From an uncultured Granulosicoccaceae bacterium (GTDB lineage: Bacteria > Pseudomonadota > Gammaproteobacteria > Granulosicoccales > Granulosicoccaceae): 64,000 nucleotides of DNA. Below the pieces are notes generated by a model, which saw only the letters and a list, made by a program, of their open reading frames with translations, had not been told where the DNA came from and made no database searches. How positions within the stretch are numbered: position 1 is the stretch's first letter; every line of letters starts with the position of its first letter. The position numbers and the translations under genes were made by a program. Shown in pieces: positions 1 through 64,000 of this stretch. The stretch is from the NCBI GenBank assembly GCA_938041955.1, contig CALISD010000084.1, positions 62,001-126,000 on the forward strand, written 5' to 3'.

Positions 1-367
1 CTGGCAGTGTAAGACTGCCATCGCTCAGTAGAAATTTTTCTTTTGCTTTGAGCTGTCCGTAGTGGCGCTTGATGTTGCTTTCCTGCAGCTTGCCAAAAGA
101 CGTACGGAAGATCATGTCTTTTGATGGTAGCTCGTCTAAATTACCGAGCAGCGCCTTATCGGTTCCCACCAATATTTTCTTGTAGCGATTTTGTTGTTCG
201 TAATCGTCGATCCATTGCCGCACTTTAGGAAACTTTGGTTTCATAGAGAATGAGGTATCGACCACCACCAGCACGGGCACTTTGTTGCTGTTCTCATAGA
301 CGTGAGTCGCAACCCATGCCACCGCGTGCAATAGAATAAACGCAGCAAATATTTTTACGTATTTCAT
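1..367 (-). CDS. VWA-like secreted or membrane-anchored protein (3' end outside window)
   Basis: An open frame runs from an ATG at 367 to the left edge, so only the first ~122 residues are visible. It starts MKYVKIFAAFILLHAVAWVA, a signal peptide or N-terminal anchor, followed by VPVLVVVDTSFSMK, which has the DxSxS pattern of a von Willebrand A metal-ion-dependent adhesion site. It begins only 2 bases after the stop of the upstream substrate-binding/VWA gene, so the two are almost certainly one operon. Function is unknown. The VWA assignment rests on one motif because the rest of the domain lies outside the window. Confidence 0.75.
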   Translation of the reverse strand, partial: MKYVKIFAAFILLHAVAWVATHVYENSNKVPVLVVVDTSFSMKPKFPKVRQWIDDYEQQNRYKKILVGTDKALLGNLDELPSKDMIFRTSFGKLQESNIKRHYGQLKAKEKFLLSDGSLTLP

Positions 368-369
368 AT

Positions 370-2058
370 TCACATTTCTGAGTTCAACAGATTGCCAATG
401 CGATAGGAGGCAGACTCGGCACTGGACTCAATGTAAGCCCCTTCTGCAAGGCTCGCCATTGACTTTAAATGTTCTGACGACAGTTCGTAGGCGATAGTGT
501 GAATCGGGATGCCAGTCCATTGCATAACATCGACGACACTGTCGTAGGTCAAGCCTTTGTTGGTCTCGCCATCTGATAATACAAATATAACCAATTTATG
601 ATCAGGGTGTGATTTCGCAAATTCCGTAAGTTGATGCAGAGCGACCATGACAGCATCGTTGGTCGCTGTGCCACCAAGTGCTGATAGCCTTTCTACCGCC
701 CCGATAAAGAGAGATTTCTGTTGTACAGAAAAAGGCCGAATATATAGATCAACATTAACTTTACTGTTGTAGCTCACCAGTCCGATTGAATTGGTTGAGC
801 TGATCAGATCGGAGGATTCTATTAGCGCGCGCTTAAGGTTTTTTAACCTGGTGCCATCCATTGAGCCAGATACATCAGCTACAAACATCGCAGCAATGGG
901 TCGACCGCCGGATTTTTTGTCTTTCCATATTTTTTGCGCGCTGAAAATGGTAGCTCCACTTTCTAATGCATAGCTACTTTGGTAGTTGGACTGTTGCCCG
1001 AATCCGTACTCACGAGTTAAGCGTTGATTCTTTTCGATGAACTGCGCGAACAGTTCGAGTACTTCAATTTCCGTGGCATCTGCCTTGGGTGTTGCATATA
1101 GTGGACTGTCATGCCGAACACCGAATGGCACAAACTCGTAGTCGCCCATACCCTTTACGTTTACCCATGATTGATGTTCCATCACCAACGCATCAAGCAC
1201 GCCGCTATTTACTGCAGCGTCGCGCATTTGCAATGTGTTTTGTGCAACGAACGGAACACCTGCCTGAAATGCCTCGAATGCGCTGGCGACATCAGGTGCA
1301 AGAAATTGCCCTTCATCGCCCTCTGCAAATTCATTTAATATTGTCAGTAGAAAATTCAACCCTGTGCTTGACTGGTACGGGTTGGTATAGCCCATTGAAA
1401 AAGATCCACTTGTGACCGCGTTGAGGAGCTTTTGAATGTCTAGTTTATTGTTGCTTGTTATTAGATCCTTCTTCGATTTGCGAACGATTACCCCTGCAGT
1501 ATTGGGGGCGGTCACTGCTGCTACCTTACGTACGTTTATGCCCTGTGCTGAAAGCATGTCGCCCCACAGCTCGTTGCTGGGTGAAAAGGCATCCGGCACA
1601 TACCGCTGCGACAAAATAAATTGAGCGCCCAAACCAGAGGCGATTTTTCGTATGCCTATCTGGGCTGTTTTGCCGTTGCCAACTTTAATTCTCTGTTGGT
1701 TGAATTGATCAGCCATTTCGATGTAGAAGCCGTCTCGCCCGGAACCTGCCTTTTCTGAGGAGGTGAATATTTCAACGGCCTCAATGCTTGAACTGTCTCT
1801 GGCATCGAGCGTCATCGGGTATTCGTTAATACTTGGTAAAATAGACAGTAGATTGGTTTGTGATAATTGAATATTTGCTCGAAAGGTGTTTTCGCGCTGG
1901 CTGTATTGAATTTCACTGTCAATGATGCTGTCGAGTTGTTCGACAGCTTTTTCTTTACTGTCGATACTGCCCGGTCCGCACGCCGTCACTGACAACAGTG
2001 TCAGCAGTAGTGGGATGAGCTTGCGCATATGTTTTTGGTTGATTTGTAGTGTCGTCAC
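370..2058 (-). CDS. Lipoprotein with substrate-binding-like domain and C-terminal VWA domain
   Basis: About 562 residues. I chose the GTG at 2058 because AGGGGGA lies about 8 bases upstream and it leaves the upstream gene free of overlap; a longer frame reaches 2154. The N-terminus then has a hydrophobic stretch ending in the lipobox VTAC, so it is probably a lipoprotein. The middle (~60-370) resembles a periplasmic type-2 binding-protein fold (SBP_bac_11-like). The last ~180 residues are a VWA domain with MIDAS parts DVSGSMDG, GGTATND and LSDGETN. Proteins of this design are annotated as substrate-binding and VWA domain proteins; no reaction is known to me. It lies in the same operon as the genes on either side. 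Confidence 0.85.
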   Translation of the reverse strand: MTTLQINQKHMRKLIPLLLTLLSVTACGPGSIDSKEKAVEQLDSIIDSEIQYSQRENTFRANIQLSQTNLLSILPSINEYPMTLDARDSSSIEAVEIFTSSEKAGSGRDGFYIEMADQFNQQRIKVGNGKTAQIGIRKIASGLGAQFILSQRYVPDAFSPSNELWGDMLSAQGINVRKVAAVTAPNTAGVIVRKSKKDLITSNNKLDIQKLLNAVTSGSFSMGYTNPYQSSTGLNFLLTILNEFAEGDEGQFLAPDVASAFEAFQAGVPFVAQNTLQMRDAAVNSGVLDALVMEHQSWVNVKGMGDYEFVPFGVRHDSPLYATPKADATEIEVLELFAQFIEKNQRLTREYGFGQQSNYQSSYALESGATIFSAQKIWKDKKSGGRPIAAMFVADVSGSMDGTRLKNLKRALIESSDLISSTNSIGLVSYNSKVNVDLYIRPFSVQQKSLFIGAVERLSALGGTATNDAVMVALHQLTEFAKSHPDHKLVIFVLSDGETNKGLTYDSVVDVMQWTGIPIHTIAYELSSEHLKSMASLAEGAYIESSAESASYRIGNLLNSEM

Positions 2059-2086
2059 TGAGTGTTCCCCCTGTACCGTACTAATA

Positions 2087-2791
2087 TTAGTTGCTTTGTT
2101 GGCGTGCGATGTCAGCCAAATCATTGAGTCTTGCCAATGTTTCAGTGCGTTCAAATTTACCGATTTCTTCGATATTGGCTACTTCGATTGAGGTGTCGGT
2201 TAGCGCTTGAAACAGTTTTTGGTTTGAGCTAATTAATTTTTTCAGCCTATGGCCTTGATCTGCAAGTTGGCGTTGTGAATCTTCGTTGTTGCTCTGCCGT
2301 TTAAGGCTGGATATGGTGTGTCCAACGCCCACCATATCTGAAAGATTCTGCAATGCTTGGTTCTGCACGCGTCGCGCAGCATTTAAATAGGTAGAAGCGC
2401 TGAGGTTTTTTCCATCAAAGCGGTTGGCAATCACTTCGTGAAAGTCGTTCAGTAAATTGTTCAGCGTTTTAGCCTGTTTTTCACCTTCGTTAATATCAAG
2501 ATCTTCCAGGCTTTGTTGTAGCTTTGAGAGTCGGCCGAGCATTTCCTGATGATCCTGCTGCTCTACTGCTCGAAGTTCTCTGAGAACATCAAGGTCAACA
2601 AATCCATACATGCGGTAAAGAAGTGGAACCGTAATGATGGCCAGCAGGCACAATGCACCGTAGACCAGTGCTATTAGCCAATCGGGTCTAAACCACCAAT
2701 AGAATGCTGCGAAGAGCGCTACTGAGAGCGCGATAGCGAATCCTAATACTGCTTTCACGGCTATCCTCTTATAAGAGCGTTGAGTGTGCAT
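2087..2791 (-). CDS. Two-TM protein with cytoplasmic coiled-coil tail
   Basis: A protein of about 234 residues not recognised as a family. Two hydrophobic segments lie near residues 15-60 (AVLGFAIALSVALFAAFYWW, then LIALVYGALCLLAIITVPLL). The remaining ~170 residues are charged and helical with heptad-like spacing, so a membrane-anchored coiled-coil is the best description. The start is uncertain: ATG at 2791 lacks a good ribosome site, while a TTG at 2809 has AGGA about 10 bases upstream. It is the first gene of the VWA operon. XpaC/TelA-type proteins often sit beside substrate-binding/VWA proteins, so a distant relation is possible but not shown. Confidence 0.7.
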   Translation of the reverse strand: MHTQRSYKRIAVKAVLGFAIALSVALFAAFYWWFRPDWLIALVYGALCLLAIITVPLLYRMYGFVDLDVLRELRAVEQQDHQEMLGRLSKLQQSLEDLDINEGEKQAKTLNNLLNDFHEVIANRFDGKNLSASTYLNAARRVQNQALQNLSDMVGVGHTISSLKRQSNNEDSQRQLADQGHRLKKLISSNQKLFQALTDTSIEVANIEEIGKFERTETLARLNDLADIARQQSN

Positions 2792-2883
2792 TGTACCGTG
2801 ATAGGGCAATTCTGCACTTTCCTATATAGAAAGCGGCCAATATAGAAAATTAAGGCTATGGGTAAAGTGGGGGCTGCTGCGGA

Positions 2884-3615
2884 TTATTCAATAACGGTGA
2901 AGGCTATGGCTTTGAGTCGGATTGACATTTTTCCGCGTTTGTACTGCTCTATCTGAACCGGGATAGGCAGATCGTCCGGCCCGATTGAGGCAAACCAAGT
3001 CACCGTATGGCGATTGCTATTAGCACGCTGGCGGTCAATGCGAGTGGTTTTGAGTAAGCCGATATCGGTCTTTAAAGAAACCTGTCCCCTAGAGACGAAT
3101 GTGATGACTTCTGTGCCAGATTGCTCGAGCAATTTAACCGAGAACTCTTTGGCGTCCGGGTTTTCATTGAGGTGGCTCATGACCGTTAAAGTCATTGATA
3201 AGCGATCAACCGCATCGTCGTCAATTTTGAAGGTTTCGGACTTTCCATTGCGAATGCTGGTGGCCAGACCATTTTTGCGATCATAAGTCGTGGTGTAGCT
3301 GCGCTTTTCGTTACCGAAGTTGGTGTAGGAATATGTGCTGGATAGAAATGGTGCAGAGAGTGAAACAAGTTCTGCGGCTTCACGGATTTTCCCTTTATTC
3401 GAAAAGCGGAACACCCCGGTTGGGTTGGTTTGCAGTACCAATTGGTAGCCGTTTTCGTCATTGCCGGCGAGCGTAAAGTCGGCGGTTCCACCGGTGATGT
3501 AATTATTTTCCAGTGTGTAGGTTACTTTGAATTCAGGCACAGGCTGCTGTGCCTCTGCCTGAAAACTGCACAGAAGCGCAATACCTGCTAATGCTGTAAA
3601 AACCAGTTTTACCAT
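2884..3615 (-). CDS. DUF3108 secreted protein
   Basis: About 243 residues from the ATG at 3615, which puts a clean signal peptide at the N-terminus (MVKLVFTALAGIALLCSFQA, cleavage near AEA). An upstream GTG would add ten residues. The mature part is beta-rich (VTYTLENNYITGGTADFTL, then paired strands to VQIEQYKRGKM) and matches the DUF3108 pattern, a periplasmic family of unknown function. It lies downstream of purN on the same strand, a neighbourhood I recall for DUF3108 genes in Pseudomonas. The 3' end is 75 bases from the VWA operon. Confidence 0.8.
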   Translation of the reverse strand: MVKLVFTALAGIALLCSFQAEAQQPVPEFKVTYTLENNYITGGTADFTLAGNDENGYQLVLQTNPTGVFRFSNKGKIREAAELVSLSAPFLSSTYSYTNFGNEKRSYTTTYDRKNGLATSIRNGKSETFKIDDDAVDRLSMTLTVMSHLNENPDAKEFSVKLLEQSGTEVITFVSRGQVSLKTDIGLLKTTRIDRQRANSNRHTVTWFASIGPDDLPIPVQIEQYKRGKMSIRLKAIAFTVIE

Positions 3616-3739
3616 ATTGTTAACGTTACGCACCCTGTACTGCACAAAGCCTGAATGGCTTTCGTTCTTTTTGTAAAGTAGTCGGTTTTGTGAAACAAGT
3701 GGGTCGCTACTGAGTCGGCGTAGAGACCTACTGAATAAA

Positions 3740-4402
3740 TCAATGATAGTAGTAGAGTAGGGGATTAAGGGCGGCTTTATCGTTAACTTTCACGTGACTA
3801 TCCTGACACGCTACCGTGCCGTGAAGGCACATTTGTACCACGGTCGGGTAGAGCTTGTGTTCGGCAGCAAGTACTCGAGCTGATAGCGAGTCTACATTGT
3901 CACCGTTTTTGATTGGAACAACAGCTCTTGCTATCACCGGGCCACCGTCCAGCGCTTCATTAACGTAATGTACCGTGCAGCCGTGCCAGCGATCAGATGC
4001 CTCAATTGCCCGGGCATGTGTATTAAGTCCCGGGTGTCGTGGTAACAGCGACGGATGAATATTTAGCAGGCGATGCTGGTAGTGTTGAGTGAATTCTACC
4101 GTCAGACGTCGCATAAAGCCTGCGAGCAACACCAATTGCGCAGGCGTGGAGCAGTCGATTGCCTCAATCAGGGCTTGATCAAATGCTTCCCGATTTGAGT
4201 ACTCTTTGTGATTGACTACAGTGGTGTTGATGCCGTGGTGCCTGGCATACTCAAGTCCTCCGGCGTTTGTTACATTGCTTATGACATGAGTTACTTTTGC
4301 TTGCAGCGTTCCGTTTTCGCAAGCCCGGTGAATAGCTTGCATGTTTGATCCGCGACCGGAGATCAAAACAGTGATGTCATGGCTCATTTGATCCGTGCTC
4401 AT
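3740..4402 (-). CDS. purN: Phosphoribosylglycinamide formyltransferase (GAR transformylase)
   Basis: Cytosolic enzyme of de novo purine synthesis that transfers a formyl group from 10-formyl-THF to glycinamide ribonucleotide. The 220-residue length is normal. The phosphate-binding loop [13 protein letters not shown] lies near the start. The catalytic Asn and His are in NIHPSLLP and the catalytic Asp is in LDGGPVI. The start ATG overlaps the purM stop by four bases (ATGA), so the two are translationally coupled. An alternative ATG five codons in is possible. Confidence 0.97.
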
Positions 4403-5496
4403 TCAATCCAGGTAACCGTTGCATCTGGGTTGTCGTTACCCCTCACCTCTCCAATCAACATGGCCTGTTCACCCGCCGCCGTTAGCAGATCTAGTGTTGC
4501 CTGCTGTTGGGTTTCGGGGACGATCACGACCATGCCGATACCACAGTTAAAGGTTCTGAGCATTTCCTCTTCGCTAATATTTCCCTGCTCTTGTACCCAC
4601 TGAAATATAGCCGGTCGCTGCCAACTGTTTTTGCGCAGGCAAGCCATGGTGTTGTCAGGCAGCGAGCGTGGAATATTTTCTGTGATACCGCCACCGGTAA
4701 TATGTGCCAATGCGTGTACCGGTACTTCCTGAAGCAGCTTTAACACTGACTTCACATAGATACGTGTTGGCATCATTAAAAGTTGTGCAATTGTTTTCCC
4801 GTCATCCAGTGCTTTATTTATATCTGCCTTGCTATCGGTGATGACCTTACGAACCAGTGAGTATCCGTTGGAGTGAAAGCCTGATGAGGCCAGGCCGATA
4901 ATGCTGTCACCTGCCTTCACATTGGATTTATCAAGAATCAGTTTCTTTTCAACGATGCCTACCGAAAAGCCCGCCAGGTCATAGTCGTCACTGTCATACA
5001 TGCCTGGCATTTCGGCAGTCTCGCCGCCAATGAGTGCCGCGCCTGCCTGAACGCAGCCATCAGCAATACCTGAGATGATTTGACGCGACTTTTCGACGTC
5101 GAGCTTTCCGCAAGCGTAATAGTCCAGAAAGTACAAAGGTTCGGCGCCGCAGACCAGAATGTCGTTGACACACATGGCCACCAGGTCAGTACCGATGCTG
5201 CTGTGGTCGTTGAGCAGGTTGGCGAGCATGAGTTTGGTGCCGACCCCATCAGCGCCTGACACCAATACCGGCTGCTCGAACTGGCCGGTCGGCAATTCGA
5301 ATAATCCGCCAAAGCCACCAATGCCGCCGAGTACGCCGGGTCGGTGAGTGCGTTTGATGTCTGGCTTTATCAACTCAACCAGCTGATTGCCTGCATCTAT
5401 GTCAACTCCGGCATCCCGATAGCTTGTGCCAGTGTTGGCGATATTCGAGCGATCTGTTGCGCTATTGGCGGGCGAAGGGGAATCGGCGTTTGTCAT
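4399..5496 (-). CDS. purM: Phosphoribosylformylglycinamidine cyclo-ligase (AIR synthetase)
   Basis: Closes the imidazole ring in purine synthesis using ATP. The 365 residues include the typical N-terminal [12 protein letters not shown], the glycine-rich [27 protein letters not shown] and the C-terminal [13 protein letters not shown]. There is a short extra N-terminal stretch of about 25 residues rich in Ser/Asn. The gene overlaps purN and is divergent from the DUF2066 gene at 5591 across 94 bases, which should hold both promoters. This order (purN, purM, DUF2066, hda) is conserved in gammaproteobacteria as I recall. Confidence 0.97.
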
Positions 5497-5590
5497 AGTG
5501 GTGATTCAGTGGGGCGCGGGCGTCGATTTTACTATGACACGGGTGTCTGAGTTACAATTCCTGCTGAAAAATATTTTATAAGGTGAGCTT

Positions 5591-6781
5591 ATGCGTCGCA
5601 CCGGGTTATCCACTTCAGAATGCTGCGGCTCGTTTGTGCCGGGTGGCTTGTTCGCTTGCTTTCAGCGATTGGCAAAATCCTGCCTGATGATGTTGTCGCT
5701 GGTCGTTTTATCTTTTCCAGTCGTGAGCCAGGTACAGGCTCAGTCTAACCGTGATTTCCGGGTTGATGTGCTGGTGGCAGATCAGGGCAGCCGGCAGCGC
5801 GACAGTGCCTATTGGTTGGCTTTTAATCGTGTGCTTCGCCGTCAGGTAGAGACCCGTGTTCGGGTGGAGCCTGAACAGCGTGACGATCTGCTGAAAAATC
5901 CCTCGTTGTACGTGCAAAGCTTCCGCTACCGTAAATTCGATTCTGCCTCAGACAGTTCACGGCTGTCGACCCGCAAGGTGCGTGAAGGTGCAACACCCAC
6001 CGCCGTCATAACGGTAAGTTTTCCTGCAGATATTGCCGCGATTGTGCAGCAGCAGCTGATACCCGTAGCAGTTGAGGAGGAGATTCCGGTGGCTGCGCCC
6101 GTTATTGCTTTGGTAGCTGTGGAGCAACAGGGTAATCAATTTATTATTGGCGGCGATCGTGGTAAAAAATTCCAATCGAGGGCTATGCAGCTTGCGTCTG
6201 CAAACAATCTGCTGTTGGAGTTTCCGGTCATTGAAGGTGCTGATTTAGATTTGATAAACGCAGCAGATATCCTGTCTGGTGATACTGTCCGGATTAGCAA
6301 TTTTGTGTCTCGCTACAGCGGCAATGATCTGCTAACTGGTGCGCTGTATCGATTGTCTGTCAATACATGGCAATCAGATTGGAGTTATTCAAGTGGCGAC
6401 CAGCCGGTACAGACATTTAGTCTGACAACCGCCACTCTGGATGAAGCACTGGTTGCAGCGATGACGCAGATCAGTCCGGGAGGGGGGTATCTTAATTCGA
6501 CATATAACGATGGTACCGATGCGAGTTTCGAGCGCTCCGGAGTTGAAATAAGAGTCGAAAATATAAAGTCGCTTGCAGATTACGACAATGTGCTTGCGGT
6601 ACTGCGGCAGTTGGATGCAGGTATAGTGACTTCCAGTCTGGAGTACGAAGCGATGGTGTTTCGTGCCACAGATCAAGGCGCCCCTAGAGTGCGTGATTCT
6701 CTAATTGCGAGCCGTCGCTTTGAACCGTTAAACACCGATCAGTTCAGTGACAGCCTGAGCTTTCGCTATCAAGCGCAGTAA
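5591..6781 (+). CDS. DUF2066 secreted protein
   Basis: A 396-residue protein with an extended N-terminus and a signal peptide (CLMMLSLVVLSFPVVSQVQA, cleaved about residue 50). AGGTG lies 6 bases before the ATG, supporting this start. The mature part, RDFRVDVLVADQGSRQRDSA onward, matches DUF2066, a family of unknown function found between purM and hda. It lies 9 bases upstream of hda on the same strand, so the two are cotranscribed. A periplasmic role is inferred from the signal peptide only. Confidence 0.85.
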   Translation: MRRTGLSTSECCGSFVPGGLFACFQRLAKSCLMMLSLVVLSFPVVSQVQAQSNRDFRVDVLVADQGSRQRDSAYWLAFNRVLRRQVETRVRVEPEQRDDLLKNPSLYVQSFRYRKFDSASDSSRLSTRKVREGATPTAVITVSFPADIAAIVQQQLIPVAVEEEIPVAAPVIALVAVEQQGNQFIIGGDRGKKFQSRAMQLASANNLLLEFPVIEGADLDLINAADILSGDTVRISNFVSRYSGNDLLTGALYRLSVNTWQSDWSYSSGDQPVQTFSLTTATLDEALVAAMTQISPGGGYLNSTYNDGTDASFERSGVEIRVENIKSLADYDNVLAVLRQLDAGIVTSSLEYEAMVFRATDQGAPRVRDSLIASRRFEPLNTDQFSDSLSFRYQAQ

Positions 6782-6790
6782 CGATACAGC

Positions 6791-7498
6791 ATGACGATGC
6801 AAAGGCAATTGCCGCTGCCTTTATCCCCCACGCTGGTGCCAACGTTTGACAACTTTTGTCATGGTGCCAATGGATTTGCGGTGGATATGGTGCAAAGTCT
6901 CCAGCAAGCTGATGATGTTAGTCAGCTTTACTTGTGGGGAGGCGTGCAGTGTGGCAAGTCCCATTTGCTATTGGCGGCTCACAATGAGTTTGTCGCTGCC
7001 AACAAGCAATCTTTTTATGTCTCGTTAAAAGATGCCACCCTCACCTCTGGCCTGCTTGAAGCTCTGGATGGCCACGCCCTGGTTGCACTGGATGACATTG
7101 ATAGTGTGGCTGGGGAAAAAGCGTGGGAGCAGGCATTGTTTAACTTGATAAACTTTACCCGCGAACGGGCCGGAAAGGTAATTTTCAGTGCCAGTCACGC
7201 ACCGACACTGGGTGAATGGGCGCTCCCCGATCTTGTGTCGCGATTAAGCTGGGGCCCGGTAATAAAGCTTGAGCCGTTGAGTGATATTGATGTGAGAGAG
7301 GCATTAATGATGGCTGTTGATGAAAAGGGATTGCAGATGCCTGAAGAAACGGCCGACTATTTGCTCAAGCGCCATAGCCGTGATGTTAATAGTCTACTCA
7401 AAGTGGTTGCTTTGCTTGATAGGGAATCTTTAGCCGCAGGTCGCGCTCGTATCTCGATTCCTTTTTTGAAAACCTGCCTTGCTCAGGTTAATACCTAA
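6791..7498 (+). CDS. hda: DnaA regulatory inactivator Hda
   Basis: A 235-residue AAA+ protein homologous to the DnaA ATPase domain. With the DNA-loaded sliding clamp it stimulates hydrolysis of DnaA-ATP and so limits re-initiation. The N-terminal QLPLPL is the clamp-binding motif. The P-loop region WGGVQCGKSHLL is near residue 50 and VALDDIDSV is the Walker B strand. The gene follows DUF2066 closely and ends 7 bases from the stop of the convergent DUF2069 gene. Confidence 0.95.
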   Translation: MTMQRQLPLPLSPTLVPTFDNFCHGANGFAVDMVQSLQQADDVSQLYLWGGVQCGKSHLLLAAHNEFVAANKQSFYVSLKDATLTSGLLEALDGHALVALDDIDSVAGEKAWEQALFNLINFTRERAGKVIFSASHAPTLGEWALPDLVSRLSWGPVIKLEPLSDIDVREALMMAVDEKGLQMPEETADYLLKRHSRDVNSLLKVVALLDRESLAAGRARISIPFLKTCLAQVNT

Positions 7499-7505
7499 AC
7501 CGGTA

Positions 7506-7934
7506 TTACGTGTCTTGATCCGCCTGTTGTTCATTACTTATATCTGCATTGGCTGCTATCTTTCGATATTTTGAATAATAAGCACAGCCAAAAAACCAGG
7601 CGGTACTGCACACTACAAGTATAAGTCCCAACCAGGGTTTTTCCGTGCGGTGGATTGCTGCATCAATGCCGAATGCAAAATACGGCAAGGCCAGAAAGCC
7701 AGCCCAGGAATGAGTGTAGACTCGCCCGTGCAACATGCCGCGCAGTGGCAATAGCAACGGTAGCAAGCCGATTGCAAGTGCAATACTTTTTGGAATTTGC
7801 GGTGGGGCGAGCCAGATAATCCACAGCATAAGAAAAAGCATAGTGCCGAAGTAGCCTGCCAGCGCCAGCGCTCTGGTGGTGTTGAGTCTCGCCGGTGTTA
7901 CAACAATTACTGCTTTTGTTTTAGATTTTTTCAT
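7506..7934 (-). CDS. DUF2069 membrane protein
   Basis: A small inner-membrane protein of 142 residues. I start it at the ATG at 7934 because this overlaps the wrbA stop by four bases; the frame opens 16 codons earlier inside wrbA. Four hydrophobic segments are visible: ALALAGYFGTMLFLMLWIIW, SIALAIGLLPLLLPLRGML, AGFLALPYFAFGI and LGLILVVCSTAWFFGCAYY. This is the DUF2069 pattern, whose function is unknown and which is a usual neighbour of wrbA in this block. Confidence 0.85.
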   Translation of the reverse strand: MKKSKTKAVIVVTPARLNTTRALALAGYFGTMLFLMLWIIWLAPPQIPKSIALAIGLLPLLLPLRGMLHGRVYTHSWAGFLALPYFAFGIDAAIHRTEKPWLGLILVVCSTAWFFGCAYYSKYRKIAANADISNEQQADQDT

Positions 7935-8512
7935 GAAAGTTTGACAGCAATGGTGGCGACTCGTTTGCCCAGTGCGGTGCACAAAGCTTTTTCGTGTTGA
8001 TCTAGCGAGGGTATAGCATTGTCGCCTGACACATGACTCGCGCCATAGGGTGTACCGCCGCGTAGAGTCTTTGTTAAAGAGGCTTCGGCATACGGCAGGC
8101 CGATCATAATCATCCCGTGGTGTAGCAACGGCAGCATCATTGTGAATAGCGTACTTTCTTGTCCTCCGTGCATTGATGATGAAGAGGTGAATACTGCAGC
8201 CGGTTTGTCAGTGAGATCCCCGGCAAGCCAAAGGTCACTGGTTGAGTCGAAAAAATATTTTAAAGGGGCAGCCATATTGCCAAAACGGGTTGGACTTCCG
8301 ACGATTAACCCATCTGCATTTCGCAACTCATCTTTGCTAATAAGTGGTGAATCGACTTTGGTGGTTTGTGAACCATCTGCTCGAGGTATGTCTGCGACGG
8401 TTCGAAGCTGTGCTTCGCATCCGGCGACTAACGCCACTCCACGACCGATTTGATTGGCCATTCGGCGGGTGCTGCCATCACGGCTATAATAAAGTACGAC
8501 TATTTTTTTCAT
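7931..8512 (-). CDS. wrbA: NAD(P)H:quinone oxidoreductase, WrbA type flavodoxin
   Basis: An FMN-binding flavodoxin-fold protein of 193 residues that reduces quinones by two electrons. The FMN phosphate loop is YYSRDGSTRRMANQIGRG near the N-terminus. The second flavin loop is SPTRFGNMAAPLKYFFD and the third is FTSSSSMHGGQESTL. It lies 9 bases after arsC and overlaps the DUF2069 start, giving an arsC-wrbA-DUF2069 operon. Confidence 0.93.
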   Translation of the reverse strand: MKKIVVLYYSRDGSTRRMANQIGRGVALVAGCEAQLRTVADIPRADGSQTTKVDSPLISKDELRNADGLIVGSPTRFGNMAAPLKYFFDSTSDLWLAGDLTDKPAAVFTSSSSMHGGQESTLFTMMLPLLHHGMIMIGLPYAEASLTKTLRGGTPYGASHVSGDNAIPSLDQHEKALCTALGKRVATIAVKLS

Positions 8513-8521
8513 CGGATCAGT

Positions 8522-8887
8522 TTACGAATCGAGGAGATCGATAATGTGATCAATCGGGCGGCCGATCGCAGCACGGCCTTTGAAACTGACAATGGGCCGT
8601 TCTATTAAAATCGGGTTTTCTGTCATTGCTTCAATCAGCTGCTCGTCGGTCAGAGAGGCATCTGCAAGGTTCAGTTCTTTATAAGTGGATTCACTGCGGC
8701 GCATTATTTCCCGAGGTTTTAGCTGTAGTTGATCCAAAAGCTCCAGTAATGTGCTGCGGTCTATGGGGGTATTCAGGTAGTCGATCGTGGTGATTTCGAT
8801 TTCCTGTTGCTGTAGCAGTGCAAGGGCGGCCCGGCTTTTTGAACAGCGCGGATTGTGGTAGATCGTGGCCTTTTCTGGGTCTGTCAT
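8522..8887 (-). CDS. arsC: ArsC-family thioredoxin-fold reductase
   Basis: A 121-residue member of the ArsC/Spx family with the active-site motif YHNPRCSKSR near the N-terminus, MRRSESTYKEL in the middle and IERPIV near residue 95. These fit glutaredoxin-linked arsenate reductases. No other arsenic gene (arsR, arsB) is near, and it is the first gene of an operon with wrbA. An arsenate role is therefore plausible by family, but a general thiol role is equally possible. Confidence 0.88.
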   Translation of the reverse strand: MTDPEKATIYHNPRCSKSRAALALLQQQEIEITTIDYLNTPIDRSTLLELLDQLQLKPREIMRRSESTYKELNLADASLTDEQLIEAMTENPILIERPIVSFKGRAAIGRPIDHIIDLLDS

Positions 8888-9060
8888 GGAGCGAATGCCT
8901 GATGATGCACAATTGAGCGAGGATTATAACGACTTCATTCTGTAAAAGCGTCTTATGCTTATATTGAGACTCGCTTCAAGAACTTCTGTATCGGCCGATT
9001 GAGTAGAGAAGGGGTGATTTTGCACCCCGGTAATCCGTCACAAAATCGAGCACACTGCAG

Positions 9061-10893
9061 ATGAGTGCAAACAGCGCATTCCAATTTGTCAACGGCAACG
9101 ACGAACCGGTCGGATTTGCCGATCCGATCACTGGCAAGCTTTTATTGGCGCCAATCCTTGACGCTCTGCTGATCGACGGCATGATCCTGGGTGAAAATCA
9201 TCAGATTCTCACCAGCGTGCGCACCAATGTTGGCGACAACGACAAAAATGCATTGCAGGGTATCGCTGAATGTAACTGGGAAAACCAATTGCAGCCTGGC
9301 CAGAAATTGACCATGGAGGTATTGATAAAGTGGTTTTCGCAGAAAGTTAATATTCCGGTAAAAAAGATTGATCCGCTGAATACCGATGTGTCTGCAGTCA
9401 CTGCGGTGATGTCTATCGCCTATGCAAAACGATTTCAAATTATCGCACTCGAGGTGACACCCACCTCGGTCGTAATCGGGACTTGCGAACCCTTTGATCT
9501 GAGCTGGAAGAACGAGCTCGCCAAAGTGCTGCAGAAAGATATTGTGCCGGTGTTGGTCGGCAGTGAAGATATTAATCGTTATCTGCATGAGTTTTACACG
9601 GTATCCCGGTCAGTACTCGGTGCCAAGAAAGAGCAGAATGCGCAAGCGCCGGTAAGTGGTGTGCAGAATCTTGAGCAAATGATGGAGCTCGGCCGCAGTG
9701 GCAAGCTCGATGCGAATGATCAGCATGTCGTTAACATCGTCGATTGGTTACTGCAGTACGCATTTGAACAGCGCGCCAGTGATATTCACTTAGAGCCTGC
9801 AAGAGACCAAAGTGCTGTGCGATTTCGAATAGACGGGGTTTTGCATCACGTCTACGAAGTGCCGGCTACAGTGATGGCGGCGATCACAAGCCGGATAAAG
9901 ATATTGGGCCGCATGGACGTTGCAGAGAAGCGGCGACCGCAAGACGGTCGACTAAAAACCCGTAACGAAGATGGTCGTGAAGTTGAATTACGACTATCTA
10001 CTATGCCAACCGCCTTTGGTGAAAAGCTCGTGATGCGGGTGTTTGATCCGGATGTATTGCTTAAAAAACCGGTTGATTTGGGTTTTAGTCAGGCCGAGCA
10101 GGATATCTGGGAAGGTATGTTGCAAGCGCCGCATGGAATTATTCTGGTTACCGGCCCGACCGGTTCTGGTAAGACCACAACGCTTTATACCAGCCTGCAG
10201 CAGCTGGCGACACCGCAGGTGAATCTTTGTACTGTAGAAGATCCGATTGAGTTAATTGTTCCCGCGTTTAATCAAATGCAAGTTCAACCGAATATTGATC
10301 TTGATTTTGCGACTGGTATTAGAACACTGTTAAGACAGGATCCGGACATCATCATGATTGGTGAAATTCGTGATGTTGAAACTGCGCAAATGGCTATCCA
10401 GGCAGCGTTAACCGGTCACCTCGTAATTAGTACATTACATACGAATGATGCACCGGCGGCGATAACACGTTTACTTGAGCTGGGTATTCCTTACTACCTG
10501 CTTCGCAATTCACTGGTCGGTGTGATAGCGCAAAGATTGGTTCGTACACTTTGCCCTGCTTGTTCCGCACCAACGTCGGTGGATGCAGGAGACTGGGATG
10601 CGCTCGTCAGCCCTTGTGCACTCGAACACCCGCAGTCTGTACAAGAGAAGGTCGGTTGCCAGGAGTGCCGGGATACCGGTTTCAAAGGGCGGGTAGGACT
10701 GTATGAAATTATGCAGATGACACCCGGGGTAAAGCAAAAAATTCTAGCTGAGGGGGATATTGCCGAGCTTAGAGACCAGGCCATCAAAGATGGTATGGAA
10801 CCATTGCGTGTGAGCGGGGCGCGCAAAGTGGCTGCAGGTTTGACCACAATGTCCGAGATTTTACGAGTGGCCCCGCCGCCAACGGATTACTAG
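9061..10893 (+). CDS. GspE/PilB-family secretion ATPase, orphan
   Basis: A 610-residue traffic ATPase. Residues ~1-170 form an N-terminal T2SSE_N-like domain. The ATPase core has Walker A GPTGSGKTTTLY, the Asp box EDPIEL, Walker B DPDIIMIGEIRD and the His box TGHLVISTLHTND. Near residue 500 a C-x2-C (CPAC) and later CQEC pair form the zinc-binding insertion of GspE/PilB proteins. No pilin, platform protein or secretin gene is nearby, so its machine must be encoded elsewhere. Type II secretion and type IV pilus assembly both remain possible. It is divergent from arsC across 173 bases. Confidence 0.92.
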   Translation: MSANSAFQFVNGNDEPVGFADPITGKLLLAPILDALLIDGMILGENHQILTSVRTNVGDNDKNALQGIAECNWENQLQPGQKLTMEVLIKWFSQKVNIPVKKIDPLNTDVSAVTAVMSIAYAKRFQIIALEVTPTSVVIGTCEPFDLSWKNELAKVLQKDIVPVLVGSEDINRYLHEFYTVSRSVLGAKKEQNAQAPVSGVQNLEQMMELGRSGKLDANDQHVVNIVDWLLQYAFEQRASDIHLEPARDQSAVRFRIDGVLHHVYEVPATVMAAITSRIKILGRMDVAEKRRPQDGRLKTRNEDGREVELRLSTMPTAFGEKLVMRVFDPDVLLKKPVDLGFSQAEQDIWEGMLQAPHGIILVTGPTGSGKTTTLYTSLQQLATPQVNLCTVEDPIELIVPAFNQMQVQPNIDLDFATGIRTLLRQDPDIIMIGEIRDVETAQMAIQAALTGHLVISTLHTNDAPAAITRLLELGIPYYLLRNSLVGVIAQRLVRTLCPACSAPTSVDAGDWDALVSPCALEHPQSVQEKVGCQECRDTGFKGRVGLYEIMQMTPGVKQKILAEGDIAELRDQAIKDGMEPLRVSGARKVAAGLTTMSEILRVAPPPTDY

Positions 10894-11059
10894 TGTCCGC
10901 CCGTAAACAAAGATGGCAAGACGGCACTGATATGCATGTGGTTTCGCCACTGCAGCGGGAGTTTGGTCATTCTTAAAACTAACTCATGTGGTCGTGAAGA
11001 TCGTGCGTGTGGCACGTACGCTGTAGCATTCGCTTACGGGCAGGAGTAAAGCAGACCTG

Positions 11060-11275
11060 CTAGCTTTCCAGTGCGGTGATGAACTCTTCATCACCAACAG
11101 TAATGACATCGCCCGCCATTATCTTCTTGCGTTTTCGAGTTTCGATCTCACCATTGACGCGTACCTGTTGATTTTCAATCATCTGCTTGGCTTCGCCACC
11201 ACTGCTGGCTAAGCCTTCAAACTTGATCAATTTGAATAGCTCAACGGGTTCTTTGTTTAGCTTCACTTCACGCAT
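11060..11275 (-). CDS. Small S4-domain RNA-binding protein (YbcJ-like)
   Basis: A 71-residue stand-alone S4 domain. LFKLIKFEGLASSGGEAKQM and QQVRVNGEIETRKRKKI carry the two helices and the beta turn of the S4 fold, with a basic patch at RKRKK. It resembles E. coli YbcJ. RNA binding is inferred from the fold and the target is unknown. It is convergent with the GspE gene across 166 bases in which I see no clear terminator. Confidence 0.88.
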   Translation of the reverse strand: MREVKLNKEPVELFKLIKFEGLASSGGEAKQMIENQQVRVNGEIETRKRKKIMAGDVITVGDEEFITALES

Positions 11276-11326
11276 TCTGTTTGGTTTTAGCTCGTTGGGT
11301 TTTGAAAGGGCTGCCTACACCTCGCC

Positions 11327-11491
11327 TAGGAGCTTGTCCGAGAGTTAGGCTCGTAGCGAGGTTGTGAGATTTTAGGTTAGATATTTCTGATTGATAAAGG
11401 TGAATAGTCATTCTTCTTTAACGATAGGGATCGAAATAGCTGGCCAAAATATCGCGACCGCAGTAGATCCTGGTTCTCGGATAAGCTCCTA
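11327..11491. mobile_element. MITE-like element with 17-bp imperfect terminal inverted repeats
   Basis: The sequence taggagcttgtccgaga at 11327-11343 is repeated inverted as tctcggataagctccta at 11475-11491, matching at 16 of 17 positions. The 165-bp interval has no ORF. If the outermost TA is read as a duplicated TA target, the repeats are 15 bp, as for IS630/mariner-type MITEs. It fills most of the gap between the S4 gene and the GFA gene. No transposase or second copy is visible in the window, so the call rests on structure only. Confidence 0.45.
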
Positions 11492-11584
11492 ATAAGCGAT
11501 CAGTCTACACGAAGGGCTCGAAATAGAGATGATATAACCTGTCCCTGCTAGTAATATGTGCTCTTAATCAGGAGGTCTTAAACA

Positions 11585-12442
11585 ATGCTAACCGGATCAT
11601 GTTTGTGTGGTGCTGTGGCTTACGAAGTCGAAGAGCCGCTGGAAAATTTTATTCACTGCCACTGCTCCATGTGTCAAAAGGCACACGGCACACCGTTTGG
11701 AAGCTATGTCAGAAGCCCTGGAGTCACCATAAAGCATGGTGAAGATAAGATCGCGCGGTATGAATCATCACCCGGATTTTATCGATGCTTCTGCAATGAA
11801 TGCGGTTCAGTTTTGCCAGAAGATGTGGATGGGGCGGAATTTTATTTTGTTCCGGCGGGCGGGCTTGACAGCGCGATCAGTGTAAAGCCAATCAAGCATA
11901 TCTTTGCTGAATCAAAAGCGGACTGGTATCGAATCACTGATCCTCTGCCGCAGATGGCCGAATACGATGAGATAGCGACGGAACAGGGGCTTACCTCCGT
12001 TGAGCAATCAGAAAGAGGAGGTGTGCATGAAAACCACGTATCCGGCAGTTGCTTGTGTGGAGACGTGGCGTTTCGATACAAGTCAGGCAGTGCCAGGTTA
12101 ATGATGCTTTGCCATTGCAGTCGATGCCGCAAGGTGAAGGGTGCCGCGCATGCTGCCAATGTATTTGTAGCACCGGAAGACTTTGAATGGTTGCAGGGTC
12201 AAGCAAATGTCACTGTGTACGATTTACCAGATGCGGAGCGCTTTGGTAACAGCTTTTGCAAGCAGTGCGGCTCATCTGTACCAAGGCAGTCAGAAAACTC
12301 TCCTATGGTAAACGTCCCGGCTGGGTCACTTGATGATCACCCCGGTATAGAACCTAAAGCGCATATTTACATTGCATCAAAAGCGGATTGGTTCGAAATA
12401 ACTGATGACACACCGCAACATATCGAGATGCCGCCCGCGTAA
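11585..12442 (+). CDS. Tandem GFA-domain (CENP-V/formaldehyde-activating-like) protein
   Basis: A 285-residue protein made of two GFA zinc domains. Domain 1 (~1-115) has SCLCGAVAYEV, CHCSMCQKAHG and CNECGSVLP. Domain 2 (~150-270) has SCLCGDVAFRY, CHCSRCRKVKG and CKQCGSSVP. Each carries the CxC, CxxC and CxxC cysteines that bind two zincs. Single-domain GFA proteins are the rule, so this is an internal duplication. The ribosome site GGAGG lies 9 bases before the ATG. The family name suggests formaldehyde-glutathione chemistry, but most members have no proven reaction. Confidence 0.88.
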   Translation: MLTGSCLCGAVAYEVEEPLENFIHCHCSMCQKAHGTPFGSYVRSPGVTIKHGEDKIARYESSPGFYRCFCNECGSVLPEDVDGAEFYFVPAGGLDSAISVKPIKHIFAESKADWYRITDPLPQMAEYDEIATEQGLTSVEQSERGGVHENHVSGSCLCGDVAFRYKSGSARLMMLCHCSRCRKVKGAAHAANVFVAPEDFEWLQGQANVTVYDLPDAERFGNSFCKQCGSSVPRQSENSPMVNVPAGSLDDHPGIEPKAHIYIASKADWFEITDDTPQHIEMPPA

Positions 12443-12472
12443 GCGTTAGCGGGTCAATGTGCTTGCGGGAAC

Positions 12473-12504
12473 AAAAAACGGGACCGAATGGCCCCGTTTT
12501 TTTT
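12473..12504. terminator. Bidirectional rho-independent terminator
   Basis: An A-run, then stem AACGGG/CCCGTT with an inner CC/GG pair around a GAAT loop, then eight T. The A-run on the left makes it work for both strands: it ends the GFA gene (plus) and the thioredoxin-like gene (minus), which converge here. Confidence 0.85.
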
Positions 12505-12517
12505 AGTACATGTTGCC

Positions 12518-12937
12518 TTAACTCGCAATGGCTTTGGCAAACATTTCTTCGATAACATCTGAAGATGTCTGGGCGATTAGCCGGTCGATCTCTTTGCCAT
12601 CTTTGAACATAACTAATGTTGATTGTCTTTTCACGTTAAGCGCTTTGACCCATTCATCACCTTTGAAGATGTCCCAGTCAACTCGCATTATTGTGACTGC
12701 CTGATAGGCGTCGTTACCGTCGATTAGTGCACTCACGGTGCGCTCTTGAGATCGGCAGGTTGGTCACCAGGAAGCTGTGAAGTCAAGCATGAAGGGCTCG
12801 CCACTCTCGAGAGCTTTTGCATAAGCCTCTTGAGTGAAATCCACATGCTGGCTGCCTTCTGCCCAACTGACGTTTGTAGCCAGTGTAGATGCAGAGAGTG
12901 CCAATGTGGAAAGAGCCAGAAATTGGCGTCTTTTCAT
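12518..12937 (-). CDS. Exported thioredoxin-like protein, probable selenoprotein (Sec58, UPTC motif)
   Basis: Gene callers would report only a 72-codon fragment from a GTG at 12736. Upstream, the same frame is open to an ATG at 12937 with GAGG about 7 bases before it, interrupted by a single TGA at 12766-12764. Read through, the product is 139 residues: signal peptide MKRRQFLALSTLALSAS (twin Arg, Tat- or Sec-type), then HVDFTQEAYAKAL, then FMLDFTASW-TGA-PTCRSQE. The TGA takes the place of the first Cys of the thioredoxin WCxxC motif, where known redox selenoproteins carry selenocysteine; Cys61 is the resolving cysteine. The downstream fold (VTIMRVDWD, KALNVKRQSTLVMFKDGKEI) is intact, although the usual cis-proline is not evident. 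The alternative is a recent nonsense mutation or a sequencing error. selA/B/C/D are not in the window. Confidence 0.75.
12729..12741 (-). promoter_or_regulatory. Candidate bacterial SECIS stem-loop
   Basis: On the minus strand, GCAC-CGTGA-GTGC starts 22 bases after the in-frame TGA and the loop begins about 26 bases after it, with G in the second loop position. This is within the range accepted for bacterial SECIS elements as I recall it. A longer alternative pairs ACCGT with ACGGT around a 14-base loop. The stem is short, so this supports rather than proves recoding. Confidence 0.4.
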
Positions 12938-13045
12938 ATTGTGTCCTCGATTTTGGGTCGTCGACTGGAGATCGTCAACATCAGTTTGATGTCGGGAGTG
13001 CCTATTAGTTCCAGCCGACCATGATTATAAGCAGCAGTGAGGCGC

Positions 13046-13834
13046 TTAGTCGACGAATGCTTTCTCCATCACGAAAGTGCCGGGACGGCTGTTTGACCCT
13101 TCAACTAATCCGAAGCCTTCACAAATGACCTTCATGTCTTTGTTTAGCCCCATGGAGCCACAAATCATCACACGATCGGTGTCGGGGCCGATGGCTGACA
13201 CATTGAGATCACGGAACAGCTGACCAGAGTCGATCAATTGGGTAATACGCCCCTGCGGGGTAAATTCTTCCTGGGTAATGGTTGGATAGTAGCGAATTTT
13301 CTGCTGTGATAACTCACCTATCAACGGATCATCCGGTAGCGCGTTGATCAGCGCCTGGCTATAGCCGAGCTCTTCAACCTGGCGACAGGTGTGCGTCAGA
13401 ATGATTTCGTCAAATCGTTCGTACAGGTCGGGATCACGAATCAATGAAGCAAATGGAGCGACACCCGTTCCGGTGGCAAACATGTACAGTCGTTTACCAG
13501 GCAACAAGGCATCCAGTACTAAGGAGCCCACTGGTTTTGGTTGCACAATGATATCGTCACCGACTTTGATTTTTTGCAGGCGTGAGGTGAGTGGGCCGTC
13601 GCTGACTTTGATCGAATAAAACTCCAGCTCGTCATCCCAGGCGGGGCTGGCTATTGAGTAGGCACGCTTGAGTGGCTTTTTAGTGTCATCGGGCAAGCCG
13701 ATCATTGTAAACTCGCCAGAGCGAAAACGAAGGCTCGAGGGGCGCGTCACTCTGAATGAAAACAGGCGATCATTCCAGTGCTTAACCTGAGTGACTTTTT
13801 GGGCGTCAGGTGACGAAACGGCTTGGTGGTTCAT
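13046..13834 (-). CDS. fpr: Ferredoxin-NADP(+) reductase
   Basis: A FAD enzyme of ~262 residues that moves electrons between NADPH and ferredoxin or flavodoxin. RAYSIASP is the FAD-binding RxYS motif. The NADP part has FATGTGVAPFASLIRD and VMICGSMGLNKDM. The C-terminus ends VMEKAFVD, close to the Fpr-type ending with an aromatic-containing tail. The start is uncertain: ATG at 13834 gives the usual length, while 13858 adds eight residues. It lies 108 bases upstream of the selenoprotein gene on the same strand and is divergent from larA. Confidence 0.93.
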   Translation of the reverse strand: MNHQAVSSPDAQKVTQVKHWNDRLFSFRVTRPSSLRFRSGEFTMIGLPDDTKKPLKRAYSIASPAWDDELEFYSIKVSDGPLTSRLQKIKVGDDIIVQPKPVGSLVLDALLPGKRLYMFATGTGVAPFASLIRDPDLYERFDEIILTHTCRQVEELGYSQALINALPDDPLIGELSQQKIRYYPTITQEEFTPQGRITQLIDSGQLFRDLNVSAIGPDTDRVMICGSMGLNKDMKVICEGFGLVEGSNSRPGTFVMEKAFVD

Positions 13835-13988
13835 AGTGTCGACTTGAATTTGAATCATTAGATGTGCGTATCTTATGGGCGATAGCCGGTAATTTACAGA
13901 GTTAATACGTTTGAAATCATCGTATTTGTCAACTGTTCAACATAAGGAATGAAAACTTGTCATATTGTTCTGATCCGGGGGTTAAATA

Positions 13989-15305
13989 ATGAAAGTTGAA
14001 CTGGCGTTCGGACAGTCAGGTTTACAAGTAGAGCTGCCAGCACAGGCAGTGCCTACGCTGTTACGCAAGCCGGCGATGAAGACAGAAAAATCTGCCGGTG
14101 AAATTATTCAACAGGCTCTGGCGAGCCCGATAGTTAAACACGGTTCGCTAGAACCCGGAGAGGCAGACTATCTGACAGAACTTGCCGGTGGCGCGCAAAC
14201 AGCTTGTATCTTAATTTGTGATATCACGCGCCCGGTGCCCAACAGTGAGTTTCTTCAACCACTGATTCGTCGTTTGTTAGAGGCGGGTGTGCCAGCCACA
14301 GGAATCACCGTGCTGATAGCGACCGGTTTGCACAGGCCGAATCTTGACAAGGAACTTGAAGAGCTCCTCGGCGATCCCTGGGTGCAAAAAAACGTCAGTG
14401 TTAAAAACCACTATGCCCGTGATGAAGACAGTTGTATTCATTTAGGGGTGACGGAAAAGCATTCTGTGCCTGTTGGTTTGAATCGATTGTTTGTGGAGTC
14501 GGATATAAAAATTGCCACCGGTCTGGTAGAGCCTCATTTCATGGCCGGTTATTCGGGGGGGCGTAAGGTAATTGCTCCGGGTGTTGCACATCATGAAACG
14601 ATCCGGACTTTTCACAGCGCTAGGTTTATGGAGCACCCGCTGGCGACTTCCTGCGTTCTTGATGGTAATCCGCTGCACGAAACCCAGCTTGAAATTCTAC
14701 AGATGTTGGAAGGTCCGGTGCTGGGCCTTAATACCGTACTTGATGAACATCGAAATCTGGTGCACGCGACCTTTGGTGATGTACTTGAAAGTCATCTTAG
14801 TGCGGTAGAATTTGCACGCGGCAGTTGTGAATTGAACATCGGGAGGAAGTTCAAAACTATTCTGACGTCCTCAGCAGGTTATCCGTTGGATAAAACGTAT
14901 TATCAAACAGTTAAAGGGATGGTCACACCGCTGAGTATTCTTGAAGAGGGCGGTGACCTGATTATTGTTTCCGAATGCTCTGAGGGGTTCGGATCTGAAG
15001 AGTTTTGTGCTGCACAAAGGCAGTTGGTGGCGCTTGGTACTGAGGGTTTTTTAAAGTCGATTGCCGAAAAGACGCTGGCTGATGTAGATGAGTGGCAAAC
15101 CGAAATGCAGTTAAAGCCGATGCGCGTCGGCAGAATAAAACTGTTTGCACCGAAGCTTGGTAGTGATCCATCGGGTATTACAGGGGTTGAAGTAGTCGAT
15201 GATCTGACTGCATCGATTGAAGAAAGTATAAAGCGCCATTCAGATAACGAGATAGCGGTGATTCCAGAAGGCCCGTATGTCGTGCCGTTTGCCACCGCAC
15301 GATAA
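13989..15305 (+). CDS. larA: Nickel-pincer-dependent 2-hydroxyacid racemase LarA
   Basis: A 438-residue LarA protein. The key residues described for Lactobacillus LarA are all present: Asp78/Arg81 in DITRP, catalytic His115 (GLHRP) and His183 (EPHFMAGYSGG), Lys193 (GGRK) that carries the pyridinium nickel-pincer cofactor, and His209 (TFHS) as nickel ligand. The G-rich ribosome site lies just before the ATG. It heads a larA-larC-larE-larB operon that supplies its own cofactor. The LarA superfamily racemises several 2-hydroxyacids, so lactate is only the default substrate; no lactate permease is near. Confidence 0.93.
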   Translation: MKVELAFGQSGLQVELPAQAVPTLLRKPAMKTEKSAGEIIQQALASPIVKHGSLEPGEADYLTELAGGAQTACILICDITRPVPNSEFLQPLIRRLLEAGVPATGITVLIATGLHRPNLDKELEELLGDPWVQKNVSVKNHYARDEDSCIHLGVTEKHSVPVGLNRLFVESDIKIATGLVEPHFMAGYSGGRKVIAPGVAHHETIRTFHSARFMEHPLATSCVLDGNPLHETQLEILQMLEGPVLGLNTVLDEHRNLVHATFGDVLESHLSAVEFARGSCELNIGRKFKTILTSSAGYPLDKTYYQTVKGMVTPLSILEEGGDLIIVSECSEGFGSEEFCAAQRQLVALGTEGFLKSIAEKTLADVDEWQTEMQLKPMRVGRIKLFAPKLGSDPSGITGVEVVDDLTASIEESIKRHSDNEIAVIPEGPYVVPFATAR

Positions 15306-15314
15306 GAGCTGCCT

Positions 15315-16544
15315 GTGAAAACTATTGATCAAAATATAGTTCGAATCGACCTTGAACCGCTCGGCGGTATTGCCGGTGATATGTTTGCCGCAGCGCTGTT
15401 TGCTGCGTTCCCTGTTTTATATGATGATTTTGAAAATGATGTAGCACAGCTAAAGGTATGCGGCCTGTCGGCATCGATTGAAGATCGACTGTCGAATGGA
15501 TTGCAAGCCAAATACTTCAGTGTTCTACAGAAAACCACGGCGAACCCACCACGTACACTTGCATCCGTCAAAGCGTTTCTTGAATCTAGTGCACTGGAAA
15601 AATCTGTCTGTGTTCATGCCATTGGTATTTTCAGTTTATTGGCGCATGCTGAAGCGCAAGTGCACGGAAAAACTATTGACACGATACACTTTCACGAAGT
15701 CTCTGACTGGGACTCTATGGTAGATATTGTCGCGGCGGCAGGAATTATTGCGCGGCTAAACTGTGCACATTGGCGGGTGGGTAATTTGCCGCTTGGGGCT
15801 GGCAGCGTAAACACCGCCCATGGAGACATACCAGTGCCGGCACCGGCGACTTTGGCATTGCTGGAAGGGTTTCAGTGGCACGACGATGGTGTTGGAGGGG
15901 AGCGGGTTACGCCTACGGGGGCGGCAATTGTTGCGTATCTCAAGGCTACCCCTATTAGCATGGCATCAACGCCGGTGAATCTGTTTGCTACCGGCAGCGG
16001 GTGCGGCACCCGGGTACTGGAAGGTCGTGCAAATCTTCTGCGTGTCATGGCCTTTACCGGCGCGACGGTAGAAGATGAACATGGCGACGCCCTAATCACA
16101 GATGAGGTGGTTAGAATGGGTTTCGAGATTGATGACATGACGGCAGAAGAAATTGCCTGGTCGACAGATAGACTACGTGCGTGTGAGGGTGTGCTTGATG
16201 TGAGTTGTGTGATGATGCAGGGAAAAAAAGGCAGAGCTGCCACAGGCGTTCGAATTCTAGTGCAACCGACGAGCGTTGAATTGATAATTCAGCAGTGTTT
16301 TAAACTCACTTCAACTTTGGGGGTGAGATATGGAGCTGTTGCCCGCAAAGTACTGCCTAGAATGAGTATGGAATCGCAGGGTCTCGAAATTAAAACGGTA
16401 GAGCGTCCTGGCAATACCCGTTCAGCAAAAACAGGGAGTGATGGTCTTTATGGGTCCGACACCCTTGAAGCCCGCCGGAAAATAGCAATAACGCTCCAGA
16501 ACAGGGCGGTTAATGAATCACTGACTGATGAAAGCGAGGTCTAG
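15315..16544 (+). CDS. larC: Nickel insertase LarC (pyridinium bis-thiocarboxylate nickel chelatase)
   Basis: A 409-residue CTP-dependent cyclometallase that inserts nickel into the LarA cofactor. Markers are the N-terminal GGIAGDMFAAAL, HFHEVSDWDSMVDIVAAA, the GDIPVPAPATLALLEG segment and ERVTPTGAAIVAYL. In Lactobacillus plantarum larC is split and joined by a programmed frameshift. Here it is one continuous frame of full length. It starts 9 bases after larA, and its stop lies just before the larE start. Confidence 0.92.
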   Translation: MKTIDQNIVRIDLEPLGGIAGDMFAAALFAAFPVLYDDFENDVAQLKVCGLSASIEDRLSNGLQAKYFSVLQKTTANPPRTLASVKAFLESSALEKSVCVHAIGIFSLLAHAEAQVHGKTIDTIHFHEVSDWDSMVDIVAAAGIIARLNCAHWRVGNLPLGAGSVNTAHGDIPVPAPATLALLEGFQWHDDGVGGERVTPTGAAIVAYLKATPISMASTPVNLFATGSGCGTRVLEGRANLLRVMAFTGATVEDEHGDALITDEVVRMGFEIDDMTAEEIAWSTDRLRACEGVLDVSCVMMQGKKGRAATGVRILVQPTSVELIIQQCFKLTSTLGVRYGAVARKVLPRMSMESQGLEIKTVERPGNTRSAKTGSDGLYGSDTLEARRKIAITLQNRAVNESLTDESEV

Positions 16545-16545
16545 C

Positions 16546-17382
16546 GTGGTGGTCTCTAATCAGATAGCTGAAAAATTAAACAGCCTTCAAGAGGTTCTGA
16601 AAGCAGAACAGAAGCCGGTTTATATTGCACTAAGCGGTGGCATCGACAGTTTGACGTTAATGACCATAGCAGCAAAGGTACGTACAGCGCCCACCATAGC
16701 GATGCATGCGGTATCGGCTGCTGTCCCTATTGAAGCCACGCAGCGATGTCGGGAGTTGGCGGGCAAGTATCACTGGACGCTTAAAGAGCTGAATGCCGGG
16801 GAGTTTAATAGCGAACAGTATATTCAAAATCCGGTGAATCGTTGTTATTACTGTAAAAGCAGTCTGTTTGAAAGCATAGTGGCAGAAGTAGGGCTAGGCT
16901 GCCTGATCGCTACAGGCACTAATACTGATGATCTTGGAGACTATCGCCCCGGACTAAAAGCCGCTAGAGAAAGGGATGTATGGCAGCCTTATGTGGAGGC
17001 AGGCATTAGTAAAAACATGATAAGAGAGCTTGCCTTAGAATCAGGATTAGGCGCGCTTGCACAGCTCCCGGCACAGCCTTGTCTTTCAAGTCGAATTGAA
17101 ACAGGTATCAGTATTAATGTGATTGATTTGCGCTTTGTGCATCAAGTGGAGACCGAGCTTTCGCGCTATCTTGGAGCAGATGATATTCGTTGTCGCATTG
17201 TGAACGATGGAGTAGTTGCGCAGCTGCCGGCTGATAGTCAGGCGTTTGGCGATCATAAGGTCTATGACACCGTGGTCGAGTTGGTCGGTAATTTATGTGC
17301 TGATAATAACAGGAAGTTTTTACGCGTTGAGCCATACCGTATGGGCAGTGCGTTTCTTCGCAATGCTGAAGTCGGCCTTTAA
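16546..17382 (+). CDS. larE: Sulfur transferase LarE
   Basis: A PP-loop ATPase that adenylates the cofactor precursor and donates sulfur. The loop ALSGGIDSL is near residue 30. NRCYYCKSSLF is conserved in LarE, and PAQPCLSSRIETG holds the cysteine equivalent to the sacrificial Cys176 of Lactobacillus LarE. I prefer the GTG at 16546 (278 residues) because GAGGT lies 5 bases upstream and it follows the larC stop by one base; an ATG at 16528 would overlap larC and lack a good ribosome site. Confidence 0.92.
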   Translation: MVVSNQIAEKLNSLQEVLKAEQKPVYIALSGGIDSLTLMTIAAKVRTAPTIAMHAVSAAVPIEATQRCRELAGKYHWTLKELNAGEFNSEQYIQNPVNRCYYCKSSLFESIVAEVGLGCLIATGTNTDDLGDYRPGLKAARERDVWQPYVEAGISKNMIRELALESGLGALAQLPAQPCLSSRIETGISINVIDLRFVHQVETELSRYLGADDIRCRIVNDGVVAQLPADSQAFGDHKVYDTVVELVGNLCADNNRKFLRVEPYRMGSAFLRNAEVGL

Positions 17383-17385
17383 GTC

Positions 17386-18048
17386 ATGGCAGATAGTGAG
17401 TTCAATTTTGATTGGCAAAGAGAATCACGAACCGGGATAGCCGAAGCGGTACTTTGTGGCAGTAAGACGCAGGAGCAAGTCTTAAATATAGTCTCCGACG
17501 CGCAGCAAAAAAAGAGCTCATTGCTGTTGACTCGTCTGTCGACAAGCGATGCGGAAGTGTTGCAACAGAAATATAAAAACATTGATTGGCATCAGCCTTC
17601 AGCAACTGCCTATGTCAATAACGGTATTGCCGTAGCGCAAGAGTCCAGTTGTCTAATTGTCACCGCGGGTACCTCAGATATTTCTGTGGCTGAAGAGGCG
17701 CGGCGCACGTTGTTGTTTAACGGTATTGAAGTTCGCGTGATAAACGATTGTGGTGTTGCAGGTTTGTGGAGGCTAACTGATCATCTGCCAGTATTGCGCC
17801 AGGCGCCTGTTATAATTGCTGTCGCCGGCATGGAGGGCGCTTTGTTTTCGGTGCTGGCAGGGTTGGTTCCGGGGCTTGTCATCGCTGTACCTGGTTCAAC
17901 TGGCTACGGTGTAGCAGAGCATGGCAAAGCAGCGTTGAGCAGTGCCTTGTCTAGTTGTGCACCTGGCGTGGTGGTGGTAAATATTGACAACGGATTCGGT
18001 GCCGCTTGTGCGTTGTTAAAAATTATCTCCGCCAATAATCAGAGATAG
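17386..18048 (+). CDS. larB: Nicotinate adenine dinucleotide carboxylase/hydrolase LarB
   Basis: A 220-residue enzyme that carboxylates the pyridinium ring of NaAD and hydrolyses it, the first step of the nickel-pincer cofactor. The C-terminal ~150 residues are PurE-like: IVTAGTSDISVAEEARRTL, VAGMEGALFSVLAGLV and VPGSTGYGV. It starts 3 bases after larE and is last in the lar operon. The order A-C-E-B differs from the Lactobacillus order. Confidence 0.92.
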   Translation: MADSEFNFDWQRESRTGIAEAVLCGSKTQEQVLNIVSDAQQKKSSLLLTRLSTSDAEVLQQKYKNIDWHQPSATAYVNNGIAVAQESSCLIVTAGTSDISVAEEARRTLLFNGIEVRVINDCGVAGLWRLTDHLPVLRQAPVIIAVAGMEGALFSVLAGLVPGLVIAVPGSTGYGVAEHGKAALSSALSSCAPGVVVVNIDNGFGAACALLKIISANNQR

Positions 18049-18134
18049 CAACAGAGATTGGCAACAGCGTTAGTTTCTTTTTCTGCTCAGCAAAGTGCAG
18101 CCGGGCAGCTTTTACAAATAAATTAGAGAGTGTT

Positions 18135-19076
18135 ATGACTCAGTCAGTCGTGCTAGTGAATCCCCTTTACGGGCCAACTCAATCCGTCCTTGAAGCGAAC
18201 TATCAGGTTCACAAGCTTTGGGAAGCTGCAGATCAATCGGCTTTACTAAGTAGCGTGGCAGCTGATGTGCGTGGCATAGTCACCGATGGTGGGTCAGGTG
18301 CCAGTGCAGAACTGATACGCCAGCTGCCCAATGTTGAGGTGATTAGTGTTTTTGGTGTGGGTGTAGATGCCGTCGATCTCGACTACTGTAAGGCCAATGG
18401 TATTCGTGTCGGTAATACACCGGATGTTTTAACTGATGATGTAGCGGATTTGGCGCTGGGTTTATGTCTTGCAGCTTACAGACAAATTCCGTTTGCACAC
18501 CAGTATGCGTGTAGCGGCCAGTGGGAAACACACGGACCGGCACCGCTGACGACTAAATTCTCCGGAGCTAATGTGGGCATTTTCGGTCTTGGTCGCATTG
18601 GTCTGGCGATAGCAAAGCGTTTAGAGGGCTTTCAGTGTCAGATAAGTTACTGCAACCGGAATGAGCGCCGGGATGTGGAATACTCCTATTTTTCAGACCT
18701 TAAGGCTATGGCTGAAGCAGTAGATTGTTTGATCCTCGCGGTTGCTCCAACGCCGGATATGGCGGCCTGTGTCGGTGAGGAAATATTTGCGGCGCTTGGC
18801 CCGAATGGTCGTGTTATTAACGTTTCGCGAGGGCTTGTTATTGACGAAGTGGCGTTGGCAAAAGCTATAAGATCGGGCCAGATTGCTGGTGCGGGCCTTG
18901 ATGTTTTTGCCAAAGAGCCTGCAATAACAGCAGATCTGCTGGATTTGCCCAATGTAGTTTTGCAGCCACATGTAGCAAGCGGTACCGTACAAACACGTAC
19001 AGCGATGGGTAATCTGATGCTGGAAAATCTAGCTAACTATTTTAACGATAAGGAACTTGTCGCCTTTGTGGCGTAG
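18135..19076 (+). CDS. D-2-hydroxyacid dehydrogenase (hydroxypyruvate/glyoxylate reductase-like)
   Basis: A 313-residue NAD(P)-dependent enzyme that interconverts 2-keto acids and D-2-hydroxyacids. GLGRIGLAIAKRL is the Rossmann dinucleotide motif. The catalytic triad is visible as Arg in NVSRGLVID, Glu in FAKEPAI and His in LQPHVASG. It follows larB by 86 bases on the same strand. A natural reading is that LarA makes the D-isomer which this enzyme oxidises, or the reverse. The exact substrate is not readable from sequence. Confidence 0.9.
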   Translation: MTQSVVLVNPLYGPTQSVLEANYQVHKLWEAADQSALLSSVAADVRGIVTDGGSGASAELIRQLPNVEVISVFGVGVDAVDLDYCKANGIRVGNTPDVLTDDVADLALGLCLAAYRQIPFAHQYACSGQWETHGPAPLTTKFSGANVGIFGLGRIGLAIAKRLEGFQCQISYCNRNERRDVEYSYFSDLKAMAEAVDCLILAVAPTPDMAACVGEEIFAALGPNGRVINVSRGLVIDEVALAKAIRSGQIAGAGLDVFAKEPAITADLLDLPNVVLQPHVASGTVQTRTAMGNLMLENLANYFNDKELVAFVA

Positions 19077-19173
19077 CGTGTACTCGTTTTTATCCGTTTA
19101 GTCAAAAATTGGGTTGTCAATGCTTGTTTCTTGAGCCAGACTATCAGGAGCAGTTCACGGAGGGAGCGTGTGG

Positions 19174-19875
19174 GTGAAGATACTTCTGATTGACGATCAC
19201 AGTCTATTTGCTGAAGGCTTGCGTATCCTGTTAAAGGACTTTGATCAACAGGTGCAGCTGGTGTGTTGTAACAGCTGTGAAGCAGCGCTTGAGCAGCCAG
19301 AGCCGGAAACGGTTGAGCTAATACTTCTGGATTATTACCTGCCAGGGATAAGCGGCGTTGAAGCCCTGTCTGCGCTTCGCGACTACTGCCCCAATTCTCG
19401 TATTACTGTGGTTTCAGCACTGGATGATCCCAAGCACATTCGCCGGATCATTGATGCCGGGGCTGCTGGTTTCATTCCGAAGACGTCGACTTTCGCTGTT
19501 ATGTCGGCAGCGTTGCATCTCGTGTTGGCAGGTGGAACCTATCTTCCTCCGCAAGCGATTGAAGAAAAGCCCCGCAATCAGGTTGAAAACCATCATTTGG
19601 ATTTACACCACGTAGATGCACACCATGCAGATGTACACGACGGAGCTGGCAGAACAGGGTTAGATTGCCTGTCTGTGAGGCAGCGTGAAGTGATAATGCA
19701 AGTGGTTCAGGGCAAACCAAACAAGGTGATTGCAAGAACACTCGATATTTCTGAGCACACTGTTAAGGCGCATATATCAGCATCATTTAAGTTGCTGGGT
19801 GTCAGCAATCGAACAGAAGCGGTGTATGCAGCAGCGAAACTTTATCGTGATGAACAGACGATACCTTTGTCCTGA
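19174..19875 (+). CDS. LuxR/NarL-family response regulator with His-rich linker
   Basis: About 233 residues. I use the GTG at 19174 because GGAGGGA lies 8 bases upstream; the GTG at 19168 would be only 2 bases from it. The receiver domain (1-120) has acidic D7/D8, phosphoacceptor D53 in LLDYYLPG and Lys in FIPKTS. The C-terminal LuxR helix-turn-helix is LSVRQREVIMQVVQGKPNK to EHTVKAHISASFKLL. The linker at residues 140-156 reads HHLDLHHVDAHHADVHD, with seven His and four Asp, which could bind a transition metal. No histidine kinase is adjacent. It lies 97 bases after the hydroxyacid dehydrogenase on the same strand as the nickel-dependent lar genes. Confidence 0.9.
   Translation: MKILLIDDHSLFAEGLRILLKDFDQQVQLVCCNSCEAALEQPEPETVELILLDYYLPGISGVEALSALRDYCPNSRITVVSALDDPKHIRRIIDAGAAGFIPKTSTFAVMSAALHLVLAGGTYLPPQAIEEKPRNQVENHHLDLHHVDAHHADVHDGAGRTGLDCLSVRQREVIMQVVQGKPNKVIARTLDISEHTVKAHISASFKLLGVSNRTEAVYAAAKLYRDEQTIPLS
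19591..19650 (+). repeat. 15-bp degenerate tandem repeat encoding the His/Asp linker
   Basis: Three units plus a decayed fourth: catcatttggattta, caccacgtagatgca, caccatgcagatgta, then cacgac. Each codes for HH-x-D-x. The codons differ between CAT and CAC, so the His residues seem kept by selection rather than by recent slippage. Confidence 0.7.
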
Positions 19876-19949
19876 TTGAACTCCCTAGCAAAGCTCTGAT
19901 GTAAATGACTCAGCTGTAAAACAGGCCAGAAAGGGTGGCGAATACAACT

Positions 19950-19977
19950 GCAGCGCGTTGCGACTGCAACACGCTGC
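19950..19977. terminator. Stem-loop between convergent genes
   Basis: GCAGCG-c-GTTGC-gact-GCAAC-a-CGCTGC: eleven pairs with one mismatch and a four-base loop. It lies between the convergent response regulator and cytochrome genes. There is no strong T-run, so it may slow RNA polymerase or protect 3' ends rather than act as a full terminator. Confidence 0.6.
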
Positions 19978-19988
19978 TTATAACATTG

Positions 19989-20309
19989 CTACTTTGCAGC
20001 ATCCATCGCGCTGAAGTACTCAGCGATATCCATCATATCCTGATCGCTCAAACCTGCCGCCATAGGGGCCATGATTGCCGATGCGGCACCTTTACGCTCG
20101 CCTGATTTGTAGGCCTGTAACTGCGCTACGATGTAAGCTGCTTTTTGCCCGGCCAAATTCGGGTAGGTTGGTGCAATGGCAACGCCATTAGCGCCGTGGC
20201 ATGCGATACAAGCGGCTGCTTTACCTTTTCCTGCTGCAGCATCACCTGCTGCGTAAGCACCGGTTGTGCTGCAGATGAGCAGGGCTGTGGCTAATATATA
20301 TTTCATCAA
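19989..20309 (-). CDS. Small periplasmic class I cytochrome c
   Basis: A 106-residue monohaem cytochrome. MMKYILATALLICSTTGAYA is a signal peptide. The haem motif CIACH is near residue 35 and the distal Met ligand is probably in IMAPMAAGLSD near the C-terminus. It resembles cytochromes c553/c4-half type that carry electrons to terminal oxidases. It stands alone on the minus strand. Confidence 0.92.
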   Translation of the reverse strand: MMKYILATALLICSTTGAYAAGDAAAGKGKAAACIACHGANGVAIAPTYPNLAGQKAAYIVAQLQAYKSGERKGAASAIMAPMAAGLSDQDMMDIAEYFSAMDAAK

Positions 20310-20368
20310 GCAAATCCTGTTGTAGTGAAGTCAGTGTGTAGCGACCGAGCGAACGCAGGCTTAACGGT

Positions 20369-20407
20369 CGGTCCGACACTTGGCTTCAGTCAGCCAAGGT
20401 CGGACCG
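20369..20407. terminator. Strong 15-pair stem-loop downstream of fusB
   Basis: CGGTCCGAC-ac-TTGGCT-tcagtc-AGCCAA-g-GTCGGACCG. Nine plus six pairs flank a small internal loop. It lies between the stop of fusB and the start of the cytochrome gene. No T-run follows on either strand, so its role as terminator, mRNA stabiliser or protein site is open. Confidence 0.55.
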
Positions 20408-20424
20408 TTGTTAAGTCGACTGCT

Positions 20425-22509
20425 CTAGGAAGATTTCTTAGCTTCTGCAGCCTGTGCAATCACAACGTCTGCGACATTAGAAGGGCACGGGGCGTAGTGA
20501 GAAAATTCCATAGAGAATTGACCACGACCAGACGTCATAGTTCGCAGATCACCGATGTAGCCGAACATCTCGCTAAGTGGCGCGTCAGCTTTGACACGAA
20601 CGCCTGTGACACCAGCTTCCTGTCCCTGGATCATACCGCGACGGCGATTCAAATCACCGATCACATCACCAACGTGATCTTCTGGCGTGAAGACGTCAAT
20701 CTTCATGATCGGCTCAAGTAGCTGTGGTCCTGCCTTAGGCATCGTGGCGCGATAAGCTGCCCGTGATGCAATTTCAAATGCTACTGCTGATGAATCGACT
20801 GCGTGGAATGCGCCGTCAGTCAGGGTGACGCGAAAGTCCAGGCACGGATAACCAGCAAGAACACCAGTGTCGATGCTTTGCTTAAAGCCTTTTTCAACCG
20901 CTGGCCAGTACTCGCGTGGCACGTTACCGCCAGTGACTTTTGAGTCAAACACAAAGCCTTCACCCACTTCACCGGGTTCGATAATGAAGTCGATTTTCGC
21001 AAATTGACCTGAACCACCGGTCTGCTTCTTGTGAGTGTAAGAATCTTCAACACGCTGTGTAATGGTTTCACGATACGCCACTTGAGGCTTACCGACTTCA
21101 ACGTCTACCGAGTGGGTGCGACGCAAAATGTCGACTTTAATGTCGAGGTGTAATTCACCCATTCCTTTAAGAATGGTCTCGCCACTTTCCTGGTCAGTTT
21201 CAACGTGGAATGAAGGATCTTCCTGCACCATCTTGCTCAGCGCCAGACCCATCTTCTCAGAACCGCCTTTATCTTTCGGGGAAACCGCAATAGAGATAAC
21301 CGGGTCAGGGAAGACCATTGGCTCAAGTGTGGCAGGGTTTTTAGGGTCAGCCAGTGTGTGACCGGTCTGCACGTTCTTCATGCCAACGATCGCAACAATA
21401 TCACCCGCTTGCGCGCTATCACGCTCTTCACGTGTGTCAGCATGCATCTCTACAATACGACCGATTCGTTCAGTTTTGCCTGTAAAAGTGTTCAGCACGT
21501 TGGTGCCTTTTTCAAGCTTACCTGTATAGATACGAGTAAACGTCAGTGCGCCATAGCGATCATCCATGATTTTGAATGCCAGGGCACGCAATGGCTTGTC
21601 AGGATCTACTATTGCGAATTCGCCTGTCTCGTTGCCTTCCATATCAACTTCTGGCTGAGGCTTAACTTCCAGCGGGTTAGGCAGAAAATCTACCACGCCG
21701 TCCAGAACGTTCTGCACGCCTTTGTTTTTAAACGAGCTGCCACAGAAAGTCGGGAAGAACGCGAGGTCAATCGTGCCCTGTCGAATAGCCTGCTTCAGAG
21801 TGGCCATGTCAGGCTCTTCGCCTTCCAGGTACTTTTCCATCGCTTCGTCATTGTGCTCAAGCGCAGTTTCGACGAGCGTCTCGCGATACTCTTCGATGAT
21901 GTCTGCCATGTCAGCAGGTGGATCAACGATTTCATACTTCATCGGATCGCCCGAGTCATCCCATATCCATGCCTTGCGAGTCAGAAGATCAACCACGCCG
22001 GAGAAGTCATCTTCTATACCGATGGGCAAAGTCATCACCAACGGCACCGCGCCGAGGACATCTTTTACCTGCTTGGTGACACGGTAGAAGTCAGCGCCCA
22101 TACGATCGAGCTTATTGATGTAAATGATACGTGCTACGCCCGCGTCGTTCGCATAGCGCCAGTTTGTCTCAGACTGAGGTTCAACACCGCCGGAACCACA
22201 GAATACGCCTACGCCACCGTCCAACACCTTGAGTGAACGATAGACCTCGATGGTGAAGTCGACGTGACCTGGTGTATCAATGATGTTAAGTCGGTGATCT
22301 TTCCAGAAACAAGTGGTAGCAGCAGACTGAATTGTGATTCCACGCTCCTGTTCCTGGTCCATAAAATCCGTGGTCGCCGCGCCGTCGTGCACTTCACCGA
22401 TCTTGTGGATCTTGCCGGTCAGTTTCAGTATGCGCTCAGTCGTGGTGGTTTTTCCCGCGTCGACGTGGGCGAATATCCCTATGTTTCGGTAAAGAGTTAA
22501 GTCAGTCAT
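20425..22509 (-). CDS. fusB: Elongation factor G, second type (EF-G2)
   Basis: A 694-residue translational GTPase. I start at the ATG at 22509 ([20 protein letters not shown]) with GAG just upstream; a longer frame to 22599 runs through a terminator hairpin. The G motifs [17 protein letters not shown] and NKLDRMG are present, and domains II-V follow in order to the C-terminal [18 protein letters not shown]. The N-terminus and [12 protein letters not shown] are those of the EF-G2 paralogue found in Vibrio and Pseudomonas rather than of the str-operon FusA, and no rpsL/rpsG/tuf genes are near. The 5' leader looks regulated (separate entries). Confidence 0.92.
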
Positions 22510-22519
22510 CTCATTTCTC

Positions 22520-22549
22520 AAAATAAAAAGCACTGGTGAAACACCAGTG
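22520..22549 (-). terminator. Intrinsic terminator/attenuator in the fusB leader
   Basis: On the minus strand: CACTGGTG-TTT-CACCAGTG followed by CTTTTTATTTT, a perfect 8-pair hairpin with a T-run. It ends 11 bases before the fusB start codon and no minus-strand gene with a clear product lies upstream, so it should act as an attenuator or define a short leader RNA. Confidence 0.7.
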
Positions 22550-22672
22550 TACGTACGGCGCAGGCCGGGGGTCGTATTGAAAGGCATCGCCCAAGCCAAG
22601 GGTTATGCGGTCATTAGTTTGCTTTTTCAAACAGATACATGCCGCGCCGGCTTGTACGGCACAAAAGGCTAC

Positions 22673-22756
22673 TCAGCGAAAAAATCGCGGGTGGTAGCAG
22701 TTTACGGAATACGAGGAAAAGTGTCTTCTACTGAAGCAAATGAATGGTTGCTTCAT
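22673..22756 (-). CDS. Putative 27-residue leader peptide of fusB
   Basis: The ATG at 22756 begins a frame reading MKQPFICFSRRHFSSYSVNC then YHPRFFR and stop. It lies about 33 bases after the predicted transcription start and upstream of the attenuator. The start codon is inside a perfect 8-bp hairpin (22732-22755, TGAAGCAA/TTGCTTCA). It contains two consecutive AGA Arg codons. The ribosome site is weak. Translation-coupled attenuation of an elongation factor gene is an inference; no homologue was searched. Confidence 0.4.
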   Translation of the reverse strand: MKQPFICFSRRHFSSYSVNCYHPRFFR

Positions 22757-22795
22757 CAACTTGCCCAGTGAGGCGGCGGCTTGCTAGCGCTGCGG

Positions 22796-22824
22796 AATAT
22801 AGGCGAACAGTGGCTTTTTTTCAA
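22796..22824 (-). promoter_or_regulatory. fusB: Predicted sigma-70 promoter of the fusB leader
   Basis: On the minus strand, -35 TTGAAA (22824-22819), a 17-base spacer, and -10 TATATT (22801-22796). The predicted start is near 22789, giving a leader of about 280 bases before fusB. The rest of 22510-23015 holds no other gene that I can support. Confidence 0.65.
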
Positions 22825-23018
22825 GGTAAAACGGACTTTCTGCTCGTTTTAGGGACCTTTTGCAATGTTTCCAGTCAAGTTGGCTTTAATCCGGCCGAAA
22901 TGCTGGCAGCTAAAAAATAATAACGGCGAGCAGACTTTCGAGTCGGAGCAAGTCTCCGGTATTCGGCCATAATTCGAAAACCTGACTCACCACGCACTAG
23001 CGAAAGGATCGACGTGTG

Positions 23019-23813
23019 ATGAAAGGTACAAATAAGTTATTGGGACGGCACCCACCGTTATTGCCATTTGCCCTGCTGCTGTTCTCGCAGGTGTTTGTCG
23101 TGCGGGCGGCTGGCGCCTCAGCTGTGGTTTGCGAGGAAACTCCTCACACTCGTATTGAAAGTTCGATTTGTGGAGAGCCTGTTCTGCGTGCACTCGATCA
23201 AGAGTTGGCTGCCGCAGTCGATCGTGCAGTGGTTGGCAATAAGCTGGATCGCGCGCAAGTGACAGAACTTCGCAACGGTATTGCCAAGTTGTGCTGGCGC
23301 GAGGTAGACACGAATCTGCAGGCTTGTTTGCTCGGGGCAGAGTTAGATGCATTCGAATGGGTGACAAAACGTCTGAACGAATGGCCGGGGAATGATGTCC
23401 CTTGGTTTGAGTTAGAGCCGCGTCTGTCTGCGGCAAAGGATCTGTCATCCGCTGGCGGAAATAATAAGCGCGTAACTTCCGAGGCGGACGCTATAGATTT
23501 TGCAGCTCAACGCGTCGTTCTGTTACACCGACAACTCGGCATTGCAGAAAGCAGTTTGAAGCGAACCGGCAATACAGATCTTACTGTCGCCACCATTGCA
23601 GGGTTGCTTGAGACGCTGCAGCAACAAAGCATCGGTCTGCCGGCAGATTCAGAACTGAACCAATCTATTACGCAGTTGGTGCAAAGGATGGTGCAGGGGT
23701 GCAATGACAGTCGGCACAAAAAGAAGTGGCGATCATCACTGCGTCAGCACAATCTGAGTTGCTCAGAATTCAGTCAGCAGTTACCGCAAATTGCGACCTC
23801 GGAATTCTACTGA
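23019..23813 (+). CDS. Secreted protein of unknown function, LprI-like N-terminal region
   Basis: About 264 residues from the ATG at 23019 (AAGGA 10 bases upstream; a GTG at 23016 is also possible). The signal peptide is PLLPFALLLFSQVFVVRAAG. The mature N-terminus has a Cys-rich, Leu/Asp pattern (VVCEETPHTRIESSICGEP, then LRALDQELAAAVDRAV) like LprI/DUF1311 lysozyme-inhibitor-type domains, with six cysteines across the mature protein. The C-terminal half is helical without a known motif. Weak family call. Confidence 0.75.
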   Translation: MKGTNKLLGRHPPLLPFALLLFSQVFVVRAAGASAVVCEETPHTRIESSICGEPVLRALDQELAAAVDRAVVGNKLDRAQVTELRNGIAKLCWREVDTNLQACLLGAELDAFEWVTKRLNEWPGNDVPWFELEPRLSAAKDLSSAGGNNKRVTSEADAIDFAAQRVVLLHRQLGIAESSLKRTGNTDLTVATIAGLLETLQQQSIGLPADSELNQSITQLVQRMVQGCNDSRHKKKWRSSLRQHNLSCSEFSQQLPQIATSEFY

Positions 23814-23847
23814 TTTACGATCTTTCGCAGCTGATACAATGTGACGA

Positions 23848-24528
23848 ATGACAAAATCAGACCGAACAAAGTATTGCCTGTTATTCGATAGTGACGGCAC
23901 TCTCGTTGACAGCGAAGCAATAAACACTGAAGCGCTCGCAGATGAACTTGCTCTGCACGAAATCAAAGAAGATCCGCTGGCACTGTTGGATCGTTATCGT
24001 GGGTGGCAGTTTAAAGCCTTGCTGAGCGATCTGGGTGTGCGGCATGGTATATCCTTGGATCGGCAATTTGAGATTAGCTTCCGCGCTCGCGCCAGCACTT
24101 ATTTTGACAGCAAGTTGCGAGCTGTAGAAAATATTCATGGCGCCTTGCAGCAGCTGGACGATGCGAAATGCGTTGCGTCGAATGCGCCAATGAATAAATT
24201 AACGCAAGTGTTGGACAAAACAGATCTTCGGGCGTTTTTTTCTGATTGTTTGTTTAGTGCCTACGTGATCGATATATTTAAGCCGGACCCCGGATTATTT
24301 CTGCATGCTGCGGAGCAGATGGGGTTTGCCGCTGGCCAGTGTATTGTGATCGAAGATAGTGTAGTCGGTGTGCAAGCTGCGATTGCAGCCGAAATGAAGT
24401 GCGTGTGGTATTGTCCGGAGGCGAGTGGGCATCCTGATCTGTCATCAGATCATGATCCGCAGCGTGTGCTTCGTATTAGTAACATGATTGAGCTGCCATC
24501 AGCGATCAGTACGCTGAAAGCGATATGA
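23848..24528 (+). CDS. HAD-family hydrolase (phosphatase/phosphoglucomutase-like)
   Basis: A 226-residue subfamily IA haloacid dehalogenase-type enzyme. The nucleophile motif is LLFDSDGTLVDSE (Asp14, Asp16). Motif II is VASNAP, motif III is FKPDPGLF with Lys, and motif IV is VIEDSVVGVQAA. The helical cap lies between residues 20 and 85. Substrate unknown; sugar phosphates are typical for this group. Confidence 0.92.
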   Translation: MTKSDRTKYCLLFDSDGTLVDSEAINTEALADELALHEIKEDPLALLDRYRGWQFKALLSDLGVRHGISLDRQFEISFRARASTYFDSKLRAVENIHGALQQLDDAKCVASNAPMNKLTQVLDKTDLRAFFSDCLFSAYVIDIFKPDPGLFLHAAEQMGFAAGQCIVIEDSVVGVQAAIAAEMKCVWYCPEASGHPDLSSDHDPQRVLRISNMIELPSAISTLKAI

Positions 24529-24553
24529 ATTGAGCGCCAGATGGTAGAGAAAA

Positions 24554-24844
24554 TTGGCTAGAACGGATAAAGGACAATGCGAGCTTTGCAGGCGCCAATC
24601 GCTGTTAACTGCCCATCATCTTATTCCGCGAAAGCTGCATCGTCGAAAGCACTTCAAAAAACATTACAGTAAGCTGGTGTTGCAACAGACCATTTCCATT
24701 TGTCGCGATTGCCACCGTGGGCTGCACAGGCTCTATGATGAAATGCAGCTTGGCAAGGCTCTTAATACGCTTGAAAAGTTGTTGCAGGATCAGCAGGTAA
24801 AAAAACATATCGAGTGGGTTGCCCGCCAACGCACGGTCTGTTGA
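24554..24844 (+). CDS. Small HNH-nuclease-fold protein
   Basis: A 96-residue protein with TTG start. CELCRRQSLLTAHHLIPRK, ICRDCHRGLHRL carry the Cys pairs and His residues of an HNH zinc finger, as in the small HNH proteins common in gammaproteobacteria. The frame is compact, with 25 bases between it and the HAD gene. Nuclease activity is inferred from the fold only. No restriction or phage context is present. Confidence 0.8.
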   Translation: MARTDKGQCELCRRQSLLTAHHLIPRKLHRRKHFKKHYSKLVLQQTISICRDCHRGLHRLYDEMQLGKALNTLEKLLQDQQVKKHIEWVARQRTVC

Positions 24845-24926
24845 TGAACTACAATCGCAGTAGAATCCCTTTTAATCCGCACGAATTCAAAGCCAGGCGA
24901 TTGGCCGCGAACCATGATTGCGATGA

Positions 24927-25706
24927 GTGTCCGTGAACAATCCAATTGAACCCACGCGCGTAGAATTTCAGGATATCCTTAGCTGGATGCGGGAAACCAT
25001 GTTGTTGTTTCGCCGCAGGCCAATCGTATTTCTGTTGATATCACTGATTTTCTTCTTCGCATGTGACAAGCTGCGGATCACCGGATTCGTTACTTTTTTT
25101 GTCGCGCTGATGATGTGCCAGATCGCTGTTGTAGTTTGTATAGTAATCGCACGTGCCGCTGATGAGTCTCGAACATTGACGCTGAATCTGTGGTATCAGA
25201 GTCTCGTTAATAGTGTGATGACTGTGGTGTTGTTTTCTGCCTTCTACGTTTTGCTTTGGGTGATAGCGGCTAAAGTGGCAGATATGCTGATGTTAGATGA
25301 GGTTGTATCAGAGGCCAGCGTGCCTCCTGCGATCTCAATGCTGCAGTGGTTGTATCCCGGTACGATTTCTTTATTTGTTGTTTATATTGGCGTCATGGTG
25401 ACCACCATGTGGTTTTTATTGCCACTCACAATATTCCATAAGCTTGGATTCGTAGACTCCGTCAAGCTCGCAAAACGTGGTGAGCGCAAGAACTTTACGG
25501 TAGTGGCCGCCGCGAGCTACCTGCCTTTTATGGTGTTCTTTGTGTTGTTCTATTTTAGCGAGCTGGCATTGGTGGTAGCGGTGGTTGCTTTGCCATTGTT
25601 CGCGATCTATCAATACGTCAGTTTCCGGCACGTTTATATGGGCCGAAAAGAAAGCCAGCCTGCTGAAGTAAAGGTGACCAGTGCTGTGCCGGCTGAATCG
25701 AGCTGA
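24927..25706 (+). CDS. Multi-pass inner-membrane protein, unknown function
   Basis: A 259-residue protein with GTG start and five or six hydrophobic segments (IVFLLISLIFFFACDKL, FVTFFVALMMCQIAVVVCIV, MTVVLFSAFYVLLWVIA, TISLFVVYIGVMVTTMW, FMVFFVLFYFSELALVVAVV). The fold resembles BPSS1780/DUF-type membrane proteins of proteobacteria. No catalytic motif is visible. The C-terminal ~25 residues are cytoplasmic and rich in Ala/Ser. Confidence 0.8.
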   Translation: MSVNNPIEPTRVEFQDILSWMRETMLLFRRRPIVFLLISLIFFFACDKLRITGFVTFFVALMMCQIAVVVCIVIARAADESRTLTLNLWYQSLVNSVMTVVLFSAFYVLLWVIAAKVADMLMLDEVVSEASVPPAISMLQWLYPGTISLFVVYIGVMVTTMWFLLPLTIFHKLGFVDSVKLAKRGERKNFTVVAAASYLPFMVFFVLFYFSELALVVAVVALPLFAIYQYVSFRHVYMGRKESQPAEVKVTSAVPAESS

Positions 25707-25721
25707 CTGAATAGTCAGCTC
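25700..25721. terminator. Bidirectional stem-loop between convergent genes
   Basis: GAGCTGACT-gaat-AGTCAGCTC, nine perfect pairs, overlapping the stop codon of the membrane-protein gene and followed by the T/A-rich tgatttatatt. It separates that gene from the convergent homocysteine methyltransferase gene. Confidence 0.65.
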
Positions 25722-25746
25722 TGATTTATATTAATGATAAGTGACT

Positions 25747-26802
25747 TTACGCAGGACGTCTGCGCCGGCTGCGTCTTTGTGCATTGCCAGATACCGAACC
25801 ACCTGCAACGCTCATATCGCCCTGCAATTGCGATGTGGCGCCGACTGAAACTTCACCAAGGACTGAAATAATTTCTTCAAGGCTCGGTGCCGGCCCGCCG
25901 GAGTAGTTGTCTAATGCGTCTTTCATGGCGCGGATGTGATCTGGTGATGTGCCACAGCAACCGCCAATAATTTTTGCACCAGCATCGAACGCCAGCTGTG
26001 CATAACGAGCCATGAGTTCCGGCGTACCGTTGTACACGATTTTACCGTCAACATACTCAGGAATACCGCAGTTGGCCTTTGCGATAAATGCAGGTGGTTC
26101 CTGAAATTCGCTGCAGGCTTGCTTCATGTTCATCATTGCGGCAACCACTTCAGCTGCCCCTACGCCGCAGTTAGTGCCGCAACCGGTGAGTTCCGGCAAC
26201 ATCTCAGAGGCAAGCTCGACAATGTCTTTCGCAGTGACTCCCATCATTGTGCGACCGTTGGTATCAATGCTCATGCTGAAGACTATCGGTAAGCCTGTGG
26301 TTTTTGCACCGATGAATGCAGCGCGTGCTTCTTCCAGTGATGAAAGTGTTTCGACCCAGATGATGTCAGCGCCGCCTTTGGCTAGCGCCTGTGCTTGCTC
26401 TGCAAAGGCTTCTGCCGCCGCATCTATAGTGAGAGTGCCGGCAGGCTCAAAGATTTCTCCTGTCGGGCCCATGTCACCTGCGACGATGACTTTGCGACCG
26501 CTCTTATCAACAGCGTTACGAAGCAGTGCTGCAGAACGCTCGTTTAACTCTGTGACACGTTTCTCACCGTTGTGGAGCTGCAATCGGTACTTGTTGCCAC
26601 CGAAGGTATTCGTTAGCACCAGGTCGGACCCTGCTTCAATGAAGCTCTCGTAGTGACGTGTCACCCGGTCAGGGTGATCAGCATTCCAGAATTCTGGTGA
26701 GTCGCCTGTTTGTAGACCCATACTGAAAAGATTGGTGCCTGTAGCGCCATCGGCGAGCAGGTACGGCTTTTCCTGCAGCATATCGGTGATGATGTTGGTC
26801 AT
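25747..26802 (-). CDS. Homocysteine S-methyltransferase (betaine-homocysteine methyltransferase type) with Arg-rich tail
   Basis: A 351-residue zinc enzyme that moves a methyl group to homocysteine to give methionine. LADGATGTNLF begins the barrel. The zinc cysteines are in GTNCG and GGCCG. The length and the ILTNTFGGN-like segment fit the single-domain family that includes betaine-homocysteine methyltransferase and the MetH N-terminal domain. The last ~45 residues are a low-complexity Gly/Ser linker ending AQRRSRRRRPA. The same kind of basic tail is present on the corrinoid-cluster enzymes 20-28 kb away. A glycine betaine donor is likely but not proven. Confidence 0.85.
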   Translation of the reverse strand: MTNIITDMLQEKPYLLADGATGTNLFSMGLQTGDSPEFWNADHPDRVTRHYESFIEAGSDLVLTNTFGGNKYRLQLHNGEKRVTELNERSAALLRNAVDKSGRKVIVAGDMGPTGEIFEPAGTLTIDAAAEAFAEQAQALAKGGADIIWVETLSSLEEARAAFIGAKTTGLPIVFSMSIDTNGRTMMGVTAKDIVELASEMLPELTGCGTNCGVGAAEVVAAMMNMKQACSEFQEPPAFIAKANCGIPEYVDGKIVYNGTPELMARYAQLAFDAGAKIIGGCCGTSPDHIRAMKDALDNYSGGPAPSLEEIISVLGEVSVGATSQLQGDMSVAGGSVSGNAQRRSRRRRPA

Positions 26803-26906
26803 TGCTTCTGTTCTTTTCTTTTATAATTTGCCCGGCTTTAACTGCAAGCCAGATAATTGGGCTCTGTGCTAGTCTGCGATTTACATGCCGACTTACAGGA
26901 GCTTTT

Positions 26907-27872
26907 ATGAAAACCGGAACCATTACAGGGGTAAGAGGTCCCGCTATTGCTCATTTGGATCTAACCCGTTTAGACTCTGTAAATTTGCAGAATGCAGCAT
27001 CGGAATTGCTTAAAGCAACCGCGCAATGCGGGTTTCTATATGTCCGTATAGGAGAATCCTACGCTAGCACAATAGACGCAATTCGTCTTGCACAGCGCGC
27101 ATTTTTCAGATCGAAAATCAGTGAAAAAAAACAGATTTCCATTGATAGCAACAACCGTGGCTATCTTGCCCACGGTATGGCGCAAATGCATGGAGCGGTG
27201 CGAAAAGATCAAAAGGAAGTTTTTTTCTGGGGCAGGGACGCTGGCGTCAACGATCCGGATGTAGTCGCGGGCCTGCCATTGTGCGGGCCTAATCAATGGC
27301 CTGATATTGAGGATTTTCGACAAGCGGTAAACGACTATTCGAAAATGGTTGAGCTCGTCGGCAACAAGCTGTTGCAGATTGTGGCGGTGGCACTCGGTGC
27401 CAGAGAGGATTTTTTTGAACCGTTTTATCAAAGAAGCATGCTGCGCGGTCAGCTGCTTTGCTACCCGCCTACTGGAGATGATCCTGATCAATTCGGTGTT
27501 GCACCGCACAGTGACTTTGGTTGTTTGACCTTGTTGTTGCAGGAGACTGCAGGGCTTGAAGTGTTGTTTCCTCATGATGAGTGGGTGGCGGCTCCGCCGA
27601 TAGAGAATACGTTGGTGGTCAATATCGGGGATCTGCTTGAGCGATGGTCTAATAATCGTTTACCTTCGACAAAGCATCGGGTGCGTAATTTAAATTCCTC
27701 TGAGCGTTATTCGATTGCTATGTTTTATGATCCCAGTGCTGGTGCGGTAGTCGATCCTTTAGAATTGTTGCCCGGCGAGGTGGCCGGATATGCTCCGGTT
27801 GCAGCTGCTGAGTATATTTTGGGGAGGAATCAGGGGGCGTTTTCGCACTATAACGACAGTGATTCCCCTTAA
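26907..27872 (+). CDS. Isopenicillin N synthase-family 2-oxoglutarate/Fe(II) dioxygenase
   Basis: A 321-residue oxygenase. I start at the ATG at 26907 with AGGAG 6-10 bases upstream; the frame is open further. The iron ligands are in PHSDFG (HxD) and STKHRVRN (His), and the 2-oxoglutarate Arg is in ERYSIAMF. The N-terminal DIOX_N-like region includes LLKATAQCGFLYV. It is divergent from the homocysteine methyltransferase across 104 bases, so it could act on a related metabolite. Substrate unknown. Confidence 0.9.
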   Translation: MKTGTITGVRGPAIAHLDLTRLDSVNLQNAASELLKATAQCGFLYVRIGESYASTIDAIRLAQRAFFRSKISEKKQISIDSNNRGYLAHGMAQMHGAVRKDQKEVFFWGRDAGVNDPDVVAGLPLCGPNQWPDIEDFRQAVNDYSKMVELVGNKLLQIVAVALGAREDFFEPFYQRSMLRGQLLCYPPTGDDPDQFGVAPHSDFGCLTLLLQETAGLEVLFPHDEWVAAPPIENTLVVNIGDLLERWSNNRLPSTKHRVRNLNSSERYSIAMFYDPSAGAVVDPLELLPGEVAGYAPVAAAEYILGRNQGAFSHYNDSDSP

Positions 27873-28000
27873 GTTTGTGCTGTATGCGATTCATAGCGGG
27901 CTTCGATGCCGGGCTCCGGACCGGGTTGCAAATGCAGTGGAGTGCCAAGAAGTGTAAGTTGAATTTAGGCACTGATGTACTAATTGTTCGTTACTGTCAG

Positions 28001-28471
28001 TCATAATTTCAACGCCATAAAAATACTATTTGGGTCTTCGATATAATCTGCGAATGGGGCGCAGGTGATGAAGCCGAATTTTTTGTACATATTGGTGGCG
28101 GCGGAGAAAGCGGGCATAGATCCGGTTTCCAGGTACAGGGTTTTGAAGTTATTCTTTTTCGCTTCTTCCATCAGGTGGGTTAGCAGTTGTGATGCGACAC
28201 CGGTGCGGCGGTGTTCGTAGCTGGTGCGCATGGATTTTAATTCTGCGGTGTGTAAGTCCAGCTTTTTAAGTGCCGCGCAGCCCGCGAGTGAATCGCCGAT
28301 CCATGCTGTCCAGAAACTGATGTCGGGGTGTTGCAGAGAAACAAGGTCGAGTGCGTGGACAGATTCGGCAGGTGAAAGGCTGGCCATTTCGTCCAGATGC
28401 TGCTGGAGCAGAGCGATCACTTTGGGGTTTGATAGTCCGCCGCGTTTGATTGCTGTCTTTAGCTGCCTCAT
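28001..28471 (-). CDS. GNAT-family N-acetyltransferase
   Basis: About 156 residues from the ATG at 28471, which has GAAGGA 9 bases upstream. The acetyl-CoA loop is RTSYEHRRTGVASQLL and LYLETGSMPAFSAATNMYKK is the next conserved strand-helix. GNATs of this shape (PsiF/YsnE-like) acetylate small molecules. Substrate unknown. Its promoter region abuts that of the divergent TRAP operon. Confidence 0.9.
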   Translation of the reverse strand: MRQLKTAIKRGGLSNPKVIALLQQHLDEMASLSPAESVHALDLVSLQHPDISFWTAWIGDSLAGCAALKKLDLHTAELKSMRTSYEHRRTGVASQLLTHLMEEAKKNNFKTLYLETGSMPAFSAATNMYKKFGFITCAPFADYIEDPNSIFMALKL

Positions 28472-28592
28472 GTTGGTAGATCCTTCGAAGTTGATTGCCC
28501 TGGTGTGTCGCTGCCTAATCAATAATGGCTAATCTGCGGGTGCGCGTGGCGTAAAACCAGTGGTATGATCGAGGTTCAACGAGGAGATACGA

Positions 28593-29567
28593 ATGAAATT
28601 CAAACCAGCACTGATCGCAGTAGCCACTGCACTCACCTTCAATGCGTCCGCTGCATTGGCTGAAAAATGGGATATGCCGATGGCATACTCAGCGACCAAC
28701 TTCCACTCAGAGCACGGGGTGATGTTCGCTGACAAGGTCAGAGAATACACCAGTGGCAAAATTGATATCACGATCCACCCTGGTGGGTCTCTATTCGGTG
28801 GTGGTGATATCAAGCGTGCGGTTCAAACCGGTCAGGCACCCATTGGCGAGCGCATTATGTCGGCCCACGCTAATGAAGATGCAATATACAACTGGGACAA
28901 CCTGCCGTTTCTTGCTACCACCTACGCTGAAGGTGAAAAGCTTTGGCAGGCGGCGAAAGGCCCGGTAAACGAACACCTTGCTGACAGTAATCTTGTTGCT
29001 CTATACACCTGCCCATGGCCTGGTCAGGGCTTTTATTTCAAGAAAGAAGTCAATTCAGCCAAAGACGTTGAGGGCGTTAAGTTGCGTTCATACAACGCGG
29101 CGACTGCAACGGTTATTGAAAGCCTCGGTGGCACACCAGTGCAAATCGAAGCGGCTGAATTAACCCAGGCACTGGCAACCGGCGTTGCAGATGGTTTTAT
29201 CTCATCCGGTTCAACAGGCTACGACCGAAAAGTGTGGGAGCATCTGTCTCACTACTACAAAGTAAGTGCCTGGCAGCCAAGAAACTACGTCATGGTAAAC
29301 AAAGGCATGTGGGATTCGCTTGATGCTGAAACGCAAGCTGGAATGCAGAAGGCCGCAGATGAGATCGGCGCTTCTTGTACTGCCAAGTCAGAAGAACTTT
29401 CACTGTGGTATTACGAGCAGCTGGAAGAAAACGGTATGTCAGTGGTTGATGCCGGCCCTGAGTTCATGGGTGAGCTGCAAGCCATTGGTGCCACTATGCA
29501 GGCTGATTGGTTAGCGGCCACTGGTGAAGATGGAAAAGCGATCATGGATGCCTACAAAGGCATGTAG
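28593..29567 (+). CDS. dctP: TRAP transporter solute-binding protein DctP
   Basis: A 324-residue periplasmic binding protein with signal peptide MKFKPALIAVATALTFNASA. It has the DctP family body: FADKVREYTSGKIDITIHPG, the conserved LRSYNAATATVIESLGGTP with the Arg that binds a carboxylate, and DGFISSGSTGYD. GAGG lies just before the ATG. It heads a dctP-Q-M operon. The family carries C4-dicarboxylates and many other organic acids; the ligand is not readable here. Confidence 0.93.
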   Translation: MKFKPALIAVATALTFNASAALAEKWDMPMAYSATNFHSEHGVMFADKVREYTSGKIDITIHPGGSLFGGGDIKRAVQTGQAPIGERIMSAHANEDAIYNWDNLPFLATTYAEGEKLWQAAKGPVNEHLADSNLVALYTCPWPGQGFYFKKEVNSAKDVEGVKLRSYNAATATVIESLGGTPVQIEAAELTQALATGVADGFISSGSTGYDRKVWEHLSHYYKVSAWQPRNYVMVNKGMWDSLDAETQAGMQKAADEIGASCTAKSEELSLWYYEQLEENGMSVVDAGPEFMGELQAIGATMQADWLAATGEDGKAIMDAYKGM

Positions 29568-29588
29568 TGGTAGCGTTTTATGCATTAC

Positions 29589-29618
29589 CCGGGTTCCGCA
29601 AGGAACCCGGTTTGTTTT
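29589..29618 (+). terminator. Intergenic terminator between dctP and dctQ
   Basis: CCGGGTTCC-gcaa-GGAACCCGG followed by TTTGTTTT. A perfect nine-pair stem with tetraloop. It lies inside the operon, so partial read-through would give more binding protein than membrane subunits. Confidence 0.85.
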
Positions 29619-29651
29619 AGCCCCCCCTTCTGCAATTAATCGAGCTTGGCT

Positions 29652-30425
29652 ATGGATTGGAAACCGTTTTTAGGTTTACCGTTGTGGGTATGGCTATTTG
29701 TATTTCCCAGTGTGTTCGCACTTGCCTGTTTGATATGGCGTCGTAAGCTAATTGGTCTGTTAAGGCCGGTGTGGAAAGTGCTCGATGGTATATACACCGC
29801 ATCTGGAGTGTTAGCTGCGTGTTGTATGATTGGAATCCTTCTTATTATCATTGTGCAAATGGTTTTTCGATGGGTCGGTATGCAGTTTCCGGGCTCGACT
29901 GACTTTGCAGGCTACGCAATGGCTGCCACGTCTTTTTTTGCGTTGGCGCATGCGCTCAATCGTGGTGCTCACATCAGAGTGTCTATTCTGCTGAATTTGA
30001 ATGCTTTTACGCGTATGTGGATCAATGTATTTGCCTTGTTCATAGCCGCCATTACGGCCACGTATTTTGCCCGCTTTGCTATAAAAACCAACTTTATGTC
30101 CGAGATGATCAACGATCGAACTCAGGGCATTGATCAAGTGCCGGAGCGCTTGCTTACTTTTGTAAAAATGTTTGGTGCTTCTCCTTCACAGTGGAAGTCA
30201 ATGTGGGAAGCGTCTGGAACTGAATGGGTGTATACCCCCATGTGGTTGCCGCAAATACCCATGTCAATTGGAACCGTGCTGTTGGCAATTGCGCTGTGGG
30301 ATAACCTCTATCGTTTGCTGGTGACAGGTGAAAATCCGATCAGCATGGAAACGGTGGAAGGCGATACCTCCGGCGATAAAGTAAACGCGAATATCAGAAC
30401 AGTAGCGACGGAGTCGGCATCATGA
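29652..30425 (+). CDS. dctQ: TRAP transporter small membrane subunit DctQ
   Basis: About 257 residues from the ATG at 29652 (a TTG at 29646 is also possible). Four or more transmembrane helices: LWVWLFVFPSVFALACLIW, SGVLAACCMIGILLIIIVQM, YAMAATSFFALAHAL, MWINVFALFIAAITATYF. It is longer than the usual ~170 residues because of an extra N-terminal helix and a periplasmic insertion (~150-200). It overlaps dctM by four bases. Confidence 0.9.
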   Translation: MDWKPFLGLPLWVWLFVFPSVFALACLIWRRKLIGLLRPVWKVLDGIYTASGVLAACCMIGILLIIIVQMVFRWVGMQFPGSTDFAGYAMAATSFFALAHALNRGAHIRVSILLNLNAFTRMWINVFALFIAAITATYFARFAIKTNFMSEMINDRTQGIDQVPERLLTFVKMFGASPSQWKSMWEASGTEWVYTPMWLPQIPMSIGTVLLAIALWDNLYRLLVTGENPISMETVEGDTSGDKVNANIRTVATESAS

Positions 30426-31735
30426 GTGAGATTTTAGCCACTGTTGTGTTTCTGGTTGTGTTGTTTGCGCTGCTCGGTAGCTCTGTCTGGATAGGCTTGG
30501 CACTGATGGCCGTGGCGTGGGTGGGGATGGAGCTGTTTACCTCGCGTCCGGCAGGTGATGCAATGATCACCACTATTTGGACAAGCTCAAGTAGTTGGAC
30601 CTTAACCGCCTTGCCCTTATTTATCTGGATGGGGGAAATCTTATACCGAACCCGCTTGTCTGAAGATATGTTCCGTGGGCTTGCACCATGGATGCGTAAG
30701 TTGCCGGGTGGGTTGCTTCACACCAACATAGCTGGTTGTACCATTTTTGCCGCGGTATCCGGTTCATCTGCTGCCACCTTAACCACGGTTGGCAAGATGT
30801 CTATTCCTGAGTTGCGATCACGGGGGTATCCCGAGTACATGATTGTTGGCACGCTGGCAGGTGCTGCGACTCTCGGCTTAATGATTCCACCTTCGTTGAC
30901 GCTGATCGTTTACGGCGTAACCATTAACGAAAGTATCACTAAGTTGTTTATGGCTGGAATCATACCCGGCCTTGTGTTGGCCGCTCTATTCATGACTTAC
31001 ATCATTGGCTGGCATTACCTGCGCAAAGACCAGCGTCCTCCCCCGGAGCCGGCGATGAGCTTTGGGGAAATGCTCAGGGAAAGCCGCTTTCTTATACCTG
31101 TGCTTATGTTGGTGTTTACCGTTATCGGTTCGATGTATTTCGGCTGGGCCACCGCCACAGAAGCTGCTGCCGTCGGCGTGGTAGGTGCACTTGCGCTTGC
31201 TGCGATGCAGGGGTCCCTAAGCTGGTCCAGCTTCTCGGCAAGTTTAATGGGGGCTACGCGTACGTCCGCAATGATTGCGTTGATATTGATGGGAGCTGCA
31301 TTCCTGTCGTTGGCAATGGGCTTCACTGGTTTGCCCAGCGCGTTGGCAGCGTGGATTGATGCGATGGAATTGTCACCTGTGGTATTGATCGTTGCATTGA
31401 CTATCTTTTATATCGTGCTTGGTATGTTCCTCGATGGTATTTCTTCAGTGGTGCTGACCATGGCTATCGTTGAACCTATGATCAGGCAAGCCGGCATTGA
31501 TGTTATTTGGTTCGGGATCTTTATCGTCGTGGTAGTAGAGATGGCGCAAGTGACACCGCCGATCGGGTTTAACTTGTTTGTTTTACAGGGTATGACCAAT
31601 CATGAAATTTCATATATCGCAAAGACTGCTATTCCTATGGTAGGCCTGATGATATTGATGGTGATTATTTTAGTGGTGTGGCCGGAGATCGCTACCTGGC
31701 TGCCAAATAATATCAGGCAAGGCCCCGGCGGGTAG
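30422..31735 (+). CDS. dctM: TRAP transporter large permease subunit DctM
   Basis: A 437-residue, about 12-helix permease that uses a sodium gradient. Conserved pieces include IFAAVSGSSAATLTTVGKM, GTLAGAATLGLMIPPSLTLI and VVVEMAQVTPPIGFNLFVLQ. The start overlaps the dctQ stop (ATGA). It completes the transporter with dctP and dctQ. Confidence 0.95.
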   Translation: MSEILATVVFLVVLFALLGSSVWIGLALMAVAWVGMELFTSRPAGDAMITTIWTSSSSWTLTALPLFIWMGEILYRTRLSEDMFRGLAPWMRKLPGGLLHTNIAGCTIFAAVSGSSAATLTTVGKMSIPELRSRGYPEYMIVGTLAGAATLGLMIPPSLTLIVYGVTINESITKLFMAGIIPGLVLAALFMTYIIGWHYLRKDQRPPPEPAMSFGEMLRESRFLIPVLMLVFTVIGSMYFGWATATEAAAVGVVGALALAAMQGSLSWSSFSASLMGATRTSAMIALILMGAAFLSLAMGFTGLPSALAAWIDAMELSPVVLIVALTIFYIVLGMFLDGISSVVLTMAIVEPMIRQAGIDVIWFGIFIVVVVEMAQVTPPIGFNLFVLQGMTNHEISYIAKTAIPMVGLMILMVIILVVWPEIATWLPNNIRQGPGG

Positions 31736-31883
31736 CAGAAGCAGTAATCAAGGTTGTGTTCCGGCGGTGCCACAGCAAGTGGCCCTGTCCTGAGCTATAA
31801 ATGTCAGTTACTGCTGGTGGTATGTCGATAACCAAAATAGCCGCAATTGCGGCCAGGCAGTCTACAATACTGGCTACAACAAA

Positions 31884-33305
31884 ATGAACGCAAAGAACCT
31901 TATGACCGATTGTTTTCTCTACGGTGGCCGAAGCACGGCAGTACCGATAGTTCTCGTTACCTCGTCAAACTACAATCGTGCGGTAAAAAAATTCAGTAAG
32001 CCTCAAGTGCGCTGGCTCGAACAGAATGCCTTTAGTGGTCGGCCCGGGGCTTTATGTGGATTGCCTGATAAAGATGGAAGCATTGAAAAGTATGTTGTCG
32101 GTATAGATGAAATAGAAGACCCTTTCGCCATTGCCGATTTACCCAGGCGCATGCCTGATGGTGACTATGCTTTAGAGGGCTCTGGTGTCAGAGCGAATCT
32201 TGATACTTTAGCTGTAGGGTGGGGCTTGGGTTCGTATGTATTTGATCGCTATAAAAATAATGCGCGCAACAGAGCATCACCGGACTGTAGTCTGCCAAGG
32301 TTAAAACTTCCGAACTCGGCAGATCATCAACGCATACAGGAAACAGTGGCAGCAACCTACCGCGTGCGTGACCTGATCAACACCCCTGCAGAAGATATGA
32401 TGCCGCAGCATTTGTCTGCGGTGGTGGCAGAAATTGCCCAGACGCATGAGGGGGACTTTGCAGAGATTGTCGGTGATGACCTGCTGGCAGAAAACTATCC
32501 GTGTATTCATACCGTCGGTCGCGCCAGTATCCATCCGCCGCGATTGATCGAACTCAGGTGGGGTAACAATAAAAAATACCCACTTATTACGTTGGTGGGT
32601 AAGGGCATCACGTTTGACAGTGGCGGGCTGGATATTAAACCAGCGGCTGGTATGCGCAGTATGAAAAAGGATATGGGAGGAGCCGCTCATGCGATAGGGT
32701 TGGCGCAGTTGATCATGGCACTGGAGCTACCTGTGCGCCTGCGTTTATTGGTCGCTTCTGCAGAAAATGCTATCTCATCGAATGCCTTCAGACCTGGAGA
32801 TGTGATTCGCACTCGTAGTGGAATCACCGTAGAAATAGACAACACTGATGCCGAAGGGCGTTTGGTGTTGTGTGATGCACTGAGTGATGCTTGCGATGAA
32901 GAGCCTGATTTACTGGTCGACTTCGCGACCTTAACTGGCGCTGCGAGGGTGGCTGTCGGAACTGAAATAGCCTCTTACTTTTGCAATGACAGAGAAATTG
33001 CCAACATCGTACGTGATGCAGGTGTCAGTACCTTTGATCCCACCTGGGAGCTGCCGCTTCACAACGGTTATAAATCATTTTTGAAGAGCCATGTCGCAGA
33101 TATGCAAAATGCTGCCAGCACACCGTTTGGTGGGGCAATAACGGCGGCACTCTATCTGCAGAGCTTTGTTGATCCAAATACCCGCTGGCTGCACTTTGAT
33201 ATTATGGCCTGGAACAGTCGTGTACGAAGTGGACGACCAATAGGTGGTGAAGCGATGGGGTTGCGTGCGATGCTTGAAGTGCTTGAACAGTTATATACCC
33301 GGTGA
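31884..33305 (+). CDS. M17 leucyl aminopeptidase
   Basis: A 473-residue cytosolic metallo-aminopeptidase. Metal-binding and catalytic pieces are GKGITFDSGGLDIKP, MKKDMGGAAHA, and NTDAEGRLVLCDAL, the M17 signature. The N-terminal ~150 residues are a divergent regulatory domain, closer to PepB-like proteins than to E. coli PepA. An in-frame Met seven codons in could be the real start. The stop overlaps the start of the downstream tRNA-editing gene by four bases. Confidence 0.92.
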   Translation: MNAKNLMTDCFLYGGRSTAVPIVLVTSSNYNRAVKKFSKPQVRWLEQNAFSGRPGALCGLPDKDGSIEKYVVGIDEIEDPFAIADLPRRMPDGDYALEGSGVRANLDTLAVGWGLGSYVFDRYKNNARNRASPDCSLPRLKLPNSADHQRIQETVAATYRVRDLINTPAEDMMPQHLSAVVAEIAQTHEGDFAEIVGDDLLAENYPCIHTVGRASIHPPRLIELRWGNNKKYPLITLVGKGITFDSGGLDIKPAAGMRSMKKDMGGAAHAIGLAQLIMALELPVRLRLLVASAENAISSNAFRPGDVIRTRSGITVEIDNTDAEGRLVLCDALSDACDEEPDLLVDFATLTGAARVAVGTEIASYFCNDREIANIVRDAGVSTFDPTWELPLHNGYKSFLKSHVADMQNAASTPFGGAITAALYLQSFVDPNTRWLHFDIMAWNSRVRSGRPIGGEAMGLRAMLEVLEQLYTR

Positions 33306-33892
33306 TCGAAATGTCTAATGAAGCCAGTAAGGCAGAGATAAAAAAACCTAAGGTGATCGCGAAGGAGCTGCGTGACGGCAGCCCGCCCGCGACGGCTGCA
33401 CAGGTGATCGCGATACTCAACAGGCTTGAAATCGAAAACAGCACCATCACCCATGCGCCGATGAAAACCGTCGAAGACTCCATCGCGCTGCGTGACGGTG
33501 TCCCGGGTGGTTACTCGAAGAACTTATTTCTCAGAAATAAAAAGGGTGTCATGGTGGTAGTGACATTACTCGAAGATCGCCAGGTAAATCTTGCAGCGCT
33601 TGGTGCACAACTCAATATGGGCAAGCTCAGCTTTGCAAGCCCCGAGCGATTGATGCACTACCTTGGGGTAATACCGGGTGCGGTAACACCGCTTGCTGTG
33701 GTCAATGACAAAGATGTTGTGGTCACTGCGGTGTTAGATAAGGCTTTGCTCGCGAAAGACCCGTTACATTTCCACCCTTGCGATAATAGTATGACAACCA
33801 CGCTTTCAGCGGATGGTTTGCTGAAATACATGACCTCTTTTCACAGTGAGCCACTGATTGTAGATTTTGATGATCCTTCCCTGGTGGGTTAG
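33302..33892 (+). CDS. Prolyl-tRNA editing protein (YbaK/ProX family)
   Basis: About 196 residues, GTG start overlapping the aminopeptidase stop. It hydrolyses mischarged aminoacyl-tRNA in trans. The YbaK/ProRS-INS core has YSKNLFLRNKKG with catalytic Lys, LSFASPERLMHYLGVIPGAV, and FHPCDNSMTT. This resembles ProXp-ala (PrdX), which clears Ala-tRNA(Pro). A charged ~35-residue extension precedes the domain. Coupling with an aminopeptidase is unusual and may only reflect operon packing. Confidence 0.88.
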   Translation: MIEMSNEASKAEIKKPKVIAKELRDGSPPATAAQVIAILNRLEIENSTITHAPMKTVEDSIALRDGVPGGYSKNLFLRNKKGVMVVVTLLEDRQVNLAALGAQLNMGKLSFASPERLMHYLGVIPGAVTPLAVVNDKDVVVTAVLDKALLAKDPLHFHPCDNSMTTTLSADGLLKYMTSFHSEPLIVDFDDPSLVG

Positions 33893-33949
33893 CGGGGGCG
33901 CTTAAATTCCTGCTTTCTAATTACCGGTGCAGGAGTTCCATTGAGGGAG

Positions 33950-35200
33950 TCAGGATTGCAACAATTCAAGCTTTGTTTGTAAAAACTCAGCCTGCGCACT
34001 GTTTTCTGACAGTTCGATCGCCTGCTGTAAGTCTGCTATAGCTTCCTCGCGCTTACCTAGCCGTTGATATAAATCTGCACGTGCAGCATAGAGTGGTTGA
34101 TAGCCAAGCATTGCATCTTCGTTTTCAACGCTCGCCAGCAGAGTTAATGCCTCTTCTATCGAGTGTGCATAGGAAACTGCAATGGACTGGTTGACGCGAA
34201 CTACTGCAGAGGGTTGTAGTGAATACAGTAGTTCGTAGAAAGCACTGATTTGACGCCAGTCTGTACTTTCCCAGTCTGAAGACTCTGCATGAATCGCACT
34301 GATGGCCGCTTGAATTTGATATGGTCCGACTTGCTGCTTTGCTAATGTTGTTTTTAGTAAACGGGTGCCTTCTACAATTTTAGCTTCACTCCACTTGGAT
34401 CTATTTTGTTCTGCCAGCGGAATCATGTTTCCACTGTGGTCCATGCGCGTCTGGCGGCGTGAGTCATGCAGCAACATGAGTGCTAATAAACCAGCGACCT
34501 CTGTTTGCACGGGCATTAAAGAGTGGACAATTCGCGCCAGGCGAATAGCTTCCTCAGCAAGGTCTTCGCGAACAATCCGATTGCCGGAAGAGGCAGTGTA
34601 TCCCTCGTTGAAGATAAAATAAATTACTGACAGCACAGTGCTTAGTCTCTGTTGCAAGTGTGCATCATCCGGTAGCTTGAACGGAATACCCGCTAAAGAT
34701 ATTTTATTTTTTGCACGCGATAGTCGCTGTGCCATAGTTTTAGGTTTGTCCAGAAATGCTTTGGCAATTTCTTCTGTTGATAATCCCCCGAGAGTGCGAA
34801 GCGTTAACGCGATGCGTGATTTTTCTTCAAGCGCAGGGTGGCAACAGGTAAATATTAATTCAAGTCGTTTGTCTGGAATGATCATCTCTTCATCGGTGTT
34901 ATCGGCTTGTGATTCAAGTTCCACTAGATAGGTAAGTTCTGGTTGTAGTTTTGCGAAGCGGGAGTCTCGACGGAACTTATCTATGGCGCGGCGCCTGGCG
35001 GTGGTGATAAGCCATGCTGACGGAGATTTTGGTAATCCTTGTTTCTGCCATGTCGTCAGAGCTTGTTCCAAAGCGTCCTGAAGTACATCTTCAGCCAATT
35101 GAAGGTCACCGATACTGGCCACTAATGCTGCTAGTATGCGCCCCCATTCTTCACGAACGATCTGATTGATTGCCTGTTCGATTTTGAATGGGGGAAGCAT
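33950..35200 (-). CDS. ECF sigma factor with C-terminal TPR domain (ECF42-like)
   Basis: A 416-residue protein. Sigma region 2 is near residues 10-75 (QLAEDVLQDALEQALTTW) and region 4 near 110-165 (LRTLGGLSTEEIAKAFL). The remaining ~250 residues are helical with a TPR-like end (YQPLYAARADLYQRLGKREE). This long form paired with a YCII/DGPF protein is the ECF42 arrangement, where the C-terminal domain replaces a classical anti-sigma factor. The partner gene lies 36 bases upstream. Confidence 0.9.
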   Translation of the reverse strand: MLPPFKIEQAINQIVREEWGRILAALVASIGDLQLAEDVLQDALEQALTTWQKQGLPKSPSAWLITTARRRAIDKFRRDSRFAKLQPELTYLVELESQADNTDEEMIIPDKRLELIFTCCHPALEEKSRIALTLRTLGGLSTEEIAKAFLDKPKTMAQRLSRAKNKISLAGIPFKLPDDAHLQQRLSTVLSVIYFIFNEGYTASSGNRIVREDLAEEAIRLARIVHSLMPVQTEVAGLLALMLLHDSRRQTRMDHSGNMIPLAEQNRSKWSEAKIVEGTRLLKTTLAKQQVGPYQIQAAISAIHAESSDWESTDWRQISAFYELLYSLQPSAVVRVNQSIAVSYAHSIEEALTLLASVENEDAMLGYQPLYAARADLYQRLGKREEAIADLQQAIELSENSAQAEFLQTKLELLQS

Positions 35201-35236
35201 GATTTAATAGTTCGCTGTTTATGTCTGGCTGACTGA

Positions 35237-35587
35237 TTAATCGAAAGTCATTATTGGTCTGACTTCAATACGGCCATGTTCCGCGGTGGGTATTTTGGCC
35301 GCATACTCAATCGCCTCATCAAGTGAGTCGCACTCGATCAGGTAGTAGCCGCCGAGCTGTTCTTTGGTCTCGGCGAATGGGCCATCAGTCGTTTCGATAG
35401 CTCCATTTTCGCGTGTTACTGTGGTGGCGGTTGTTGCCGGCTGTAATGCGTCGCCCGCCACAAGCGCTCCTTTTTCCTTTAACAGGGTGGTGAATTCCTG
35501 ATAAGCCTGCATGTAGGGTCCGAATTCCGGGGTTCCCGGTGCCGGGCCGGCATCTGCTGCCGAATAGATTAAACATATATATTGCAT
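35237..35587 (-). CDS. YCII/DGPF-domain protein, partner of ECF sigma
   Basis: About 116 residues from the ATG at 35587; AAGGAG lies 7 bases upstream, too close to the ATG at 35593. TTDGPFAETKEQLGGYYLIE is the DGPF motif. A ferredoxin-like alpha/beta fold is typical. Function is unknown, but genes of this type are the usual targets and neighbours of ECF42 sigma factors. Confidence 0.9.
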   Translation of the reverse strand: MQYICLIYSAADAGPAPGTPEFGPYMQAYQEFTTLLKEKGALVAGDALQPATTATTVTRENGAIETTDGPFAETKEQLGGYYLIECDSLDEAIEYAAKIPTAEHGRIEVRPIMTFD

Positions 35588-35898
35588 CGTCATTCTCCTT
35601 AATCATTAGTTTAGTTTGCAGAGACAAGTGTCTCTGTAATGTACAGACGAATGAGCTTTGTGCAAATCTACATGGGGTGGAATATTTAGTTTTGAATACG
35701 CTTGCAATCCATGTCTCGCCAATGCTAAATTCAAGGCGTAGTGGAAGTGCTTACTTAGGTTTTTGTTTCTGTAAAGGCTCAACGCTAAAGCTGAGGTGAA
35801 AACCTGGTAGTCGCTCTCGCTCATTGGAGGGGGAAGACTTAAAGCGCTTGTACGTATAGTTACGTATAAGGGCGGCCGCATAAAACATCGACGCAAGT
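35588..35898. other. Gene-poor stretch with an 8-bp inverted repeat
   Basis: CAGAGACA-ag-TGTCTCTG at 35619-35636 lies about 32 bases upstream of the YCII gene start and could be an operator or leader hairpin. A 96-codon minus-strand frame (35606-35896) covers the region but has no ribosome site, no signal and no family look, so I do not call it a gene. Confidence 0.4.
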
Positions 35899-36825
35899 TT
35901 ATGTATTGGAATTCGTCTGTTCCGTCAATCGGGATTCACGGAATATGATGTAGAGGCCACTGGCGAAAATAATAGTGGCACCAAGTAGCGTAAGAAAATC
36001 CAAATGTTCCGCAAAAAATATAGCGCCAATTATTACGGTCCAAATTAAGCGTAAAAAATCCAGTGACATTACTGCGGTGGAATCGGCCATCGAAAGTGCT
36101 GTCGTCATGCACATGTGACCGAGCGTACCAAGTGCGCCAACCACAAACAGCAGCCACAACGAATGACCGCTTGGTATCTCACCTAAATATAAAAATATAG
36201 GCAGGGATAGCGCGCTTAAAGTAATTCCGCTCCAGGCCACAATGCTTGCAGTGTGCTCGGTGCTGGAAAGCGATTTGACGATAACCAGGTTGATGCCCCA
36301 AAAGAGGCTTGAGCCGATAACGAACAGCGCTGATGGGTTAAACGAATCACTGGCGGGGCGCAACACCACCAGGACACCAATAAAGCCTGCGATAATCGCA
36401 GCAATCCGGCGTGCTCTTACGCGCTCGCCTAGTAATAACACGGCCGCTATCGTTCCAAAAATGGCCGCACTAAAGCTGAGTGCTGTGGCAGTCGCAATTT
36501 CTACTCGCGCAAGCGCCGTAAACCACAATAACATTGCCAGTATGCCGCTTGCACCACGCAGCAGGTGTAGCGGCATCCTTTTTGATTTGAGTGAATGAAC
36601 ACCATTGCGTAGCACCAGAGGCAGAACCACAATCAGGCCAAACAGGTTGCGAAAAAAAGTGATGGTATAGACGTCAACCGTTGTGCTGAGATGCCGAACC
36701 ACACCGTGCATAGCAGCAAGTGCGGCAGTGGCGGCGACCATATACATCATTGCTTTGATGATTGATGGCTGAACCACCTTAAACGGTGTTATCGACAAGT
36801 GAATCTGCTTTTGGGTTGGACTCAC
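35899..36825 (-). CDS. EamA/DMT-family transporter
   Basis: A 308-residue inner-membrane exporter with about ten transmembrane helices in two EamA repeats (first repeat with MMYMVAATAALAAMHGVVRH and TFFRNLFGLIVVLPLVL; second from FVIGSSLFWGINLVIVKSL). The real start may be 25 codons in, at MMYMVAA. This family exports amino acids and other small metabolites. Substrate unknown. It is divergent from the molybdopterin oxidoreductase across 122 bases. Confidence 0.9.
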   Translation of the reverse strand: MSPTQKQIHLSITPFKVVQPSIIKAMMYMVAATAALAAMHGVVRHLSTTVDVYTITFFRNLFGLIVVLPLVLRNGVHSLKSKRMPLHLLRGASGILAMLLWFTALARVEIATATALSFSAAIFGTIAAVLLLGERVRARRIAAIIAGFIGVLVVLRPASDSFNPSALFVIGSSLFWGINLVIVKSLSSTEHTASIVAWSGITLSALSLPIFLYLGEIPSGHSLWLLFVVGALGTLGHMCMTTALSMADSTAVMSLDFLRLIWTVIIGAIFFAEHLDFLTLLGATIIFASGLYIIFRESRLTEQTNSNT

Positions 36826-36947
36826 AGTATCGCACTGCTACGAGTCCAGTGAAACCAATTTGATCAGTGTTCTGTGCGCGAGTGGTTTGTTCGTCCGCAC
36901 GGACATATACTGGTAGGCCTGTTTGGTTACTTTGAACTTAACTGGCT

Positions 36948-39011
36948 ATGAATACACCGGTAGACCTACCTCGCTTTCATTCCACTTGTCCGCATGATTG
37001 TCCCAGCACTTGTGCGATTGAAGTAGAAAAGATCGACAGTCATACGATTGGCCGGGTGTACGGTGCTGATAACTCATACACCCAGGGCGTGGTGTGCGCA
37101 AAAGTGGCTCGTTATGCCGAGCGTATTCACCACCCTGATCGCTTGTCGCAGCCATTGCGCAGGAGCAATAAAAAGTCCGCCGACGGGGTGTTTGAACCCA
37201 TTACGTGGGACGATGCGCTAGACATAGTCGCTGAGGAGGTGCAGTCGACAATAGCAAAGTATGGCGCTGAGGCGTTTTGGCCGTATCACTACGCCGGTAC
37301 CATGGGTTTAGTTCAGCGTGATGGCATTAATCGTTTTCGAAACTGTCTTGGAACATCGCAGCAGCACAATACCTTCTGTACGACGCTGGCTGACGCTGGC
37401 TGGAACGTCGGTGTTGGTGCTAAGCGCGGTGCAGATTCAAGGCTTATCGAAGAGAGCGATTTAATTGTCGTGTGGGGTGGGAATCCTGTGAATACACAGG
37501 TGAACCTTATGCACCACATTGCCACTGCCAAAAAGCGTGGTGCAAAACTGGTTGTAGTAGATCCTTATAAAACCGGCACTGCTAAGCAGGCTGATCAGCA
37601 CTTGATGCTTCGTCCCGGTACCGATGGAGCATTGGCCACTGCGGTAATGCATCTATTGGTTAAAGAAGGTTATGCAGATCGAGACTATCTAAGTAAGTAC
37701 ACAGACTTTACAGCAGTGACTGAAAAACATTTGTCTGAAAAAACGCCGCAATGGGCTGCAGACATCACTGGCTTGAGTGTTCAGGAAATCATCACATTCG
37801 CCAGATTGTATGGTGAGAATAAAAAGAGTTTTATCCGTGTTGGCTATGGCTTTTCCCGCAGTCGTAATGGAGCCGTCAATGTTCATGCAGTCACTTGCCT
37901 GCCAGCACTCACAGGTGCCTGGAAGGAACGTGGCGGTGGTGCACTTTATTCTAATGGTGCCTTGTATTCAAACATAGATAAAACCCTTATCGAAGGATTG
38001 GACCGGGTATCAGATGTGAGAGTGCTGGATCAATCCAGAATTGGCGACATACTGACCGGTAACCCGATGGATCTGTTGGATGGCCCGCCTATCAAGGCAT
38101 TATTTGTTCAAAATACCAATCCTGCGGTGGTAGCACCCGAATCGAATAAAGTAATTAAAGGGCTATTGAGGGAAGATCTTTTTGTGTGTGTGCACGAACA
38201 GTTTATGACTGATACGGCAAAGTTTGCAGATATTGTACTGCCTGCGACTATGTTTCTTGAGCATGATGATCTTTACGTCGCTGGTGGTCATACCCATGTG
38301 CAAATGACCAAAAAAATTGTAGAGCCTTTCGGGCAGTGCCGTAGTAATCATCAGGTGTTATGTGAATTAGCCGCGAGGCTTGACCTTGAGCATCCAGGTT
38401 TTAATATGACCGAATGGGATTTGTGTGATCACACGCTTAAAGCGTCGGGCCTGCATGATGCCGAGACTTTGTATAAAGAGCACTGGCAGGATGTTGCCCG
38501 TGATTTTGAAGGCAGCAATTTTTTAAACGGGTTTGATACACCGGATAAGAAGTTTCATTTTTCACCAGACTGGAGCCGGGTCGGACCGAACTATCAAAGT
38601 ATGCCGACTATGCCTGACCACTGGGAAGTTACTGATGAATCATCCGGTAGCTATCCATACCGCCTGGTGGCAGCTCCCGCAAGGCAGTTTCTAAATACCA
38701 CATTCACTGAGACACCCACTTCAGTGAAGCGCGAAAAACGACCTGCGTTATTGGTTCATCCGGATGATTTAATGGCGTTGTCGATTACTGATGGACAAAA
38801 GGTTAGAGTCACCAGCGCCTGTGGCAATCTGCTTGTTCATGCAAAAGCGTTTGAAGGCGTACAGAGTGGTGTGGTGATTATGGAAAGTATCTGGCCTAAC
38901 TCTGCATTTGAGGAGGGGGTCGGGGTGAATGCGTTGGTGAGTGCGGAGCCTGGTTTCCCGAATGGCGGTGGTGTGTTTCATGATACCGCCGTTAAAGTAG
39001 AATCTGCGTAA
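36948..39011 (+). CDS. Molybdopterin oxidoreductase of the DMSO reductase family
   Basis: A 687-residue Mo/W-bis-PGD enzyme without signal peptide, so probably cytoplasmic. A [4Fe-4S] site is formed by C14, C18, C22 (CPHDCPSTC) and a fourth Cys near 50 (GVVCAKVARY). The Mo-cofactor domains follow (WDDALDIVAEEV; VVWGGNPVNTQVN; LFVQNTNPAVVAPESNKV) and the C-terminal MoCo-binding fold ends at FPNGGGVFHDTAVKV. No electron-transfer subunit is adjacent. Substrate not recognised. Confidence 0.9.
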   Translation: MNTPVDLPRFHSTCPHDCPSTCAIEVEKIDSHTIGRVYGADNSYTQGVVCAKVARYAERIHHPDRLSQPLRRSNKKSADGVFEPITWDDALDIVAEEVQSTIAKYGAEAFWPYHYAGTMGLVQRDGINRFRNCLGTSQQHNTFCTTLADAGWNVGVGAKRGADSRLIEESDLIVVWGGNPVNTQVNLMHHIATAKKRGAKLVVVDPYKTGTAKQADQHLMLRPGTDGALATAVMHLLVKEGYADRDYLSKYTDFTAVTEKHLSEKTPQWAADITGLSVQEIITFARLYGENKKSFIRVGYGFSRSRNGAVNVHAVTCLPALTGAWKERGGGALYSNGALYSNIDKTLIEGLDRVSDVRVLDQSRIGDILTGNPMDLLDGPPIKALFVQNTNPAVVAPESNKVIKGLLREDLFVCVHEQFMTDTAKFADIVLPATMFLEHDDLYVAGGHTHVQMTKKIVEPFGQCRSNHQVLCELAARLDLEHPGFNMTEWDLCDHTLKASGLHDAETLYKEHWQDVARDFEGSNFLNGFDTPDKKFHFSPDWSRVGPNYQSMPTMPDHWEVTDESSGSYPYRLVAAPARQFLNTTFTETPTSVKREKRPALLVHPDDLMALSITDGQKVRVTSACGNLLVHAKAFEGVQSGVVIMESIWPNSAFEEGVGVNALVSAEPGFPNGGGVFHDTAVKVESA

Positions 39012-39159
39012 CTAAGCAGTGCATACCTGTCGCATCAATACACGTGTATGTTGCGCCCTGAAGCGCTATAAAAGGTTTAAAGCCGTCGAAAATTTGAATT
39101 CAGCGCATTTGTTCGACTGAACAGTGACGAATTTGATTGGTAAAGACTGTGATAGCAAT

Positions 39160-39186
39160 AGCGGCGAAGGTAAGGGTTTCGCCGCT
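39160..39186. terminator. Stem-loop between convergent genes
   Basis: AGCGGCGAA-ggtaagggt-TTCGCCGCT, nine perfect pairs. It lies between the stop of the molybdopterin oxidoreductase and the stop of the amidinotransferase. No T-run is present. The rest of 39012-39208 shows nothing else. Confidence 0.5.
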
Positions 39187-39208
39187 AACTTGGATTTTAC
39201 AGTAGTAT

Positions 39209-40327
39209 TTACACTATCGTTTCGCTGGCAAAGTTTGGAAAGTAGTCTTCGCAGCTTCCTTCGCGATGCACATCTGCGGTGGCACAATGTAAGCCGCCAC
39301 CGAATGGATATGCGTCTCGAAATGGCATGGGTATCACTTCCATACCAAGTTTGTCCATTTGATCCATCTGATTAGTTTCGCTTGCCTCAACGATAACAGT
39401 CTTGTGATCAAGCACTAAACAGTTCATCGATAGCCACACACTGGAGTAGCAAAGCGGTGGGGGTGAGTTATGAACAGGTGTGGCTGCGTCGACAATTTCC
39501 CAGTCGTTCTGGCTGAATATTTTTCGTTGTGCATCCGGCAACGGACGGTTTGGATTGTTGATAATTAAGCCGGGCCTCAAAGGTACGAAAGTCGCATCGA
39601 TATGAATAGGGTAGGGGTCACCCGGGAAATTCACTGAGTGAATTCGATGATCCGGAAAGTGACGCTTTAACCATTCCATGCCGCGGCGGTTGGTGGTTAG
39701 TCCATGTTGGCAAAAAAGATCTTTGCCAAGCCGCATGACATCTGCAGCATCAAACAGTGGTTCGTGCTCTTTGGTGACAAAATCCAACGCCGCTGTTCGA
39801 TCTAAGCGTTCTTCAATAGTGATTTCATCAAAGTAGCCAGCCTGGTAGGAATCATCAGAAAGTCTTGGTCGCGGAGCACTTTCCCATTTGAAATTCGGAT
39901 CCTCATCAAAATAACGCTGCATCAACGGATGATAGGCGAGGTATTCAAAGTAGCGGCAGCGAAACGACATTGGCGCGCTTAAAATTTCATTGCCTACGGT
40001 AAGCAGCACATCACGTGGTGGCATGCAGCCAAACATGGATGCTGTGCTGAAGTCAGGGGTGACTACAGCCTGGTTCCACTGGATGGGTGTCGGCCGGTCA
40101 ACAGTGATGCCTCTGCCCTCAAGGACTTTGACCAGGTTATCGAGCTGAATATTGGCCTTCTCGACTGTTTCCAGCGGGCGTGGTCCCCACATGCCACGCA
40201 TGTCGCTGTCTTCCGGAACTTTTGCTTCTGTCGCAGGTTCAGAGGGTGGAATGCACGTATGGTCTGCGCGACCGACGATAACGTGTTTAAGTGGATCAAA
40301 CTCATTCCACGAATTAACTTTAACCAT
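39209..40327 (-). CDS. Glycine amidinotransferase-like enzyme
   Basis: A 372-residue protein starting at the ATG at 40327 with AGGAAA upstream. It has the pentein-fold amidinotransferase triad: Asp in FDAADVMRLGKDLF, His in HIDATFVPLRPG and nucleophilic Cys in GGGLHCATADV. These match vertebrate L-arginine:glycine amidinotransferase closely. It should move an amidino group from arginine to an amine. The acceptor (glycine, taurine, lysine or another) is not readable. Single gene, no operon partner. Confidence 0.88.
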   Translation of the reverse strand: MVKVNSWNEFDPLKHVIVGRADHTCIPPSEPATEAKVPEDSDMRGMWGPRPLETVEKANIQLDNLVKVLEGRGITVDRPTPIQWNQAVVTPDFSTASMFGCMPPRDVLLTVGNEILSAPMSFRCRYFEYLAYHPLMQRYFDEDPNFKWESAPRPRLSDDSYQAGYFDEITIEERLDRTAALDFVTKEHEPLFDAADVMRLGKDLFCQHGLTTNRRGMEWLKRHFPDHRIHSVNFPGDPYPIHIDATFVPLRPGLIINNPNRPLPDAQRKIFSQNDWEIVDAATPVHNSPPPLCYSSVWLSMNCLVLDHKTVIVEASETNQMDQMDKLGMEVIPMPFRDAYPFGGGLHCATADVHREGSCEDYFPNFASETIV

Positions 40328-40442
40328 GGGGGTTTCCTGTTTGGTGATAGCGCTACTATAAGAGCGAATGAGGTGGCGCGACAAGCAGAGACTTAAAAAC
40401 TGCCGATATCAGACAGCAAGGCTGGAACCGCATTGCAGAAAC

Positions 40443-40470
40443 AAAAAACCCGGCAGTTGCCGGGTTTTTA
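40443..40470 (-). terminator. Rho-independent terminator of the envelope gene pair
   Basis: AACCCGGC-agtt-GCCGGGTT with T-run on the plus strand and TTTTTTG on the minus strand. It lies 26 bases after the stop of the coiled-coil gene, which it should end. Confidence 0.88.
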
Positions 40471-40495
40471 TACTCAGGTTGGCACGTCGGATGGC

Positions 40496-43315
40496 TTAAG
40501 AGTTGCCAATCTCCTGACCGTTCTTGCTGTAGCTGCCGTTAAGGATACTGCGTGCTGCCCTTGGCCAGTTGTATTGCTCTGCTCGCTGTACCGAAACTCC
40601 TACGCGTTCCGCGTAATGTACGACTTCGCGGTCGGTCCACAGAGAGATTTGCTCAAAATCAGTTACTCCATTGCGCGCAAAAGCCCCTGCAATGGTCTGC
40701 GTTACACCCGGAAGCAGAGTGAGTTCGTCACTTCCATCCGGTCGACGAATGCGGTGCCCGTCTTTGGTGAACTGTGGTCTCTGTGCTGAGCCGTAACCAG
40801 TTGCTCCGGTCAGTGCTTCAGTATCTGTATCTGCTCGCACAAATACACGTGGTTTAGCGCCTGAAGATCGAGTCTCGACTTGTTGCAGGTTATTGGTTCT
40901 GGTGGCAGTGGTGGGTGAACTTGAAGCAGATTGAACGGTCTGTCGGTTGTTGTCACGTTCGTACAATCGCGCTTTCAGTTCTTCCAGTTCAGTAGATTGT
41001 TGTGCAATTTTAGTATGCAGTTGCAGGGTGTTCTCGGCCTGCTTTTCAAGTGACCGCACCAACTCGGTTTGAGAGTCTTTCTCTTGCGTTAAAAGCGTCA
41101 GACTCGACTGCTGCTGTTTGCTTCTCAGGCTGCTATTGGTCAGTTGGGAGTTAAGTCGTGATATTTCTTCATCGCGCTCGCGCATCGCCGCCATCAAAGC
41201 ATCATTCTTACGTGTCTGCTCTTCCAGCACTTTTTGCATTGGACCGCCCGATGACTGAGTGTCTTGCAAGGCAATTTGTGCTTTACGAAGTTCTGCATCT
41301 CGTTCGGTCAGAGTCAAACGCAACGTCTCTGTATCTGACAGCTCTCGATTGAGGCGTTGGCTTTCACTTTCTTCGCGTACAAGCTTGCTACGAAAGTCAG
41401 CTAGCCGACTTTCCTTTTCCTGAAGCTTCGTGGTCAGTCTTTGGTTGATTTCCAACTGCTTGGTGGCGTCTGATTTCAGGCTTTCTATTGAGCGTGTTTG
41501 ATCGTGCAGTTTGGCTTGCAGTGTTTTGAGATCGTTCTGAAGTATTTTATTTTGCTTTGCAATCTCAGTGTTAGATTCCCGTAGTTTGGTTTCATTTGCC
41601 TGAGAACTTGCGGTGAGTTGAGTACGTAGCTCGCGCAGCTGGTTCTCTTTTGATCGATTCAGCTCTGACACCTGTGCCTGCATATTTTCAAGGCGGGTTT
41701 TAGACTCATCCCCTGCGGTGCGAAATGTTTTTATCTGTTGTTGCAGGTTTTTTGTTTCGTTTTGCATTGCCAGGTTTTTAGCTGACAGCTGCTTGTTGTC
41801 CTCTCTAAGCCTGTCTTGTTCAGTCTTCGCGCTGTTAGTCAGCTCGAGTTGCTGCTTTTCTTTAGATTGCTTGAGCTCTGATACCTGATTTTGCAGGCTT
41901 TCGATACGCGTTTTGTATTCGTCGCGAGTATTGGCAAGGTGATTCAGGTCCTGTTGCAATTTCTCAAGTGCGATGTTGCCTTGTGCTTGCAACTCACCCA
42001 GTTGGGCAGAGGTTTTGTTGCGACTTGCTACTACATCATCAAGCTCGTTACGCAATGACGTAATGCGAGCTTCTTTCTCTGCGAGTGATGCGTTTAGTTT
42101 GTCAACGTTGCCTTGCAGAGCGTCACGCTTACCAGCAGAGTCCCGCAGCATGTCGTTGAGGGCTGCGACTTCTGCGCTTTTGCTTTTGATTTTAGAGTGC
42201 GTTGTGGCTGTGTCTTTTATCTCTGACTGCAGGCGCTGAACTTCTTTTTGTTCGTGAAGCTTAGCGTCCTTTATCTCTGACTGCAGGCGCTGCACTTCTT
42301 TTTGTTCGTGAAGCTTGGCGTCTTTTATCTCTGACTGCAGGCGTTGGACTTCTTTTTGTTCGTGAAGCTTAATGTCTTTAATTTGTGCATTGAGCTCACT
42401 GACGTGTTGTTTTGACTTTGTGAGTGCGGCATCACGATCCGCTATCACACGCTTTAGATCGGTTACTTCTGATGCGATCTTACTTTCGGTCTCTTTGAAC
42501 TGCTTCTCGCTCTTTTTGAACTCATGTTCGCGACTCTTCATGGTCGAGCTTTCAGTGCTGAGCGACTCAAGCTTGGCATGCAGGCTTTTAATGTCGGCGT
42601 TTTTATTTTCCAGCATCAGGTCGTAGTCGTGCTTTTGCTTTTCTACAGTCTTGCTGGTTTTTTCGAGTGATTTGGTGAGCTCTTCAACCTTTGAATTATA
42701 TTCAAATGTGATTGATTCTACGTCGCTGCGACCGGACTCTGCAGTCGTCAGCTGACTGCGCAAGGTCTCAACAGTGGAGTCTGCTTCTTTGACCCGGGCT
42801 CTGAGGCTCTCAATGACCTTGTCATTCTCTCGAACAGCACTTCGAAGTGCGCCTACTGTTTCTGTGGCTTCTGTTAAGCGTTCACTGCTGGCAGATCCGC
42901 CAGCAGTGTACTTAGCGAGCTCTTTGCGAAGTTCGCTTTGTTCTTTCTGTTTCTCGGTACGGAATGAATTGAACTCAGACTGATTTTCAAGCAATGACTT
43001 TTTTGTTGTCGCCAGCTCTTTCTTCAGATCGTTTATTTCACTCACTTGTGCGCGAGTGCCTGATTCTACTGAGCTGTCCTTGCGGCGCAGCTGTTGAAGT
43101 TCGTTTTTCGTATCGCGAAGCTCCACCTCTTTTGTGTCGAGCGTGTAGCGAAGATGCTTTGCGTCCTTCATCGCATCATCAATGTCACGGGCGATATTCT
43201 GTCTGGCCCTTTTGTCTGTACCACCGGAAAAGAAATTTCTGATGCACCAACCAATGATGGCACCAGCGATGGCGGTGAGACCCAATATGAAAGCTAATTC
43301 GCCCATGACATTCAT
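40496..43315 (-). CDS. Membrane-anchored giant coiled-coil protein with C-terminal helix-hairpin-helix-like domain
   Basis: A 939-residue protein. Residues ~5-30 form one transmembrane helix (GELAFILGLTAIAGAIIGWC). Residues ~40-780 are almost continuous heptad coiled coil rich in Lys, Glu, Ser and Gln, including three 18-residue repeats (KLHEQKEVQRLQSEIKDA). The last ~100 residues contain ELTLLPGVTQTIAGAFARNG and FEQISLWTDREVVHYAERVG, a helix-hairpin-helix/SAP-like module of the kind found at the C-termini of proteobacterial ribosomal-protein-like and NuoE fusions. Two bases separate it from the upstream BON/OmpA gene, so they are one operon. A structural or tethering role is inferred. Confidence 0.85.
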   Translation of the reverse strand: MNVMGELAFILGLTAIAGAIIGWCIRNFFSGGTDKRARQNIARDIDDAMKDAKHLRYTLDTKEVELRDTKNELQQLRRKDSSVESGTRAQVSEINDLKKELATTKKSLLENQSEFNSFRTEKQKEQSELRKELAKYTAGGSASSERLTEATETVGALRSAVRENDKVIESLRARVKEADSTVETLRSQLTTAESGRSDVESITFEYNSKVEELTKSLEKTSKTVEKQKHDYDLMLENKNADIKSLHAKLESLSTESSTMKSREHEFKKSEKQFKETESKIASEVTDLKRVIADRDAALTKSKQHVSELNAQIKDIKLHEQKEVQRLQSEIKDAKLHEQKEVQRLQSEIKDAKLHEQKEVQRLQSEIKDTATTHSKIKSKSAEVAALNDMLRDSAGKRDALQGNVDKLNASLAEKEARITSLRNELDDVVASRNKTSAQLGELQAQGNIALEKLQQDLNHLANTRDEYKTRIESLQNQVSELKQSKEKQQLELTNSAKTEQDRLREDNKQLSAKNLAMQNETKNLQQQIKTFRTAGDESKTRLENMQAQVSELNRSKENQLRELRTQLTASSQANETKLRESNTEIAKQNKILQNDLKTLQAKLHDQTRSIESLKSDATKQLEINQRLTTKLQEKESRLADFRSKLVREESESQRLNRELSDTETLRLTLTERDAELRKAQIALQDTQSSGGPMQKVLEEQTRKNDALMAAMRERDEEISRLNSQLTNSSLRSKQQQSSLTLLTQEKDSQTELVRSLEKQAENTLQLHTKIAQQSTELEELKARLYERDNNRQTVQSASSSPTTATRTNNLQQVETRSSGAKPRVFVRADTDTEALTGATGYGSAQRPQFTKDGHRIRRPDGSDELTLLPGVTQTIAGAFARNGVTDFEQISLWTDREVVHYAERVGVSVQRAEQYNWPRAARSILNGSYSKNGQEIGNS
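42216..42377 (-). repeat. Three near-identical 54-bp tandem repeats inside the coiled-coil gene
   Basis: Units 42216-42269, 42270-42323 and 42324-42377 differ at only a few bases and keep frame and heptad register (18 residues each). This points to recent expansion by slippage or unequal recombination. Not CRISPR: no spacers. Confidence 0.9.
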
Positions 43316-43317
43316 TT

Positions 43318-46020
43318 CTATTCTCCGTTGGTGAACCCAAATTCGATACGTCGATTTAGGGCCCGACCGGTAACCGTGTTGTTGGAAGCTATAGGTTGGC
43401 TTGAACCATAGCCCTGTGATGTCATTCTGTCGCCATTGATACCACGATCAATCAGGAAACTTCTAACCCGTTCGGCTCGTTCAGCGCTCAGTACCCGATT
43501 GCGCTCATCTTTGCCGGTTGCATCTGTATGGCCTGATATGGCCACCGTGGCATCCGGTACTTGAAAGAGTGCGTCGGCAATTTGATCCAGAATGCTAATG
43601 CTATCTGAATCCAATTCGGAACTGTTTGAACGGAATCGAATAGCTGCCAGATCGATCTGTGCAAACAGCTCGTTAATATCAGGGCCTTTGACCGTAATGT
43701 CGTTGCGCAAACTCACAGAGTTGCCAAACGCCGCCAGGCTATTGTCCGCAGCGCGCTGGCGTTCACCTTCACTCGCTGACATTCCACTGATAGTGAGATC
43801 GCCGGCTGATGATACGGTCACTTTTGCGTTTTCAATGCCGCTCAAGCTATTTAGTGATTGTGTGATTGCAGCGCCCCAAACAGGCTCCATTACTCGCTCG
43901 TCGATTGTTACGTTGGTGACGACAGTCTTACCTGCGCTTTCAAAGGCCCGGGTGATCGAGTCGTTGGTGGCCGCTGGCAGGAGACCCACTATGGTCACCT
44001 CTGACCCCAGGTCGGTGATTGTAGCGAAAGGTTTCATGAACGGTGCGGGTGCGACTTCTGGCTCTGGCTCAGATGCCGGTTCCGGGGCTGGCGCTGCTGC
44101 CGGGACTCGAACCGCGATCCTGTTGTCAATTGCCTGCCCGGCAAATAAGGCGGCAACCTGCTCACCTGCTGTCTGCCTGGCTTCATCAGAAGTAGCAATT
44201 CCGGAAATGAGAACATCTCCGGAAGGTTGTACTTTGACTTTCCCCTTGTCGATTTCCTGCATAGCGTTCAGAGATTCACCAAGGCTGGCAGCCCATGAAG
44301 GAGCTTCGAACTCATCGCTTGTGACAATGAAGCTTTCTACCGGTTTGTCTGAACTGTCGATAGCGCTTTCAATTGCCGCAGCGCTGTCAGCTGGAAGACT
44401 GCCATAGAGCGCGATTCGATCAGGGCTGTTGTAGATTGTTGCATAACCCGGTTTCAGAGGTGTGGGTGTGGGTGTGGGTGCCGTGGTGGTTGGAACGGTA
44501 ATTCTGTTGTCAACGGTGAGCTGGCCGTTTACAAGCTCAGTTGCTTTCGCCCCGATGTCGTTCCTAGCTTGTTCATCGCTTGCAGATCCGGTGAGTCGCA
44601 GTGAACCGTTCATTACAGAGAAAGAACCACCTTCAATAGCATTGAGGTCTGGCGTCAGTTGTTGAACAGCGGGCCACCAGCCCGGGTTAGTGGTGTTTGC
44701 GTCAACTTTGATACTTCCGCTAACACCGTCTTCACCGTAAGCCTCTTTGGCTGCGGTTTCTATTTTGGTTGCGTATTCCTGATCTGACACGGTTCCAGAG
44801 AGCTTAACTCCAGTATCAGTTGCAAAGAATGTCAGGCTCGATTCTGTGCGTTCGGTTTGTGCCGTATCGGCAGCACCAACGGTCAGCCGGTTTTCAACAT
44901 CACGTACACCAACCGTATTGGCGACGACTTCCTCGGCGCGCTCGCTATCAGGTTGGGCCGTTACATTGCCAGACAGTATAGCGTTTCTGCCATCAATCTC
45001 GACTGAAGCTGATTCATAGCCTGCCTCTGACAACGCACTGTTGGTGCGGGTGGTCAAATCGGCGTTGATCATCGGTGCATAGTGTTTGATCGCGTACCAC
45101 AACACGCCTAACAGCAATAATACCCCGAATAACAATGGCCCCCATGCAGTGCCGCCGTCCGCAGCTATTGCAGGCGGAACCACATAGCCGGGACGGCGGG
45201 CACGTGCAGCGGGAGCGATGTATCTGCCTTTTCGTGCCCCTGGCGGTGGAGCCATTGCACGTCTTGGACGAGAAGGGCGCGGGCGACCTTGTGCCGGACG
45301 GGCAGGTGGTCGTGATCCGGGTCTCGGTGCCGCCGATCGTGGTGTGTCAGCAGAAGGGCGTGCTGGTGCATCGCGATGAACCGGGCGACGGTTGGCCTCC
45401 ATGCTTTGGGCGGGTCTTTGCGCTGATGACCGGTGGCTAGTTTCCGTTGCAGGTCTTTCAAGCTTGTTGCTACGAATTTCAGCTTCGCTTGATGACACAT
45501 TTGCGGCTGTCTGTTGTGGCCGGGCTGTTTCAGTTCTGGCGTTTGCAGGTTTGGCAAGGCCGGCACTGGCCGCGTTAGTGCTGGTGGCTGCTTTGCTCAC
45601 ATTGGCAGGGTTAGTCACAGGCGGACGGGCCGGGTTAGCTGGCTGGACCCTATGGGTCGCAGGTTTCGCTGCGTCAGATTGAATCGGCGCTGTCGCTGGT
45701 TTTGGAGGCACAGAACCAGGTGCTGTTGGTGTCGCACTTTTTGGTAAGGGCGGTGGTGTATTAGACGGTGGCGCGGTGTTTTGACCTGCAATTGCCGGTC
45801 TGCCGCCAGAACCCCTGTTGCCTGTCTGTGGTACTGCACTGCCTGTTGCTGCGGTGCCGGTCACGGCCGATTTGGCGGCATCCGCAGCAGACGTTTTCGC
45901 AGCCGAAGCAGCCGCTGCGGCCTTTTTCGCCGCGGCGTATTCTGCTTTGTTGGTCAGGTCTTCGGCTGCCTTACTAATTTTGTCCGTGCCCGGAATTTTC
46001 TTGTCTGGTGGATTTGCCAT
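43318..46020 (-). CDS. Inner-membrane BON-repeat and OmpA-domain protein with Ala/Pro/Arg-rich cytoplasmic region
   Basis: About 900 residues from the ATG at 46020 (GGGAAA upstream; in-frame starts at 46032 and 46125 exist). The first ~300 residues are low-complexity, rich in Ala, Pro and Arg. A transmembrane helix follows (PLLFGVLLLLGVLWYAI). The exported part has one BON-like unit and three ~110-residue modules of paired BON-like elements (each ending DNRI or similar). The C-terminal ~110 residues are an OmpA peptidoglycan-binding domain (VAISGHTDATGKDERN, NRRIEFGF). The plan resembles mycobacterial ArfA/OmpATb but much longer. It should link the inner membrane to peptidoglycan. Confidence 0.85.
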   Translation of the reverse strand: MANPPDKKIPGTDKISKAAEDLTNKAEYAAAKKAAAAASAAKTSAADAAKSAVTGTAATGSAVPQTGNRGSGGRPAIAGQNTAPPSNTPPPLPKSATPTAPGSVPPKPATAPIQSDAAKPATHRVQPANPARPPVTNPANVSKAATSTNAASAGLAKPANARTETARPQQTAANVSSSEAEIRSNKLERPATETSHRSSAQRPAQSMEANRRPVHRDAPARPSADTPRSAAPRPGSRPPARPAQGRPRPSRPRRAMAPPPGARKGRYIAPAARARRPGYVVPPAIAADGGTAWGPLLFGVLLLLGVLWYAIKHYAPMINADLTTRTNSALSEAGYESASVEIDGRNAILSGNVTAQPDSERAEEVVANTVGVRDVENRLTVGAADTAQTERTESSLTFFATDTGVKLSGTVSDQEYATKIETAAKEAYGEDGVSGSIKVDANTTNPGWWPAVQQLTPDLNAIEGGSFSVMNGSLRLTGSASDEQARNDIGAKATELVNGQLTVDNRITVPTTTAPTPTPTPLKPGYATIYNSPDRIALYGSLPADSAAAIESAIDSSDKPVESFIVTSDEFEAPSWAASLGESLNAMQEIDKGKVKVQPSGDVLISGIATSDEARQTAGEQVAALFAGQAIDNRIAVRVPAAAPAPEPASEPEPEVAPAPFMKPFATITDLGSEVTIVGLLPAATNDSITRAFESAGKTVVTNVTIDERVMEPVWGAAITQSLNSLSGIENAKVTVSSAGDLTISGMSASEGERQRAADNSLAAFGNSVSLRNDITVKGPDINELFAQIDLAAIRFRSNSSELDSDSISILDQIADALFQVPDATVAISGHTDATGKDERNRVLSAERAERVRSFLIDRGINGDRMTSQGYGSSQPIASNNTVTGRALNRRIEFGFTNGE

Positions 46021-46522
46021 TGCTTTTCCCATTGTGGACAGTCTGGTAAGTCGAGACTGTTGCAATACGTATTTAGAGTGAAAAGTGGATAATTTGGTTG
46101 TCGGTATTTTCGCTGATTTGACCAAGCAAAGCTATGTGTACTTCATATTTATAACACCCTTGAATCGCGCTGTTTTGGTCATGAATGGTGGTCCATGAAT
46201 GATGTCTTTAGTGCTCTGCGTTTGTGCTCAGCGCTTCGTGGCGTTGAAATTGTTTCGCTGGAGGTGTTGTTTCAAGGTCAGTTTTTGTCGCCCGATGGCT
46301 AGTTTTTATCCCGATCCCGCAACAATAACAAATTCAGCGAGTTGCAATTGAAACCGGCAGTAACAATATGCAAATTATAGACTGCCTGGTCGACAAAAAC
46401 CGGACGCGTTGAGACGCAGCGCCAGTTTGGCGTTCATGTGCACCTGTGGGTCGCTGGACACACTGTCGTTTCAGCAGCTTGCTGCATACTCTATGTAATC
46501 TACATATTACGAGCCTACTGTT
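46021..46522. other. Divergent intergenic region, no gene seen
   Basis: About 500 bases between the BON/OmpA gene (minus) and the MttB-family gene (plus). It must hold both promoters. I see a direct repeat of catgaatg (in ggtcatgaatggtggtcc and the following bases) and a short inverted repeat CGCCA-gtt-TGGCG, but no convincing -35/-10 pair. The repeats could be regulator sites. Confidence 0.35.
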
Positions 46523-48070
46523 ATGGCAGGAAAGAAAAGAAGACGCGGTGCACGCGAGGGCAAACGAGCCCGTGCGGCGAATCAAGCGCCTGTTGCGCCT
46601 TATATCAAACGTCGCATCCCGTCGTATTGCCATGCTACGCAAGAGCAATTAGAGCTGATCGAACACAACGCTGACACGGTGCTTGAAGAAATCGGCATCG
46701 AGTTCAGGGACTTTCCACGCGCGCTCGAGCTGTTCAAACAGGCGGGTGCAGATATTGACGGCGAGCGGGTGAGGTTCCCGCGTGGAATGTGTCGCAAGAT
46801 AATTCAGGATAGTGCCCCAAGAGAATTTGTTCAGCACGCTCGTAATCCGGCACGAAGTGTTGTGATTGGTGGTGACAATACCGTTTTGGTACCAGCTTAC
46901 GGTTCACCATTTGTACGCGATCTTGATAACGGCAGGCGCTACGCCAATATCGAAGACTTTCAGAATTTCGTCAAGTTGGCGTATATGTCGCCGTCACTGC
47001 ATCACTCCGGTGGCACCGTTTGTGAGCCGGTCGATTTGCCGGTCAACAAACGCCACTTCGATATGGTGTATTCGCACATGCGTTACAGCGACAAGCCTTA
47101 TATGGGTTCTGTGACAGCGGCCGAGCGTGCGCAGGACACCGTTGAAATGTCGAAGATACTATTTGGCGATGACTATATCGACCCTGATACCGGCAATGAG
47201 AAAACGGTGGTGATCAACTTGATCAATGCCAACTCACCAATGACTTTCGATGACACGATGCTGGGTGCAGCGGAGGCTTATGCGCTGGCTAATCAGGCAA
47301 CGGTGATATCGCCATTCATTCTTGCCGGTGCGATGTCTCCGGTCACAGTCGTTGGTACAGTGACCCAGATTCTTGCTGAAGCGCTAGCGGGTATGGCCTT
47401 TGTTCAGTTGGTGCGCCCGGGTGCACCGGTCGTGTTTGGCACCTTTGCCAGTAGTATTTCCATGCAATCGGGAGCACCTACTTTTGGTACACCGGAACCT
47501 ACCTCGGTGTTATACATCGCTGCTGAGTTAGCGCGTCGTCTTGGTGTGCCATTCAGATCCGGTGGTGGACTCAACGCGTCCAAACTCCCTGATGCGCAAG
47601 CTGCTTATGAAGCTGCCAACACGCTGCAGTCTGCCATGCTCGCCGGGGTCAACTTTATGTTGCACACCGCTGGTTGGCTTGAAGGCGGTTTGGTGATGAG
47701 TTATGAGAAATTCATTATGGACGCTGATCAGGCTGGCATGCTGCAAGTGTTTGGTGAAGGTCTCGATTTCAGCGAGAACGGTCAGGCTTTAGATGCATTG
47801 CGTGAAGTGGGGCCGGGCCAGCATTTCCTTGGCTGTGATCACACACAAAGAAATTTCGAAGCGGCTTTTTACCGTTCAGACCTGGCAGACAACAACAGCT
47901 TTGAGCAGTGGGAATCTGAAGGTTCGCTGGATATATCGCAAAGAGCCAATGTAAAAATGAAAAGTATGCTTGAGAGCTATGAGGCACCCCCCATCGATCC
48001 CGCGGTGGATGAAGCTTTGCTGGCTTATATTGAACAGCGAAAATCATCGTTTCCGGACGCGAATTATTAG
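46523..48070 (+). CDS. MttB-superfamily corrinoid methyltransferase without pyrrolysine (MtgB-like)
   Basis: A 515-residue TIM-barrel methyltransferase. The N-terminus is strongly basic (MAGKKRRRGAREGKRARAAN) and then the family body starts at IPSYCHATQEQLELIEHNAD. The region where archaeal MttB has pyrrolysine reads SGGGLNASKLPDAQAAYEAA with no in-frame TAG, as in the non-pyrrolysine group. One tested member of that group, MtgB, demethylates glycine betaine to dimethylglycine. It is followed by a terminator and the GbdR-like regulator, and faces the corrinoid operon, which supports a quaternary amine substrate. Which one is not decided by sequence. Confidence 0.9.
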   Translation: MAGKKRRRGAREGKRARAANQAPVAPYIKRRIPSYCHATQEQLELIEHNADTVLEEIGIEFRDFPRALELFKQAGADIDGERVRFPRGMCRKIIQDSAPREFVQHARNPARSVVIGGDNTVLVPAYGSPFVRDLDNGRRYANIEDFQNFVKLAYMSPSLHHSGGTVCEPVDLPVNKRHFDMVYSHMRYSDKPYMGSVTAAERAQDTVEMSKILFGDDYIDPDTGNEKTVVINLINANSPMTFDDTMLGAAEAYALANQATVISPFILAGAMSPVTVVGTVTQILAEALAGMAFVQLVRPGAPVVFGTFASSISMQSGAPTFGTPEPTSVLYIAAELARRLGVPFRSGGGLNASKLPDAQAAYEAANTLQSAMLAGVNFMLHTAGWLEGGLVMSYEKFIMDADQAGMLQVFGEGLDFSENGQALDALREVGPGQHFLGCDHTQRNFEAAFYRSDLADNNSFEQWESEGSLDISQRANVKMKSMLESYEAPPIDPAVDEALLAYIEQRKSSFPDANY

Positions 48071-48090
48071 TTTCGGTTATGTATGAGCGG

Positions 48091-48126
48091 CAAACACGGA
48101 GGGCAGACTCCGTGTTTTGCTTTTCA
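48091..48126 (+). terminator. Rho-independent terminator after the methyltransferase
   Basis: AAACACGGAG-ggcaga-CTCCGTGTTT followed by TGCTTTT, ten pairs. It ends the methyltransferase transcript 21 bases after its stop codon and separates it from the regulator gene. Confidence 0.88.
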
Positions 48127-48606
48127 ATTCCTGACGGCGCAAATAGCTAATGTTGTCCCGTGGCATCAGCTCTGGCGAATCAGAAATAGTCGTGATCAAG
48201 AATCATTTTTGCTGCAGCAATTGAAAAAATCATCGGCAAAGGGCCATTTATGGCCATATTCGCCCAATCACTCGATTAAAATTCTAATTTTTTTGAACCT
48301 GGTAATAATATAATTACTGTTTAGTTATCAACAACTAAAAACTCCTTTGTGAGAAAATACTATAACAATTAGCGGTTTATATCGTTGTGGCCCCCTATCG
48401 TGAAATGATCTGGCCCTAAGATAAAATGTCGCAAACAGTACATCATCGTGTTGCTTCGAGAACAGACTGAGGCTCAGCGCGACGTAAAGCGATCAAGTAT
48501 AGAATCGCCGTCAATAGCACAGGAAGTGCAGCCAAACTGGACCAGTAAACAGCAAGCGCGAGCATCTTGAGCACTACTAGACACGCTACTGGTTGGAATA
48601 AACTGC
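48127..48606. other. AT-rich regulatory region upstream of the AraC-type regulator
   Basis: About 480 bases with an A/T-rich block (48270-48380) containing two inverted repeats, GTAAT-aatata-ATTAC and TTTAGTT-atcaac-AACTAAA. These are candidate operator or structural sites. One short minus-strand frame is listed separately. No other gene is supported. Confidence 0.4.
48443..48565 (-). CDS. Possible 40-residue single-TM protein
   Basis: The ATG at 48565 opens a 40-codon frame, MLALAVYWSSLAALPVLLTA then ILYLIALRR and a polar tail. It is one hydrophobic helix followed by RR, as expected of a small membrane protein. No ribosome site is visible, and it could be chance or a gene remnant. It is divergent from the AraC-type regulator gene. 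Confidence 0.25.
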   Translation of the reverse strand: MLALAVYWSSLAALPVLLTAILYLIALRRAEPQSVLEATR

Positions 48607-49686
48607 ATGATAAAAAGCAAGAGCTCCGGGCCGACTAAGATCGGCTTTCTTCTAATTTCCGATTTTTCAATGCTCGCATTTTCGTCGGCTCTCGAGCCGC
48701 TTCGAATGGCGAATCAACTTTCAGGCGAAGGCCTTTACGAATGGACAACGGTCGGCGCATCGCGGGATGCTGTCGATGCCAGCAACGGCATTTCGATCAC
48801 CCCCGATTGTTCCATCCACGATGCCCCTCAATTTGACGCGGTATTTGTTTGTTCCGGCAATCAAATACAGCATCATAGCGATGCCGATGTGACCGCATGG
48901 GTGCGATCGCTTTCCAAGCGGGATATGACCTTAGGTGCAGTTTGCACAGGCACCTACGTGCTTGCCAAAGCCGATGCGCTTGATGGACACCGCTGCACAA
49001 TTCATTGGGAAAACATGGCCAGTGCCAGAGAAGAATTCCCGCAATTGGTGATTTCACCTGAGCTATTTGAAATTGATGAGAACCGTTACACCAGCGCCGG
49101 TGGAATTGCGCCGTTGGATATGATCCTGCATGAGATCAGAAACTCACATGGTGCTGACCTCGCCTCGGCGATTATCGAACAGTTTATGTGTGATCGAATC
49201 AGAGACAAGCACGATAGACAACGTGTTCCGTTAACCCAGCGCATTGGCACTAACCAACCTAAGCTGGCAGAGGCAGTGTCATTGATGGAAGCCAACATCG
49301 AAGAGCCTATGACGCTCGATGAATTGTCCTTTCATGTGGGATTGTCGCGACGACAACTAGAGCGTTTGTATCAACGTTATCTGCAATGTGTACCGACTCG
49401 TTACTACCTTGAGCTTAGATTGGAACGCGCAAGACAGCTACTGCTGCAAACGAGTATGCCAATTGTCGATATCGCGCTGGCGTGTGGTTTTATATCCGCT
49501 CCACACTTCAGCAAATGCTACCGCGATACCTTCGGCTTGCCACCGCGCGATGAGCGGCGTAGAGCGGCTGGTCAGGTTGAAGCCAGTAAAGCGAAGAAGA
49601 AGGATGGTAAAACATCCAACCTTCGTCGCACCACGGTATGTTCAGCTTCTGCGCCGTCTGCGACGAGCGCCCCTCCCGCCGCTTGA
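48607..49686 (+). CDS. GlxA/GbdR-type AraC-family transcription regulator
   Basis: A 359-residue activator with an N-terminal DJ-1/PfpI (GATase1-like) sensor (IGFLLISDFSMLAFSSALEP; LGAVCTGTYVLAKADALDG) and two C-terminal AraC helix-turn-helix motifs (ELSFHVGLSRRQLERLYQRY; VDIALACGFISAPHFSKCYR). This is the layout of GbdR and CdhR, which control glycine betaine and carnitine catabolism in Pseudomonas. Its position between the methyltransferase and the corrinoid operon fits that role. Its last 45 bases overlap, on the other strand, the 3' end of the RamQ-like gene. Confidence 0.9.
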   Translation: MIKSKSSGPTKIGFLLISDFSMLAFSSALEPLRMANQLSGEGLYEWTTVGASRDAVDASNGISITPDCSIHDAPQFDAVFVCSGNQIQHHSDADVTAWVRSLSKRDMTLGAVCTGTYVLAKADALDGHRCTIHWENMASAREEFPQLVISPELFEIDENRYTSAGGIAPLDMILHEIRNSHGADLASAIIEQFMCDRIRDKHDRQRVPLTQRIGTNQPKLAEAVSLMEANIEEPMTLDELSFHVGLSRRQLERLYQRYLQCVPTRYYLELRLERARQLLLQTSMPIVDIALACGFISAPHFSKCYRDTFGLPPRDERRRAAGQVEASKAKKKDGKTSNLRRTTVCSASAPSATSAPPAA

Positions 49687-51690
49687 TGCAGGTGTCGGCT
49701 CGGGTAGGGTAACTACCTCTGAAAGCATTGGGAATTTCGCTGTTTTATGCGGAATTCCCATGGCTTCTACGAAATGATCCTGAAACTTCTGCTCTACAGC
49801 AGTTTCAATTTTCTCGACCCGATTCACCAGTTGCTCAATATCGTTTCTGGTGCTTCGATTAAGCAGCGCCATCCGCGCGCCAGAGCCTGCAGCATTGCCT
49901 GCCGAAGATACATTGCTAAGAACGCAGTCTGGAATCAAACCAAGGATCATCGCGTACTTAACATCAATGTGACTGCCGAAAGCACCGGCTAAGCGGATAC
50001 GATCAACTTGTTCGACTTCTAGTCTGTCCATCAGTAGCCTGACACCTGCATACAACGCAGCCTTGGCTAGCTGTATCTGTCTCACATCGTTTTGAGTGAT
50101 GACTATTCTTACGTCACCATCGTGCAACAGATAAGAAAACGTTCTGTCGTTCTCAATCACACGGTCAGACTTGTCTGCATGCGCTGAGCTGATAACGCCG
50201 TTGGTATCAATCAAGCCTGCCAGAAACATCTCTGCCACCACTTCGATAATTCCACTGCCACAAATTCCAGTGACACCGAGCGATTCTATGGATGCTTCAA
50301 AGTCCGGATCATCAGACCACACTTCACTGCCGATAATGCTGAACCTTGGTTCGAGTGTTTCAGGATCAATTCGCACGCGTTCAATGGCACCTGGCGCTGC
50401 GCGTTGACCGCCACTGATTTGAGCGCCCTCAAATGCCGGGCCTGTCGGGCTTGAACAGGCGAGTATTCTTTCGTTGTTACCCAGCACAATCTCTGCATTG
50501 GTGCCAACATCAACCAGCAGGGTAATCTCACTCATTGTGTCGGGCCGTTCTGCCAGTATTACCCCTGCGGTATCAGCGCCTACGTGGCCTGCGATACAGG
50601 GCAGTACATAGACCTGCGCGTTGGGGTGAGTGTTAAAGTCGAGTTCACTGGCATTGCAACGGAACGCTTCATCGGTGGCCAGTGCGAATGGTGCGCCGCC
50701 CAGTTCTACCGGGTTGATACCCAGTAACAGATGGTGCATCACCGGATTGGCAACTAACGTCATCGCCATAACATCTGCACGGTCTGCTTTTATTTCTTCT
50801 GTGGTGGCGGTCACTAGCGTATTGATCGCTTCGCGAACCACTTTTGTCATTTCAACTTCACCACCCGGGTTCATCATTACATAGGAGACACGGCTCATTA
50901 GATCTTCGCCAAAGCGTATTTGCGGGTTCATGATGCCGGATGAAGCCAGCACGTCTCCGCTTAATAAATCGCATAAGTGCGCAGCGATAGTGGTTGAACC
51001 TACGTCTATCGCTATACCGAGTATTTGCTCCTGGAGTCCCGGCCACAGAGCGACAATGTTGTTGTCTTCAGCTACGGCGACTGTCACTTGCCAATCACCC
51101 TTACGCAAAACCGGTTGCAGTGTGGGCAACAATGAAGATTCGAATCTTAATTCAGTTAATTGCCATTCCTGTTCAAGGGCTAACTTCAGACGTTGCAAAT
51201 CACCCGTCGGTGAATGCATGTCGGGCTCTTCTACCTGAACAAAATACAACCGCACCAACGGATCGAGTTCTATATCGAGAAGGTCAGCGCCCTTTCTAAT
51301 GACCTGCTTGTGCACCTGGCTGTCTGGTGGCACATCGATCACCACATCACCCAGCAACTGTGCCTGGCAACTGAGTCGACGACCCTCCAGCGATATCTTT
51401 TTAACTTTCTCCCAGCGCTCTTCTGTTTTTGTGAATGCAGACAGGTTTTTTGCATCAGAGACGATCTCATGTTTTGAGAATTCGCCTTCAGCGCACAATA
51501 CCTGACAGCGTCCGCAGATCGCGCGGCCTCCACAGACAGAGTCGATATCTACACCCAGTGCGCGTGCCGCTTCCAGTACCGGCGTGTTCACCGGAAAGTG
51601 GCCGCGCTTGCCGCTGGGGGTAAAAACTACTTTTACCTGCTTAGCCTGGCTTGACTGATCTGGCTGGATTTGAGTGGAAGAATCTGACAT
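49642..51690 (-). CDS. ASKHA-domain corrinoid reductive activator (RamQ-like, DUF4445)
   Basis: A 682-residue protein. The N-terminal ~95 residues are a [2Fe-2S] ferredoxin with CGGRAICGRCQVLC. The rest is an ASKHA ATPase fold (GIAIDVGSTTIAAHLCDLLS; LLVDVGTNAEIVLGN; GICGSGIIEVVAEMF). Such proteins use ATP and an electron to restore Co(II) corrinoid to active Co(I). It ends in a Gly/Arg tail, GGRGARRRRRRS, encoded in the overlap with the convergent regulator gene. It is the last gene of the corrinoid operon. Confidence 0.9.
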   Translation of the reverse strand: MSDSSTQIQPDQSSQAKQVKVVFTPSGKRGHFPVNTPVLEAARALGVDIDSVCGGRAICGRCQVLCAEGEFSKHEIVSDAKNLSAFTKTEERWEKVKKISLEGRRLSCQAQLLGDVVIDVPPDSQVHKQVIRKGADLLDIELDPLVRLYFVQVEEPDMHSPTGDLQRLKLALEQEWQLTELRFESSLLPTLQPVLRKGDWQVTVAVAEDNNIVALWPGLQEQILGIAIDVGSTTIAAHLCDLLSGDVLASSGIMNPQIRFGEDLMSRVSYVMMNPGGEVEMTKVVREAINTLVTATTEEIKADRADVMAMTLVANPVMHHLLLGINPVELGGAPFALATDEAFRCNASELDFNTHPNAQVYVLPCIAGHVGADTAGVILAERPDTMSEITLLVDVGTNAEIVLGNNERILACSSPTGPAFEGAQISGGQRAAPGAIERVRIDPETLEPRFSIIGSEVWSDDPDFEASIESLGVTGICGSGIIEVVAEMFLAGLIDTNGVISSAHADKSDRVIENDRTFSYLLHDGDVRIVITQNDVRQIQLAKAALYAGVRLLMDRLEVEQVDRIRLAGAFGSHIDVKYAMILGLIPDCVLSNVSSAGNAAGSGARMALLNRSTRNDIEQLVNRVEKIETAVEQKFQDHFVEAMGIPHKTAKFPMLSEVVTLPEPTPASSGGRGARRRRRRS

Positions 51691-51769
51691 CGGCGAAACT
51701 CCTGCGGCTATGCCACTTGTGCACGCCTTGTGTTAAATCGACCTTATGACCGGCTGTGGTTACCTGAAG

Positions 51770-52672
51770 CTATTTTGCTGGTCGTTTTCTTTTTGATACC
51801 CGTCGGCCGCGTCCGTCGCCGTCTTTGGGTGGTTCTCGATATTTTCCAATCCAATTCAGGCAGTCGGGGTCGTGTCCCATAAGTACGTCCGCTGCCATGA
51901 CTGATTCCATGACTTCCTTATGAATAGGGTTAGTTATTGCAGAAGTCATTCCGTGTGAGATAGCCATCGATAAAAAGGCGCCGTTAATACCGTCACGATT
52001 AGGCAGACCAAAGCTGACATTTGATGCACCACAGGTGGTGTTGCACTTTAACTCGCGTTGAATGCGCCCGACGATATCAAATACCTGACGGCCGGCCTGT
52101 CCCATAGCACCGATGGGCATCACAAGCGGGTCTATAACTACATCACAGGCTTTGATGCCATAGTCTGCTGCGTGCTCAACGATTTTCTTGGCAACAGCGA
52201 AGCGTACTGCGGGATCTTCTGAAATGCCGGTTTCATCGTTCGATATAGCGACCACTGCGGCGTCATACTTTTTTACCAGTGGCATGACACGTTCAAGTTG
52301 CTCCATTTCGCCGGTCACAGAGTTAACTAATGCACGGCCGTTGTAGACTTGAAGGCCACGATCCAGCGCCTCAATGATTGATGAGTCTATGCAGATCGGT
52401 ATGTCACTAATCGACTGCACCAGTTCGATGGCTTGCGCCAGTAGAGCAGGTTCATCTGCCAGCGGGATGCCGGCATTGATATCAAGCATATGTGCGCCGG
52501 CTTCAATCTGGGCGATAGCATCCGCTTCCACCCGACTGAAATCGCCGTTCTTCATTTCTTCCGCCAGCAGCTTTCGCCCGGTCGGGTTGATTCGTTCACC
52601 AATCATTGTGAATGGTTTGTTAAAACCAATGATGTGATTGCGTGTGGCAGAACCGATAACGGTTTCAGTCAT
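51770..52672 (-). CDS. Methylcorrinoid:tetrahydrofolate methyltransferase (pterin-binding domain)
   Basis: A 300-residue dihydropteroate synthase-fold enzyme of the MtgA/MtvA/AcsE type. FTMIGERINPTGRKLLAEEM is the pterin-binding start, and MLDINAGIPLADEP, ICIDSSIIEALDRGL, NVSFGLPNRDGIN follow. It should take methyl from the corrinoid protein and give 5-methyl-THF. The C-terminal ~20 residues are basic (GRGRRVSKRKRPAK). It lies 75 bases after metF. Confidence 0.9.
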   Translation of the reverse strand: MTETVIGSATRNHIIGFNKPFTMIGERINPTGRKLLAEEMKNGDFSRVEADAIAQIEAGAHMLDINAGIPLADEPALLAQAIELVQSISDIPICIDSSIIEALDRGLQVYNGRALVNSVTGEMEQLERVMPLVKKYDAAVVAISNDETGISEDPAVRFAVAKKIVEHAADYGIKACDVVIDPLVMPIGAMGQAGRQVFDIVGRIQRELKCNTTCGASNVSFGLPNRDGINGAFLSMAISHGMTSAITNPIHKEVMESVMAADVLMGHDPDCLNWIGKYREPPKDGDGRGRRVSKRKRPAK

Positions 52673-52747
52673 AGGGGTGTCCCGGAAAATCTATAAGAAA
52701 ACTATGGATGTCAGTCTAGGGAATGTAACTGACAGTTGAGATCGGGG

Positions 52748-53740
52748 TCAGCGTGTAGGCGCCTGACGTCTATTGCGTTGCGACAGTATGCCGGAGCGTT
52801 CAACAATTTCCGGCACTGCGTGTTCCTGCCGGTAAGCCATAATATGGCAGCCGTGGACACCGTCTATTTCACTGACTTGTTGAATTATATCGATACAAAG
52901 CTGGATGCCTTCCGCTCGTTGATTTTCTGCACCGGCAAGGCGCTTTACCACTGCATCTGGAATATGCACACCCGGTACATTCTTGCGAATCCATTCGGCA
53001 GTTTTAGCAGAGGCCAATGGCCCAACACCTACCAGAATAAAAACCTTTTTATCCAGGCCCAGTTCACGCACCCGATGCATATATGTTTTTAACAGGTCAA
53101 TGTCATAGCAGTACTGTGTTTGAACGAACTGTGCACCTGCAGCTACCTTCTTGGCCAGGCGATCAGCCCGGAATTCATACGGCGGGGCAAATGGATTGGC
53201 TGCCGCACCGAGGAATACCGCCGGCGCTTTGTCAAGCTTACGGCCGCTTTCAAATGTTGAATTGTCGCGCATGTTTTTACTGATTTGCAGTAGTGACATG
53301 CAGTCGAGGTCGAATACAGATTTGGCTTGTGGGTGATCACCTGACTCAACACCATCTCCGCTCAGGCAGAGTATATTGGCGACACCCATAGCTGATGCGC
53401 CCAGTATGTCACCTTGTATTGCAATACGGTTTTTATCGCGACAGGATATTTGCATGATAGGTGAGTAGCCGGCGCGGGTTAGCAAGCCACAAACCGCAAC
53501 GCTCGACATGTGGCAGTGTGCGCCGCTGCCATCAGTGGCGTTTATCGCATCGACATAGCCATCAAATACACTGGCGCGTTCATACACTTGAGCAGGGTCT
53601 GCGGAATCTGGTGGTGCGAGCTCGGTGCTAACGGCAAACTTACCCGCGCGCAGCACACGTTCGAATCTTCCGGGTGAACTGTGCCCGGGTAGAATAGGCA
53701 ACAATTCTGCCGGTGATAGATGAACATTGCGTTGTTCCAT
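52748..53740 (-). CDS. Methylenetetrahydrofolate reductase family protein (MetF-like)
   Basis: A 330-residue flavin-binding TIM barrel: TELAPPDSADPAQVYERA, VDAINATDGSGAHCHMS, ILCLSGDGVESGDHPQA, GAQFVQTQYCYD. In this cluster it should run in reverse, oxidising 5-methyl-THF to methylene-THF. It overlaps the MetV-like gene by one base (TGATG), as in acetogens where MetV and MetF form a complex. The C-terminal tail is mildly basic (SQRNRRQAPTR). Confidence 0.9.
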   Translation of the reverse strand: MEQRNVHLSPAELLPILPGHSSPGRFERVLRAGKFAVSTELAPPDSADPAQVYERASVFDGYVDAINATDGSGAHCHMSSVAVCGLLTRAGYSPIMQISCRDKNRIAIQGDILGASAMGVANILCLSGDGVESGDHPQAKSVFDLDCMSLLQISKNMRDNSTFESGRKLDKAPAVFLGAAANPFAPPYEFRADRLAKKVAAGAQFVQTQYCYDIDLLKTYMHRVRELGLDKKVFILVGVGPLASAKTAEWIRKNVPGVHIPDAVVKRLAGAENQRAEGIQLCIDIIQQVSEIDGVHGCHIMAYRQEHAVPEIVERSGILSQRNRRQAPTR

Positions 53741-54198
53741 CAGCTTTTATCCGTTGGCTGATTTTTATCGCGTGCCACAGCCAGCCAGGACGAACGCCCG
53801 CTCAGCTGATGGTTAACGGGGAACTGCACGACGTGAACCTTGTTTTCAGACATCAGTGCGTTTCCTTCCCAGGCTTTGACCCAGACACAGGCCATGTCTG
53901 GTTTTATTTCGCAATTGCCATTGCTTCTCACACCGCCACAAGGCCCATTGCGTAAGCTTTTCGGGCAGTTCATCGGGCACGACATTCCGGTCGAGCTCAA
54001 AGCACATTGACCGCACATCTGACAATCGAAAAGAAAACCCTTAACCATTTTTTCAGTCACAGCGAATGGTTTTTCTATCCGATCGTAGCCTATGAAATTC
54101 CATACGGGGTGTAGCGCTACCACCATTTTCTCAAAAGCGTTATAGAAAATTTCCAATGCGCGGGCGCGGCGTACCGACCATAGTCTGACCTTATACAA
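53740..54198 (-). CDS. MetV-like methylene-THF reductase partner (cysteine-rich)
   Basis: A 152-residue protein. FDCQMCGQCALSSTGMSCPM, NCPKSLRNGPCGG holds seven or eight cysteines in the pattern of the MTHFR C-terminal/MetV domain, which binds zinc or an Fe-S cluster. A basic N-terminus (VRLWSVRRARALE) precedes it. It is coupled to metF by overlap. In acetogens MetV connects MetF to its electron partner; in this organism the electron acceptor is unknown. Confidence 0.88.
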   Translation of the reverse strand: MYKVRLWSVRRARALEIFYNAFEKMVVALHPVWNFIGYDRIEKPFAVTEKMVKGFLFDCQMCGQCALSSTGMSCPMNCPKSLRNGPCGGVRSNGNCEIKPDMACVWVKAWEGNALMSENKVHVVQFPVNHQLSGRSSWLAVARDKNQPTDKS

Positions 54199-54203
54199 CG
54201 TGT

Positions 54204-54530
54204 TTACTCGTCAGTGCTTGTGGTTGAGCTGTTAGGATCTGCAATGCCTTTGTTTTTCACTATGGCTTGTAGTGCTGCAAGATCAAACTGCTCTTCAATG
54301 GCTTGTGCGGCAGCCTTAACTTCCATATCCAGATCGTTGGAGCATTCTCTTTGCTCGCGACGCCAGTCTTCCAGGTAGGCATCAGTACTGCCTTTACCGG
54401 CGCGCATAGCAGCCATATCGATCGCTTCCTGAAAGCGATCAGTCAATTGAATTTTGGCAGTTTTACGACCGGCCTTTGCAGTGACCTGTGCCGGAATATC
54501 GCGCCAGTAAACGGTGATTAGTTTTGCCAT
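54204..54530 (-). CDS. PF13769 (misnamed virulence factor) small protein
   Basis: A 108-residue protein: MAKLITVYWRDIPAQVTAKA, then AKIQLTDRFQEAIDMAAMRA, YLEDWRRE. This matches the family named virulence factor, which is regularly found in corrinoid methyl-transfer clusters of alpha- and gammaproteobacteria as I recall. The name is misleading; here it lies between DUF1638 (13-base overlap) and MetV. A structural or assembly role in the module is a guess. Confidence 0.85.
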   Translation of the reverse strand: MAKLITVYWRDIPAQVTAKAGRKTAKIQLTDRFQEAIDMAAMRAGKGSTDAYLEDWRREQRECSNDLDMEVKAAAQAIEEQFDLAALQAIVKNKGIADPNSSTTSTDE

Positions 54531-55132
54531 TGAATAACACTTTCGTTGAACTGTTTGAGTCCGCTCTCAAGCTCGCCATAGTTGGTACGGCGATACTCGT
54601 ACTCCAGATTGAGTTTTACTGCTGCATCCTGCGCCATTTGCATCAGTTCTGGGTTGTCTGTTTGCGCCAGATAAATAAGTTTTTTGTAGTTGCCGAAATA
54701 CATGTCAAGCAACTCGGGGTGTTTGGCAATGCCAAGCTCTTTGATAATAATTCGGTCAAAGTGTCGGGCTAAAAAGTCGGTCAGATAAAAAGTCCCAAGT
54801 TCATCTTCCGACATCTCTTTAAACGCCTCGCTACCAGCTAGAAACTCATAGCAGTGCGCGCCCGGTAATCGTTCGACGTTTTCTTCCTGAATGACTGTAT
54901 CCAGTAGGCCGCCGGTACCGCAGTCTGCAAACGCAATGAATATTTGCGAGTAGTTATCACGCGCCTTATGTATCAGGCTGCGCACGGCATCAGGGATTTT
55001 ATCAGGCGTGTTGTGGATTTTTGCGGGTACACACTGTACCCGCAATTGCGACCATTGATTGATATCAATTAACGTCGTTATTTCTCGAGCCAATGCTCCG
55101 CAGGCGATAACTAGAGCAGGCTGTGATGGCAA
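54518..55132 (-). CDS. DUF1638 protein
   Basis: A 204-residue protein starting at MPSQPALVIACGALAREI. Conserved pieces are FADCGTGGLLD, GAHCYEFLAG and FGNYKKLIYLAQTD, which match DUF1638. Cysteines near residues 11, 90 and 113 and the His of GAHCYEF could bind metal. The family occurs beside corrinoid proteins and MttB homologues; its role is unknown. It starts 2 bases after the corrinoid gene stop. Confidence 0.88.
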   Translation of the reverse strand: MPSQPALVIACGALAREITTLIDINQWSQLRVQCVPAKIHNTPDKIPDAVRSLIHKARDNYSQIFIAFADCGTGGLLDTVIQEENVERLPGAHCYEFLAGSEAFKEMSEDELGTFYLTDFLARHFDRIIIKELGIAKHPELLDMYFGNYKKLIYLAQTDNPELMQMAQDAAVKLNLEYEYRRTNYGELESGLKQFNESVIQWQN

Positions 55133-55134
55133 GG

Positions 55135-55845
55135 TTAGCTCGCAGCTGCCCGGCGTTCGGCGATCAACTTGGAGGCGGTCTCTACCGCTACGGCCGCATC
55201 ACGGCAGTATGCGTTTGCACCAATCGCGTCACTGAACTCTTCGTTCAATGGAGCGCCACCTACCAAAACGATGTAGTCGTCGCGGATACCTTGTTCTTTA
55301 AGGGTATCAATAACGACTTTCATATAAGGCATAGTGGTGGTCAGAAGCGCCGACATACCGAGGATTTCCGGCTTGTGTTCTTCAAGTGCTGCCAGGTAGT
55401 CTTCAACAGGATTATTGATACCAAGATCAATCACTTCAAATCCTGCACCTTCCATCATCATCGATACCAGGTTTTTACCGATATCATGGATGTCGCCTTT
55501 AACGGTGCCAATCACCATTTTGCCGATGGTTTCAGCGCCGGTCTCGGCCAGCAGTGGACGTAGAATTTCCATTCCACCTTTCATTGCGTTAGCGGCCATC
55601 AGCACTTCCGGAACAAACAAGATGCCGTCACGGAAATCGATACCTACAATGCGCATGCCTTCTACCAGCGCATCGTTGAGAACCTTGTCTGGTCCCCACT
55701 TTCGCTCGAGCAGAATGTTGGTGCCTTCAGCAATCTCTTCGCGCAAGCCGTTGTACAAATCATCGTGCATTTGCTCGACTAATTCGTCGTCACTTAGCTC
55801 TGAGAGAATAATCTCTTCTTCGTCGTCGTATTCTTCTTCTGACAT
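55135..55845 (-). CDS. Corrinoid (B12-binding) methyl carrier protein with acidic N-terminal arm
   Basis: A 236-residue protein from the ATG at 55845 with GGAGAG 8 bases upstream. Residues ~25-110 are the helical cap domain (ILLERKWGPDKVLNDALVEG) and ~115-236 the Rossmann B12 domain with DxHxxG (GDIHDIGKN) that supplies the cobalt His. The first 29 residues are MSEEEYDDEEEIILSELSDD followed by ELVEQMHDD, with sixteen Asp/Glu and no Lys/Arg. This is much more acidic than usual MttC/MtgC proteins as I know them. It heads the operon through ASKHA. Confidence 0.93.
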   Translation of the reverse strand: MSEEEYDDEEEIILSELSDDELVEQMHDDLYNGLREEIAEGTNILLERKWGPDKVLNDALVEGMRIVGIDFRDGILFVPEVLMAANAMKGGMEILRPLLAETGAETIGKMVIGTVKGDIHDIGKNLVSMMMEGAGFEVIDLGINNPVEDYLAALEEHKPEILGMSALLTTTMPYMKVVIDTLKEQGIRDDYIVLVGGAPLNEEFSDAIGANAYCRDAAVAVETASKLIAERRAAAS

Positions 55846-56071
55846 CGGGTAACTCTCCGAACTAGATATCTGTGGGGTTAGAAGTCGCGAGTATAGTCTC
55901 GCTGAGTCTTGTTTAATGTAATTCTTCCAGCTTCGCAAGAGTAGGGCCTAAGCGTTGTAGTCCATGCCTTTTGCGCGACTCCGAATTTCTGATTTACGAC
56001 TCAATCTGCTGCGATTTGATTGCTATTTCGCAGTTATGGCTAGATTCAGCCTATTTGGCTTCCCCTTGGTC

Positions 56072-58405
56072 TCAATTTCTGTTCTGGGATGCTTCGGCCG
56101 ATTTGTGTCGATCGATAGCTTCTGCGGCCGCAACTGCACACATATTAACGATTCCGCGAACGGTGACAGCCTCAGTGAGAACGTGGGCGGGTTTGCTCAA
56201 CCCGACAAGCATCGGGCCGACTGGCAAGCCGTCGCCAAAGACTTTGACCATGTTGTAAGCAATATTGGCGGCATCGAGATCTGGCAGCACCATCAGGTTG
56301 GCAGATCCCCGGTAGGCTGAGTTTGGGAATATATGGTCGCGAATAGATTCAACCACTGCCGCGTCTGCGTGCATTTCTCCTTCGACCGGTAGCTCTGGGT
56401 AGCGATTGATAATGAGCTCCCGGGTACGACGCATCTTGCGGCTGCTGCGATTATTTCTGCTGCCGAAATTTGAATGGGAGATAAGGGCAATCTTTGGCTT
56501 CATGCCAAATTGATTCACCACCCGGGCTGCGAGCATCGATGTCTCTGCCAATTGCTCCGCCGTCGGTTCAACAGTGACGTGGGTATCGGTTAAAAAGAAC
56601 GTACCGTTCTGCAAGATCAGTAAAATAACAGCCGAGCAGTCGATCACACCTTCGTCCAGCCCGATAATGCCTTTTACATATCTGAGGTGGCGAATAAATG
56701 CGCCCTGCGTTCCGCAGATCATGGCGTCTGCGGTGCCCATCTTAACCATCAATGAAGCCAGCGCTGTAGCGCGAGTTCTGACTACAGCTTTTGCGTACGC
56801 GGGTGTCACGCCGCTGCGGCCCATTAGTTCAAGGTAGGCTTTCGCGTATTGTGCTTCATCAGGATTGTTGTTTGGATCAATTACCGTGAAGTCGACACCG
56901 GGCTCTAGTCGCAGTCTGAACTTTTCAATGTTTTGTTTAATGACCTCAGTGCGACCAATGAGTATCGGCTTGCAGATGCCATCATCGACAATCACTTGTA
57001 CCGCATTGATCACCCGCCTTGATTCACCTTCAGCAAACACCACACGCTGAGGAGCAGACATTGCTTTTGAAAATACCGGTTTCATCACCAAACCGGATTT
57101 GAATACAAAGTCGCTTAACTTGATGCGATATTCTTCAAAGTCTTTAATCGGTCTGGTGGCTACGCCACTGTCCATGGCGGCTTTGGCAACCCGCATGGGT
57201 ATGGTCGTCATTAGCCGCGGGTCGAAGGGTTTGGGAATTAAATACTCAGGTCCAAAGCCAAAAGACGTATCGCCATAGGCGGCGGCGACCACATCAGAGA
57301 CTTCCTGTTTAGCAATTTCTGACAGCGCTTCAACGCAGGCGATTTTCATCTCCTGGTTGATTTGCGTAGCCCCGACATCAAGCGCACCGCGAAACAGGAA
57401 AGGAAAACACAATACGTTATTCACCTGGTTCGGGTAGTCAGAGCGACCGGTGGCGATGATCGCATCATCTCGCACGCTTCTGACTTCATCTGGCATGATC
57501 TCGGGAGTCGGGTTAGCGAGTGCGAAGATCAATGGAGTGGGCGCCATGCGTGCAACACTCTCAGGCTTTAACACCCCGGGGGCCGATAAGCCGAGGAATA
57601 TATCGGCATCTCCGATGACATCATCGAGGCTGCGAGCATCGGTCTCGATTGCGTAGCGGCCTTTGTATTCGTCCATTTGTTCAGTGCGACCGAGATAAAC
57701 CACACCGACAATATCGATTACAGTAATGTTGTCTTTGTTTGCACCAAGGGCGACCAATAGATCAAGGCAGGCAAGGGCAGCAGCACCTGCACCGGAGCAC
57801 ACCAGCTTAACGGAGCTGAGGTCTTTATCTGCGATCTTTAACCCATTGATAATACCTGCGGCAACACAAATGGCAGTGCCGTGTTGATCGTCATGGAACA
57901 CCGGAATGTTCATCTTCTCGCGAAGTCTGCGCTCTATCTCGAAGCACTCTGGCGCTTTGATATCTTCAAGGTTAATTCCCCCGAAGCAGGGTTCCATCAG
58001 AGAGACTGCATCGACAAAGCGGTCGACATCGGTGGTATCAAGCTCGAGATCGAATACATCAATGTCTGCGAATTTCTTGAACAGTACCGCCTTGCCTTCC
58101 ATCACCGGCTTTGATGCAAGTGGTCCGATTGCGCCAAGGCCGAGTACAGCGGTGCCGTTGGTGATCACCCCGACGAGGTTGCCGCGTGCAGTCAGATTGG
58201 CAGCTTCGGCACTGTCTTCGACGATCGCTTCGCAGGCCGCTGCTACACCTGGGGAGTAGGCCAGCGCCAGGTCGCGCTGGTTAAGCATATTTTTAGTGGC
58301 ACTGATTTCCAGCTTGCCGGGTTTCGGATAGCGGTGATAGTGAAGGGCTGCTTCTCGAAGTTCGTCGGCCATGTGGCGCATACTCTTGTTATCAGTTTCG
58401 TCCAC
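56072..58405 (-). CDS. maeB: NADP-dependent malic enzyme with phosphotransacetylase-like C-terminus
   Basis: A 777-residue MaeB-type enzyme that converts malate to pyruvate, CO2 and NADPH. The malic N-terminal domain has [13 protein letters not shown] and [15 protein letters not shown]; the NAD(P) domain has [20 protein letters not shown]. Residues ~430-777 are the PTA-like regulatory domain ([20 protein letters not shown]). It lies just after lpdA in the same direction, linking pyruvate supply with pyruvate dehydrogenase. Confidence 0.95.
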
Positions 58406-58464
58406 CTACTGCACTGACCTGGCTGTCTTAGCAAAGAGCTTTCGATTAGCGCCTTACTGTCAGG

Positions 58465-60171
58465 TCAGTTTTTGGGTGCGTATATATCGGTACATGTGCC
58501 TTCCGCCACCTCGCAGGCAAAATTCAAAGTTTCTGACAGTGTGGGGTGCGGGTGTACCGTGAGTGCAATATCCTCTATGTCAGCGCCCATTTCCAGTGCC
58601 AGAACCGCTTCTGCCAATAATTCACCTGCATTGGTGCCTACCATGCCGGCTCCGAGCAATCTTTTGGTCGCAGGGTCAACCAATACCTTTGTCATGCCTT
58701 CGGTTCTGGCAATGCTCAGTGCACGGCCACTGGCAGCCCATGGGAAGGCACCTTTTTCGTATTCGATGCCTTTTTCTTTGGCTTCTATTTCGGTCAGCCC
58801 CATCCATGCGATTTCAGGATCGGTATAGGCTACTGACGGGATAGTTTTGGCATCAAAGAAAGTCTTCTTGCCTGAGATCACTTCAGCGGCCACTTTGCCT
58901 TCGTGGGTGGCTTTGTGGGCCAGCATCGGTTGACCGACAATATCGCCAATCGCAAAAATATGGTTGACGTTGGTGCGTTGTTGTTTGTCTACTTTTATGA
59001 AACCGCGTTCATCGACAGTTACGCCTGCGTTCTCTGCATCCAGCTGTTTGCCATTGGGTGATCTGCCCACCGCGAGTAATACTTTATCAAAGGTATCTGT
59101 GGTCGGTGCCTTGCTGCCCTCAAAAGATACGGTGATGCCATTGGCGGCTGATTCCATTTTGGTCACACGGGTGCCGACGTAGATATTCTCAAAAAGCTTG
59201 CTGACGCGTTTTTGAAAAGGGCGTACTAAATCGCGATCGCAGCCTGGTATCAGATCATCGGATAATTCGACAACCGTTATTTTTGTACCGAGTGCCTGAT
59301 AGACACAGCTCATCTCGAGCCCGATAATGCCTCCCCCGACAACTAACATTCGATCGGGAATGTCTGCGAGTTCCAGAGCGCCGGTTGAATCTATTAGCCG
59401 GTCGTCGTCATAAGGAAAGCCCGGGATGCGCACCACGGAAGAGCCTGCCGCAATGATTGCGTGTTTAAAATCGACAGTTCGTGTAGCACCTTGATCGTCA
59501 ATTTCAATTCGGTTTGAAGACAAGAACTTTGCAGCACCGTGTGCGACTTCTACACTTCGTTGTTTGGCCAGGCCTTTTAAACCGGTGGTGAGCTGGCCGA
59601 TCACTTTTTCTTTAAAGCCTCGTAGCTTGTCGAGATCAATCTGAGGTTCACCGAAGGTGATGCCGTGGTCTTTCATGTCACGGGTTTCATTGATCACTTG
59701 TGCTGTGTGCAGTAGCGCTTTAGAGGGAATGCAGCCGACGTTGAGGCAAACCCCGCCAAGTTGTGGATAGCGTTCAATCAGAAGTACCGATAACCCGAGA
59801 TCTGCTGCACGGAACGCGGCAGTATAACCGCCGGGTCCCGCGCCAATCACTGCCACATCGTATTGACTACCGGAAGCTTGAGTATTGGCTTTTGGTTTTG
59901 TTGTTTGCTCGACCGTATTATCGACGGTTTCTTCAGCGACGATAATGGCGATAGGTGTGCCTTTGGCAATTCGATCCCCTATGGATACCAGTATTTCACT
60001 GACTTCACCGCGTGCAGGTGAAGGAATTTCCATACTGGCTTTGTCGCTTTCGACCGTAAGCAGTGAGTCGTCAATGTTGATGTTGTCACCAACGTGTACC
60101 AACAACTCGATGATTTCGACATCGTCAAAGTCGCCAATATCAGGCACTGTAATCGTTACGAGATTATCCAC
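58465..60171 (-). CDS. lpdA: Dihydrolipoyl dehydrogenase (E3) with N-terminal lipoyl domain
   Basis: A 568-residue E3. Residues 1-80 form a lipoyl domain (VESDKASMEIPSP with lipoyl Lys). FAD binding is GAGPGGYTAAFRAADLG, the redox disulfide is in GGVCLNVGCIPSK, and the C-terminal His-Glu pair is in HPHPTLSE. Reoxidises dihydrolipoamide and reduces NAD. It lies 122 bases after aceF in the same operon direction. Confidence 0.95.
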   Translation of the reverse strand: MDNLVTITVPDIGDFDDVEIIELLVHVGDNINIDDSLLTVESDKASMEIPSPARGEVSEILVSIGDRIAKGTPIAIIVAEETVDNTVEQTTKPKANTQASGSQYDVAVIGAGPGGYTAAFRAADLGLSVLLIERYPQLGGVCLNVGCIPSKALLHTAQVINETRDMKDHGITFGEPQIDLDKLRGFKEKVIGQLTTGLKGLAKQRSVEVAHGAAKFLSSNRIEIDDQGATRTVDFKHAIIAAGSSVVRIPGFPYDDDRLIDSTGALELADIPDRMLVVGGGIIGLEMSCVYQALGTKITVVELSDDLIPGCDRDLVRPFQKRVSKLFENIYVGTRVTKMESAANGITVSFEGSKAPTTDTFDKVLLAVGRSPNGKQLDAENAGVTVDERGFIKVDKQQRTNVNHIFAIGDIVGQPMLAHKATHEGKVAAEVISGKKTFFDAKTIPSVAYTDPEIAWMGLTEIEAKEKGIEYEKGAFPWAASGRALSIARTEGMTKVLVDPATKRLLGAGMVGTNAGELLAEAVLALEMGADIEDIALTVHPHPTLSETLNFACEVAEGTCTDIYAPKN

Positions 60172-60293
60172 GTGTTGTCTCCGTGACTAACTGATAGTAC
60201 TTAATCAGATTGAATGCGCTTACTGATATGCGCATTCAATGCTGTGATGAGGAACAAAGCTCAGTTGCTATAACCAGGCATTTGCCGAGTGTA

Positions 60294-61919
60294 TTAATAC
60301 AGCAGCATCTTGCGTATATCGCCAATCACTTTGCAGTAATGCGCCATAAAGCGCGCGCCGTCTGCGCCATCAATCACCCGATGATCGTAGGTAAGGTCAA
60401 GCGGACACATCAGGCGTGGGGCGAACTTCTTACCGTTCCAGACGGGTTGCATTCTGGCTCTGGTGATACCGAGTATGGCCACCTCGGGTGGGTTGACTAT
60501 CGGTGTGAACCCACTGCCGCCAATACCGCCAAGGCTTGAGATGGTCATGCTTGCCCCCTGCATTTCGGAAGGTTTGAGTTTCTTGTCTCTTGCACGTGTG
60601 CTGAGATCAGTCATCTCCTCGGAGAGATCATAAATACTTTTCTTGTCAGTGTCTTTTAGTACCGGCACGACCAATCCATTAGGTGTGTCTACAGCGATAC
60701 CGATATTAAAATATTTTTTATAGAATAATGATTGACCATCAGCTGACAGTGATGAGTTAAAGCGTGGGAATTGCTTAAGTGCCGCTGTCAGCGCTTTGAT
60801 ATGAAATACCAAACCCGTTACCCGTACGCCTTGATCGGCGGCTTCCTGCTTGATGGACTGGCGAAACGCTTCTGTCTCGGTAATATCTGCATCATCGTGA
60901 TGCGTGACCATTGGTAAATTAAGCCAGGCACGATGCAGGTTCTCTGAAGTGAGCACGTTGATACGTGTCATCTCAACCCGTTCGACTTCGCCAAACTTGC
61001 TGAAATCAACTTCAGGTATGGAAGGAATTCCTGCACCTGCGTGACCTGCGCCACCGTAGTTGCTGCCGGTAGATGACATGGCAGATTTTACGAACTCTTG
61101 CACATCGTCTTTTAGAATTCGATTTTTACGACCGCTACCCGTCACCAGGCCAAGGTCTACTCCCAGTTGCCTGGCGAATTTTCTAACCGCCGGGCTTGCA
61201 TGTGCTTTGCGATAAGATTCATCAGCAAGTTTTTGTGTCGGTGATGTTTTAGATTGTGGTTTGTTGGTCACCGGCGCTGTCGTGGCAGGATTGGAAACCG
61301 TTTCAGATTCTACCTGCGCTTTTTGAGGTGCAGCTTTCACTGGCTCTTCCACGGTAGCGGTAGAAGCGGAACCTTCAATTTCTGCAATCAGTGCACCCTG
61401 GGAAAGCTTGTCACCCACGGACACAGCCATGGAGGTGATTTTGCCTGCGACGCTCGATGGAATTTCCATGCTCGCTTTGTCGCTTTCAAGTGTAATCAAA
61501 GACTGATCAAGTTCGACAATATCACCGACCTTGGCGAGTACTTCGATCACTTCAATTTCTTCAAAATCACCAATTTCAGGAACAATCACACGACTAATGC
61601 CACTGCTGGCGGTTGAAGCTGCAGGTGCTGTTTCCGGTTCTGCTGCAGGTTTGCTTTGCATTTCACTGCCTGAATTGGATTCAGCAGAAACGCGTGCGAT
61701 CAGATCACCTTCTTTTAACTTGTCACCAACATTCACCACAAGCTCTGTGATGGTGCCGGCGTGTGTTGATGGTATCTCCATGCTGGCTTTATCACTTTCA
61801 AGTGTGATTAAAGACTGCTCAGCGGTAACGCTCTCACCTTGCGCCACCAGCACTTCGATAATTTCAACGCTATCGTATTCGCCTATATCCGGTACGCGGA
61901 TGTCTATGGATGCTGCCAT
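60294..61919 (-). CDS. aceF: Pyruvate dehydrogenase E2, dihydrolipoyl acetyltransferase
   Basis: About 541 residues from the ATG at 61919 (GGGGAA upstream). Two lipoyl domains (~1-80 and ~110-190), each with ESDKASMEIPS, are joined by Ala/Pro/Ser linkers. A peripheral subunit-binding domain follows (ASPAVRKFARQLGVDLGLV) and then the catalytic domain with the active-site His in YDHRVIDGADGARF. It starts 13 bases after aceE. Confidence 0.95.
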   Translation of the reverse strand: MAASIDIRVPDIGEYDSVEIIEVLVAQGESVTAEQSLITLESDKASMEIPSTHAGTITELVVNVGDKLKEGDLIARVSAESNSGSEMQSKPAAEPETAPAASTASSGISRVIVPEIGDFEEIEVIEVLAKVGDIVELDQSLITLESDKASMEIPSSVAGKITSMAVSVGDKLSQGALIAEIEGSASTATVEEPVKAAPQKAQVESETVSNPATTAPVTNKPQSKTSPTQKLADESYRKAHASPAVRKFARQLGVDLGLVTGSGRKNRILKDDVQEFVKSAMSSTGSNYGGAGHAGAGIPSIPEVDFSKFGEVERVEMTRINVLTSENLHRAWLNLPMVTHHDDADITETEAFRQSIKQEAADQGVRVTGLVFHIKALTAALKQFPRFNSSLSADGQSLFYKKYFNIGIAVDTPNGLVVPVLKDTDKKSIYDLSEEMTDLSTRARDKKLKPSEMQGASMTISSLGGIGGSGFTPIVNPPEVAILGITRARMQPVWNGKKFAPRLMCPLDLTYDHRVIDGADGARFMAHYCKVIGDIRKMLLY

Positions 61920-61932
61920 GTTTTTCCCCGGG

Positions 61933-64000
61933 TTAGCTTGCGACAGGATTAGATTTGTTTTGGTCAATGCCGTACTTTGCAATGGCCTCATTCACCACGC
62001 TCGCTTCGACCTTGCCGTCTTCACGTAGCGCGTTGAGTGCAGTGATTACAATATAGCGGCGATCCACTTCAAAAAAATCTCTGAGCTTTTCGCGAGTATC
62101 GGATCGGCCAAAACCATCAGTACCAAGTACTTTGTATGGTGCTTTGATGAACTCTCTTATGCCGTCGGGCAGAGCTTTCATGTAGTCACTGGTGGCGACC
62201 ACAGGATGCGGGTGGCTTTGCAACAGTTCGGTGACGTACGGCACTTTCTGCGTGGCTTCAGGATTGAGGTTGTTCCAACGTGCCGCTTCTAATCCGTCTC
62301 GACGCAATTCGGTGAAGCTTGTGACACTCCAAATGTCTGAGCCGATATTCCAGTCTGCAGCTAACATATCTGCGGCTGCAATGGCTTCTCTTAAGATGAC
62401 GCCGGAGCCGAGAAGGTTAACGCGATGAGTAGAGTTTTCGGCTGTGCTGCCGAGTTTGTACATGCCGCGGGTGATGCCTTTCTCGATCCCTTCGGGCATG
62501 GCCGGTTGATGATAATTTTCATTCATCGCCGTGATGTAGTAGTACACATCTTCCTGGTTCTGCATCATGCGAATCATGCCGTCGTGAATAATCACTGCCA
62601 TTTCGTAAGCGTAGCAAGGGTCGTAGCAAATGCAGTTGGGTATTGTGCTTGCCAACACATGACTGTGGCCATCTTCGTGTTGTAAGCCTTCGCCGTTTAA
62701 CGTAGTACGACCGGCGGTGCCACCAATCATAAAGCCACGGGATCGCATATCACCTGCCGCCCATGCCAGATCACCAATGCGTTGGAATCCGAACATTGAG
62801 TAGTAGACAAAGAACGGAATCATGTTCACGCCATGTGTACTGTATGCGGTAGCGGCGGCAATCCATGAAGACATGCCACCGGCTTCAGTGATGCCTTCTT
62901 CAAGTATTTGACCGGTTTTATCTTCCTTGTAGAACATGACTTGATCGCGATCTTCCGGTGTATAGAGTTGGCCGACAGATGAGTAGATGCCCAACTGTCT
63001 AAACATGCCGTCCATACCGAAGGTGCGTGCTTCATCGGGTACGATAGGGACAATGTTTGCGCCGATTTTTTTATCCCTTGTCAGTATCGTGAGCATTCTG
63101 ACAAATGCCATTGTAGTAGAAAGTTCTCTGTCTCCAGAGTCTTTTAACAGTGGTTCGAATACAGACAGGGGGGGTATTTCAAGTGGTGCTGCAAACTTTT
63201 GTCGCTGTGGTAGAAAGCCACCGAGTTCGGTGCGGCGATCAATCAGGTACTTTGAAAGCTCGCTGTTCTCTTCAGGTTTGCAGTACTCTAAGTTTTCCAC
63301 TTGCTCATCGCTGAGTGGGATGTTGAATCGGTCACGCATATTGCGCAGTGATTCGAGCGCCATCTTTTTCTGTTGGTGAGTTGAGTTTGTGCCTTCGCCT
63401 GACTCGCCCATGCCATAGCCTTTCACCGTCTTCATTAATATGACGGTGGGCTGACCTTTGTGGTGTGTCGCTGCATGGTAGGCCGCATATATTTTATGCG
63501 GATCATGGCCGCCGCGGTTTAAGCGCCAGATATCTTCGTCAGATAATTTCGCTACCATTTTTGCAGTTTCCGGGTGCTTGCCGAAAAACTTTTCTCTTGT
63601 ATAAGCACCGTCTTTGGCTTTGAAATTCTGGTATTCACCATCAACGGTTTCCAGCATCAGTTGTTTTAGCTTGCCGTCGTGATCTTTAGCTAATAACGGA
63701 TCCCAATAAGAACCCCAGATCACTTTTATGACGTTCCAGCCAGCACCGCGGAATACGCCCTCAAGTTCCTGAATAATTTTGCCATTGCCGCGTACCGGTC
63801 CGTCGAGTCGTTGCAGATTGCAGTTGATAACAAAAGTTAGGTTATCGAGTTTTTCTCTACCGGCGAGTGAGATGGCGCCCAGTGATTCAGGCTCGTCCAT
63901 TTCACCATCACCCATAAACGCCCACACCTGACGATTGTCTGTTTTGGTAATGCTGCGATCGTGCAGGTACTTCATAAACCGCGCCTGGTAAATGGCGGTG
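61933..64000 (-). CDS. aceE: Pyruvate dehydrogenase E1 component (5' end outside window)
   Basis: The visible 689 codons are the C-terminal three quarters of homodimeric AceE. The frame is open to the right edge, with AIYQARFMKYL matching the internal AceE sequence, so the Met near 63975 is not the start. The TPP motif is GDGEMDEPES to VINCNLQRLDGPV. Later parts include GEGTNSTHQQKKM and GTDGFGRSDTREKLRDFFEV. First gene of aceE-aceF-lpdA, with maeB next. Confidence 0.96.
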   Translation of the reverse strand, partial: TAIYQARFMKYLHDRSITKTDNRQVWAFMGDGEMDEPESLGAISLAGREKLDNLTFVINCNLQRLDGPVRGNGKIIQELEGVFRGAGWNVIKVIWGSYWDPLLAKDHDGKLKQLMLETVDGEYQNFKAKDGAYTREKFFGKHPETAKMVAKLSDEDIWRLNRGGHDPHKIYAAYHAATHHKGQPTVILMKTVKGYGMGESGEGTNSTHQQKKMALESLRNMRDRFNIPLSDEQVENLEYCKPEENSELSKYLIDRRTELGGFLPQRQKFAAPLEIPPLSVFEPLLKDSGDRELSTTMAFVRMLTILTRDKKIGANIVPIVPDEARTFGMDGMFRQLGIYSSVGQLYTPEDRDQVMFYKEDKTGQILEEGITEAGGMSSWIAAATAYSTHGVNMIPFFVYYSMFGFQRIGDLAWAAGDMRSRGFMIGGTAGRTTLNGEGLQHEDGHSHVLASTIPNCICYDPCYAYEMAVIIHDGMIRMMQNQEDVYYYITAMNENYHQPAMPEGIEKGITRGMYKLGSTAENSTHRVNLLGSGVILREAIAAADMLAADWNIGSDIWSVTSFTELRRDGLEAARWNNLNPEATQKVPYVTELLQSHPHPVVATSDYMKALPDGIREFIKAPYKVLGTDGFGRSDTREKLRDFFEVDRRYIVITALNALREDGKVEASVVNEAIAKYGIDQNKSNPVAS

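What the first reader, a model, noticed from the sequence alone, without database searches (positions are those of the whole stretch)
12518..12937. Probable new selenoprotein: exported thioredoxin-like protein with W-Sec-P-T-C
Seen in sequence: one in-frame TGA (12766-12764, minus strand) splits an otherwise intact gene exactly at the first cysteine of a WCxxC redox motif, with the resolving Cys kept, a ribosome site and twin-Arg signal peptide upstream, and a normal fold downstream. A candidate SECIS hairpin follows. Known: Sec replaces the attacking Cys in several redox selenoproteins. Automatic annotation would leave only a 72-residue fragment or a pseudogene.
Basis: partly seen in the sequence, partly recalled or inferred. 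Interest (0 to 1): 0.9.

Follow-up and report, generated by a model that had tools for sequence, protein, structure and literature searches.

The report
Exported selenocysteine thioredoxin in marine bacteria
A small, probably exported redox protein in a marine-type bacterium appears to use a stop codon to insert the rare amino acid selenocysteine at its active site; relatives strongly support a real selenoprotein, a new branch of a kind already known from sea water.

Summary
The finding holds. Window 12937-12518 (minus) is one 139-codon gene interrupted only by TGA at codon 58, the first position of a WUxxC thioredoxin motif. The genome has selA, selB, tRNA-Sec(UCA) and selD. All 14 homologues found in genome contigs keep TGA at that codon with an open frame behind it. 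Of 57 genomes searched, 17 carry TGA copies (23 copies) and 9 a Cys copy; selA is found in 15 of 17 and 0 of 9. A hairpin just behind the UGA is nearly invariant in DNA among 25 Sec genes, with one compensatory pair; the 11 Cys genes lack its sequence. A Tat-like signal and a predicted thioredoxin fold suggest a periplasmic seleno-thioredoxin. Six family copies lie beside a CcdA/DsbD-type membrane gene that co-occurs with the family (16 of 18 against 0 of 18 genomes), so electrons probably come through CcdA. Trx-like UxxC selenoproteins are known from marine metagenomes (PMC2398784), so this is a new member of a known kind. No selenium incorporation was measured.

The parts
12518..12937 (-). 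selenoprotein gene: thioredoxin-like protein with Tat-like signal, 139 codons with UGA read as Sec, then TAA
12764..12766 (-). Sec codon TGA (codon 58), first residue of the U-P-T-C motif
   Evidence: aligned codon TGA in 25 and TGT/TGC in 11 of 36 family genes
12726..12744 (-). bacterial SECIS-like hairpin, apical loop CGUGA at 12737-12733
   Evidence: exact 15-nt core pattern occurs once in the genome; folding energy ordinary
12857..12937 (-). probable twin-arginine signal peptide (MKRRQFLAL...VSWA|E)
   Evidence: read from sequence; MKRRQFLA identical in 15 of 15 rows; no predictor was run
12944..12948 (-). ribosome-binding site GAGGA
   Evidence: read from sequence
13046..13858 (-). upstream ferredoxin-NADP reductase-like gene; its homologue is in 11 of 22 loci compared, functional link unproven

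Best explanation
It is a real selenoprotein gene. Ribosomes read UGA at codon 58 as selenocysteine, using SelA, SelB, tRNA-Sec and SelD and a hairpin just behind the UGA. The product is a thioredoxin-fold protein with a U-P-T-C active site. It carries a twin-arginine-like signal and so is probably exported folded to the periplasm. There the selenol attacks disulfides or other oxidised thiols, Cys61 resolves the selenenylsulfide, and electrons are probably resupplied from the cytoplasm by a stand-alone CcdA/DsbD-type membrane protein encoded elsewhere in this genome (a split, selenium-using DsbD pathway). Shown here by computation: conservation of the TGA, presence of the Sec machinery, conservation of the hairpin sequence, selection behind the TGA, the fold prediction. 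Inferred: actual Sec insertion, export, the CcdA electron route. Unknown: the substrate. The confidence given is for the selenoprotein claim; the CcdA route alone I hold at about 0.55.
For: Sec machinery in the same genome: selA 568.7 bits, selB 403.4 bits, tRNA-Sec 66.3 bits, anticodon TCA, selD 246 bits. TGA kept in 14 of 14 genome contigs homologues at 49-90% protein identity, two of them on contigs of 5.7 Mb titled chromosome. Sec/Cys form tracks selA: 15 of 17 against 0 of 9 genomes, Fisher p 1.8e-5 uncorrected for kinship. Codons +6 to +13 have lower synonymous entropy in Sec genes (0.50 against 1.30 elsewhere, p 0.0002) but not in Cys genes (1.29 against 1.35, p 0.36). Pair 24-40 switches from G-C to A-U in 4 of 25 genes. 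L017 and L021 also end in TGA, so UGA still means stop in the same genes. Thioredoxin fold, mean pLDDT 84.9, Foldseek E 2.3e-9 to a thioredoxin-like protein. CcdA-type gene beside 6 family copies, 3 Sec and 3 Cys, and present in 16 of 18 genomes with the family, 0 of 18 without (13 of those 18 are outside the window's taxonomic family).
Against: No protein-level data. The hairpin is short, carries a C.A mismatch in 17 of 25 genes, is no more stable than shuffles, and is not the minimum-energy fold of L027, L054 and L069. Only one pair shows change on both sides, and on two of five measures (pairs with a change on both sides, 285 of 500; further pair types, 500 of 500) the shuffles do as well. 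Two of 17 TGA genomes (G377, 94% complete; G385, 84%) lack a selA match and have no selB over cut-off, only partial matches. G376 has selA but no homologue. In this genome the CcdA-type gene is on another contig (C127), not beside a thioredoxin, and 2 of 18 family-bearing genomes lack it. The fold model was made with Cys for Sec.
Confidence: 0.93

Rival explanations
1. Pseudogene or truncated gene: TGA is a plain stop and the downstream part is decaying or is a separate 72-residue protein.
For: Automatic ORF calling gives only the 72-residue GTG fragment.
Against: All 25 TGA-bearing genes compared keep an open frame behind it; purifying selection behind the hairpin; the fragment would start at residue 68, inside the helix that follows the active site, and lack the redox motif; the Cys homologues run uninterrupted.
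Confidence: 0.02
2. Sequencing or assembly error at a TGC/TGT codon.
For: The window's assembly has 222 contigs, and 13 of the 14 genome contigs relatives are titled MAG.
Against: The same TGA appears in 14 of 14 contigs with different accessions, including two 5.7 Mb chromosomes.
Confidence: 0.005
3. UGA is read as another residue (a code variant such as Trp, or a suppressor tRNA), not Sec.
For: An open frame alone does not name the residue.
Against: Complete Sec machinery; position aligns with the attacking Cys; UGA ends L017 and L021; the form tracks selA.
Confidence: 0.03
4. Real selenoprotein, but its electrons come not through CcdA but from another donor, or it works as an oxidase, isomerase or metal-binding protein.
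For: CcdA is not adjacent in this genome; the residue at the usual cis-Pro position is Ser106, and cis-Pro may prevent metal binding to CxxC (PMC2757866, passages).
Against: CcdA-type gene beside 6 copies and co-occurrence.
Confidence: 0.4

Closest known systems
Trx-like UxxC selenoprotein families of the Global Ocean Sampling survey (Trx-like 1, COG0526; Trx-like 2, thiol disulfide interchange, cd02953; PMC2398784 Table 2, passages)
   Same: Thioredoxin-fold protein, UxxC motif, marine microbes, many Cys homologues
Thioredoxin (PF00085, TIGR01068)
   Same: Fold and active-site position; Pfam above cut-off
   Different: Below the NCBIfam thioredoxin cut-off (38.5 against 96.8 bits); export signal; Ser in place of cis-Pro
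DsbD / CcdA plus periplasmic thioredoxin pathway
   Same: 14 of 15 rows match the DsbD model weakly, the window protein its C-terminal part; CcdA-type neighbour of six relatives' copies
   Different: Separate proteins; Sec instead of Cys; DsbD score far below cut-off (21.5 against 330)
TsoB, rhodanese/DsbD fusion-like selenoprotein (NF045694)
   Same: 15 of 15 rows match its model weakly, the window protein in its C-terminal part
   Different: Model of 572 positions; listed with two Sec (PMC13188914, passages); 28.4 bits against a cut-off of 805
Edwardsiella thioredoxin-like protein, PDB 5zf2/5zpv
   Same: Best Foldseek match (5zf2) and also Ser at the cis-Pro position
   Different: Cys form, 29% identity in the Foldseek match; reported by others as an effector (PMC6636751, search listing only)

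Membership tests
Bacterial selenoprotein | in-frame UGA conserved at a redox position | tested here: met
   TGA in 14 of 14 genome contigs homologues and 25 of 36 family genes compared
Bacterial selenoprotein | Cys homologues aligned at the Sec position | tested here: met
   TGT 6, TGC 5 of 11
Bacterial selenoprotein | SECIS hairpin just behind UGA with a G in a small apical loop | tested here: met
   hairpin in the consensus, loop CGUGA/C in 25 of 25; single-sequence folding does not support it; no dedicated SECIS predictor run
Bacterial selenoprotein | selA, selB, selC, selD in the genome | tested here: met
Bacterial selenoprotein | selenium in the protein | not testable with these tools
   needs 75Se labelling or mass spectrometry
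Thioredoxin fold family (PF00085) | profile match and fold | tested here: met
   (42.6 bits, cut-off 23.5)
Thioredoxin fold family (PF00085) | cis-Pro opposite the active site (frequent, not obligatory: PMC2757866, passages) | tested here: not met
   Ser at that position; Ser106 invariant in 15 rows, Ala or Gly in L068 and L069
Thioredoxin equivalog (TIGR01068) | score over cut-off | tested here: not met
   38.5 against 96.8 bits
NCBIfam selenoprotein families (TsoB and others) | score over cut-off | tested here: not met
   only TsoB appears, far below cut-off
GOS Trx-like 1 / Trx-like 2 selenoproteins | clustering with those sequences | not testable with these tools
   sequences and the cd02953 model not held
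Tat-exported protein | twin-arginine signal peptide | tested here: inconclusive
   motif read by eye, conserved; no predictor or experiment

The most novel reading that the evidence does not exclude
A selenium-based split DsbD pathway: a Tat-exported seleno-thioredoxin with Ser in place of the usual cis-Pro, fed by its own CcdA-type membrane carrier, kept through a Sec-using family of marine bacteria and turned back to Cys, with loss of the SECIS, in at least one lineage (L055) that lacks selA.
Probability: 0.4. Interest if true: 0.65.

Novelty: new member of a known kind. Interest (0 to 1): 0.5.

Why it matters
It adds a well-supported, genome-anchored selenoprotein subfamily that ordinary ORF calling breaks in two, points to selenocysteine in a periplasmic thiol pathway linked to CcdA, and offers a natural comparison: related genomes with Sec, SECIS and selA against genomes with Cys and none of these.

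Tried and rejected
Pseudogene, sequencing error and alternative code were weighed and rejected (see rivals). Folding energy as proof of the SECIS was tried and gave nothing: the window's 45-nt stretch forms the hairpin but no better than shuffles, and L027, L054 and L069 fold otherwise at minimum energy. The fifth sequence (L055) was taken at wrong coordinates and is not used. One search used a wrong Rfam accession (U3) and tells nothing of tRNA-Sec. Sec-to-Cys reversal: the tree nests the Cys gene L055 in the Sec group (95/84 and 95/93), but the test of Sec as one clade is split: p 0.14 on all columns with outgroup, p 0.023 with the Sec/SECIS columns removed and the outgroup left out; a reversal is favoured, not shown. 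An earlier count said 24 TGA copies; the right count is 23. A link with the reductase gene 13046-13858 or the lar genes is just as well explained by shared synteny among close relatives. The SECIS core pattern found no second place in the genome, which does not show that there is no second selenoprotein.

Full report
Observation. On the minus strand, 12937-12518 reads as 139 codons plus TAA with one TGA at codon 58. Under table 11 only a 72-residue GTG fragment is listed. The read-through protein starts MKRRQFLAL, has an AxA-like cleavage site by eye, and matches Pfam Thioredoxin over residues 33-132 (42.6 bits, cut-off 23.5).

Machinery. The window lies in a 6.18 Mb, 222-contig assembly, 93.47% complete. 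It holds selA (C42, 568.7 bits), selB (C42, 403.4 bits), selD (C122, 246 bits) and a tRNA-Sec with anticodon TCA (C21, 66.3 bits). A second tRNA-Sec model hit over cut-off (C42, 48.1 bits) is a tRNA-Ser by ARAGORN.

Relatives. A scan of genome contigs gave 14 relatives, 12 titled Granulosicoccaceae or Chromatiales bacterium and 2 Gammaproteobacteria bacterium. All 14 have TGA at the aligned codon and an open frame behind it. Of 57 relatives' genomes, 26 have a match at E 1e-15: 23 TGA copies in 17 genomes and 9 Cys copies in 9 genomes. These sets overlap: the proteins of 12 of the 14 contigs reappear, identical, among the 57 genomes. Of 369 genomes drawn from the class, 7 match: the window's own and 6 without stops. 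selA is over cut-off in 16 of 57 genomes: 15 of the 17 with TGA copies, 0 of the 9 with Cys copies, and G376, which has no homologue. The two exceptions, G377 and G385 (94% and 84% complete), have no selB over cut-off, only partial matches; the genomes holding L021, L022, L027 and L028 have selB over cut-off (4 of 6 searched). These counts are not corrected for kinship.

SECIS. Twenty-five distinct Sec-type genes and 11 Cys-type genes were compared (the 4 most distant of the 6 class hits were used only as outgroup). Codons +6 to +13 have mean synonymous entropy 0.50 against 1.30 elsewhere in Sec genes (p 0.0002), and 1.29 against 1.35 in Cys genes (p 0.36). The hairpin pairs columns 23-29 with 35-41, counted with the U of UGA as 1; the loop is CGUGA in 19 and CGUGC in 6 of 25. 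Pair 24-40 is G-C in 21 and A-U in 4; pair 25-39 is C.A in 17 and C-G in 8. RNAalifold finds the same hairpin as its consensus, less the C.A pair. On 23 distinct rows the covariation score, the paired percentage and the cells changed on both sides exceed all 500 shuffles and all slid versions, but the number of pairs changed on both sides (1; 285 of 500 shuffles as high) and further pair types (3; 500 of 500) do not exceed the shuffles. Minimum free energy is ordinary (z 0.06 for the window), and L027, L054 and L069 fold otherwise at minimum energy. The 15-nt core pattern occurs once in the genome, at this gene. [quoted passage not shown]

Selection and evolution. Behind the hairpin pN is below pS in all 300 pairs of Sec genes (mean 0.33 against 0.79). 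L017 and L021 use TGA as their terminal stop too. The tree puts the Cys gene L055 inside the Sec group with good support; L055 lacks the hairpin sequence and its genome, G390, has no selA match. The clade test is split, so a Sec-to-Cys reversal is favoured but not shown.

Function. AlphaFold2 gives a confident model with the thioredoxin order of strands and helices from residue 31 to 137 (mean pLDDT 84.9), and Foldseek's best match is a thioredoxin-like protein. HMM alignments place Ser106 where protein disulfide isomerase domains have Pro before Thr-Leu, the cis-Pro position as I recall it; Ser is invariant in the 15 rows but Ala or Gly in L068 and L069. A review of the fold says cis-Pro may prevent metal binding (PMC2757866, passages). 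A gene with Pfam DsbD_TM adjoins the family in 4 of the 22 loci compared (L068, L070, L071, L072) and in two further genomes by coordinates (G385, G387): 3 Sec and 3 Cys copies. Its homologue is found in 16 of 18 genomes with the family and 0 of 18 without (36 genomes searched, 8 of the 9 Cys genomes were not among them, and 13 of the 18 without are more distant). In the window's genome it lies on C127, with no thioredoxin-like ORF of 90 residues or more seen beside it in the list. The likely role is a periplasmic seleno-thioredoxin reduced through CcdA.

Known context. Trx-like UxxC selenoproteins are listed in the Sargasso and GOS surveys (PMC1088965, PMC2398784, passages read) and in a 2026 inventory (PMC13188914, passages read). 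Of the NCBIfam selenoprotein models only TsoB appears among the matches at E 0.01, far below its cut-off. The new families named in the passages read of deep-Sep (PMC12013277) do not include a thioredoxin. Searches of the paper library for Granulosicocc with selenocysteine returned no paper; selenoprotein with CcdA and thioredoxin returned two, by their titles on other subjects; searches listed no paper whose title names this protein (listings capped at 15 to 25). The library lacks most subscription journals, so this does not show that it is unpublished, and the annotation of these genomes at NCBI was not seen.

Noticed in passing
13989-18048: A lar operon (LarA-like racemase, LarC, LarE, LarB: nickel-pincer cofactor synthesis) lies next to the selenoprotein; its genes recur in 9 to 11 of the 22 loci compared.
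   Followed up: partly
11585-12442: A protein with two matched GFA (glutathione-dependent formaldehyde-activating enzyme) stretches, facing the selenoprotein gene.
   Followed up: no
L066:900-1911 (G378 C44): Two Sec-type copies in tandem; in all, 6 of the 17 TGA-bearing genomes carry two TGA copies.
   Followed up: partly
12475-12505: By eye, an inverted repeat followed by a T run looks like an intrinsic terminator behind the gene; the scan did not list it.
   Followed up: no
L085:4546-5262: The stand-alone CcdA-type gene of this genome lies behind a von Willebrand/VIT-like and a sortase-like gene (names by eye, no family search run).
   Followed up: no
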